From a bacterium (GTDB lineage: Bacteria; Bacteroidota; Bacteroidia; NS11-12g; UBA955): a stretch of DNA of 37,378 nucleotides. Positions 1 through 37,378 of the stretch are shown here, piece by piece. Below the pieces are notes generated by a model, which saw nothing but the letters and a program-made list of their open reading frames with translations, was not told where the DNA came from and did not search any database. The position numbers and the translations under genes are program-made. The stretch is from positions 1 to 37,378 of the forward strand of contig JAQSCZ010000028.1 of NCBI GenBank assembly GCA_029945665.1, read 5' to 3'. Each line of letters opens with the position of its first letter. Position 1 is the first letter of the stretch.

Positions 1-73
1 GGCCGCTAGTAAGCCGTGGTACCAGCCATATGTGCAACCTTCGTAACAGTCATAAAATATTATTACTCATTAT

Positions 74-535
74 TTAATTATCCTGAATTCTTTGTTTTCT
101 AATATCCATCAATTTCTTGACAGAAAAAAGAAAATACAATACAAAAAAAACAAAAATAAATCTAGTTAAATGATGCTTGTTTAAATTTACAAAAATAATA
201 CCCAGTATTGAAGTAAACAATTGCAACCAAGCCAATAATCTTTTATCTGTTATTGTAGGCGCTAATTGTTCACCTTTCGTTTGGTGCAATCTTACAATTC
301 TATAAATTCCGTAAATGAAACCTGCCGGCATGAAAATAAGTATGGGTTGATCAAATTTATACTTAACTACTATGTATACTGCAATACCTAAAATAAAGAC
401 CATCCTTAAATACGCAATGATTAATTTGTCTTTGTAATCAAAAGTGGGGTAATATTTATAAAGGAAACAACCCATCATAAACATTACAACAACTGAGACA
501 TTAAACCAAATGAATAAGGTGTCTTGTAATTCCAT
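74..535 (-). CDS. Small polytopic membrane protein, function unknown
   Basis: Encodes about 153 residues with roughly five hydrophobic helices (near residues 8-28, 38-60, 64-83, 100-120 and 126-145) and a short basic C-terminus, so it is an inner-membrane protein. I do not recognise the family. The frame stays open upstream to 631, but the extra 32 residues look non-coding and lie in the region between divergent genes. The ATG at 535 places the first helix near the N-terminus and follows a TAnnTTTG box by only four bases, so I chose it. The gene is divergent from the TetR operon. The existence of the protein is likely; its start and function are uncertain. Confidence 0.6.
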   Translation of the reverse strand: MELQDTLFIWFNVSVVVMFMMGCFLYKYYPTFDYKDKLIIAYLRMVFILGIAVYIVVKYKFDQPILIFMPAGFIYGIYRIVRLHQTKGEQLAPTITDKRLLAWLQLFTSILGIIFVNLNKHHLTRFIFVFFVLYFLFSVKKLMDIRKQRIQDN

Positions 536-539
536 TAAA

Positions 540-547
540 CAAATATA
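540..547 (-). promoter_or_regulatory. -7 promoter box for the small membrane protein
   Basis: Read on the minus strand this is TATATTTG, a match to the Bacteroidota -7 consensus TAnnTTTG. It ends four bases before the chosen ATG at 535, which would make the transcript leaderless or nearly so. No convincing -33 TTG element is visible at the usual spacing. Confidence 0.35.
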
Positions 548-634
548 AAGCTTATGGTTTATAAAACTGATTTTAATTCTATCGCATAAAGCGTAAGTCT
601 GCCGAAAATAGATTCCATTTAGTTTGAACAATTA

Positions 635-642
635 TAACTTTG
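635..642 (+). promoter_or_regulatory. -7 promoter box for the TetR-ABC1-SDR operon
   Basis: TAACTTTG matches TAnnTTTG and lies 24 bases before the ATG at 667. A TTTG at 623-626 is too close to act as its -33 element, so the upstream half of the promoter is not obvious. If the TetR protein autoregulates, its operator should be near here, but I see no clear long palindrome. Confidence 0.4.
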
Positions 643-666
643 AATTGTTAAATTAATATATTTATT

Positions 667-1323
667 ATGGCTACCAAAACTCAAAAAAAAACAGAAAATA
701 TCAATGAAAAAATAATCTCATTTTACATGGATTATGTATTGACAGAGCAAAAGCAACCTGCATCCATTTATGCATTTGCAAAGCATTTAGGTATCACTGA
801 GGCTGAATTCTATAAAACTTATACTTCATTTAAAGACATTGATATCGCCATTTGGAAAGGTGTGGCAGAAAACACCATCAATGCTTTAATGGCCTCTGAA
901 GAATTTGAAACCTATAATTCTAGAGAGAAATTATTAGGCTTCTTTTATACCCTAGTTGAAGCGTTAAATGCTAACCGAAGTTATTTTATCTATAGTTTAA
1001 AAGCACAAGGTGCTATGCATAAAAATTTAGGTGAATTTAAAGAACAAATTGAAAACTTTGCTAAACCAACCATACAGCAAGGTCTGGCAGATAAGGAACT
1101 TGAGGAACGGAAATTTATAAGCGATCGCTATTACGATGCTGTTTGGGTTAATACCTTATTTATTCTAAATTTCTGGACCAATGATAACAGTAAAGGGTTT
1201 GAAAAGACCGATGCTGCCATTGAAAAATCAGTAAATCTAATGCTTGAATTAATGGGCAAAAGCGCTTTAGATAGTTTGTTAGACATGGGTAAATTTCTGT
1301 TGCAAAACGGACTTAGAAAATAA
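667..1323 (+). CDS. TetR-family transcriptional regulator
   Basis: A 218-residue, all-helical protein of normal TetR size. The N-terminal DNA-binding part has the helix-turn-helix around residues 30-62 (PASIYAFAKHLGITEAEFYK), followed by a helical ligand-binding and dimerisation domain. It is the first gene of a tight three-gene operon: five bases separate it from the ABC1 kinase gene, which is followed by a short-chain dehydrogenase. TetR proteins usually repress their own operon, so control of the kinase and dehydrogenase genes in response to a small hydrophobic ligand is a reasonable inference. The ligand cannot be told from the sequence. The ATG at 667 is the only sensible start. Confidence 0.85.
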   Translation: MATKTQKKTENINEKIISFYMDYVLTEQKQPASIYAFAKHLGITEAEFYKTYTSFKDIDIAIWKGVAENTINALMASEEFETYNSREKLLGFFYTLVEALNANRSYFIYSLKAQGAMHKNLGEFKEQIENFAKPTIQQGLADKELEERKFISDRYYDAVWVNTLFILNFWTNDNSKGFEKTDAAIEKSVNLMLELMGKSALDSLLDMGKFLLQNGLRK

Positions 1324-1328
1324 GTCGC

Positions 1329-2633
1329 ATGACCAAAGAACAAATAAAAATTCCTACATCGAAAATTCAAAGAGCAGCCAGTTTTGCAGGAGCTGGAGCT
1401 AAAGTAGGTGGCAATTATATAAAATACTATGTTAAAAAAGCATTGAATCCAGATTTAAACAGAGATGAACTCAATGAGAATAACGCAGAAGATATTTACG
1501 GCACTTTAAGTAAATTGAAAGGCAGTGCATTAAAGGTTGCACAAATGCTTAGCATGGATAAGAACTTAATGCCACAAGCCTATCAAGACAAGTTTCAAAT
1601 GGCGCAATACTCCGCACCACCATTAAGTTATCCTTTGGTTGTTAAAACATTTAATCAGGAATTCAAAAAAAGTCCTACTGAAATATTTGATACTTTTTCG
1701 AAAATAGCACTGCAAGCTGCCAGTATTGGTCAAGTTCACAAAGCAGAGTTAAAAGGTCATACTTATGCCGTAAAAGTGCAATATCCTGGTGTTGCCGCCA
1801 GTGTCAGCAGTGATTTGAAATTAGTAAAACCATTGGCGACTCGGATTTTAAATTTAAAAGGCAAAGACATTGGACGTTACTTTAAAGAAGTTGAAACCAA
1901 GTTATTAGAGGAAACTGATTATAAATTAGAATTAGCAAGATCTATTAAAATTTCTGAAGCAAGTGCGCATATTGCGAATGTTGTTTTTCCTAAATATTAT
2001 CCTGCACTTAGTGGCGATAGAATTTTGACGATGGATTGGATTGAAGGTGTTCCATTAACTGAATTTACAAAACAAAATCATCCCCAAGAAATAAAAGATA
2101 AAATTGGGCAGGCATTGTGGGATTTTTACGATTTTCAAATATTTAAATTAAAGGCAGTGCATGCCGATCCGCATCCTGGAAATTTCATTATCACGCCAGA
2201 TTTCAAATTAGGGGTGATTGATTTTGGATGCGTGAAAGAAATTGAAGAACAGTTTCATAAAGATTATTTCACCCTGTTGAATAGCGATGCCATTAACAAT
2301 GATGAAGAGTTTACAAGAATTATGTACAAGTTAGAATTTCTACTAAAGGACGATGATGCTAAAATTGTACCCGTGTTAAAAAAAGCATTTCAAGAGATGC
2401 TTAATTTACTAGGTAAGCCCTTTAATTCTGACAATTTCGATTTTGGAGATGATGCCTATTTTAAATCAATTTATGCATTAGGTGAAAAATTTAGTAAGAT
2501 GGTTGAATTAAAAGAAGCCAATGGTGCCAGGGGCCCTCAAGATGCTATTTATATTAACAGAACATGTTTTGGACTTTATAGTATACTCAATCAAATAGGC
2601 GCTAAAGTAAAAATAATTAAACAAAAACAATAG
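1329..2633 (+). CDS. ABC1/UbiB (AarF/ADCK-type) atypical protein-kinase-like ATPase
   Basis: A 434-residue member of the ABC1/UbiB/ADCK family, whose studied members support quinone and lipid metabolism and have a protein-kinase-like fold. Visible landmarks are the N-terminal family motif at residues 69-72, the Ala-rich nucleotide loop with AASIGQVH at 130-137, the VAIK-type lysine in YAVKVQYPG (K149), the EETDYKLE segment near 194-201, the catalytic HADPHPGN at 278-285 and DFG at 298-300. The family KxGQ motif reads K-V-A-Q, with alanine in place of glycine. It lies between a TetR regulator and a short-chain dehydrogenase with gaps of five bases and one base. Family assignment is firm; the substrate is unknown, and no ubiquinone or menaquinone genes are nearby. 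Confidence 0.9.
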   Translation: MTKEQIKIPTSKIQRAASFAGAGAKVGGNYIKYYVKKALNPDLNRDELNENNAEDIYGTLSKLKGSALKVAQMLSMDKNLMPQAYQDKFQMAQYSAPPLSYPLVVKTFNQEFKKSPTEIFDTFSKIALQAASIGQVHKAELKGHTYAVKVQYPGVAASVSSDLKLVKPLATRILNLKGKDIGRYFKEVETKLLEETDYKLELARSIKISEASAHIANVVFPKYYPALSGDRILTMDWIEGVPLTEFTKQNHPQEIKDKIGQALWDFYDFQIFKLKAVHADPHPGNFIITPDFKLGVIDFGCVKEIEEQFHKDYFTLLNSDAINNDEEFTRIMYKLEFLLKDDDAKIVPVLKKAFQEMLNLLGKPFNSDNFDFGDDAYFKSIYALGEKFSKMVELKEANGARGPQDAIYINRTCFGLYSILNQIGAKVKIIKQKQ

Positions 2634-2634
2634 A

Positions 2635-3474
2635 ATGGAAAAAAAGGTATGGTTAATCACAGGATGTTCTACAGGATTCGGCAGAGAACTAGCGGCAATG
2701 GCTTTAGAGATGGGTTACGCTGTAGCTGTAACTGCCCGTAAAACGAATGATATTTTAGATATCACTAAAAATTATCCAGAAAGATCACTGACCTTGTCAT
2801 TGGATGTTACCAATAATGAAGAGATTGCTGATGCTGTGCAACAAACAGTTGCCAGATTTGGTCGCATTGATGTTTTAGTAAACAATGCTGGAATTGGCTA
2901 TTTTGGGGCAGTTGAAGAAAGTGAAGAGGCCATGGTGAGACAGATGTTTGAAATTAATTTTTGGGGACTAACAAAAATGATACAAGAGGTATTACCTATA
3001 ATGCGCAAACAAAGAAGCGGTCATATTTTGAATGTGGCTTCTATTGGTGGCCTGGTTGGATTCCCTGCTGTCGGTTTTTACAACGCCACTAAGTTTGCAG
3101 TTGATGGCTTATCAGAATCATTGTCTAAAGAAGTAGCGCATCTTGGTATAAAAGTAACCATTATAGCGCCAAGTGGATTCAGAACCGATTGGGCTGGCAG
3201 ATCGGCTGCCAATAGTCAACATATTATAGCTGATTATGCAGAAACTGCAGGACAAAACAAGAGTAACATAAGAGGTAATAGTGGAAGACAGGCGGGCGAT
3301 CCAGTTAGAGCTGCAGCAGCAATTATTAAAGCTGTTGAGTCAACAGAGCCACCGTTGCGTTTGTTACTAGGCAATGCAGCAGTGAATGGTGCAAAATTAA
3401 AATTAGAAAGCTTGAAAAAAGATTATGACAATTGGGAAGAAGTAAGTCGTGGTGCTGATTTCCCTCAGAATTAA
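2635..3474 (+). CDS. Classical short-chain dehydrogenase/reductase (SDR)
   Basis: A 279-residue NAD(P)-dependent oxidoreductase of the classical SDR family. The Rossmann cofactor motif TGCSTGFG is at 9-16, NNAG at 83-86, the structural Asn at 108, and the catalytic triad is Ser136, Tyr149 and Lys153 (YNATK). An Arg after the second strand (TARK, 33-36) suggests NADP(H) preference. The C-terminal substrate loop resembles oxidoreductases annotated as retinol- or ketoreductase-like, but the substrate is not predictable. It is the last gene of the TetR-ABC1-SDR operon, starting one base after the kinase stop, and a hairpin terminator follows 23 bases downstream. Confidence 0.88.
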   Translation: MEKKVWLITGCSTGFGRELAAMALEMGYAVAVTARKTNDILDITKNYPERSLTLSLDVTNNEEIADAVQQTVARFGRIDVLVNNAGIGYFGAVEESEEAMVRQMFEINFWGLTKMIQEVLPIMRKQRSGHILNVASIGGLVGFPAVGFYNATKFAVDGLSESLSKEVAHLGIKVTIIAPSGFRTDWAGRSAANSQHIIADYAETAGQNKSNIRGNSGRQAGDPVRAAAAIIKAVESTEPPLRLLLGNAAVNGAKLKLESLKKDYDNWEEVSRGADFPQN

Positions 3475-3497
3475 TGTTTGTAAATTAAAATTGAATT

Positions 3498-3529
3498 AAA
3501 ACGGATTGCCTTACCAGCAATCCGTTTTT
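3498..3529. terminator. Bidirectional intrinsic terminator between converging operons
   Basis: The arms 3501-3509 (ACGGATTGC) and 3517-3525 (GCAATCCGT) are perfectly complementary around a seven-base loop. They are flanked by an A-run on the left and a run of seven T on the right, so the hairpin is followed by a U-tract on both strands. It would terminate the TetR-ABC1-SDR operon on the plus strand and the sigma/anti-sigma pair on the minus strand, whose last codon sits at 3530. Confidence 0.85.
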
Positions 3530-5152
3530 TTATTGACTTGATAAAAGGTAATTCTTTAAATCCTTTGGATTTTTAAATTCTCTTTCGCTTACTTCCATTT
3601 TTAGAATGCCAATATTACTTGATAACTGACTTGTAAATTCAGCAGAAAACAGGACAGCTATTTTTTGGGTATTGGGAAGAATAACAAACCATGTATTCTC
3701 TTTATAGGCATCGTATTGAATATAAAATGTATTGGGTTCAATATGGTAATTTGTAAAGATCGTATTGGTTCCTTTTTCAATATGAAATAGATTGATTAAT
3801 TGAATGTTTTTTTCACTCAACTCCACCCTCACTTTCATTGATCTAGGTGAAACGCTTTGGTAAGGTCTATCAGAATTCCAATAACCAAAACTGCCAACCC
3901 TAAATTCTCTAACAACAGCATTTTCATCTATTTGATATTTCATTTTCGCTATTTCAACTTTAGCCGCAATCTCCGCAGCTCGTTCCAATTTACGTCTACT
4001 TTCCGCTTCTGTTTTCTTGTTCAAATCAATTTTAGCAAATTCTGCTTTTTCATACTTTTTAAAAGTACTTAACGCTGCCTTATAATCTTCACCTTCTTTA
4101 AAAACTGGGCTAACCAATGCTGTAATTGTTTTGCCTCCATCATGTAAAAAAACCTTGTATTCATTCGGGCGGTTGCCCTGTTTTAAATCTATCCAATCCC
4201 ATTCTTCATTGGTGCTATTGAATCCTTGACCGGGCCTTACTTCAAATAAAATATTGTTATAAACAGCTAATTCAGGAAAAGTATTTTTATCTACTTCCAA
4301 GCGAAAACTAGGATTTGATTCGTCTTGTAATTTTGGTGCAGAGAATATTGGACTATTTAAGGATTTAACCTCACCAAATTTATCTTGTTCAACTGATGAA
4401 GCATTTTTAATACGGTCAGTTTTAATTGATGTTGTAATTAACGATTCTTTTGATTGACTGATTGGTCGACCTTCATAAGTCCATTTACCCGATTTGGTAT
4501 CTAAACTATAGGTGTTGTAATCATTGCCACCGAAAGACATTTGAGCGATTGCAATGGATTTTCCTTCAGCAATTTTTAATCGTTGATTGTTTTGCGACCC
4601 ATTGATTTCAATCATGCCAGCCGTTTCTAAGTTATAGGATTTGCCTGCACTATCGTATTGCATAGGAATACCTGCTACCATTATATCAATGGGATCAAAG
4701 AATTCTCGACAGTTGATATCAACTAACCCTTTCACCATTTGACCAGCACTGTCTATCAAACTATTTGGTGATATGGTTAAACAAGTACCAGAAGTCATCG
4801 TGATAATTGACAAAGAATCTGCATTGATTTTAAAAACTTGGTAAGGAATATCCCAGGCTTTAACAGGTGCCTTAATAACACTTGTATCCTTTGTTATTAT
4901 AGGATTAGGAGTTAATGCAATGGCATTTTTCGGCGACTCGCTTTTCATGAAATTATAGCCTACAAGCGCAATGGTAACAATAGCGATACAAGACAATGAA
5001 TAGCGCAATATCATTTGCAAACGGCTTTTTACTAACCAAACCTTTTGTGCTTTTACGACCTCCTCAAATGGTGGAATATCACTATCATTTACAGAAGGTG
5101 AATTTTTAAATTTATTAAATTGTATATCGTAATTATTTTTATTTGGTTTCAT
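3530..5152 (-). CDS. Single-pass membrane protein with large periplasmic region, probable regulator of the adjacent ECF sigma factor
   Basis: A 540-residue protein with a short cytoplasmic N-terminus (about 48 residues, with an acidic/aromatic stretch near 27-40), one transmembrane helix at about 50-68, and a long periplasmic part. Residues 119-184 carry a beta-rich motif series, GTCLTISPNSL ... REFFDPIDI ... GIPMQYDSAG ... ETAGMIEI, which I recall from many Bacteroidota envelope proteins. A charged helical stretch lies near 365-405. The start overlaps the sigma factor stop by 14 bases, so the two are translationally coupled. The arrangement suggests an anti-sigma or envelope sensor role, but no standard anti-sigma domain is recognisable in the short cytoplasmic tail. 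Function is inferred from position. Confidence 0.7.
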   Translation of the reverse strand: MKPNKNNYDIQFNKFKNSPSVNDSDIPPFEEVVKAQKVWLVKSRLQMILRYSLSCIAIVTIALVGYNFMKSESPKNAIALTPNPIITKDTSVIKAPVKAWDIPYQVFKINADSLSIITMTSGTCLTISPNSLIDSAGQMVKGLVDINCREFFDPIDIMVAGIPMQYDSAGKSYNLETAGMIEINGSQNNQRLKIAEGKSIAIAQMSFGGNDYNTYSLDTKSGKWTYEGRPISQSKESLITTSIKTDRIKNASSVEQDKFGEVKSLNSPIFSAPKLQDESNPSFRLEVDKNTFPELAVYNNILFEVRPGQGFNSTNEEWDWIDLKQGNRPNEYKVFLHDGGKTITALVSPVFKEGEDYKAALSTFKKYEKAEFAKIDLNKKTEAESRRKLERAAEIAAKVEIAKMKYQIDENAVVREFRVGSFGYWNSDRPYQSVSPRSMKVRVELSEKNIQLINLFHIEKGTNTIFTNYHIEPNTFYIQYDAYKENTWFVILPNTQKIAVLFSAEFTSQLSSNIGILKMEVSEREFKNPKDLKNYLLSSQ

Positions 5153-5702
5153 TGGGATAAATGTTTTGGAGTTTTTTAATGGTTCTAAAAGTTTTTACAC
5201 GTGCGTTTGATTCCGTGCAATTAAGTATGGTTGCCATTTCGAAATAACTAAGCGCATCGAAATAGCGCAATTGAATTAATTGGATTTCATCTTTATTTAA
5301 CTGCAATAAGACATTTGCAAGCATGGCCTGACCTTCTGTAGAATCCAATTCTAGACCACTCTCTTCCTGTAATTTTTCAATTCCATTTTCTTCAATATTG
5401 ATAAAAATTCTTTTGTTTTTATGGCGATAAAAGTCCGCTATTTCATTAAAAGCTATGCGAAATAACCAAGCCGAAAAACCTTGACCGATGGCTTGGTACT
5501 TGCCAATTTTGCTCATTGCTTTTAAAAAAACCTGTGATACCAAATCTTTTACATCATCATTTGATGCAATTCGATTGCCTACAAATTTGTAAACGGATTT
5601 ATAATGGGCCTTATACAAAGGTTCAAAATAAAAAATATCCTTTTTACTATTGGCGATTTGCTGTGCTTCGTCCATGGTTAAGTGGCTATTAATGCTAATC
5701 AT
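5139..5702 (-). CDS. RNA polymerase sigma-70 factor, ECF subfamily
   Basis: A 187-residue ECF sigma factor. Region 2 spans about residues 27-95 (core binding and -10 recognition, with DDVKDLVSQVFLKAM and FSAWLFRIAFNEIADFYR). Region 4 spans about 130-180, with a helix-turn-helix ending in the TESNARVKTFRTIKKLQ-type segment. There is no region 3, as expected for ECF factors. A second in-frame Met at residue 10 could be the true start. The downstream gene overlaps it by 14 bases and encodes a membrane protein, the usual arrangement for sigma and membrane regulator. No TAnnTTTG box is obvious upstream, so autoregulation from a non-standard promoter is possible. Confidence 0.92.
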   Translation of the reverse strand: MISINSHLTMDEAQQIANSKKDIFYFEPLYKAHYKSVYKFVGNRIASNDDVKDLVSQVFLKAMSKIGKYQAIGQGFSAWLFRIAFNEIADFYRHKNKRIFINIEENGIEKLQEESGLELDSTEGQAMLANVLLQLNKDEIQLIQLRYFDALSYFEMATILNCTESNARVKTFRTIKKLQNIYPNETK

Positions 5703-5813
5703 TACTTATATAACGCGAGTTTATTAACTTCGTTACAAAAAAATTAGCAAGTATTTTTAGTGTATAGACATGCTTATAAATATTCCAAAAGCATTTGGTA
5801 CTTTTATAATAGT

Positions 5814-7013
5814 TTATTCTGCTTTAGCAGCGTTCCATGCCAAAAAGGCCATTAACCCAATGCCTGTTTCAATAGCATCAGCATCAATATCAAATGTATT
5901 GGTGTGCACAGGACTTGTTATGCCTTTGGCTTCATTGCGGGTTCCTAATCTATAAAAACATGCAGGGACCTCTTGGCTATAATAGGCAAAATCTTCTGCT
6001 GCCATCCAAATATCAAGTTCCTCAACATGGCTGGCACCCATGTAAGTATTTGCGGCATTTATAACATCGGTTGTTAAAGTTACATCATTTTTTAGAAAGG
6101 GATAACCATTTTCAATTCGAACTTCGGCAGTTGCTCCATAAGCTAAAGCGGTATGTTCGCATATTTGTTTAATATGCTCATGTGCTTTTGCTCTCCAAGT
6201 TTCATCAAGTGTTCTTAAAGTTCCTTCGATACTTACACTATTCGGGATAACATTGGTAGCACCGCCATCTGAATTAATTTTCCCAAACGATAATACTGTT
6301 GGAATAATGGGTGCTGCTTTTCTACTTACCAATTGTTGTAAGGCCACAATTACTTGAGCAGCAACAGCCACTGGATCGATACCTAGATGTGGCATAGCTC
6401 CATGTCCACCTTTGCCATGTATAGTGATATACAGTTCATCTGTACTAGCCATATAAAGTCCTTTTCTAAAGCCTACATTTCCAGTATTAATAAAAGGCAT
6501 TACATGTTGTCCAATAATAGCATCTACCTTGGGGTTTTCGAGAATACCTTCTTTAATCAAAAGACTGGCACCACCGGGTAACTTCTCTTCACCAGGTTGA
6601 AATATTAGTTTAATATTGCCTTCAATTTGATCTTTAATACTTACCAATATTTTTGCAGCACCCAATAAACAAGCGGCATGTACATCGTGTCCACAGGCAT
6701 GCATTACACCTTCGTTTTTTGATATATAGGTGTTATTTCCCTTTTCATTTATAGGTAAAGCATCTAAATCGGCCCTCAATGCAATCGTTTTATTGCTTTT
6801 ACCATTTCCATTTATCATGGCCCAAACACCTGTTTTGGCAATTCTTTGCGGATTTAACCCCAAATTTTTTAAATAGTTTTCTACCAAAAGTGAAGTATTA
6901 TATTCCTCAAAGGACAGTTCGGGATTAGCGTGTATTTGCTCACGTATAGCGATTATTTCGGCCTTAAATTCGCTGGCAAGTTGTTGTATTTGATCTTTCA
7001 TACTCAAAACCAT
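5814..7013 (-). CDS. M20-family amidohydrolase (hippurate / N-acyl-amino-acid hydrolase type)
   Basis: A 399-residue metal-dependent amidohydrolase of the M20D group, which removes acyl groups from N-acyl amino acids and includes hippurate hydrolase, IAA-amino-acid hydrolases and N-acetyl-diaminopimelate deacetylase. Metal and catalytic residues are visible: HACGHDVH (Cys107, His109), GEE at 141-143, His170, AEDF at 339-342 and the C-terminal His370 in VHTNTF. The lid/dimerisation domain lies at about 190-305 and starts near HGKGGHGAMPH. No signal peptide is seen, so it is cytoplasmic. Met5 is an alternative start. The gene is monocistronic and divergent from a lipoprotein gene. The precise substrate cannot be assigned. 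Confidence 0.88.
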   Translation of the reverse strand: MVLSMKDQIQQLASEFKAEIIAIREQIHANPELSFEEYNTSLLVENYLKNLGLNPQRIAKTGVWAMINGNGKSNKTIALRADLDALPINEKGNNTYISKNEGVMHACGHDVHAACLLGAAKILVSIKDQIEGNIKLIFQPGEEKLPGGASLLIKEGILENPKVDAIIGQHVMPFINTGNVGFRKGLYMASTDELYITIHGKGGHGAMPHLGIDPVAVAAQVIVALQQLVSRKAAPIIPTVLSFGKINSDGGATNVIPNSVSIEGTLRTLDETWRAKAHEHIKQICEHTALAYGATAEVRIENGYPFLKNDVTLTTDVINAANTYMGASHVEELDIWMAAEDFAYYSQEVPACFYRLGTRNEAKGITSPVHTNTFDIDADAIETGIGLMAFLAWNAAKAE

Positions 7014-7024
7014 TTGGCTTAATA

Positions 7025-7056
7025 TTTGATGTATTCGTTATAATTCCTCAAATTTG
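7025..7056 (+). promoter_or_regulatory. Probable promoter for the lipoprotein gene at 7066
   Basis: A TTTG at 7025-7028 is separated by 20 bases from CAAATTTG at 7049-7056. That is the Bacteroidota -33/-7 arrangement with one mismatch in the first base of the -7 box, and the box is followed by C as in other boxes of this window. It ends nine bases before the ATG. Confidence 0.4.
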
Positions 7057-7065
7057 CACTATTAT

Positions 7066-7662
7066 ATGAAAGCAATCAAGTATTTATCTGTTTTATTTTT
7101 TCTTGGCGCTGTATTATTTTCTTGTAAGCCTCAAGATCAACAAAAACATTCGCTTGATCCTGTAACCAAGGCCTATTTAGAAATTAAAAATGGCTCGAAG
7201 TATACCTTTACTCAACCGGGTGATACCAACGTTGTATACGTATACAACACCACCAACTACAATAACAGTCAAAGTAACCCTGATATTGAGAACAGTGAAA
7301 TACTAAGTTACGATTTAGTTTCACCGGGTCAACCTAAAATTACAATTCGTGCCGAGTCTGGTGGAACACAGTTCCGCGATAGAATTGCGGTGGTTACGAA
7401 TAGAAATGATACCAATTTTGTGGGTCCCATTATATTTAATTTAGATGGCACTTTTTCAACAATTACAAATTCAGGTGATACTGTTTTTAGCTATCTAACT
7501 TATACAATTAATGGAAAAGTGTTCAATGATGTTGTAAGAGTTAAACTTTACAATACAGAAATTTACAGAGAAATATTCTTTGCAAAGAACATTGGATTAA
7601 TTGCGCGCAGAGAGAAAAATGGCACTTTGTATTATGCTAAAAGTTATAGCATAGTCAAATAG
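7066..7662 (+). CDS. Lipoprotein of unknown function
   Basis: Encodes 198 residues. The ATG at 7066 gives a compact lipoprotein signal peptide, MKAIKYLSVLFFLGAVLFSC, with lipobox L-F-S-C and lipidated Cys20. An upstream in-frame TTG at 7054 would only add four residues before it. The mature part is about 178 residues, rich in Thr/Asn/Tyr and beta strands, and contains no domain I recognise. The residues after the cysteine (KPQDQQ) lack an obvious surface-export acidic tag. The gene stands alone, divergent from the amidohydrolase and converging on the heptose kinase. Likely anchored in the envelope. Confidence 0.75.
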   Translation: MKAIKYLSVLFFLGAVLFSCKPQDQQKHSLDPVTKAYLEIKNGSKYTFTQPGDTNVVYVYNTTNYNNSQSNPDIENSEILSYDLVSPGQPKITIRAESGGTQFRDRIAVVTNRNDTNFVGPIIFNLDGTFSTITNSGDTVFSYLTYTINGKVFNDVVRVKLYNTEIYREIFFAKNIGLIARREKNGTLYYAKSYSIVK

Positions 7663-7678
7663 ATTTAGAAGTATTTTA

Positions 7679-8659
7679 TTAAATTGTTTTTTGCAAAGCG
7701 TTTGCTTCAATAATTAATTTATTGACATTGATTGGTACTACCCCATTTTCTTCGCAAACCAAGCCGCCAGCTAGATTAGCCAATTGAGCACAAATGGCAA
7801 TATCTGCGCCACATGCAATGCACAGAGAAGCTACACTAATTACTGAATCGCCGGCACCACTTACATCGGCAATATTGCGAATATGTGCTGGAATGAAATT
7901 ATAGGCATTGTGATCTGTTATTAAAACACCATCTTCACTCAATGTTACCATGGTATAAGTATTATTTAATACTGCGTGTAAATCTTGAACGGCTTCTTTT
8001 AAATTAGCATGGTCTTTCAAATTTTTTTCACTGTTAAGTCCTTCTTTAATTTCTTTTAAATTAGGTTTAAACAATGTAACGTTTTTATACGCTAAAAAAT
8101 TGTTATGCTTAGGGTCGACGGTAATAGGTTTACCTGCTGCGTTGGCTAATTCAATAAATAATGGAATATTTACGGCAGTCAGAACGCCCTTGTTGTAATC
8201 TTCAAGAATCACCACATCGCATTCATTTAACACTTTTTTATAAAGCGTTAAAATAGCTTTTTCGTCGTCACCATTTAAATCGGTAGTAATTTCATTATCG
8301 ATTCTAAGCAATTGGTGTTTATTGCCAAGCACACGTGTTTTGGTAGTTGTTTTGCGTTTAGCTGATTTAAAAATACCTTCGGTGGATAGATTCTGAGCTT
8401 TCAAAATATTCATTAACTCTTCTCCTTCGCTGTCGTCGCCTATTACAGAGCATAAAATCGGAATAGCATCTAAAGCAGCAACATTAAGTGCAACATTAGC
8501 TGCTCCACCCAATCGATTTTCTTTTTTTTCAATATTCACAACAGGCACTGGTGCTTCGGGCGAAATACGCTCAACCTTACCAATGATATAGGCATCTACC
8601 ATAACATCGCCAACGATTAACACTTTTTTACCTTTGAAAGACTCTATTAGCTGTTGCAT
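7679..8659 (-). CDS. rfaE1: D-glycero-beta-D-manno-heptose-7-phosphate kinase (HldE kinase domain / RfaE1 type)
   Basis: A 326-residue PfkB-family sugar kinase matching the N-terminal kinase half of HldE. It phosphorylates D-glycero-D-manno-heptose 7-phosphate at C1 on the way to ADP-heptose for lipopolysaccharide core. Visible features are GDVMVDAYIIGKVERISPEAPVP near the N-terminus, the GGAANVALN substrate segment at about 51-59, LRID, and the anion-hole/catalytic DVSGAGD with Asp271. The nucleotidyltransferase half of HldE is absent, so this is the single-domain form and the adenylyltransferase must be encoded elsewhere. It begins ten bases after the aminotransferase stop and is probably co-transcribed with it. 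The functional link to that gene is not obvious. Confidence 0.88.
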   Translation of the reverse strand: MQQLIESFKGKKVLIVGDVMVDAYIIGKVERISPEAPVPVVNIEKKENRLGGAANVALNVAALDAIPILCSVIGDDSEGEELMNILKAQNLSTEGIFKSAKRKTTTKTRVLGNKHQLLRIDNEITTDLNGDDEKAILTLYKKVLNECDVVILEDYNKGVLTAVNIPLFIELANAAGKPITVDPKHNNFLAYKNVTLFKPNLKEIKEGLNSEKNLKDHANLKEAVQDLHAVLNNTYTMVTLSEDGVLITDHNAYNFIPAHIRNIADVSGAGDSVISVASLCIACGADIAICAQLANLAGGLVCEENGVVPINVNKLIIEANALQKTI

Positions 8660-8669
8660 GATTTAATAT

Positions 8670-9884
8670 TTAACTTAATTTAGCCAAGGCATCCTTGATC
8701 CTATTCATTGCAATAGTTAAATTCTCTTCGCTAGTTGCATAAGAAAAACGGATGCAATTATCATTTCCAAAAGCACTCCCAGCAACGGTTACAACAAATA
8801 CATCATTTAACAAATACATACATAAATCTTGTGAATTTTTAATTAAATCGCCGGATTCTGTTTTCTTGCCATAAAAACTGCTAACATCTGGAAATAAATA
8901 GAAAGCACCATCTGGATTGTTTAATTTTAATCCACTAATATCCTTTAAAATATTTAAACAAACATTTCTCCGTTTTAAGAAAGCATCCACCATAATGTGG
9001 GTTGGTTCTAAATCACCTAAAAGGGCTGCAATCGCTGCTCTCTGAGCAATTGAATTGGTGCCACTTGTAAACTGACTCTGTAATGTTTCGCAAGCATAGG
9101 CTATTTCTTTTGAAGCACCAATGTAACCAATTCTCCAGCCAGTCATTGAAAACGCTTTAGATACACCATTAACAGTAATGGTTCTATCATATAAATTACC
9201 AAAGGTTGCAATGCTTGTATGTTTACCTACAAAATTGATATGCTCGTAAATTTCATCACTTATAATGTAGACATTGGGATATCTTTCGAATACATCTGCC
9301 AATGCTTTTAATTCATCATGCGTATATACACTGCCGCTTGGGTTATTAGGACTGCTAAACATGAATAATTTTGTTTTATCAGTTATAGCCGCTTCAAGTT
9401 GAGCTGGAGTTATTTTATAATCACTTTCAACATCGGTTTCTATATAAACAGTTATACCTTCGGCTAAATGCACCATGTCGGCATAACTGACCCAAAAAGG
9501 TTTTGGTATTATAACTTCATCCCCTTCATTTACCAATGATAAAACAGCGTTCATAATCGAATTTTTTGCACCAGTACTGACTACAATTTGATCGATGTTA
9601 TAATCTAAGTTATTATCGCGTTTGAATTTTACTTTAATGGCTTCTCTTAATTCGGGAATACCTGCTACTGGCGTGTAAAATGTTTGATTGTTATTGATGG
9701 CATCGATAGCCGCATTTTTTATGTGCTGAGGTGTGAAGAAATCTGGCTCACCAAAACTTAAACTAATAACATCTTTGCCTTCAGCTTTGTATTGTCTACC
9801 TAATTTAGCCATGGCAATTGTTTCAGATTCTGATATTCGACTTAATCTATCTGCAATTACTTTTCTATCTTTTTGTGTTGTCAA
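8670..9884 (-). CDS. Pyridoxal-phosphate aminotransferase, class I (aspartate aminotransferase-like)
   Basis: A 404-residue fold-type I aminotransferase close to bacterial subgroup Ib aspartate aminotransferases. It transfers amino groups between aspartate (or a related amino acid) and 2-oxoglutarate in the cytoplasm. Key residues visible are the PLP lysine K243 in GVSKAFSMTGWRIGY, Asp210 and Tyr213 in SDEIYEH, the SSPNNPSG motif at 177-184, Arg251 on the phosphate, and the C-terminal Arg in CIRFSYA that binds the substrate alpha-carboxylate. FGEPDFFTP near residue 44 is also typical. It heads a two-gene unit with the heptose kinase. Substrate choice between aspartate, aromatic and branched amino acids is inferred from overall similarity only. 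Confidence 0.9.
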   Translation of the reverse strand: MTTQKDRKVIADRLSRISESETIAMAKLGRQYKAEGKDVISLSFGEPDFFTPQHIKNAAIDAINNNQTFYTPVAGIPELREAIKVKFKRDNNLDYNIDQIVVSTGAKNSIMNAVLSLVNEGDEVIIPKPFWVSYADMVHLAEGITVYIETDVESDYKITPAQLEAAITDKTKLFMFSSPNNPSGSVYTHDELKALADVFERYPNVYIISDEIYEHINFVGKHTSIATFGNLYDRTITVNGVSKAFSMTGWRIGYIGASKEIAYACETLQSQFTSGTNSIAQRAAIAALLGDLEPTHIMVDAFLKRRNVCLNILKDISGLKLNNPDGAFYLFPDVSSFYGKKTESGDLIKNSQDLCMYLLNDVFVVTVAGSAFGNDNCIRFSYATSEENLTIAMNRIKDALAKLS

Positions 9885-9900
9885 AATTTTAAATAAAGTG

Positions 9901-9908
9901 CAAACGTA
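9901..9908 (-). promoter_or_regulatory. -7 promoter box for the aminotransferase-heptose kinase pair
   Basis: On the minus strand TACGTTTG followed by C matches TAnnTTTGC and lies 16 bases before the ATG at 9884. No -33 TTG is visible 17-23 bases upstream. Confidence 0.45.
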
Positions 9909-10046
9909 CTCTAAATAAGTAAAAAGATAAAAATAATTCCGATTAAATACCCCAATCTGGATGTTTTTCTATACACCTAAATGAATTTATTTTCAATTTA
10001 TCCATGTATTTGAGAAAAAAGAATTTTTATAGCCCTTCAAAATTAT

Positions 10047-10054
10047 TATTTTTG
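10047..10054 (+). promoter_or_regulatory. -7 promoter box for the HU/SPOR-ExbBD operon
   Basis: TATTTTTG matches TAnnTTTG and ends 19 bases before the ATG at 10074. The intergenic region 9885-10073 otherwise holds only AT-rich sequence and the divergent box at 9901-9908. I see no RNA gene in it. Confidence 0.4.
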
Positions 10055-10073
10055 ACCCTTATTTGTAAAAAGA

Positions 10074-11069
10074 ATGACTGTTGAAAATATACTATACCAA
10101 TTGCTTTTGGAACATGAATGTGTAATACTTCCAAATTTTGGTGGATTTATTGTGAGAGAGAGCCCTTGTAACTACAATTCTGCTAAAGAAATAATTAAAC
10201 CATTTAGCAAATCCATTTTTTTTAATCAACATTTGACGGAAAATGATGGTTTATTAATAAATGCGATCTCTAGAATTAAAAGTTTGTCATACATTGAATC
10301 AACAAAAGAAGTTGAATCTTGGATTAAACAATTATCGGAGCAAATAGAAAATAATAGTAAATTAAACATCCCAAACATCGGTAATTTCACAAAGGGAACC
10401 GATGGGAACAAATGGTTTGCAGCAGACCCAATGCTTAACCTCTCTTTGTTAACTTATGGCCTAAAACCTGTAAAGGCATCAGTTGTGAGTGAATCAATTC
10501 TTAAAGTTGCGGAGCCTGAATTTGAAATAAAACCATTAGCTGATAATAAACCTATTGAAACCTTTGCTGTAACACGCAGTAATTGGAAAGCCTGGACCGC
10601 AGCGGCTGCTATTGCTCTATTAGCGCATGTTGGATATTTAACAATAGAAGGTTTTCAAACGAAAAATTCAAACCAAGCTGCTGTTGTAACTTTACCTGCA
10701 ATACCTGAAAATATCAATGTGGTTGAATCAACTATTCAAGAGGATACTGTTTTATTAATTCCTAAAACAGAAATAGAAAATAGAACGGAAGTGACGGTGC
10801 CTGAAACAGAACAAGCTTTGTCTTCAGAAATGACTGAAATAAAAACCGAAGAACCTACACCCATTGTTACGGAGGCCCCCATTCCTGATGCGCTAGTCAT
10901 TGAGTCTTCTCCAATTATTGAAGCCAATTCAGAGACTGTTGTTGGTAAATACAAACTTGAGATTAATGCCCTTAATCACGTTAAAGATTTATCTAAAAAT
11001 GGTATAATTGGTAGAATCGAAATTAATGCGCAAGGTCTTTACGATGTGAAAACACCTTTAGTAAAATAA
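10074..11069 (+). CDS. Membrane-anchored HU-CCDC81-type protein with truncated SPOR-like C-terminus
   Basis: A 331-residue protein with three parts. Residues 1-125 form two HU-like (CCDC81-type) units; the first has ECVILPNFGGFIVRESP at about 15-31 and the second has LNIPNIGNF at 97-105. One transmembrane helix lies at about 174-191. A Glu/Pro/Thr-rich spacer (200-290) leads to a short C-terminal segment (291-331) ending in GLYDVKTPLVK. That segment looks like the first half of a SPOR peptidoglycan-binding domain, lacking the second helix and last strand. The HU part should be cytoplasmic and the tail periplasmic. It sits 48 bases before exbB, suggesting a link to the energised envelope complex. 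Confidence 0.75.
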   Translation: MTVENILYQLLLEHECVILPNFGGFIVRESPCNYNSAKEIIKPFSKSIFFNQHLTENDGLLINAISRIKSLSYIESTKEVESWIKQLSEQIENNSKLNIPNIGNFTKGTDGNKWFAADPMLNLSLLTYGLKPVKASVVSESILKVAEPEFEIKPLADNKPIETFAVTRSNWKAWTAAAAIALLAHVGYLTIEGFQTKNSNQAAVVTLPAIPENINVVESTIQEDTVLLIPKTEIENRTEVTVPETEQALSSEMTEIKTEEPTPIVTEAPIPDALVIESSPIIEANSETVVGKYKLEINALNHVKDLSKNGIIGRIEINAQGLYDVKTPLVK

Positions 11070-11117
11070 TTAATTCACACAAAATAAAACAACAATTTAC
11101 TACGTTATAATATAAAC

Positions 11118-11816
11118 ATGCTTTCATTTATTCTTTTACAACTGCCGAATGCTGTAGATTCAGCTAATTTGGCACAATCTGCAGCAGCAACTGCACAAAT
11201 CCCTGACAATCTATGGGCACTAGCCGTTAAAGGTGGTGTAGTTATGATACCAATTGGTATCATGTTCGTATTCGCACTATATCTAGCAATCGAAAGGTAT
11301 TTAACTATTAGAAATGCCGCCAAAATTGACAATGCATTCATGTCGAATATCAAAGACATGGTATTAAATGACAATATTCTAGGTGCTAAAACACTTTGTA
11401 CTAGAACAAATACGCCAATCGCACGAATGATTGAAAAAGGCTTATCACGCATTGGTAAACCGATTCAAGACATTGATTCTTCAATCGAAAATGTCGGCAG
11501 AATGGAAATTTACAAAATTGAAAAGAATGTGGGCTTTTTAGCTACTATAGCTGGTTTAGCTCCTATGTTTGGTTTCCTTGGAACTATTTTCGGGGTTATT
11601 CAAATGTTTTATAAAATATCATTAGCTAACAGTATTCAAATTGATATTATTTCTGGTGGCTTATATGTAAAAATGGTATCAAGTGCTGCTGGTTTATTAT
11701 TGGGTATCTTCGCTTTTGCTAGTTACCATTATTTAATGTTAAAAATTGATAGAGTGGCCAATAAAATGGAAGCTTATAAATTAGAATTTATCGATATTCT
11801 TCAACAACCTGCTTAA
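11118..11816 (+). CDS. exbB: MotA/TolQ/ExbB proton-channel family protein
   Basis: A 232-residue inner-membrane protein with three transmembrane helices at about 37-58, 138-162 and 185-208. The family signature GLAPMFGFLGTIFGVIQMF occupies 146-164. With ExbD it forms the proton-motive-force-driven motor that powers TonB- or Tol-type trans-envelope work. A short periplasmic N-terminal extension (residues 1-35) precedes helix 1, as in other Bacteroidota homologues. It is 12 bases upstream of exbD and belongs to the same plus-strand operon. ExbB versus TolQ cannot be separated from sequence alone; I use exbB because a TonB-like partner follows. Confidence 0.88.
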   Translation: MLSFILLQLPNAVDSANLAQSAAATAQIPDNLWALAVKGGVVMIPIGIMFVFALYLAIERYLTIRNAAKIDNAFMSNIKDMVLNDNILGAKTLCTRTNTPIARMIEKGLSRIGKPIQDIDSSIENVGRMEIYKIEKNVGFLATIAGLAPMFGFLGTIFGVIQMFYKISLANSIQIDIISGGLYVKMVSSAAGLLLGIFAFASYHYLMLKIDRVANKMEAYKLEFIDILQQPA

Positions 11817-11828
11817 ATTTAAAGACAA

Positions 11829-12236
11829 ATGGCTATCAGAAAAAGAAATAGAATTACTTCGGAATTCAGTTTGTCTGCGATGACAGATATTATCTTTATG
11901 TTGCTGATATTTTTCATCCTTACTTCAACAGTATCGCCAGAACCTATTCTTAAGATTATATTGCCAAAAGGTGTTCAAACAGATCATTTGGCAGTAGATC
12001 CAATTATTATTTCTTTAAACGCACAAGGTGAGTATGCGGTGAACAATCAAAAAAATATTACCATAGAAAGTTTACCTTTAGCACTCGAATCGGAATTAAA
12101 GAAAAACCTGACTGCACCTGTTAGTATTCATGCAGATAAATCTGTTATGTATGAGAAAGTAATGGAATTAGTAAGCATTGCTAATAAAAAAGGTGCGAAA
12201 GTGGTTTTGGCATTAGATAAAGAAACCAGTAAATAA
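11829..12236 (+). CDS. exbD: ExbD/TolR family motor protein
   Basis: A 135-residue protein with a short basic cytoplasmic start, one transmembrane helix at about 15-37 and a periplasmic domain. The conserved membrane aspartate needed for proton use is present as Asp20 (SAMTDIIFMLLIFFILTS). The periplasmic end (VSIHADKSVMYEKVMELVSIANKKGAKVV) matches the ExbD/TolR fold. It lies 12 bases after exbB and seven bases before the TonB-like gene, forming a complete motor set. It is a single copy, whereas many Bacteroidota operons carry two exbD genes. Confidence 0.9.
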   Translation: MAIRKRNRITSEFSLSAMTDIIFMLLIFFILTSTVSPEPILKIILPKGVQTDHLAVDPIIISLNAQGEYAVNNQKNITIESLPLALESELKKNLTAPVSIHADKSVMYEKVMELVSIANKKGAKVVLALDKETSK

Positions 12237-12243
12237 TCAAACT

Positions 12244-13041
12244 ATGAACCAATTAACCGAAGAGATTGAGATAATCAACAAACGTATCTCTGGCATTACT
12301 ACCGCAGTAATCACAAGTTTAATTATATTGGTTCTTGTATTAATGCAGTTTAAAATTGAGCCACCGAAACCAGAGGAAGAAGGTGGCGGGGTTGCGGTAA
12401 GTTTAGGTGAGCCTGATGCAGGTGGACCAGAATCTGTGCCAGTTGAAGCTTATCAACCACCTGTTGAACCTACTTTTCAACCAAGAGAACAGGCACAAGA
12501 ACAAACAGAAGATCCTGATGCTGTTGCTATTCCTAAAACACCAAAAGAAGTTAAAAATGATGTTAAGACTCCTGCCCCACCAGTTGAAGATGATATCATA
12601 AGAAAGATGCGTGAAAACGCTGAGAAGAATAAGAATAAACCATCGAATAGTGGTAGTGGAACCAAACCTGGTGCACAGGGTGCTCAAAATGGAATACCTG
12701 GCGGCGACCCTAATGGGAAGGGAACTGGTCCTGGAACAGGCGGTGGTCCTAGTGAGGGCTTAGGCACAGGAACTAATAAAAGTGTCAATCACACCTTTGG
12801 TAGCAGAAAACTAAGTCTTGCTAATAATACAGAAAATTGTGGTGAAAAAGGAACTGTAATTGTTGATGTAATTGTAAAAGCTGATGGGAGTATAATTCCC
12901 ACTGGTATCAATCCAAGTACCAAATCTTCATCTCAATGCTTGCAGACTTTGGCTATGAAATTTGTAAGAAATTCCAAATTTGCAGCTTCAAGTATTTCAA
13001 GTGCCGATGGTACGATCACCATTAAGTTTACACTTAATTAA
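12244..13041 (+). CDS. TonB/TolA-like energy transducer
   Basis: A 265-residue protein with an N-terminal anchor helix at about 19-36, a Pro/Glu-rich spacer (38-115), a charged helix, a Gly/Asn/Pro-rich linker (135-180) and a C-terminal domain of about 80 residues ending FTLN. The C-terminal domain has the TonB-like pattern GTVIVDVIVKADGSI. Two cysteines, C199 and C232, sit in it and could form a disulfide. It completes an ExbB-ExbD-TonB set in which it should span the periplasm and pull on outer-membrane partners. Whether it serves TonB-dependent receptors or acts like TolA is unresolved; a nearby receptor gene is absent. Confidence 0.8.
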   Translation: MNQLTEEIEIINKRISGITTAVITSLIILVLVLMQFKIEPPKPEEEGGGVAVSLGEPDAGGPESVPVEAYQPPVEPTFQPREQAQEQTEDPDAVAIPKTPKEVKNDVKTPAPPVEDDIIRKMRENAEKNKNKPSNSGSGTKPGAQGAQNGIPGGDPNGKGTGPGTGGGPSEGLGTGTNKSVNHTFGSRKLSLANNTENCGEKGTVIVDVIVKADGSIIPTGINPSTKSSSQCLQTLAMKFVRNSKFAASSISSADGTITIKFTLN

Positions 13042-13072
13042 ATTAAATTGAATTGTCTGGTTCAATAGCAAC

Positions 13073-14299
13073 ATGACTTATACGGAAACCCTCGATTTTT
13101 TATTTACGCGACTCCCCTATTTTACCCGAGATGGAAAGGCTGCGCTAAAGCCCGATTTAACCAATACTATTTTATTGTGCGAGGCCATAGGCAATCCGCA
13201 TTTAAAATTTAAATGCATTCATATTGCTGGAACCAATGGCAAAGGCAGTACAAGTAATATGCTTTCGGCCATACTGCAATTGCAAGGCTATAAAACAGGT
13301 TTATATACTTCACCCCACTTAAAAGATTTTCGTGAACGCATTCGCATAGATGGCGAAATGATAACCGAATCATTTGTAATTGATTTTACTGAAAAAATAA
13401 TTCCATATTTGGACACCATACAACCTTCCTTTTTTGAAATTACGGTGGCCATGTGTTTCGATTATTTTGCACAACAAGAAATTGACTATGCTGTGATTGA
13501 AACAGGTTTAGGCGGACGTTTGGACAGTACCAATATTATTCATCCTATACTTTCGATAATAACAAACATAGGTTACGACCACATGGATTTATTGGGCGAT
13601 ACATTATCAAAAATTGCATACGAAAAAGCTGGTATTATTAAACCTGAAATTCCGGTTGTAATTGGCGAAAGTCATACCGAAACAGATGCTGTGTTTATTG
13701 AAAAGGCCAAGGTAGAAAACGCTCCGATTTATTTTGCTGATCAAAATCCAAATTATTACAATACCGAAATAGAAACGGATTTAAGAGGCATTTATCAAAA
13801 CAAAAATGCCATTACAGTGATGCAATCTGTTGAAGTATTGCAAAAGCTGGGTGTTAAAATAGATACATTTACTGCAGCACGTGCTTTAAGGCAAGTGCAA
13901 AAATTAACAGGCTTCAGAGGTCGATGGGAAATCATACAGGAAAATCCTAAGATAATTGCCGATACGGGGCATAATGAGCATGGCTTGCGTTTGGTATTTG
14001 AACAATTGAAACAAGAGACATTTGAACATTTGCATATTGTATTTGGCATGGTAGCAGATAAAGACAGAAGTAAAATATTAAAACTATTGCCAATTAATGC
14101 CACTTATTATTTTTGTAAACCAGATTTACCCCGTGGTTTAGATCCATCGGTTTTAAAGGATGAGTGCAATGCTATCGGACTTTTAGGAAAGACTTATGAC
14201 TCTGTTCAAGCGGCTTATATTGCGGCAAATGAAAATGCCAAAGAGAAAGATTTAATATTTGTTGGTGGAAGTACATTTGTAGTGGCAGAGATATTATGA
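13073..14299 (+). CDS. folC: Bifunctional folylpolyglutamate synthase / dihydrofolate synthase
   Basis: A 408-residue Mur-ligase-fold enzyme that adds glutamate to dihydropteroate and to reduced folates using ATP. The P-loop GTNGKGST is at 53-60, followed by the family segment YTSPHLKDFRERIRIDG (about 79-95). FIVEIT-type and ETGLGGRLDSTN motifs lie in the centre (ETGLGGRLD near 142-150), and the C-terminal domain includes FGMVADKD. Length is normal. It follows the TonB-like gene by 31 bases and overlaps rnhA by four bases (ATGA), so it is probably read from the same transcript. The association of folC with exb genes appears to be a Bacteroidota gene-order habit, not a functional link. Confidence 0.92.
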   Translation: MTYTETLDFLFTRLPYFTRDGKAALKPDLTNTILLCEAIGNPHLKFKCIHIAGTNGKGSTSNMLSAILQLQGYKTGLYTSPHLKDFRERIRIDGEMITESFVIDFTEKIIPYLDTIQPSFFEITVAMCFDYFAQQEIDYAVIETGLGGRLDSTNIIHPILSIITNIGYDHMDLLGDTLSKIAYEKAGIIKPEIPVVIGESHTETDAVFIEKAKVENAPIYFADQNPNYYNTEIETDLRGIYQNKNAITVMQSVEVLQKLGVKIDTFTAARALRQVQKLTGFRGRWEIIQENPKIIADTGHNEHGLRLVFEQLKQETFEHLHIVFGMVADKDRSKILKLLPINATYYFCKPDLPRGLDPSVLKDECNAIGLLGKTYDSVQAAYIAANENAKEKDLIFVGGSTFVVAEIL

Positions 14300-14778
14300 C
14301 GATAGAAAAAAAATTAATTATTTATACCGATGGGGCTTCGCTTGGCAACCCAGGCAAGGGCGGTTATGGCATTGTTTTGAAATGGGGATCTGCTAGAAAA
14401 GAAATAAACGAAGGTTTTACCTTGACTACCAATAATCGCATGGAATTAATGGCTGTTATAGTGGCTTTGGAAACCATTAATAAGCAACAATTAAATGTTC
14501 ATATTTATACGGATAGTAAATATGTATGCGATTCAATCGATAAAAAATGGGTTTGGGGTTGGCAGAAAAAAGGTTGGAAAGATAAAAAGAACATTGATTT
14601 ATGGAAGCGCTTTTTGCCACTTTACGATCAGCACCAAATTACGATGCATTGGGTAAAAGGCCATGCCGGTATTGAAGAGAATGAAGTTTGCGATGTATTG
14701 GCTACTACTGCAGCTAAAGAAGGTCCTTGGAAAAAGGACATTGGTTATGAGCACGAGCGGAAAGCAGGAATTTTTTAG
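14296..14778 (+). CDS. rnhA: Ribonuclease HI
   Basis: A 160-residue RNase HI, which cleaves RNA in RNA-DNA hybrids such as R-loops and primers. The four acidic catalytic residues are visible as Asp12 (YTDGASLGNPG), Glu50 (NNRMEL), Asp73 (YTDSKYV) and Asp133 (ENEVCDVLA). The catalytic-loop His is His123 in VKGHAG. The Trp/Lys-rich basic protrusion that grips the hybrid is at about 83-98. Its ATG overlaps the folC stop, indicating translational coupling. It is the last gene of the plus-strand operon and meets ribE tail to tail after only eight bases, without an evident hairpin. Confidence 0.95.
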   Translation: MTIEKKLIIYTDGASLGNPGKGGYGIVLKWGSARKEINEGFTLTTNNRMELMAVIVALETINKQQLNVHIYTDSKYVCDSIDKKWVWGWQKKGWKDKKNIDLWKRFLPLYDQHQITMHWVKGHAGIEENEVCDVLATTAAKEGPWKKDIGYEHERKAGIF

Positions 14779-14786
14779 TAAATAAA

Positions 14787-15365
14787 TTACTTTCCCAATA
14801 ACCTCGCTACATACTTCCCTATTATATCAAATTCAATATTCACCTTATCGCCTACTTTTAAATTTTTAAAAACAGTATGATCGTATGTGTAAGGGATAAT
14901 AGCAACTGAGAATTTATAAGGTAAACTATCCACCACTGTTAAGCTGGTGCCATTTACTGTAATAGAACCTTTCTCAACGGTTAAATCTTCGGTAGCGTAT
15001 TCGAACCCATATTTCCAACTACCATTTTCATCTACAATACTTTTACAAATGGCCGTGGTATCCACATGGCCTTGTACCACATGCCCATCGAAACGCCCAT
15101 TGGCAGGCATACAGCGTTCTAAATTTACTAAATCACCTACCTTCCAATGTTTCATCGAAGTGCGGTCTAATGTTTCCTTAATTGCAGTAACTGTATATTG
15201 ATTACCTTCAATTTTAACCACAGTAAGGCATACACCATTATGTGATAAGCTTTGATCTACTTTTAGTTCATTGGTAAAAGAAGATGAAAGAACAAAGTGT
15301 TTGTTTGTTCCTTCATCTGTAATATTTTCTATTGTCCCAAGGGTTTCAATAATGCCCGTAAACAT
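14787..15365 (-). CDS. ribE: Riboflavin synthase, alpha chain
   Basis: A 192-residue lumazine-dismutating enzyme that makes riboflavin from two 6,7-dimethyl-8-ribityllumazine molecules. It is made of two similar barrels and begins with the diagnostic MFTGIIE. Repeat-matched motifs are NGVCLTV in the first half and NGTSLTV in the second, with GHVVQGHVD at the junction near residue 94-102 and IIPYTYDHT near the end. It is the last gene of yebC-uspA-ribE, nine bases after uspA. Because it lies inside an operon, there is no room for an FMN riboswitch directly upstream, and none is seen. Confidence 0.95.
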   Translation of the reverse strand: MFTGIIETLGTIENITDEGTNKHFVLSSSFTNELKVDQSLSHNGVCLTVVKIEGNQYTVTAIKETLDRTSMKHWKVGDLVNLERCMPANGRFDGHVVQGHVDTTAICKSIVDENGSWKYGFEYATEDLTVEKGSITVNGTSLTVVDSLPYKFSVAIIPYTYDHTVFKNLKVGDKVNIEFDIIGKYVARLLGK

Positions 15366-15374
15366 TTTATTTTT

Positions 15375-16256
15375 TTAAGAGCCTAATACGCCATCCAAAA
15401 TAATACCTGCATCGCTGCTATTAATGCACATCACGGGAATATTCCCACCATTGTTTACAATTTGTTGCGCATAGCTTCCTAATAAGAATTCATTAAATCC
15501 TTTTTCTTGTTGACTCATTATGATAATTAAATCTGCATCAATTTCGTTGGCATAAGCCAAAGTATCTTCTGCAAAACTATCTGGATATTTATCTTCGTCT
15601 AGACCTCTTGTAATATATTTCGCGCCATTGGTATCTAAAATATCTTGGGTTTGATTAATCACAGCATTAATTCGATTTCTCAACTCAGGATTTGTAGAAT
15701 TTTCGTAAATCACATGAATCGTACTGTTGAATTTCTTGGCAACATGAGCAGCCCATCTTATTTTCTGACGACTTTCTCTTGTTAAATCGATTGGTAAAAC
15801 AATTTTTTCGTAACCATTGCCGATTGATTTTTCCTTCACAACTACAACAGGAACTTTGGCGTAGTTAATAACTCGGCTAGCATTGCTACCTGTTATTTGT
15901 TGTAAACCACTTGCACCGTTAGTACCCATAATAATGCTGTCATAGTGACCTTCATTCGCAATATTGGTAATAACTTTATATATTTTGCCAGATTCCGTTA
16001 GTTTATTGATTTTGACTTTGGGGTATTGCTTGTTTGATTCAACAATTATTTTATCCAATTTCATTTCAATGGCTTCTTTTATTAACTCAATATTATTATT
16101 GCCGCCAAATAAATTGCCAATAAAATTACCTTCATCCAAAATATGAAGTAAAGTAATTTCGTTATTGTATTCATCAGCTACTTTTAAAGCATGACCAAGG
16201 GCATTTTGGGCTACTTCAGAAAAATCTAAAGGCACCAGTATTGTATTATTATTCAT
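15375..16256 (-). CDS. Tandem-domain universal stress protein (UspA family)
   Basis: A 293-residue protein with two Usp domains (about 1-141 and 149-285), giving an intramolecular dimer. Domain 1 starts TILVPLDFSEVAQNAL and has the nucleotide-binding glycine cluster MGTNGASGLQQITGSNASR at about 110-128; the spacing before the final Gly-Ser is one residue shorter than the usual G-2x-G-9x-G pattern. Domain 2 starts KIVLPIDLT and ends with a degenerate version (EFLLGSYAQQIV). Such proteins bind ATP/AMP and are linked to stress survival. It lies between yebC and ribE with nine-base gaps on both sides, so the three are co-transcribed. Confidence 0.9.
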   Translation of the reverse strand: MNNNTILVPLDFSEVAQNALGHALKVADEYNNEITLLHILDEGNFIGNLFGGNNNIELIKEAIEMKLDKIIVESNKQYPKVKINKLTESGKIYKVITNIANEGHYDSIIMGTNGASGLQQITGSNASRVINYAKVPVVVVKEKSIGNGYEKIVLPIDLTRESRQKIRWAAHVAKKFNSTIHVIYENSTNPELRNRINAVINQTQDILDTNGAKYITRGLDEDKYPDSFAEDTLAYANEIDADLIIIMSQQEKGFNEFLLGSYAQQIVNNGGNIPVMCINSSDAGIILDGVLGS

Positions 16257-16265
16257 TTTTAATAT

Positions 16266-16976
16266 TTAGGCTAAATTGCTATATACGTTTTGTACATCTT
16301 CATCTTCTTCAAGACGTTCTATTAAAGCTTCGACTTGAAGTTTCTCTTCATCAGTTACTGTCGAAACAAGTGAGGTAGGAATTCTTTGTAATTCGGCACT
16401 AACAATGACAATTCCTTTTTCTTCGAGGGTTTTAAACATCATTCCAAAGTTTTCGAAAGGACAAGTAATTACCATTTCATTTTCTTCAACTTCGATTTCT
16501 TCTAAACCAGCATCTATTAATTCAAATTCCAATTCCTCTGTATTGATATTATCAGTTTTTATTACGAAAATACTCTTGCGAGAAAATGCAAAATCCAAAC
16601 TTCCACTTTTACCTAATTCACCGCCACCTCTGTTAAGGTGCATGCGAATATTTGCAACAGTGCGGGTGGGATTATCGGTAGCGGTTTCAATAAACAAACC
16701 TACACCCTTCATACACATGGCTTCGTAGTTTACTTCCTCATAGTTACTAGAATCTTTACCGGCCGAACGTTTAATTGCAGCCTCAATTCTGTCCTTCGGC
16801 ATATTAGCGCTTTTGGCATTTGATATAACAACTCTTAATTTGGCATTTGAATCAGGATCTGGCCCACCTGCTTTAACAGCAATGGCAATTTCCTTTCCAT
16901 ATTTGGTAAAGGCTTTCGACATCCGGTCAAATCGGGCAAACATGGTATGTTTGCGTTTTTCAAATACTCTTCCCAT
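16266..16976 (-). CDS. yebC: YebC/PmpR (TACO1) family protein
   Basis: A 236-residue member of the YebC family. Family members have been described both as transcription regulators and as translation factors that help ribosomes through difficult sequences. The N-terminus MGRVFEKRKHTMFARFDRMS is the Bacteroidota variant of the usual MAGHSKWANIKHRK start. AIAVKAGGPDPDSNAKLRVVI (about 31-51), the Pro-Lys-Asp hinge near 60, and the NRGGGELGKSGSLDFAF segment (114-130) are family hallmarks. It heads the yebC-uspA-ribE operon and has its own -7 box. Length is normal. Confidence 0.93.
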   Translation of the reverse strand: MGRVFEKRKHTMFARFDRMSKAFTKYGKEIAIAVKAGGPDPDSNAKLRVVISNAKSANMPKDRIEAAIKRSAGKDSSNYEEVNYEAMCMKGVGLFIETATDNPTRTVANIRMHLNRGGGELGKSGSLDFAFSRKSIFVIKTDNINTEELEFELIDAGLEEIEVEENEMVITCPFENFGMMFKTLEEKGIVIVSAELQRIPTSLVSTVTDEEKLQVEALIERLEEDEDVQNVYSNLA

Positions 16977-16999
16977 AATTAGATACTATATTTTGGCTG

Positions 17000-17007
17000 C
17001 AAAAGTA
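17000..17007 (-). promoter_or_regulatory. -7 promoter box for yebC-uspA-ribE
   Basis: On the minus strand TACTTTTG followed by C matches TAnnTTTGC and lies 23 bases before the yebC ATG at 16976. A -33 element is not clear. Confidence 0.45.
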
Positions 17008-17070
17008 CTAACAAATTTCTGAAATCGAAATTTATAAAGGCTTAAAAATGAAATTCCGGTTATATATGTA

Positions 17071-17099
17071 TAAAAACCTGATGAATATCAGTTTAGGTT
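17071..17099 (-). terminator. Possible intrinsic terminator after the 17.1-17.7 kb lipoprotein
   Basis: Read on the minus strand, arms AACCT (17099-17095) and AGGTT (17079-17075) pair, with an inner GAT/ATC helix and a bulge, followed by a T run. It lies about 30 bases after the lipoprotein stop and before the yebC promoter box, which is where a terminator is expected. The stem is weak. Confidence 0.4.
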
Positions 17100-17127
17100 A
17101 AATCAAGCATCCTAAATTATCGTCAAA

Positions 17128-17691
17128 TCAATAATTGATTTTAGACTTCCAAGTTTGTGTACTTTTATCGTAACTTACATTCTTATCTGGAAACATCACC
17201 CAATTTTCATTCACTTCTGGCAGATAGGCATCTACATTGCCTGTTTCAACAATACTAGTGAATAATACCAATGATTTTTCTTTTAATTCAGGCATTTTCA
17301 TTTTCCAAGTCCAAAATAATTCTTCATAGCTTGAAGAATCAATCGCACCAACCGAATTTCTTTTAAAACGCCCACAAATGGAGGCGTATTTGTCGGCTTT
17401 TATACTTGGCTCGAGGCGACTTACCATAAAATAACAATAGCCGTTTTTAGATTCTGTATAATGTTGCCATTGGTATTGTCGCTCAACCTTGTGCACCATC
17501 ATAAAATGTTTATTTTTAGGCAAGAATCTTTGACTTTCAGGAATGCTATCATGAAGCTTAGAAAAATGAGGTAATATGGTATCTAATAATCCATCGTAAT
17601 TTATTGAATAGTTGGCCAACGCGTAGTTGGAATTTTTATTACAACTATATAAAATTACGATGATACTTAAGGTTATAATTATTTTTTTCAT
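17128..17691 (-). CDS. Lipoprotein of unknown function
   Basis: Encodes 187 residues, starting with a short lipoprotein signal peptide MKKIIITLSIIVILYSC (lipobox L-Y-S-C, lipidated Cys17). The mature domain of about 170 residues is rich in aromatic residues (YQWQHY, WTWKMKMPEL, WVMFPDKNVSYD) and looks globular, but I do not recognise it. It is preceded by 114 bases without a gene and followed by a weak hairpin, so it is probably transcribed alone. The nearest same-strand neighbour is the Asp-box propeller gene, but there is no evidence that they work together. Confidence 0.7.
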   Translation of the reverse strand: MKKIIITLSIIVILYSCNKNSNYALANYSINYDGLLDTILPHFSKLHDSIPESQRFLPKNKHFMMVHKVERQYQWQHYTESKNGYCYFMVSRLEPSIKADKYASICGRFKRNSVGAIDSSSYEELFWTWKMKMPELKEKSLVLFTSIVETGNVDAYLPEVNENWVMFPDKNVSYDKSTQTWKSKINY

Positions 17692-17805
17692 ACGTACTAA
17701 AACGACTGCGAATTTAAGGTCATAATAAAAATTTAAAGTTGATTTTAGGTTTTTTAATTGTTAAGAAATTATAGTCCGGGACTACATAGTTAACATTGGT
17801 TCATT

Positions 17806-19911
17806 TTAGTTTAGCCAAATTCGCCACATGCCACGACCCAATGTACTTGCATATAACATATTTTGATTCGCATAATATTTTATTTCACTCACAATTGTTT
17901 TAGGGAAACCTTTTCCTAAAACAATCCAATTCTGACTTCCATTTTTTATATAAATACCATTGGCGGTGCCACAAACCCAATCGTCACCAACTGGTTCTAT
18001 TGTATAAACAGGATGATTAGATAATCCCTCTGAAATATTTTGAAATGAATTACCTCCGTCTTTGCTCAAATAGACTTTATTTAATTCGGTAGACTTAGCG
18101 TTGTCAAATCCATTCAGTGTTATGGCTATTTCTCCACGCTGGTTAACATCAATATCAGTAATGCTTCGCCAATTAAGTATTGGCAGAACGGCAGTTTTAT
18201 CTTGCCAATTAGCACCTCCATCATCGGTGTAATATAGCTTTTTTATTAATGGTCCTCCCCAAGTAGCATCCATTTTAGAAAGCCATATTTGATCTGTATT
18301 TTCATTATTCACCCAAAAAGCACCAATTGGTCGCTCGGTTGACAAATCGCCACTTAGTATTTCAAAATGCTTTCCTTCGGGTTGTTTATACAAATGTTGA
18401 TTGGCAATATAGAGCGTATTAAATTCAGGTGCATATTGCATTCTAAAATCAAAAAAATTAATATCAGCACCGGCATGGTTGTAGTTCATTGTTTTACCCT
18501 CATCTTTTGTTACATAACACATTTTTGAATAGCCACATGCAAAAGCTAAACTATCACCCATCGTTACTACCCTACCGCCATCGCCATACAAATCACAGGT
18601 CCACCATTTTCGCCTTTTAAATAATAGGATTCCCTTGTCTTGAGTGCCCGCCATTATCACATTGTTTTTTGCTTTATCAAAACCAAAGATCAAACTTGCA
18701 TTGAGATTAAGAGATGAATTGGTTAGACTCTTCCAAGTCATTCCGCCATCAATAGACTTATCGATGCCACCATCTGTTGCAATAAATAAATGCGCATTCT
18801 CCATAATTTGTATTGCATTTACATCATCATGCGCATTGTTAGGCGCTAAATAATTTGGCACTGTTAATTGATTGAAAGAGCTACCACCACTCTGAGAATT
18901 AAAAACCCTGGTGGTGCCAACCAATAAATTTTCATTTCCAGTATTGTCTTCAAATGCCTTTCCAAAACACATGTGATAAATATTTGGAATAAATTCTGAC
19001 TTACTTATTAATAATATTTCTCTTAAAGCATTCGGATTTGCTTGTAAAATATAACTATTGTTATGGCTTACGGCGATGTATAATTTCTTATCTTTTTTTT
19101 CAGAATAACAAACTTCATATCGCGCATTTTTTCCTGGAACCGAACCATAGCTTCGAGCAATTGAAGCCGTTTCATCAAGCCACGACAAACCGCCGTCATA
19201 ACTCACTATAACAGCGTTTCCGGTTACTATAATTTGCTGCTCGTTTTGAGGATTTACTTTGATATTAATTAAATTTTCTGTCGTTTTAAAAACACTGGTC
19301 CAAGTTTTAGCACCATCTGTTGAGATATAAATTTCATGATTACTTATACTGACCAAACTTTGTTCATTGCGTTTATCAATTATTGCAACGGCTCGCTGTT
19401 GCTGATAATTATATTCAGAAGGATTGAATTGCAAGCTATTTCGCTGCCATGTTTCGCCATTGTCAAAGCTTTCTATTAATCCATAACCATATTGCTTTTC
19501 CATGCCCATATCTGTGCAACAACAAGCCAATAAGTGTTTATCATTTTTTTTGAATCTCAGGATATTAAAAATACCTGTTGCAAAATCGAAGTTAAGTTTT
19601 TGAGCCCAAGTTAAACCACCATCAATGGTCTTAAATAAACCAGAGGTAGCATGACCTGCCAGTATTTCATTTTCATTATCAAGATTAACATCTAAGCATT
19701 CAAAACGACCTGACCCAAAAGGGCTCCATTCATTTTTGATGGCCATAGGTGAACCTGCACCAAAAGGGCCAATGGCTTGCCAAATATTGGGTTCAACTAA
19801 ATCAGAAAAAGCATTTAATTGATTTGTAATTTTAGATTTGCCTTGTTTTAATTTACAAGCTGGGTTGCAAACTATTAGAGTTAAAATGAAAATGTATAAA
19901 CGGATTTTCAT
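17806..19911 (-). CDS. Asp-box (BNR) beta-propeller exported protein
   Basis: A 701-residue exported protein with at least seven Asp-box repeats of the S-x-D-x-G-x-T-W type. The clearest are TIDGGLTW (95-102), SFDNGETW (148-155), STDGAKTW (197-204), SYDGGLSW (237-244) and SIDGGMTW, with looser copies TKDEGKTM, TDDGGANW and SKDGGNSF further on. The number fits one or two seven-bladed propellers as in VPS10/sortilin-like or xyloglucanase-like folds. The N-terminus has a hydrophobic leader; Cys19 (NPAC) could be lipidated but the lipobox is poor. No catalytic residues or type IX secretion C-terminal domain are recognised. An unusual Cys triplet occurs at 130-132. It starts 12 bases after the 3-hydroxybutyryl-CoA dehydrogenase stop, so may share its transcript. 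Confidence 0.8.
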   Translation of the reverse strand: MKIRLYIFILTLIVCNPACKLKQGKSKITNQLNAFSDLVEPNIWQAIGPFGAGSPMAIKNEWSPFGSGRFECLDVNLDNENEILAGHATSGLFKTIDGGLTWAQKLNFDFATGIFNILRFKKNDKHLLACCCTDMGMEKQYGYGLIESFDNGETWQRNSLQFNPSEYNYQQQRAVAIIDKRNEQSLVSISNHEIYISTDGAKTWTSVFKTTENLINIKVNPQNEQQIIVTGNAVIVSYDGGLSWLDETASIARSYGSVPGKNARYEVCYSEKKDKKLYIAVSHNNSYILQANPNALREILLISKSEFIPNIYHMCFGKAFEDNTGNENLLVGTTRVFNSQSGGSSFNQLTVPNYLAPNNAHDDVNAIQIMENAHLFIATDGGIDKSIDGGMTWKSLTNSSLNLNASLIFGFDKAKNNVIMAGTQDKGILLFKRRKWWTCDLYGDGGRVVTMGDSLAFACGYSKMCYVTKDEGKTMNYNHAGADINFFDFRMQYAPEFNTLYIANQHLYKQPEGKHFEILSGDLSTERPIGAFWVNNENTDQIWLSKMDATWGGPLIKKLYYTDDGGANWQDKTAVLPILNWRSITDIDVNQRGEIAITLNGFDNAKSTELNKVYLSKDGGNSFQNISEGLSNHPVYTIEPVGDDWVCGTANGIYIKNGSQNWIVLGKGFPKTIVSEIKYYANQNMLYASTLGRGMWRIWLN

Positions 19912-19923
19912 TTCCCCATTTAA

Positions 19924-20811
19924 TTACTTAAAATTTGAGGCTACTATTAGTTCCTTTCCACCAGCACTATAGTCATAAAAACCCTGACCAGATTTAGCAC
20001 CTAAATCACCAGCAGTTACCATGTTTATTAACAAAGGGCATGGCGCATATTTTGTATTTCCTAAGCCGTCATAAAGCACATTTAAGATAGCCAAACAAAC
20101 ATCTAGACCAATAAAATCAGCCAATTGCAGTGGTCCCATAGGATGAGCCATTCCAAGTTTCATTACTGTATCAATTTCCTCTACGCCAGCAACACCCTCA
20201 TGAAGGGTAATTATTGCTTCGTTTATCATGGGCATTAAAATTCTATTGGCCACAAATCCGGGATAATCATTAACCAAGGTAGGAATTTTACCGATGGCTT
20301 TGCTAAGATCCATGATAGCATTGGTGACTTCCTTACTTGTTTTGTATCCATTAATCACTTCAACCAGTTTCATAACTGGCACTGGATTCATAAAGTGCAT
20401 GCCAATAACTTTATCAGGACTAGCGGTTACAGCGGCAATTTTAGTAATGCTGATGGATGATGTGTTTGAAGCCAGGATACAATGTACGGGTGCAGATGCA
20501 TCAATATCTTTAAATAATTGCAATTTAATACTTGAATTTTCAGTGGCAGCCTCCACTACTAAGTCAGCATTTGAAACACCCGTTTTCAAATCGGTTGTGG
20601 TCGTTATATTCGCTAATGTTTCGGCCTTTTGTGCTTCGGTTATTAATTGTTTGGTAACTTGTCTATCCAAGTTAGAAGCTATTTTTGCAATTGCTTTTTG
20701 AAGCGCTGCATCATTGATATCAATTAAATTAACCTTGTATCCATTCATTGCAAAAACGTGTGCAATACCATTTCCCATTGTTCCAGAACCGATTACCGAA
20801 ATATTTTTCAT
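19924..20811 (-). CDS. 3-hydroxybutyryl-CoA dehydrogenase (3-hydroxyacyl-CoA dehydrogenase family)
   Basis: Encodes 295 residues from the ATG at 20811; the frame extends to a TTG at 20832, but the family N-terminus starts right before the Rossmann motif. The NAD site is VIGSGTMGNGIAHVFAMNGY near residues 5-24. The catalytic His lies in GMHFMNPVPVMKLVEVI (about 137-153), with the paired Glu in that segment and the Asn of FVANRILMPMINEA further on. The C-terminal dimer domain contains DFIGLDV. It oxidises 3-hydroxyacyl-CoA to 3-ketoacyl-CoA, or the reverse, in fatty-acid or butyrate metabolism. It has its own -7 box. No other beta-oxidation gene is adjacent. Confidence 0.93.
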   Translation of the reverse strand: MKNISVIGSGTMGNGIAHVFAMNGYKVNLIDINDAALQKAIAKIASNLDRQVTKQLITEAQKAETLANITTTTDLKTGVSNADLVVEAATENSSIKLQLFKDIDASAPVHCILASNTSSISITKIAAVTASPDKVIGMHFMNPVPVMKLVEVINGYKTSKEVTNAIMDLSKAIGKIPTLVNDYPGFVANRILMPMINEAIITLHEGVAGVEEIDTVMKLGMAHPMGPLQLADFIGLDVCLAILNVLYDGLGNTKYAPCPLLINMVTAGDLGAKSGQGFYDYSAGGKELIVASNFK

Positions 20812-20829
20812 ATTAAAATTATTATGGCG

Positions 20830-20837
20830 CAAAAATA
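20830..20837 (-). promoter_or_regulatory. -7 promoter box for the 3-hydroxybutyryl-CoA dehydrogenase gene
   Basis: On the minus strand TATTTTTG followed by C matches TAnnTTTGC and ends 18 bases before the ATG at 20811. This supports the inner ATG over the TTG at 20832, which overlaps the box. Confidence 0.45.
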
Positions 20838-20889
20838 GTCAAATCCGAGAGGGAAAAAACATATTTAACAAAAAATTATAAACCCTTAT

Positions 20890-22182
20890 TTAGCTTGATA
20901 AACCCTGCTTATAAACTTGCAAACATCTGTTTCTAGCAAAGGTATGTTCGACTATAGGCGATGGGTAATCAGGTGTTAAAAATTCTGGTACCCAATGTTT
21001 AATATATAGGTGCTCAGGATCGAAGCGATCGGTTTGCAAATACGGATTGAAGACTCTAAAATAAGGTGCTGCGTCAACTCCACTGCCAGCAGCCCATTGC
21101 CAACCGCCATTATTGCTTGCCAAATCAAAATCAAGTAATTTCTCTGCAAAATAAGCTTCACCCCATCGCCAATCGATGAGTAAATGTTTGGTTAAAAAAC
21201 TTGCGACAATCATTCGCACCCTATTATGCATAAAACCTGTGGTGTTAAGTTCTCTCATTCCCGCGTCAACTATGGGATAGCCCGTTTGACCATTGCACCA
21301 TTGTTCAAACTCAACTTCGTTATTGCGCCATTCAATTTTATCGTAAGCAGGTTTAAAAGCCGATTTTTCAATGTGTGGAAAATGAGCTAAAATTTGGCTG
21401 TAGAAGTCGCGCCAAATTAATTCATTTAACCATTTTTCACTTAATATCTGACCTTTTGCAGCCTTGGCACGAATAGAGACTGTGCCAAAACGAAAATGCA
21501 AACTCAATTTACTGGTACCAGCAATAGATGGTATATCTCGCTGTTTCTCATACAATTTAATAACCCCTTGTTTGATTTCTAATGACGGGAAAATAAATTC
21601 AGAGTTTTTAAAACCTAAAGACTCAATCGACATTAAAGTATGGGGCAACCCTTGATTTAAATAAGACAAGTATTTTTCAGTAGGATATGGCTTTAAATAA
21701 AAACTAGTCAACTTCGATTTCCATTTTTTAGAATAGGGCGTATAAACAGTATAAGGTGTTCCATCATCTTTTAGAACTTCATCTTTTTCAAAAATGACGT
21801 GGTCTTTAAATGTTTGAAAATTAATATGATTTGATTCAAGTAGCTCTTTAACGATTGAATCGCGTTTTAAAGCGTATGGTTCATAATCGCGATTGGTAAA
21901 AACTTGTTGTATTTTATGGGTGGCAAGCAGTTCTTTAAAAACCAAGATTGGATCGCCATAATAAACCCATAAATCAGAACCAAGTGCTATTAATTCATTT
22001 TTTAAAACCTGTATGGTTTGATAAATAAAAAGCAAACGTTTATCTGATTTATCATTTAATTTATTGAGTATATGCTCATCAAATATAAAAATAGGTTGCA
22101 CCTTCTCCTTTGATTTTAATGCATGGTATAATCCCGCATTGTCTTCGATTCGCAGGTCTCGTCTAAACCAAAATAGATTCAT
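20890..22182 (-). CDS. phrB: Deoxyribodipyrimidine photolyase, class I (cryptochrome/photolyase family)
   Basis: A 430-residue light-driven DNA-repair flavoprotein that splits cyclobutane pyrimidine dimers. The N-terminal antenna domain starts NLFWFRRDLRIEDNAGL and has the family FTNRDYEPYALKRD segment. The C-terminal FAD domain has TSKLSLHFRFGTVSIR, ELIWRDFYSQIL, HNRVRMIVASFLTKHLLIDWRWGE and the photolyase signature from NNGGWQWAAGSG through FNP (about 357-379). Length is normal for class I. Its ATG overlaps the upstream epimerase-like gene stop by four bases. The pair is divergent from a B12-type photoreceptor regulator, so light-dependent expression is likely. Confidence 0.95.
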   Translation of the reverse strand: MNLFWFRRDLRIEDNAGLYHALKSKEKVQPIFIFDEHILNKLNDKSDKRLLFIYQTIQVLKNELIALGSDLWVYYGDPILVFKELLATHKIQQVFTNRDYEPYALKRDSIVKELLESNHINFQTFKDHVIFEKDEVLKDDGTPYTVYTPYSKKWKSKLTSFYLKPYPTEKYLSYLNQGLPHTLMSIESLGFKNSEFIFPSLEIKQGVIKLYEKQRDIPSIAGTSKLSLHFRFGTVSIRAKAAKGQILSEKWLNELIWRDFYSQILAHFPHIEKSAFKPAYDKIEWRNNEVEFEQWCNGQTGYPIVDAGMRELNTTGFMHNRVRMIVASFLTKHLLIDWRWGEAYFAEKLLDFDLASNNGGWQWAAGSGVDAAPYFRVFNPYLQTDRFDPEHLYIKHWVPEFLTPDYPSPIVEHTFARNRCLQVYKQGLSS

Positions 22183-23081
22183 TTACTTAATAAATTTTGT
22201 ATGGCCAAAGTTGAGAATTCATATTCGAATTTGAAACCTGTACTTTTAATTTTTTCATTACTCACCAATTGAGAAGTTAGCAAAAGTTCATACCTTTCAC
22301 CAAACAATAATTTCAATGCAAATACAGGAATATTTGGAAGTATAAGTGGTCTATGAAGTACCTTTGCAATAGATTCTGTAAGCGATTGAATAGTGGCAGG
22401 ATTAGAGGCCGTGGCATTAAAAGTGCCATTAAGATTATGTTCAAGTAAATGTATCAATAAGTTGCTCCAATCATCAATGTGAATCCAACTAATCATTTGC
22501 TTACCATTACCTGGAACCGCGCCTGCAAATAACTTCACAGGTGTCATCAATTGTTTTAAAAATCCACCCTTTTCTGATAATATAATACCAGTTCTGATAA
22601 TACTAACATGCTTAGCAATGGTCGAAAATTGATGCGAAGCAGCTTCCCATTGAAGCACTAAATCTGAAATAAATCCATCACCTTTTGTAGAATCTTCAGT
22701 TAAAATTGATGAACAAATATTGGGATAAATCCCCGTTGCAGAACCCCCAAAATAGTGTAATAATGACTGATTTTTGAGCTTAAAAGCATTCAATAAAACC
22801 TGGGTTGAAATAATCCTACTATCGATTAATTCTTTTTTTCTTTCAGCACTAAAAGCCTTGTCAAATATACCAGCACCACATAAATTGATGCAAATATCTA
22901 TACCTTCAAGAGCCGCTTCCGGTAACTCATTTTTATAGGGCTGCCAATAAAAAACAGATTCATTGTCTGTTTTACTTTTTTGCGTGGACAACAAAACTAT
23001 TTTATAATTTTTTTGTTTAAGTTTAGTGATTAAATTTGACCCAATTAAACCTGTTCCACCTGCAATCAAAATTTTTAGCAT
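22179..23081 (-). CDS. TIGR01777/SDR39U1 (YfcH-like) NAD(P)-binding epimerase family protein
   Basis: Encodes 300 residues from the ATG at 23081; an upstream TTG frame would add five unlikely residues. The N-terminus KILIAGGTGLIGSNL is the extended-SDR cofactor motif. INLCGAGIFDKAFSAERKKELIDSRI and the later WEAAS, IIRTGIILSEKGGFLKQL and SWIHIDD segments are typical of the YfcH/SDR39U1 group. The reaction of this group is unknown. It is translationally coupled to the photolyase gene by a four-base overlap and shares a 39-base divergent intergenic space with the photoreceptor gene, which suggests it belongs to the same light response. Confidence 0.9.
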   Translation of the reverse strand: MLKILIAGGTGLIGSNLITKLKQKNYKIVLLSTQKSKTDNESVFYWQPYKNELPEAALEGIDICINLCGAGIFDKAFSAERKKELIDSRIISTQVLLNAFKLKNQSLLHYFGGSATGIYPNICSSILTEDSTKGDGFISDLVLQWEAASHQFSTIAKHVSIIRTGIILSEKGGFLKQLMTPVKLFAGAVPGNGKQMISWIHIDDWSNLLIHLLEHNLNGTFNATASNPATIQSLTESIAKVLHRPLILPNIPVFALKLLFGERYELLLTSQLVSNEKIKSTGFKFEYEFSTLAIQNLLSK

Positions 23082-23120
23082 ATCATATAAACACAATATA
23101 ACTCTGTAAGTTTTAAATCA

Positions 23121-24095
23121 ATGAAAAAAGGCAAAAAAGAATTCCGAAATAAATTATTTATTAAGGACATAGAAAATATTTCAGGAATTAAAGCCCATAC
23201 AATTCGAATATGGGAGCAGCGCTACAAAATATTTGAACCTCACAGAACAGATACAGGAATTCGCTATTACGACGAAGAACAGTTGCGACTGATTCTCAAT
23301 ATCTCCATTTTAAATAACAATGGATTTAAGATTTCAAAAATTGCTGAAATGAATTTAGATGAAATTCATAAAAAATGTCAAGAATTATCAGAGTCAAAAT
23401 CTAAGTACGAAGGGCAAATACAATCATTAGTTAGTACCATGATGATGTTTGATGAGAAAGAGTTTAACAAAATACTTTCCATTAATATTTTAAAGATTGG
23501 TTTAGAAGATACCATGATGCAAATTGTTTTTCCATTTATGGAACAAATTGGTTTGTTATGGTTATCGGGAAGTATTCATCCAGCGCATGAACATTTTATT
23601 TCTAATTTAATCCGTCAGCGTTTATTTGTTGCCATAGATAATTTAACACAAATTAGTAATAGTGAATCACGTAAATTCCTTGTGTTTGTTCCAACTGGTG
23701 AGTCACACGACCTAAGTATTTTATTTGCAAATTATGTTTTGCGTTCACGAGGTCACAATGTAATATACTTAGGCTCACAAACACCATTTGAAGATTTATA
23801 CGATGTTTTTGAACTTCGCAATCCTGATTATATATTTACCATCATTACTTCTATAAGCAGCAATGTTAGCATTCAAATGTTTATTAATAATTTGGGTAAA
23901 CAATGGAAAGAAACGCAAATTTTATTGTCTGGAAACCAGGTAATAAACAAAAAAGACTTAAAACTACCCCATAACTTTAGCATATTGTCGAGTCCAACTG
24001 AATTACTCAGTTTTTTAGATGATTTAAAAACAAATCCAAAATTAAAAAACACAATTAAGAGTTTTTCACAAAACACGCCAAATCTAAAGAAATAA
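23121..24095 (+). CDS. MerR-family regulator with cobalamin-binding domain (CarH/LitR-type photoreceptor)
   Basis: A 324-residue regulator with a MerR helix-turn-helix at about 12-61 (KDIENISGIKAHTIRIWEQR, then GIRYYDEEQL). A helical B12-cap domain (about 95-180) and a Rossmann-like cobalamin domain (about 186-305) follow. The cap holds W147, then nine residues, then E157-H158: exactly the W-x9-EH signature of adenosylcobalamin photoreceptors. The axial histidine is present as His196 in E-S-H-D-L-S, with Ser where the family has Gly (ExHxxG). The later GG is S-G. In CarH, adenosylcobalamin in the dark holds a DNA-bound tetramer and light breaks it. The divergent photolyase operon is the likely target. 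Confidence 0.88.
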   Translation: MKKGKKEFRNKLFIKDIENISGIKAHTIRIWEQRYKIFEPHRTDTGIRYYDEEQLRLILNISILNNNGFKISKIAEMNLDEIHKKCQELSESKSKYEGQIQSLVSTMMMFDEKEFNKILSINILKIGLEDTMMQIVFPFMEQIGLLWLSGSIHPAHEHFISNLIRQRLFVAIDNLTQISNSESRKFLVFVPTGESHDLSILFANYVLRSRGHNVIYLGSQTPFEDLYDVFELRNPDYIFTIITSISSNVSIQMFINNLGKQWKETQILLSGNQVINKKDLKLPHNFSILSSPTELLSFLDDLKTNPKLKNTIKSFSQNTPNLKK

Positions 24096-24099
24096 ATAA

Positions 24100-25692
24100 A
24101 TGGCGCTTTTAACATTTAAAGACATTGCTATTTCATCTAGTACTTCACCATTGGTGAAAGCTCTTAACCTTTCAATCAACCGTGGTGAAATACTCTCTAT
24201 CGTTGGAGAATCAGGTTCAGGCAAATCTTTAAGCTGTTTATCCATTTTACATTTACTGCCAAAAACTTTAGATATAACAGGTGCCATTTTTTTTGAATCA
24301 GAAAAGTTAGGTAGATGTGATTTAATGCAATTGAGTGAGAAGGAAATTCAAAGCTTGGCCTTGGTTGAAATCGCCTATATTTTTCAAGAACCAATGACCG
24401 CACTAAATCCTGTCTTAACTTGCGGACAGCAATTATTAGAAAACATCAAACGCTGTGGTTATTTAGGCGAAAATAGAAAGGTCAGATTATTGGAATTGTT
24501 AAAGATGGTCGATTTAAATGACTACGAACGCATCATTCGTTCATATCCTTTTCAATTATCTGGCGGACAACGTCAAAGGGTAATGATAGCGATGGCTTTG
24601 GCTGGCAATCCAACACTTATTATAGCGGATGAACCAACAACTGCTTTAGACGTGTTACTGCAAGAAGAAATCCTTGGTTTACTAAAACGTATTTGCAAGA
24701 CCGAAAATAAAAGTTTGCTCTTTGTTTCGCATGACTTAGATGCGGTTTCTCAATTTTCAGATCGAACTGCTGTTATGTATCAGGGAGAAATCCTCGAAGT
24801 GAATACAACTACGGAGCTTATTAAAAACCCACAGAATGCTTATACAAAGGCATTGCTAGCTTGTAAACCATCACCTGCGAAAAAGGGATTTTACCTAACC
24901 ACCTTAAAAGATGCTCAAAGACAAAATTTTGTATCAAAAAGATTACAAGAACATACAATAAATGACAAATTAATTTTAAATGTAGCTCATTTAGACAAGA
25001 CCTATAATCAAACTTACAAAGCATTAGAAGATATTTCATTTTCTATTAAAGAAGGAGAAAGCATCGGATTAATTGGAGAATCGGGATCAGGAAAAAGTAC
25101 GATTTCAAAAATATTGGTAAATTTAGAGAAGGCTTCTGGTGGTCATTTTGAATTTAATTTTAAAAACGGTGGAAATTTACCATCCAATGTCCAAATGGTT
25201 TTTCAAGATCCATTTGCCGCGCTTAATCCCAGTTTGAAAATCAAAACAATGTTGGAAGATGTTTTTAAATTACACCAACCTGATGTTAAAAAGGCTAATT
25301 TGAAAAATGAAATGGAACAACTGTTAATGAAGGTTGGTTTGCAAGGAAGTGATTTAGAAAAATACCCTTCAAATTTTAGTGGAGGTCAAAGACAGAGACT
25401 TTGTATAGCGCGCGCTTTGGCAGCTAAGCCCACGTTGTTAATATGCGATGAAGCTACCTCTGCATTAGATCTATCCGTTCAAGCGCAAATTTTAAATTTA
25501 TTGAAAGATTTGCAAAACAGCGAGCAACTCACCATTTTAATGATTACCCATAGTATGGCTGTGGCAGCTTGGTTTTGCAATCGAATTATTGTTTTGAAGA
25601 ATGGCTCTATTGTAGAACAGGGTGATGCCGAACAATTATTTGCAAATCCTGAAAATGCATATACCAAGTTGCTTTTTGAGAAATCGATTTAA
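24100..25692 (+). CDS. Double-ATPase ABC transporter protein, oligopeptide/dipeptide type (YejF/DppD-DppF fusion-like)
   Basis: A 530-residue protein with two complete ABC ATPase domains in tandem. Domain 1 has Walker A GESGSGKS at 36-43, signature LSGGQ at 153-157 and Walker B LIIADEPT at 173-180. Domain 2 has Walker A GESGSGKS at 326-333, FSGGQ at 426-430, Walker B LLICDEAT at 446-453 and switch His484. Each domain ends with the NP-x-NAYTK segment seen in peptide importers. This matches fused DppD-DppF proteins such as YejF. The partner permeases and binding protein are not in the window. It starts four bases after the photoreceptor stop, so the two are probably co-transcribed. Confidence 0.92.
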   Translation: MALLTFKDIAISSSTSPLVKALNLSINRGEILSIVGESGSGKSLSCLSILHLLPKTLDITGAIFFESEKLGRCDLMQLSEKEIQSLALVEIAYIFQEPMTALNPVLTCGQQLLENIKRCGYLGENRKVRLLELLKMVDLNDYERIIRSYPFQLSGGQRQRVMIAMALAGNPTLIIADEPTTALDVLLQEEILGLLKRICKTENKSLLFVSHDLDAVSQFSDRTAVMYQGEILEVNTTTELIKNPQNAYTKALLACKPSPAKKGFYLTTLKDAQRQNFVSKRLQEHTINDKLILNVAHLDKTYNQTYKALEDISFSIKEGESIGLIGESGSGKSTISKILVNLEKASGGHFEFNFKNGGNLPSNVQMVFQDPFAALNPSLKIKTMLEDVFKLHQPDVKKANLKNEMEQLLMKVGLQGSDLEKYPSNFSGGQRQRLCIARALAAKPTLLICDEATSALDLSVQAQILNLLKDLQNSEQLTILMITHSMAVAAWFCNRIIVLKNGSIVEQGDAEQLFANPENAYTKLLFEKSI

Positions 25693-25771
25693 TTCTAGAT
25701 ACCTAGTGAGCTTTTTGGAATGTGTTTTTCCAATCGTTTAAATAAAGATTACCTTTACATTTTACCTAAGG

Positions 25772-27604
25772 ATGTTGAAATTATTTAAGACATCAAATTA
25801 TAACTCCATTATTTTATTTTGGATATTATTTTCATCAGTTTACCTGAATGCACAGCAGAGAGATACGCTTGATTTTTATAGAAAGCTAAAGATTAAAACC
25901 GACCGACATAAATTTACAAAACTGCTTTATGAATCTATTATTGTTGAACCAGTGCATCGCAGTTATGAGAATAAGCGATTATCAACGAAACAGAACCAAG
26001 TGGACCCTAATGCCATTTACGAAGGAAAAATTATACGAAAATTAATTGTTATTGTGTATGACCCTTTCGGACACTCTGTGAATGATACCTTTACAAGAAA
26101 AATAAATGGATTGCAAAAGGCCGGCAATCGTATTCATATTACAACCCGTCATAAAATAATTCGAAACATTCTACTTTTTGAGGCAAATGACACAATTGAA
26201 ATGATAAGGATAAAAGAGTCTGAAAGATTATTGAGACAGATGAATTATATCAATGATGCAAGAATTACAATCAGTGGTTTTAAGAAATCAGACAGTGCGG
26301 ATGTAACTGTAAAAGTAATGGATAAATGGAGTCTTATTGCTTCAGGAGATGCGGGTATAAATGGGGGCAATATTCGTGTCAGAGATAGGAATTTAAGCGG
26401 TCTGGGCCAAACCTACGATCAACGTATAGGTATTTATTCCAATAGGGGATTTGAATATACTGGAGATTACAACATTGCGAACATTAAAAATAGCTTTATT
26501 TCTTCTGATATCTATTATACCTATACAGCTTTCGGTGATAAAGCTGGAATTGCATTTAAACGACCTTTTTATTCACCTCTAACTCGCTGGGCAGGAGGCA
26601 TGGAAACTAACACCGTTCGAAGTCGATATAATTACACAGATACTATAGAGCCAAAGGAAAAATGGGTGCCCTTGAATTTTTACAATTATGATGGTTGGCT
26701 AGCCAAAAGTTTTCCTTTAGAATTAAAAAAGAAAAAAGAAAAGACAGACAATATTATTGTGGGTATTCGTTATGCGAATGTGATATTTGTAAAAAAACCA
26801 TCCTTCGAACTTGATACGAATAAATTGTATGTGAATACAAAAACACTCCTGGGCAGTGTTGGGTATTCGCGAAGAAAATATTACAAAGATCAATTTATTT
26901 ACCGTTTTGGAGCCAATGAAGATGTGCCAGAAGGTGTCTTGTTGCAAGGAACCTATGGACTTCTAAAAAAAGATATTAAAGGATTATATCACTACCTTGG
27001 TTTTGAATTCTCAAAAGGAAAGCACTTGCAAAAGCTAGGATACCTTTCAAGTATTTTTACGATTGGTACATTGTTAAATGTAGGGCAAAAAGGAAATACA
27101 ACTATTAATACTAGTATTAATTATTTTACAGATTTGAGACAAAAAGGGAAATGGTATTTTAGGACCTTTACTTATCTGAAAATGATTAAGGGATTCAATA
27201 AAGAGATTTATGAAACCCTAACACTTAAACCAGACGAGATGTATGGTTTTAACCCAAACGGACTGTCTGGCAATGGTAAAATTTTACTCAATATCGAAAA
27301 TGTAGCCTATGCTCCTTATAACATTATCGGTTTCAAATTTGCACCTGTGATGCTAATCGGCATGGGAATGATAGAGACCCTAAACCCAAAAAAATCTATG
27401 AGCAAATTATATCAGGCTTATTCCCTTGGATTATTAATAAGAAATGAAAACTTACTAAATAGCAGTTTTGAATTTTCCTTTGGTTTTTATCCTGAAATAC
27501 CAGGGAATGGAAGTAATGTCTTTAAATTTAATCCAATTGGCAGTTTCAGCCTAAAGATTAGAAATTTTGACATCTCAAAACCTAATATGATTGGGTTTGA
27601 TTAA
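25772..27604 (+). CDS. Omp85/BamA-like outer-membrane protein with POTRA-like N-terminus
   Basis: A 610-residue protein with a cleavable signal peptide ending near VYLNAQ (about residue 28). The next part (about 80-190) has two POTRA-like units, with YEGKIIRKLIVIVYDPFG, TRHKIIRNILLFEANDTI, ESERLLRQMNYINDARI and DVTVKVMDKWSL. The rest alternates short aromatic strands and turns typical of a 16-strand barrel. This matches Omp85-like proteins of Bacteroidota but lacks the five POTRA domains of BamA itself. It might insert or export specific surface cargo, or be a two-POTRA paralogue with unknown client. It stands alone after the ABC gene. Confidence 0.75.
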   Translation: MLKLFKTSNYNSIILFWILFSSVYLNAQQRDTLDFYRKLKIKTDRHKFTKLLYESIIVEPVHRSYENKRLSTKQNQVDPNAIYEGKIIRKLIVIVYDPFGHSVNDTFTRKINGLQKAGNRIHITTRHKIIRNILLFEANDTIEMIRIKESERLLRQMNYINDARITISGFKKSDSADVTVKVMDKWSLIASGDAGINGGNIRVRDRNLSGLGQTYDQRIGIYSNRGFEYTGDYNIANIKNSFISSDIYYTYTAFGDKAGIAFKRPFYSPLTRWAGGMETNTVRSRYNYTDTIEPKEKWVPLNFYNYDGWLAKSFPLELKKKKEKTDNIIVGIRYANVIFVKKPSFELDTNKLYVNTKTLLGSVGYSRRKYYKDQFIYRFGANEDVPEGVLLQGTYGLLKKDIKGLYHYLGFEFSKGKHLQKLGYLSSIFTIGTLLNVGQKGNTTINTSINYFTDLRQKGKWYFRTFTYLKMIKGFNKEIYETLTLKPDEMYGFNPNGLSGNGKILLNIENVAYAPYNIIGFKFAPVMLIGMGMIETLNPKKSMSKLYQAYSLGLLIRNENLLNSSFEFSFGFYPEIPGNGSNVFKFNPIGSFSLKIRNFDISKPNMIGFD

Positions 27605-27628
27605 ATCATATAAATTATTGAATCAAAA

Positions 27629-27652
27629 TAACAGATTAAATTCTGTTAATCC
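27629..27652. terminator. Weak hairpin region between converging genes
   Basis: TAACAGA (27629-27635) and TCTGTTA (27642-27648) are reverse complements around a six-base loop. An overlapping alternative pairs GATTAA with TTAATC (27634-27639 and 27646-27651). It sits between the Omp85-like gene and the E2 gene, which converge. There is no long T run, so termination would be inefficient or need another factor. Confidence 0.3.
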
Positions 27653-28993
27653 TTAAATCTCTCTATTTACATCCCACTGCTCTAGGTAATCGGCTACTCT
27701 GCGCACAAATGCTCCACCTAAGGCACCATCTACTACCCTGTGGTCGTATGAGTGACTTAAGAACATCATGTGGCGTATCGCAATCACATCACCATGCTCT
27801 GTTTCTAAAACTGCAGGGCGTTTGCGAATGGCTCCTACAGCCATAATAGCAACTTGTGGTTGATTGATAATAGGCGTTCCCATAACGTTGCCAAAAGTGC
27901 CAACATTGGTTAATGTATAGGTGCCGCCTTGGATATCGTCTGGTTGTAATTTATTTTCTCTGGCCCGTTTTGCTAGGTCATTTACTTCCCTAACCAAACC
28001 TAATAGATTTTTAGTATCTGCATTCTTAATGACAGGTACTATTAAGTTACCACTTGGTAAAGCGGCAGCCATGCCTATGTTAATATTTTTACGTTTAATG
28101 ATATTGTTACCATCCAACGAAATATTAATCATTGGAAAATCTTTGATGGCTTTTACAACGGCTTCAATAAATATAGGAGTGAAGGTGATTTTCTCTCCTT
28201 CTTTCTTCTCGAATCTAGCCTTATTTTTTTCACGCCAAAGTACCAAGTTGGTTACATCAGCTTCTACAAATGAAGTAACGTGAGGACTTGTTGAAACACT
28301 CATAACCATGTGGTCTGAAATCAATCTACGCATGCGATCCATTTCGATTATTTCATCGCCTGGCATCATGGTAATTTTTGGTCCTTCGTGTTTAACTGGA
28401 GCAGCTTTAGCAACCTCGGCAACAGGAGCAGAAACAGCATTAGCTATTGCAGCATTTGAAGAATTACTTTGAGCTTTTCTGCCACCTTCAATATATTTTA
28501 AAATATCGCTTTTAGTAACCCTATCTTCTTTACCAGTACCTTGTATTTGCTCTAACTCGGCCATACCAATACCTTCGGTTCTTGCAATATTTAACACCAA
28601 TGGTGAATAAAATCTAGCAGAATCGCTATTTGAAACATGAACTGCAGAGACAGCCGCATTAATTGTTTGCTCAATAACCTTTACAGGCTGGGCCATGGCA
28701 TCAGCAATAATTTCTCGTTTTGGCTCAGCAGCTGCACCAGCACTAGCAGCGGCTTCGGTTCCAACTAGAGCAATGGCAGCACCAACAGGCACAACATCAC
28801 CTTCATTCCACAACTTTTTTATTAAAACACCTTCATAAGTTGAAGGAACTTCAGAATCTACCTTATCAGTTGCAATTTCTACAACTGGTTCATCAAGTTT
28901 AATCGTATCACCTTCATTTTTCAACCATTTTGTGATGGTAGCTTCTGCAATACTCTCACCCATTTTGGGCATTATTAATTCAAATTGAGCCAT
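27653..28993 (-). CDS. 2-oxo acid dehydrogenase complex E2, dihydrolipoamide acyltransferase
   Basis: A 446-residue E2 subunit. The lipoyl domain covers residues 1-80 with the lipoylated Lys44 in EIATDKVDSEVP. An Ala-rich linker follows, then the E3-binding domain at about 128-172 (SPLVLNIARTEGIGMAELEQ). A second linker leads to the acyltransferase core (about 215-446) with catalytic HRVVDG at 418-423. The core transfers acyl groups from lipoyl to CoA. No E1 or E3 gene is adjacent, so pyruvate, 2-oxoglutarate or branched-chain specificity cannot be set; the single-lipoyl layout and GESIAEATI start favour the branched-chain or general type. A -7 box lies 11 bases upstream. Confidence 0.93.
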   Translation of the reverse strand: MAQFELIMPKMGESIAEATITKWLKNEGDTIKLDEPVVEIATDKVDSEVPSTYEGVLIKKLWNEGDVVPVGAAIALVGTEAAASAGAAAEPKREIIADAMAQPVKVIEQTINAAVSAVHVSNSDSARFYSPLVLNIARTEGIGMAELEQIQGTGKEDRVTKSDILKYIEGGRKAQSNSSNAAIANAVSAPVAEVAKAAPVKHEGPKITMMPGDEIIEMDRMRRLISDHMVMSVSTSPHVTSFVEADVTNLVLWREKNKARFEKKEGEKITFTPIFIEAVVKAIKDFPMINISLDGNNIIKRKNINIGMAAALPSGNLIVPVIKNADTKNLLGLVREVNDLAKRARENKLQPDDIQGGTYTLTNVGTFGNVMGTPIINQPQVAIMAVGAIRKRPAVLETEHGDVIAIRHMMFLSHSYDHRVVDGALGGAFVRRVADYLEQWDVNREI

Positions 28994-29004
28994 AATTATT
29001 GCTG

Positions 29005-29012
29005 CAAAAATA
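29005..29012 (-). promoter_or_regulatory. -7 promoter box for the E2 gene
   Basis: On the minus strand TATTTTTG followed by C matches TAnnTTTGC and ends 11 bases before the ATG at 28993. No -33 TTG is evident. This gives E2 its own promoter, separate from the GNAT-glycosyltransferase pair upstream. Confidence 0.45.
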
Positions 29013-29051
29013 ATTATTTTACCTATTAAAATTATTTTTATTTAATTGTAA

Positions 29052-30230
29052 TTATTTAGAAAGATAATTCTCTAAAATTAAAGCTATTTTTTCCCAACTA
29101 AAATTTTCTGAAATTGCTTTAGATCCCTTCTCTCCCATCACTTTTCTCAAAGCCTCATTTGTCAACAATTCGTTAACCGTTTCAGAAAAACTAATCGCAT
29201 CTGTTCTCATAAAAGCGCCTTCGCCATCTGCAATGCCTAAACCTTCGAAACCAATATTCGAACAAACGACTGGAATTCCCATGGCCATAGCCTCTAATAC
29301 TTTATTCTGGGTACCGGCGCCAAATCTTAAAGGTGCAACCACTATACTGGCCGTGTTATACATGGTTTGAAGTTCTGGTATAAATCCTGTTACTTCTATA
29401 TCGGCACCATTAGCAAGTGCTAATACTTTTTCAACTGGCCGCTGACCAGCAATAATAAATTTAACCTGTGGGTGAGTCTTTTTAATCAAAGGGAATATTT
29501 CTTCCACAAAATAAATTACAGCATCTATATTGGGTGCATAGTCCATATTGCCCGTGAATAATAAAGTATCTGATTTACTATAATCATGAGCCATTGGTTT
29601 GAACTTTTGTGTATCTACCCCATTTGGCAATACGTTGATATTTTTAACACCGTGGGCATTAATTAAGAAGTTCATATCCTCGGCGGAACAAACCAAATTG
29701 AGATTAAATTCATTCAGGATAAACTTTTCATAAGCCAATACCCTTTTGCTTTCAATATTGTCTAAAACAGTTACAAAAAAATTGCGTTTAACGGTTTTGC
29801 GTCTTTGCCAATAAAGCGAAAATGCATCAGGCAAATCCAGAATTCTTTTAAGTTGTTTTTTTTCAATCGCATATTGAGCCATTCGCAAGTGCTGAACATG
29901 CACAGCATCAAAATCTTGTTCTTTTAATATTTGCGATAAAGCAAGTTCAAAGCTTCGACTCTTGAAATAATTAACTTGCAATGGCAAGGTCCCAAACATA
30001 CCCCAAGCAACGTTCCAAATACTTTGCCATTTGGGTAATTTAATGACTTTAATGGTTTTAAAAATACCTTCAAGTTCAACAATGTATTCATAATCTTTAT
30101 CTGTTTCGGCAAAGGTTATGAGGTGCAACGAATGCTTTTTTGACAATTGAGTAGCAAGATTAAATATCTTCAATTTATCGCCCCTAAATGGTGGATATGG
30201 AAAGCGGTTGGCAATAAAGAGTATATTCAA
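29052..30230 (-). CDS. GT4-family glycosyltransferase
   Basis: A 392-residue GT-B fold glycosyltransferase. The N-terminal acceptor domain starts ILFIANRFPYPPFRGDKLKIFNLA, a pattern resembling the sugar-transferase group seen in exopolysaccharide clusters (TIGR03087-like, from memory). The C-terminal nucleotide-sugar domain includes LLFTGNMDYAPNIDAV, VTGFIPEL and the GT4 donor motif with two glutamates around GTQNKVLEAMAMGIPVV. No membrane segment is seen, so it acts at the cytoplasmic face. It starts three bases after the stop of the GNAT-like gene, so the two form an operon. Donor and acceptor are unknown; cell-surface glycan synthesis is the likely setting. Confidence 0.88.
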   Translation of the reverse strand: MNILFIANRFPYPPFRGDKLKIFNLATQLSKKHSLHLITFAETDKDYEYIVELEGIFKTIKVIKLPKWQSIWNVAWGMFGTLPLQVNYFKSRSFELALSQILKEQDFDAVHVQHLRMAQYAIEKKQLKRILDLPDAFSLYWQRRKTVKRNFFVTVLDNIESKRVLAYEKFILNEFNLNLVCSAEDMNFLINAHGVKNINVLPNGVDTQKFKPMAHDYSKSDTLLFTGNMDYAPNIDAVIYFVEEIFPLIKKTHPQVKFIIAGQRPVEKVLALANGADIEVTGFIPELQTMYNTASIVVAPLRFGAGTQNKVLEAMAMGIPVVCSNIGFEGLGIADGEGAFMRTDAISFSETVNELLTNEALRKVMGEKGSKAISENFSWEKIALILENYLSK

Positions 30231-30233
30231 ATC

Positions 30234-31346
30234 TTAAAATTGAAATCTGTAAGTAATGTGTTTTTTAATTGGCTGGGCACCCATGGACTCAAACATGCTC
30301 AACATTTTCGGATTGAAATCGCCAATCCAAGCCAATTCATTCTCCGTATATTGGGTTTGTCTGCGAATGGCTTCGCGGAATTTCATAATCAATGCTACTT
30401 CCATACCTGTATTATGATACTGTGGAATAACTCCGAATACGATACCACGTATACGTTTTACCTTTGTTTTATAATATAGGAACTTCAACTTCCCTATTAG
30501 GTTCAGCTTGCCATTCACGTGTTTAAAAACCTGATTAACATCGATTACAGTAATATAAAATCCAATGGGTTTCCCGTCGGCATAGGCAAAAATATTCAGG
30601 TCTTCAACAATGATAGGTTTCATCATTTTCATCAAAACCATGATTTTATCCATGGTCATTGGTTCGAGATTATCGTGAAAAGCCCATGCCTTGTTGTATA
30701 TTTCCATAAAATCGCTTGCATATTTCTCTAAATTACGTTTGCGGATATGATCGAATGTATAAGCAGGATTCGCGAATACCCTGCCGGCTAATTTGCTAAA
30801 ACGTTCGAAATTAAAAATACCTTCATGGATTAGTGAGGTTGTTTGACCAATTTCATGCTTAAAACCATAATTTTCAAAAAGCGCTTGGTAATAAGGCAAG
30901 TTGTAGTTTTCACGATAACTAGGGCTTTCAAAACCATCGACCATTAATCCCCAAAAACTATCGCGCTCTCCAAAATTAATTGGACCATCCATATAAAGAC
31001 AGTTGTGTTCTTTCAACCATTTTTTACATTCATCAAACAATAAATTGGCGGCATTCTGATTATCTATGCACTCAAAGAAGCCGATGCCACCAGTGATGGA
31101 ACCCGTTCTGGGCGATTGATTATAAAATGCGGCTACTCTTCCTATTATTTCATTGTTTTTATAAAGCAACCATTGCACACACTCCCCTGTTTTGAATGCA
31201 GGATTTTCAACAGGATTAAAAACAGTTTCAATGTCCTTGTCAAGGGGCATAATATAGTTTTTATCATTTTTATAGAGTTTTTTGGCCGATTGAATAAAGT
31301 CATTCAATTGCTGCTTATTACTCACTTTTATTAATTGATATTCCAC
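30234..31346 (-). CDS. GNAT-like protein, probably with two acetyltransferase-type domains
   Basis: Encodes 370 residues from the GTG at 31346. The frame continues to a TTG at 31376, but that would place the start upstream of a TATTTTTG promoter box. The GTG start gives the homologue-like opening VEYQLIKVSNKQQLNDFI. The first domain (about 1-140) has KLYKNDKNYIMPL and IIGRVAAFYN, and the second (about 200-340) has FAYADGKPIGFYITVIDVNQ and GVIPQYHNTGMEVALI, both GNAT-like. The central DGPINFGERDSFWGLMVDG is conserved in this Bacteroidota family. I cannot name the substrate. It is co-transcribed with the GT4 glycosyltransferase three bases downstream. Confidence 0.72.
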   Translation of the reverse strand: MEYQLIKVSNKQQLNDFIQSAKKLYKNDKNYIMPLDKDIETVFNPVENPAFKTGECVQWLLYKNNEIIGRVAAFYNQSPRTGSITGGIGFFECIDNQNAANLLFDECKKWLKEHNCLYMDGPINFGERDSFWGLMVDGFESPSYRENYNLPYYQALFENYGFKHEIGQTTSLIHEGIFNFERFSKLAGRVFANPAYTFDHIRKRNLEKYASDFMEIYNKAWAFHDNLEPMTMDKIMVLMKMMKPIIVEDLNIFAYADGKPIGFYITVIDVNQVFKHVNGKLNLIGKLKFLYYKTKVKRIRGIVFGVIPQYHNTGMEVALIMKFREAIRRQTQYTENELAWIGDFNPKMLSMFESMGAQPIKKHITYRFQF

Positions 31347-31350
31347 ACTG

Positions 31351-31358
31351 CAAAAATA
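31351..31358 (-). promoter_or_regulatory. -7 promoter box abutting the GNAT-like gene start
   Basis: On the minus strand TATTTTTG followed by C matches TAnnTTTGC and ends only four bases before the GTG at 31346. Transcription would then begin at or next to the start codon, implying a leaderless message, or else the true start is the next in-frame GTG at 31325. Confidence 0.4.
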
Positions 31359-31407
31359 TTTTATAATTAGATACAAATTTTAGTTTTTTTTGCACTTAGT
31401 AAAAATA

Positions 31408-32202
31408 ATGAGAAACTTAAAGTACAAACCAACATCACCGATTGAACATCCTTTGATATCAAAGGAAGATGTTGCTAAAATGAGGGCTTATTATTTTAAT
31501 GAGGATTCAAGTAATCTGAAGTTCTTATTAGAAAAAAGGTATGGTTGGATGAATAATTTCATCAAAAATGACGATATTGGCGTTGAATTTGGGAGTGGAA
31601 CAGGTTTTAGTAAATTATTTATTAAGTGTAGAAATTTCAAAATTACAGATATAAATGATTACGAATGGTTAGATGAGAGTGGAATTGATGTTACCAATTC
31701 GCCCTATCAAAGCAATAGTCTTGATTTTGTGTTGGTATCTAATTTGATTTATACTTTACCTATCCCCCAATTGTTTTTCAAAGAAATGGAGCGAATTCTT
31801 AGGCCTGGAGGCGTTGTTATAATACACGAAGTAAATGCATCTTGGAGTATGAGAAGAATTGTAAAGGTTAGAAAACATGAAGGTTATGATTTTACTTATA
31901 AAGCCTTTGAAAATGCGACTACCCATAGCCATGCCAATAATTCAATTAATATTGCTATTCCACGTTTATTATTCGACCATAAAAATATTTTTGAATCCAA
32001 AGTACCTGCCTTCAAAATTGTTTATTCTGGCTTCAGCGAATTTCTTATACTTTTAAATTCTGGAGGCTTGTCAACGCAAACTAAATTTTTAAGATTGCCG
32101 AGATTTCTCTTAAAATTAGTCAATAAGGTTGACAAAATATTGATTAAGATTACACCTCAAACCTTTGCTTTACAGCGTCAGATCGTGATTCAAAAAAAAT
32201 AA
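31408..32202 (+). CDS. Class I SAM-dependent methyltransferase
   Basis: Encodes 264 residues from the ATG at 31408; an upstream TTG at 31390 would add six residues. The S-adenosylmethionine site is VEFGSGTGFSKLF, with an acidic strand-2 end (ITDIND) and post-II motif NSLDFVLVSNLIYTLP. ERILRPGGVVIIHEVNASWS is the motif III region, all typical of the Methyltransf_11 group. The C-terminal part is hydrophobic and basic, which may place it near the membrane. The acceptor is unknown. It is the first gene of an operon with an NAD(P)-binding protein, whose ATG follows its stop directly, and a bestrophin gene. Confidence 0.85.
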   Translation: MRNLKYKPTSPIEHPLISKEDVAKMRAYYFNEDSSNLKFLLEKRYGWMNNFIKNDDIGVEFGSGTGFSKLFIKCRNFKITDINDYEWLDESGIDVTNSPYQSNSLDFVLVSNLIYTLPIPQLFFKEMERILRPGGVVIIHEVNASWSMRRIVKVRKHEGYDFTYKAFENATTHSHANNSINIAIPRLLFDHKNIFESKVPAFKIVYSGFSEFLILLNSGGLSTQTKFLRLPRFLLKLVNKVDKILIKITPQTFALQRQIVIQKK

Positions 32203-32889
32203 ATGAAACTTAAAATAATTATAACCGGAGCAACTGGAATGGTTGGTGAAGGCGTTTTGCTAGCATGCTTAAAGCATCCAGATGTAGAAAGCATTTTGGT
32301 AATTAATAGAAAACATCTGCCAATACAAAATCCCAAATTGAAAGAAATTATTCATTCAGATTTTTACAATTTGAATCCAATTGCCGATCAAATGAAAGGT
32401 TACAATGCCTGTTTCTTTAATCTTGGTGTAACCTCCATAGGTAAGAATGAGGAAGAATACAGTCACCTTACCTATGATTTAACGCTTCACATGGCTTCAA
32501 CATTGGCAGCAATTAATACCAATATGACTTTTTGTTATGTTTCAGGCAGTGGAACAGATAGTTCAGAAACCGGCAAGACTATGTGGGCAAGGGTAAAAGG
32601 CAAGACAGAAAACGCAATACTCGCACTGCCTTTCAAGGCCGCATTTATGTTTCGACCAGGATTTTTGAAACCGACCATTGGACAGCAGAATGTGCTTAAA
32701 GCTTATAAATATTTTGGATGGTTATATCCTTCAATTCGTTTGTTTTTTCCAAAATTTGCTACTACAATAGAAGAATTAGGAAATGCCATGATAAATGTTG
32801 CACAAAATGGTTATTCCAAACCATTTATAGAAGTAAAAGACATTTTAATATTATCAAAAAAAAACAAAGCAGTAAACTTATGTATGTAA
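32203..32889 (+). CDS. NAD(P)-binding atypical SDR / epimerase-like protein
   Basis: A 228-residue Rossmann-fold protein with the cofactor motif IIITGATGMVGEGVL at the N-terminus (TGxxGxxG type). FFNLGVTSIGK and CYVSGSGTDSSETGKTMWARVKGKTENAI follow in the middle, where the YxxxK of classical SDRs is replaced by W-A-R-V-K. It resembles the atypical HTATIP2/CC3-like group, in which catalysis is often not demonstrated. The ATG directly follows the methyltransferase stop codon, and its last codons overlap the bestrophin start by ten bases, so all three genes are coupled. The substrate is unknown. Confidence 0.82.
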   Translation: MKLKIIITGATGMVGEGVLLACLKHPDVESILVINRKHLPIQNPKLKEIIHSDFYNLNPIADQMKGYNACFFNLGVTSIGKNEEEYSHLTYDLTLHMASTLAAINTNMTFCYVSGSGTDSSETGKTMWARVKGKTENAILALPFKAAFMFRPGFLKPTIGQQNVLKAYKYFGWLYPSIRLFFPKFATTIEELGNAMINVAQNGYSKPFIEVKDILILSKKNKAVNLCM

Positions 32890-33896
32890 GACGTCAATTT
32901 GATATTCTTTTAATGTATTTGTTTTCGTGGCGACTTATACTTTGGTCGTTATTTACAGGCACATTGGCTTTGATTCTTTATCAAGTATTATTGTGGAAAT
33001 GGGTGGCTATTCCATGGCTTCCCGTATCATTGATTGGTACCGCGGTAGCTTTTTATACTGGTTTTAAAAACAATCAATCGTACGAAAGAAGTTGGGAAGC
33101 TCGCAAAATTTGGGGAGGTATCACAAACTATAGCCGGGCATTTGGTTCGGCATCCAGAGCTTTTATTACGGGCGAATATGCAATACCTGCTATTGCTAAT
33201 GAGCATGTTAAATCGCAAATTTAAATTTTAATCTACAGACATATTGCCTGGTTGTATGCCTTGAAACATTCCATGCGTCAGCGAACCCAATGGGAGCATC
33301 AGAAAATGGTAAACAAGCGATATCGAAATTTTTTCGAGAAGAATTTTGATTTTGCAACCTTAGAAAAAGAAATGGCTCCTTTTCTAAACGATGAAGATGA
33401 GCAATGGGTAAGGACTAAGAAAAATATACCTGCGCAATTATTGGATAGGCAATCACAGCATCTTGCGCAATTAAAAAAAGAAGGTTATCTAGAAGATTTT
33501 AGGCACATGGAACTACAAAATCTAATTACGGAATTGTATAAAGAACAAGGGGCAACAGAGCGTATAAAGAACACCCCATTGCCTCGACAATTTGCAACTA
33601 CCAGCACAATCTTCATAGTTATTTTTACATTTCTTTTGCCATTTGGTATGCTAACTGAATTTCACCAACTGGGAGATGGCTTTTTATGGCTAATGATACC
33701 ATTTAATTTGGTTGTTTCATGGGTATTTAGTTTAATGGAATATATGGGCGATTACAGTGAAAATCCATTTGAAGGGCTGATAAATGATGTTCCAATTTAT
33801 AGTATAGTTAGAAATATTGAAATTGATTTAAAAGATATGTTAAGTGAAACTGACTTACCTGAAATGATACAACCGGTTAGAAATATTTTATTTTAA
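32880..33896 (+). pseudogene. Bestrophin-family anion channel gene interrupted by an in-frame TAA
   Basis: Read through, this is a 338-residue bestrophin (UPF0187-like) membrane protein. It has YVRRQFDILLMYLFSWRLIL, the family NNQSYERSWEARKIWGG segment, YRHIAWLYALKH, PLPRQFATTSTIFIVIFTFLLPFGM and the terminal GDYSENPFEGLINDVPI block. The bestrophin fold forms pentameric anion channels. Codon 115 (33222-33224) is TAA in the same frame, immediately before the conserved ILIYRHIAW segment. Both halves are otherwise intact, and no frameshift is needed to join them. It may be a recent nonsense mutation, a sequencing error or a strain variant. The 114-residue N-terminal product alone lacks the pore helices of the second half. 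Confidence 0.9.
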
Positions 33897-34085
33897 CTAT
33901 TGAGTCAGTACTCGATAGTAGCTTTACTTTATATCATAAATCATTTTGTCTTTAGATTGTTGTAAGGACATGTTTTATTTCCAATGATCTATTTTTATGG
34001 AATCAAATTTAAAAAATACAGATAGCTTATGACTGCCTTTGGAAAAACTAAAACAATGTTGGCGAACAACCTATTCAATAAATAT

Positions 34086-35201
34086 TTAAAGTGAAGCAAA
34101 TTGCTTAGTGGTTGCTTTCACTTTCTTTTCTAAAAATACGTCATTCAATTTTTGGGTATACTCATCCATTTCAGAAGCTACCTTATTAAAGTAACCGGTC
34201 AACCCATTAATTTTTTCGAGTGAAATATTTTCCTCATTTAGAACTTGTACAAGTCCCATTAGTGTGGTAACAGGCCTTTTAATAATGTGAGAAATAGAAA
34301 ACATAATTTCTTCTAAGGTTTCAATGTATTCCTTACTTTCGGTTATATCTTGCAAGGTGCCATACCATACTACCCTATCTTCTCTTTTTTCAGGATTCGC
34401 TTTGGCCCTGTGCCATTTAATAGTGCCATCCTCTGCCGCAATCCTAAATTCAAAATCCAAATTGGTCAATGTTTTAAAGGAATTACCAATACTTTCATAC
34501 ACTTTTGGTAAATCATCTGCATGAATGGTATTAAAACCAAGTACAGCATTGTTTTTAAGCATTTCAGGCGTAAGACCAGGATGAATTAAAGTGATACCTT
34601 TACTGACAAATGGGAAACTCATGTCGCCATCATTGGTTATTTGGAATTTAAATAAAGCGCCTGGCGAATGATCTGAAATTTTTTCAATTAGATCATCATT
34701 TGAAACAATTTCCATTTCTTGGTCTATTTTTGCGACTCTAGACAAAAGTAATTCCAAAACTCTGTTGGATAAACTTTTGAGTGTCCTTAATTCAAATTCA
34801 GATAAATTTCGAGGTTCCGTATCTTCAATACAAAATGCCCCTAACAAGTTGCCGTTTTCCGAAACTAAAGGAGCACCTGCATAGAATCTAATTCCATTTT
34901 CACAATCAACGAAAGGATTGTTTTTAAATCTATTGTCAAGAAGCGTATCATTAATAACAAGTATTTGGGAATCTGTTGTATCAATGTTATTACAAAATGA
35001 TAGATCCCTAGGCGTTTCGAGTAAATCAATACCAAATTTGGCTTTGAACCATAGTCTATCTGAATCAATAAAAGAAATGAGTGAAATTGGTACTTGGAAA
35101 ATATCCGCAGCTAATTTAACTATTTCATCAAATTCTTTTTCAGGTTGCGAATCAAGAATTTGAAATTTTTTCAAGTCGTTTAATCTTTCATTTTCGTTCA
35201 T
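34086..35201 (-). CDS. GAF-PAS signalling protein with orphan histidine-kinase dimerisation segment
   Basis: A 371-residue cytoplasmic protein. A GAF domain covers about 1-155 (VPISLISFIDSDRLWFKAKFG, then FYAGAPLVSENGNLLGAFCIED). A PAS domain covers about 172-292, ending in the PAC-like FRIAAEDGTIKWHRAKA and YGTLQDITESK. Residues 296-360 form a helical hairpin with FSISHIIKRPVTTLMGL, matching the H-box of sensor kinases with a candidate phospho-acceptor His305. The protein ends there: no ATPase domain (N, G1 or G2 boxes) is present, and none can be read in the 189 bases beyond its stop. No response regulator is adjacent. It may dimerise with, or be phosphorylated by, another kinase. Confidence 0.82.
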   Translation of the reverse strand: MNENERLNDLKKFQILDSQPEKEFDEIVKLAADIFQVPISLISFIDSDRLWFKAKFGIDLLETPRDLSFCNNIDTTDSQILVINDTLLDNRFKNNPFVDCENGIRFYAGAPLVSENGNLLGAFCIEDTEPRNLSEFELRTLKSLSNRVLELLLSRVAKIDQEMEIVSNDDLIEKISDHSPGALFKFQITNDGDMSFPFVSKGITLIHPGLTPEMLKNNAVLGFNTIHADDLPKVYESIGNSFKTLTNLDFEFRIAAEDGTIKWHRAKANPEKREDRVVWYGTLQDITESKEYIETLEEIMFSISHIIKRPVTTLMGLVQVLNEENISLEKINGLTGYFNKVASEMDEYTQKLNDVFLEKKVKATTKQFASL

Positions 35202-35314
35202 AATCTTTAATTTTAAAAGTATATACGATGAAAATTAAAAATAAGATTTAGATTTCTTTTAAATTGTTAAAATCTTTATGTTTGTTAGAGATTTAATATA
35301 TTTAAATTCAGATA

Positions 35315-36508
35315 ATGGAGAGCAAACTTAAAGGCAGAATTGAATCAATTGATATCCTTAGAGGAATCGCAATGGTAATAATGGCGCTGGACCATGTTCG
35401 CGATTATTTTCATTTTTCAGCAAATACTTCCGACCCATTGGATTTAGATACTACTACGCCCCTACTCTTTTTCACGCGTTGGATCACTCATTTTTGCGCC
35501 CCTGTTTTCATTTTTTTATCAGGCACCTCTATTTATTTACAAAGTATTCGCAAATCTAAATCAGAACTTAGTTTATTTTTATTAAAACGTGGCCTATGGC
35601 TGATACTAGTAGAGATGATTGTAATTACATTTGGGTGGTCATTTAATCCTAATTATCCAGCATTTTTTATGCAAGTTATTTGGGCCATTGGCATCAGCAT
35701 GGCACTTATGGCCTTTATTATTTATTTACCATATTGGGCTATTTTTACCCTTGGTGTTTTAATTGTAATTGGGCATAATTTCTTAGATTATTATGAAATT
35801 CAGGATGGCTTTAAGCCCAATTTTATATGGGATATTTCACACCATGGTGTCTTTAAACCTTATGAATTTATTAAAGGTCATTCATTTCTAATTGTATATC
35901 CATTTTTGCCTTGGACTGGTGTAATGATGCTAGGATATTGCCTTGGCATTTTATATTCTAGTAATTATTCACAAGAGCAAAGATTGCGAAATTTAAAAAT
36001 ATTGGGCCTGACACTTATAGTTCTTTTTATAATTTTGCGTTATACAAATTTATATGGCAATAAGACCCCTTGGGAAGTGCAAAAAAATATTTTATATTCT
36101 TTGTTTTCATTTATCGATGTCAATAAATACCCACCATCATTGTTATACATTTGTATGACTTTAGGACCATCGATTTTAGTTTTAGCATGGCTTGAGTCCT
36201 TTAAAATCACTGGTTTTAAATACTTCAAAGTGTTTGGAAGCGTTGCTTTGTTTTACTATATCCTTCACATTTATTTGATTCATGCGTTGTGCATGCTCAT
36301 TTTCTTTGTTAGAGGTCACCACATGTCTGAAGCAGTAAATCCTGCGGCTCATTTTCCATTTTATTTTGTTATTTCTGGCGAAGGTTTTTCATTGCCTTTG
36401 GTTTATTTCATTTGGATATTGGTGGTATTAATACTTTATCCAATTTGCAAAATTTATGACAAGTATAAAACCAAACATAAAAATAAAAAATGGCTGAGTT
36501 ATCTTTAA
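35315..36508 (+). CDS. DUF1624-type polytopic membrane protein (heparan-alpha-glucosaminide acetyltransferase / YeiB-like)
   Basis: A 397-residue membrane protein with about ten hydrophobic helices. The N-terminal RIESIDILRGIAMVIMALDHVRDY is the hallmark of this family, with the conserved Asp/Arg/His set around the first helix. HFCAPVFIFLSGTS follows and FLPWTGVMMLGYCLG lies in the middle. Family members are related to acyltransferases that carry acetyl groups across the membrane, but a role for bacterial members is rarely shown. It is divergent from the GAF-PAS gene across 113 bases. The following VOC gene has its own promoter. No partner is evident in the neighbourhood. Confidence 0.83.
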   Translation: MESKLKGRIESIDILRGIAMVIMALDHVRDYFHFSANTSDPLDLDTTTPLLFFTRWITHFCAPVFIFLSGTSIYLQSIRKSKSELSLFLLKRGLWLILVEMIVITFGWSFNPNYPAFFMQVIWAIGISMALMAFIIYLPYWAIFTLGVLIVIGHNFLDYYEIQDGFKPNFIWDISHHGVFKPYEFIKGHSFLIVYPFLPWTGVMMLGYCLGILYSSNYSQEQRLRNLKILGLTLIVLFIILRYTNLYGNKTPWEVQKNILYSLFSFIDVNKYPPSLLYICMTLGPSILVLAWLESFKITGFKYFKVFGSVALFYYILHIYLIHALCMLIFFVRGHHMSEAVNPAAHFPFYFVISGEGFSLPLVYFIWILVVLILYPICKIYDKYKTKHKNKKWLSYL

Positions 36509-36514
36509 AAATAC

Positions 36515-36545
36515 TTTGTTGAAAGTAATATATTGAATATGTTTG
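36515..36545 (+). promoter_or_regulatory. Complete Bacteroidota-type promoter for the VOC gene
   Basis: TTTG at 36515-36518 (-33 element) and TATGTTTG at 36538-36545 (-7 element) are separated by exactly 19 bases, the usual spacing. The -7 box ends 14 bases before the ATG at 36560. This is the best full match in the window. Confidence 0.6.
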
Positions 36546-36559
36546 TATAAAAATAATAT

Positions 36560-36940
36560 ATGCAATACCAATCTATAACCGCCAATATAGGGGTTAAAAA
36601 TGTGAATGAAACCGTTCAATTTTATACCGAAAAGCTAGGTTTTGATCTTGTAATGTCAAATCCTGAGGAAGGTGAATATATTTGGGCAATGGTTAGCAAT
36701 GGACATGTCATCTTAATGTTTCAAGATGATGTTAATTTAAAAGAAGAATATCCTGAATTAAGTTCAGCGGGCAAGGGTAATATTACATTTTATGTTAAAA
36801 TAAAAGGAATGGTTGAGTTATTCGAACAATTAAGAGACAGTAATTTAATTGTAAAACCACTTGCACCAACGCCATACGGGGTTGCCGAATTTGCGATCAG
36901 AGATAACAATGGATATATATTAACTATTGCAGAAGCCTAA
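36560..36940 (+). CDS. VOC-superfamily protein (glyoxalase/bleomycin-resistance/dioxygenase fold)
   Basis: A 126-residue single-domain VOC protein made of two beta-alpha-beta-beta-beta units. Unit 1 is ITANIGVKNVNETVQFYTEKLGFDLVM and the following strands. Unit 2 is GNITFYVKIKGMVELFEQLRD, ending in APTPYGVAEFAIRDNNGYILTIAEA. Members of this fold bind metals or small molecules. The usual first-strand metal His is replaced here (ITANIG), so metal catalysis of the glyoxalase type is not supported. It has a clear promoter and appears monocistronic. The substrate cannot be predicted. Confidence 0.85.
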   Translation: MQYQSITANIGVKNVNETVQFYTEKLGFDLVMSNPEEGEYIWAMVSNGHVILMFQDDVNLKEEYPELSSAGKGNITFYVKIKGMVELFEQLRDSNLIVKPLAPTPYGVAEFAIRDNNGYILTIAEA

Positions 36941-36969
36941 CTATTTTAAATTTTATTGGACAATTTTCC

Positions 36970-37378
36970 CTAAAGATACCAATTCATTTTAAAGCCGGTA
37001 AACCAAGCATTGGTATTAATTTCATGGTAACTACTCTCTCCTGGCGCAATTGCTAATCTTCTTTTTACGTTTTGAGAATAACCTCCAAAAACATTTACAA
37101 AACAATTATTGCTTATAGGAATTCTAATGTCACAATATTTGCCATTTCTTACCTCTTTATTTGAAAAGCCTAATCTAATCGCATATTTATCTAGTTGTCC
37201 AAAACCTGTACCAATGCCATAAAAATAATCTATTGCATCTAAAGTAACTGGTTTCATACGCGTGAACTCAAGGTAGAACACATCTAATTTACCGACTCTT
37301 AACTCGGGTAATATTCTTATTTTGGGGTTAATGGACAAAAATGGTGTTAGTAATCTCTGAAACCCATAGCAGGCGTAC
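36970..37378 (-). CDS. C-terminal part of a beta-barrel-like protein, cut by the window edge
   Basis: The minus-strand frame is open to the right edge, and at least 135 codons are present, so only the C-terminus is seen. A TTG at 37338 could look like a start, but coding sequence continues upstream of it (YGFQRLLTPFLSINPKIRIL). The alternating hydrophobic strands (VGKLDVFYLEFTRMKP, YAIRLGFSNKEV, NCFVNVFGGYSQN) and the aromatic end FKMNWYL suggest an outer-membrane barrel or similar envelope protein. I do not recognise the family. It converges on the VOC gene across 29 bases. Confidence 0.6.
   Translation of the reverse strand, partial: YACYGFQRLLTPFLSINPKIRILPELRVGKLDVFYLEFTRMKPVTLDAIDYFYGIGTGFGQLDKYAIRLGFSNKEVRNGKYCDIRIPISNNCFVNVFGGYSQNVKRRLAIAPGESSYHEINTNAWFTGFKMNWYL

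Follow-up and report, generated by a model that had tools for sequence, protein, structure and literature searches.

The closest described relatives of the locus analysed here are the Tol-Pal system (TolQRA-TolB-Pal-CpoB), the TonB-ExbB-ExbD systems with their TonB-dependent receptors, and the CCDC81-like HU proteins that carry SPOR domains. CpoB is the TPR protein of the Tol-Pal neighbourhood, and TPR and SPOR partners are unusual for Ton systems. The combined HU-SPOR architecture was reportedly described in 2017 by Burroughs and colleagues, who are said to have predicted a role in chromosome partition. To our knowledge, Bacteroidota constrict the outer membrane without the usual Tol-Pal set. 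For the exbB-exbD-tonB1 operon of Riemerella anatipestifer, a published study describes a single 14.7-kDa ExbD and a divergent TonB, a backup role in hemin uptake, the ability to energise a hemin receptor in E. coli, and abolition of hemin uptake in a tonB1 tonB2 double deletion (PMC4446302).

The window, that is, the whole stretch of 37,378 nucleotides analysed here (contig JAQSCZ010000028.1 of a Bacteroidota genome), contains four verified same-strand open reading frames separated by gaps of 48, 12 and 7 nt. They correspond to part of a wider cassette with the order TPR - barrel - HU/SPOR - ExbB - ExbD - TonB, which is found whole or in parts. A scan for promoters and terminators returned 14 promoter-like sites against 13.9 expected and one terminator against 2.1 expected. 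The features are as follows:

10074..11069, + strand: HU-CCDC81/TM/half-SPOR protein, 331 aa; proposed inner-membrane adaptor (gene 1)
10080..10439, + strand: pair of HU-fold domains (1 and 2) in tandem, residues 3-122; weakly acidic, without RNPxT motif
10584..10667, + strand: transmembrane helix of gene 1, residues 171-198
10932..11057, + strand: half-SPOR tail, beta-alpha-beta-beta, residues 287-328; same length and core in 14/14 genus proteins compared
11118..11816, + strand: ExbB/TolQ-type proton-channel subunit of a second motor, 232 aa (gene 2)
11829..12236, + strand: ExbD/TolR-type subunit, 135 aa, membrane Asp at residue 20 (gene 3)
12244..13041, + strand: TonB/TolA-fold transducer, 265 aa; N-terminal TM helix, Pro/Gly-rich linker, C-terminal domain at residues 179-265 (gene 4)
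13073..14299, + strand: FolC neighbour; adjoins the operon in 39/115 loci and in 0/18 outside the class

The cassette shares with Tol-Pal a proton motor, a rod made of a transmembrane helix, a linker and a TonB/TolA fold, a TPR partner and a wall-binding domain nearby. It differs in that neither TolB nor Pal was seen, an outer-membrane barrel being present instead, in its additional HU/SPOR adaptor, and in that the window proteins fall below the NCBIfam cut-offs for TolQ (71 vs 221 bits) and TolR (50 vs 127). With TonB-ExbB-ExbD systems, and especially with R. anatipestifer exbB-exbD-tonB1, it has in common a motor with a TonB-fold transducer, a single short ExbD and a receptor-type barrel partner; unlike in those systems, no plug is detectable in its barrel, genes for TPR and HU/SPOR proteins are linked to it, and its ExbB groups separately from the canonical form.

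Components of the four-gene operon

Gene 1 encodes a member of the CCDC81-like prokaryotic HU proteins, with matches above cut-off to PF18174 (E 2e-17, 63.3 bits vs 26) and PF18175 (E 2.7e-10, 40.4 bits vs 35). It differs from the known HU-SPOR members by the half-SPOR tail found in the window's genus, and what it adds to them is a link to a motor, a barrel and a TPR protein. The HU part appears closer to a scaffold for proteins than to a DNA-binding module. A basic surface and an RNPxTG arm motif are the marks of DNA-binding HU/IHF proteins, and the HU region of gene 1 has neither: the net charge of HU1 and HU2 together is -3 in the window protein (median -2 across 91 proteins) as against +14 for a true HU from the same genome, and the RNPxT motif occurs in 0/91 HU-region proteins (alignment A1, comprising the window protein and 90 of 94 ORFs, with the cut L054, L122, L124 and a 66-aa L123 ORF omitted). 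When both HU domains were compared with known structures, the top matches, which lay within Z 1 of one another and so tied, were chains from eukaryotic doublet microtubules and from a Mycoplasma gliding motor.

The initial annotation had gene 1 joining HU-type domains through one membrane helix to a SPOR-like tail. The HU domains and the single helix, at about residues 171-198, hold; the SPOR tail is confirmed only in part, as half a domain, and Pfam SPOR (PF05036) did not match the window protein at E<=1. No place in the whole window genome scored above the SPOR cut-off; in a set of 91 proteins that includes the window's, 60 matched at E<=0.01. On an 82-position profile of homologue tails the window tail aligned to positions 14-52, a match that is weak alone (7.3 bits, E 0.032), and it falls short of the complete beta-alpha-beta-beta-alpha-beta fold. 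All 14 genus proteins looked at have only the first half of SPOR, whereas most homologues elsewhere have more; 17 genomes were drawn for this sample and 14 tails compared, L036 being counted in the genus since its contig fits G006. Four of these 14 matched the tail profile at E<1e-3, L064 had no match and L055 matched elsewhere in the protein. Of the non-genus proteins tested, 102 in all, 34 had gone into the profile and match it by construction; L088, L120, L122 and one of two L171 ORFs did not match it at all. In structure searches the AlphaFold tail model, which may lean on the full SPOR homologues in its alignment, matched SPOR domains 1x60 (Z 5.0) and 6i05 (Z 4.9, rmsd 1.7). This does not decide SPOR identity, because unrelated folds, namely PrgK and homing endonucleases, scored higher (Z 5.2-5.5). 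With Foldseek, neither the gene 1 model nor the transducer model had a match at E<=0.001. We read the window tail as a conserved first-half SPOR remnant.

The complete proton-driven motor annotated downstream of gene 1 was borne out, gene 2 scoring 80.8 bits against MotA_ExbB (PF01618, cut-off 22.9) and gene 3 scoring 83.4 bits against ExbD (PF02472, cut-off 25.4). The channel threonine of TM2 is present in the window ExbB and in all 63 ExbBs aligned, while at the TM3 position the window protein has Ser, and the 63 have either Thr (36) or Ser (27). The membrane Asp of ExbD, Asp 20 in the window, stands in 63/63 rows as read from the printed alignment. This motor is distinct from the canonical ExbB-ExbD-ExbD-TonB system, which the window genome also encodes. 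In the ExbB tree, which samples 14 genomes chosen by hand, the second-motor ExbBs, one per genome, fall into a single group of 14 (support 80/95), including three genomes in which HU stands alone; three weak ExbB places (G056, G441, G080) were omitted from this tree, and its E. coli rows are long branches of unsure placement. NCBIfam favours TolQ over ExbB for the window protein (71 vs 48 bits). Since the canonical ExbB of the same genome scores likewise (102 vs 68 bits), this preference is uninformative, and TolQ/TolR preference was rejected as evidence for a Tol system.

Gene 4 has the N-terminal helix and C-terminal fold of the TonB/TolA-like transducer that had been proposed, and scores below the cut-offs of both TonB_C (19.5 vs 24.6 bits) and TIGR01352 (24.3 vs 27.1 bits). 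As a test of Ton against Tol, the structure of its C-terminal domain gave a tie, with Z 7.3 for TonB and Z 6.8 for TolA. The corresponding alignment (A2) holds the window protein and 40 of 41 TonB ORFs.

A conserved cassette with a barrel and a TPR protein

The HU-ExbB-ExbD(-TonB) operon belongs to an older cassette that is widely kept in Bacteroidota. In that cassette an outer-membrane barrel, a relative of TonB-dependent receptors, and a TPR protein of ~1,000 aa are encoded upstream of it. We compared 115 loci from 59 families: 34 of them, from f1 and f2, have the window's gene order and came mainly from a search for relatives, the others were chosen by hand from matches at one or a few per family, and two are f10 loci fetched for their barrel. 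The window's own locus, an ordinary HU (L124) and copies of counted loci (L035, L037, L038) were left out. The barrel adjoins HU in 53 loci (16 families), ExbB and ExbD lie beside HU in 49 (16 families), TonB in 55 (13 families), and a TPR gene is in the HU neighbourhood in 24 (12 families); the profiles behind these tallies match, by construction, the operon members from which they were built. HU has no adjoining cassette gene in 45 loci (39 families). Outside the window's class, barrel, HU, ExbB and ExbD occur together in 18/18 loci, which were chosen by hand from matches with long open frames. The initial annotation had called for a check of operon conservation; because the gene order recurs both inside and outside the class, the association is more than chance. 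Among the papers listed by searches of open-licence literature, preprints not included, none dealt with the cassette as a whole, judging by title or start of abstract.

Neither partner gene is in the window, the barrel of the window species being encoded on another contig with no TPR gene adjoining it; in 18 of 19 further loci a TPR gene is located upstream of the barrel. Of the 197 genomes of the class, 193, among them the window genome, have a barrel match at E<=1e-6, and 186 have one at E<=1e-20. Its profile (alignment A3 holds 47 of 51 barrels) matches the barrel part of solved siderophore receptors with a best E of 1.2e-8, a likeness to TonB-dependent receptors from which it departs in its length of about 535-637 aa, its short conserved N-terminal motif and the lack of any Pfam match, plug domain included, at E<=0.01 in the three members scanned (L039, L100 and that of the window genome). 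Signal-like N-termini, judged by eye, suggest that the barrel and the TPR protein are exported.

In family f10 (two genomes) the cassette is kept with a TM-SPOR protein at the HU position that lacks an HU domain. Its match to the HU/SPOR family runs from the membrane helix through the linker to the SPOR tail; we rejected the idea that it is a divergent HU/SPOR protein, the HU-only profile giving E 0.57 and 1.1.

A possible Tol-like role and its alternatives

We tentatively posit, at somewhat less than even confidence, that a dedicated trans-envelope machine of Bacteroidota, driven by protons, has its inner-membrane half encoded at this locus, and that the likeliest job of the machine is Tol-like. 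ExbB and ExbD would be its motor, and the TonB/TolA-fold protein the moving rod that spans the wall to work on a partner in the outer membrane, most likely the plugless TonB-receptor-type barrel, which it would contact. The TPR protein may serve as a periplasmic co-factor of the barrel, and the HU/TM/SPOR protein as an inner-membrane adaptor in the same putative complex, its HU pair forming a cytoplasmic protein-docking scaffold that is dispensable in evolution and its SPOR tail, even as a half domain, possibly reading the cell wall. Such a machine could coordinate outer membrane and wall, probably at constriction. A Tol-like role for the cassette is plausible yet unproven. The division-coupled Tol counterpart proposed in the initial annotation gains from the conserved second motor, the SPOR-bearing homologues, the TPR partner and the rarity of TolB_N, and loses from the lack of Pal and TolB in the operon, from the half SPOR and from the hemin phenotype of the probable Riemerella orthologue. 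TolB_N was matched in 2/197 genomes of the class, the control Bacteroides ihuae of that same class also matching, and had no match at E<=0.001 in the window genome; no Pal/OmpA domain was present in the four operon genes and four neighbours scanned, and none of the scanned cassette members is Pal or TolB. A bolder version, which we consider rather doubtful, is that Bacteroidota carry an undescribed ancestral Tol-Pal counterpart in which a plugless barrel of TonB-receptor descent and a large TPR protein replace TolB-Pal, the HU pair has switched from DNA binding to docking proteins and the adaptor couples the motor to the septal wall via SPOR; one family would have lost HU, and one genus would have kept a working half-SPOR that may pair into a whole sheet.

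With its motor, rod, barrel, TPR protein and putative wall-reading adaptor, the cassette names candidate genes for outer-membrane constriction. The bacterial relatives of eukaryotic CCDC81 gain a cellular setting, and these HU folds may have served as protein scaffolds already in bacteria.

The same components might instead make up a second Ton system, its motor and TonB-like protein powering either ordinary TonB-dependent receptors or passage through the barrel linked to it, with HU/SPOR only anchoring or placing the machinery. We regard this as a serious though rather unlikely alternative. The transducer's fold matches TonB domains, the linked outer-membrane protein derives from a TonB receptor, and the R. 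anatipestifer operon, a probable orthologue, can energise a hemin receptor in E. coli (PMC4446302). That orthology is judged by gene sizes and order only, however, no plug was detected in the three barrels scanned, and the window genome already has a canonical system. The hemin phenotype is of the kind that the initial annotation had named as refuting its proposal, though it need not be the sole phenotype.

A nucleoid tether, in which a DNA-binding HU pair would hold the chromosome to the septal wall by way of SPOR, in line with the nucleoid contact initially suggested, is very improbable. An HU fold is present and homologues bear SPOR tails, but the HU region is slightly acidic, lacks the arm motif in every protein aligned and finds its nearest structures among microtubule and gliding-motor chains; the likelihood drops further because f10 keeps the cassette without an HU domain. 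Finally, the genes could adjoin without working together, as the solitary HU genes of 39/59 families and the folate enzyme FolC beside the operon (39/115 loci, 8/59 families) would allow. We find such hitchhiking improbable: FolC, itself unlikely to belong to the machine, accompanies the operon within the class alone, whereas barrel, HU, ExbB and ExbD stay together in all 18 loci compared outside it, and varied pairs survive when other genes are lost, with barrel-HU persisting without the motor in f4, f45 and f50 and HU-TonB where ExbBD have moved away.

The operon and its cassette

The layout proposed in the initial annotation, in which HU domains and one membrane helix are followed by an ExbB/ExbD motor and a transducer, is borne out by the open reading frames (ORFs) and Pfam matches of the window:

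10074-11069, same strand as genes 2-4: gene 1, HU/TM/tail protein of 331 aa (ORF)
11118-11816, same strand: gene 2, ExbB/TolQ-type subunit (ORF, far above cut-off)
11829-12236, same strand: gene 3, ExbD/TolR-type subunit (ORF, far above cut-off)
12244-13041, same strand: gene 4, TonB/TolA-fold protein (ORF)
from 13073: folC, directly after gene 4

The four ORFs and folC are separated, in order, by 48, 12, 7 and 31 nt, a spacing which makes a single transcript likely. Gene 4 consists of an N-terminal membrane helix, a linker rich in Pro/Gly and a C-terminal domain (pLDDT about 90 in an AlphaFold model). The window also encodes (7054-7662) a small protein that by eye has a lipoprotein-like signal; it scores above cut-off for no Pfam family.

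PF18174, the first HU-type family of gene 1, was found in 37 of the 39 genomes in the relatives set (own genome included) and in 154 of the 197 class genomes, with one place listed per matching genome. The loci around it were gathered and one profile was made per neighbour gene; the resulting tally covers 115 loci in 59 families, including 34 loci with the window's gene order (families f1 and f2) and two f10 loci taken in for their barrel. Same-strand neighbours of gene 1 (loci/families) are a barrel protein (53/16), ExbB and ExbD (49/16), TonB (55/13), FolC (39/8) and a TPR protein (at least 24/12, a lower bound because many locus stretches end there), and 45 loci in 39 families have none of these beside the HU gene. 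Barrel-HU-ExbB-ExbD is intact in all 18 loci outside the class (f13, f20, f23, f25, f29 and f93, picked from matches with long open frames), with TonB added in f20 and f23. FolC adjoins none of the 18 and therefore provides an internal control for mere order-keeping. Partial cassettes include barrel-HU without the motor (f4, f45, f50) and HU-TonB without adjoining ExbBD (15 loci in f1, f2 and f89), and in those f1 and f2 genomes that were followed up the displaced pair lies at another place. Operon conservation, a point the initial annotation had left to be checked, is thus seen both inside and outside the class; the gene-1 operon belongs to a larger and older cassette, the genes of which very probably form one functional unit.

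In several f1 genera (L150, L151, L152, L157, L158) the displaced ExbB-ExbD directly precedes a protein of ~350-425 aa, which matches PagL (lipid A deacylase) in the two loci scanned, L150 and L151; in L151, purD and a DUF502 membrane protein lie upstream. A large sortilin/BNR-repeat protein is encoded after the cassette TonB in f23 (L167:7718-10906), and L172 and L178 have similarly sized ORFs downstream of their TonB.

Barrel and TPR partners and the second motor

Complete barrel members are 535-637 aa long with an N-terminus that is signal-like by eye, and the three scanned have no Pfam match. In solved siderophore receptors the family profile aligns to the barrel rather than the plug; the best match is 5fok (E 1.2e-8), and 6i2j, a ferric enterobactin receptor which we take to be PfeA, is matched at E 4.3e-8. 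Close to the N-terminus the consensus of 70 sequences reads I...Y.P.L..A.KI...P, a stretch that differs in outside-class loci. The family is present in 193 of 197 class genomes at E<=1e-6, of which 186 reach E<=1e-20; the 7 weaker matches may be other receptors. The window's genome carries its barrel on a contig other than the operon's:

C72:9754-11421: barrel, E 9e-117

Of 19 further barrel loci, 18 have a gene for a TPR protein of ~1,000 aa upstream of the barrel on the same strand, the exception being the window's genome; the two genes overlap or lie within 63 nt in 16 of the 18 (405 nt in L194, 1071 nt in L192). Two of the TPR proteins were scanned; both match TPR families, and YfiO passes its cut-off.

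Exactly two ExbB genes are found in the window's genome, the window's own and one on contig C76 within an ExbB-ExbD-ExbD-TonB set, and ten of ten class genomes checked also have two. A tree of 32 ExbB proteins places the cassette ExbBs together with the second ExbBs from three HU-alone genomes (G059, G202, G213). This single group of 14 (support 80/95) is distinct from two canonical groups and from the TolQ and ExbB of E. coli, which have long branches. All 63 second-motor ExbBs (relocated ones included) have the TM2 Thr, and their TM3 residue is a Thr in 36 cases and a Ser in the other 27, the window's ExbB included, whereas 14 of 14 canonical ExbBs have the TM3 channel Thr. The ExbD membrane Asp is present in 63 of 63 rows.

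The HU pair and tail of gene 1

In gene 1, residues 3-58 match PF18174 (E 2e-17) and residues 59-122 match PF18175 (E 2.7e-10); a single hydrophobic helix follows, and then an acidic stretch of net charge -12, which we infer to be periplasmic. Among 91 homologues (window included), PF18175 is matched in all and PF18174 in 90. The HU/TM/SPOR architecture was reportedly published in 2017 by Burroughs and co-workers, who are said to have proposed a role in chromosome partition; no account of the whole cassette with barrel, TPR and motor was found in the open-licence literature searched.

The initial annotation had envisaged a possible nucleoid contact, and the fold of these domains is indeed HU-like (1huu, Z 7.0 across 70 residues). 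The combined net charge of HU1 and HU2 is, however, -3 in the window (median -2 over the 91 proteins, 75 of them at or below 0), as compared with +14 for a true HU of the same genome, and none of the 91 has the RNPxT motif. Over both domains, the top structural match is a doublet microtubule of Tetrahymena, 8v3l (Z 8.7 with 113 residues aligned), tied within Z 1 with 9io5 (Mycoplasma gliding motor) and 8snb (sea urchin doublet microtubule), each at Z 7.8. PMC11961760 lists CCDC81b among the microtubule inner proteins of Tetrahymena, with model 8V3I; the 8v3l chain matched here may be the same protein. Two f10 genomes (G087, G184) have no PF18174 or PF18175 by Pfam; their gene-1 position is taken by a 241-254-aa protein that combines a hydrophobic helix with a SPOR-like tail (E 2.5e-6, 5.8e-4) and in which no HU domain was found (E 0.57, 1.1):

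L195:6734-7495: TM-SPOR protein without HU; locus with all six cassette genes and FolC
L201:6710-7432: TM-SPOR protein without HU; cassette kept, FolC absent

The HU domains were either lost here or never there, and the cassette can therefore do without them, which lowered the already small probability of a chromosome tether. Taken together, charge, missing motif, structural matches and f10 proteins suggest that the HU pair may be a dock for proteins; it is probably not a nucleoid contact, and a tether appears very improbable.

Some loci outside the class have an extra small HU-like ORF (66-138 aa), seen between barrel and HU/SPOR gene at L123:2965-3165, L163:6975 and L171:7169. In L171 the HU/SPOR gene is made up of two overlapping ORFs (5463-7156; 374 and 289 aa), possibly through a frameshift or sequencing error.

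The SPOR resemblance of the tail stands in part. Pfam SPOR has no match in the window's gene 1 at E<=1 and passes its cut-off nowhere in a search of the whole genome, yet PF05036 is matched at E<=0.01 in 60 of the 91 proteins (window included). Against an 82-position full-tail profile built from 34 homologues, the window's tail aligns at positions 14-52 (7.3 bits, E 0.032), as do in the same register four of 14 genus proteins at E<1e-3 (L036, L070, L047, L051); L064 has no match to this profile and that of L055 falls outside the tail. In a MAFFT alignment all 14 genus tails stop before the second half of SPOR and share the core [KR]Y[KR]xxxNAxxHxxDLxKxG. Of 102 non-genus proteins, a set that includes the 34 seeds, 66 span at least 80% of the profile. 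Window residues 287-328 are modelled as beta-alpha-beta-beta (pLDDT near 97). From profile, alignment and model we infer that ancestral gene 1 had a SPOR domain, of which the genus retains a trimmed, conserved half. HU proteins of L060, L088, L120 and L122 have no SPOR match in the tail; that of L060 stops shortly past the membrane helix and that of L122 ends in a hydrophobic helix.

Tol-like and Ton-type roles

A Tol-like division system, as suggested by the initial annotation, draws support from the SPOR tails, the TPR partner and the scarcity of TolB_N, which occurs in 2 of 197 class genomes (Bacteroides ihuae, a control from this class, matches too). The E. coli tol-pal operon likewise includes a TPR protein, CpoB, according to a review (PMC7391070) that names Proteobacteria, Chlorobi, Chlamydiae and Acidobacteria as carriers and whose main text contains no word starting 'bacteroid'. 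Against such a role speak the exbB-exbD-tonB1 genes of R. anatipestifer (PMC4446302), probable orthologues by gene size and order, the products of which (24, 14.7 and 30.6 kDa) fit the second motor. Hemin uptake there is lost when tonB1 and tonB2 are both deleted, and the exbB-exbD-tonB1 complex can power a hemin receptor in E. coli. On balance, we consider a mainly Tol-like job for the cassette plausible, if somewhat short of probable; Tol-like and Ton-type roles could also occur together in one system.
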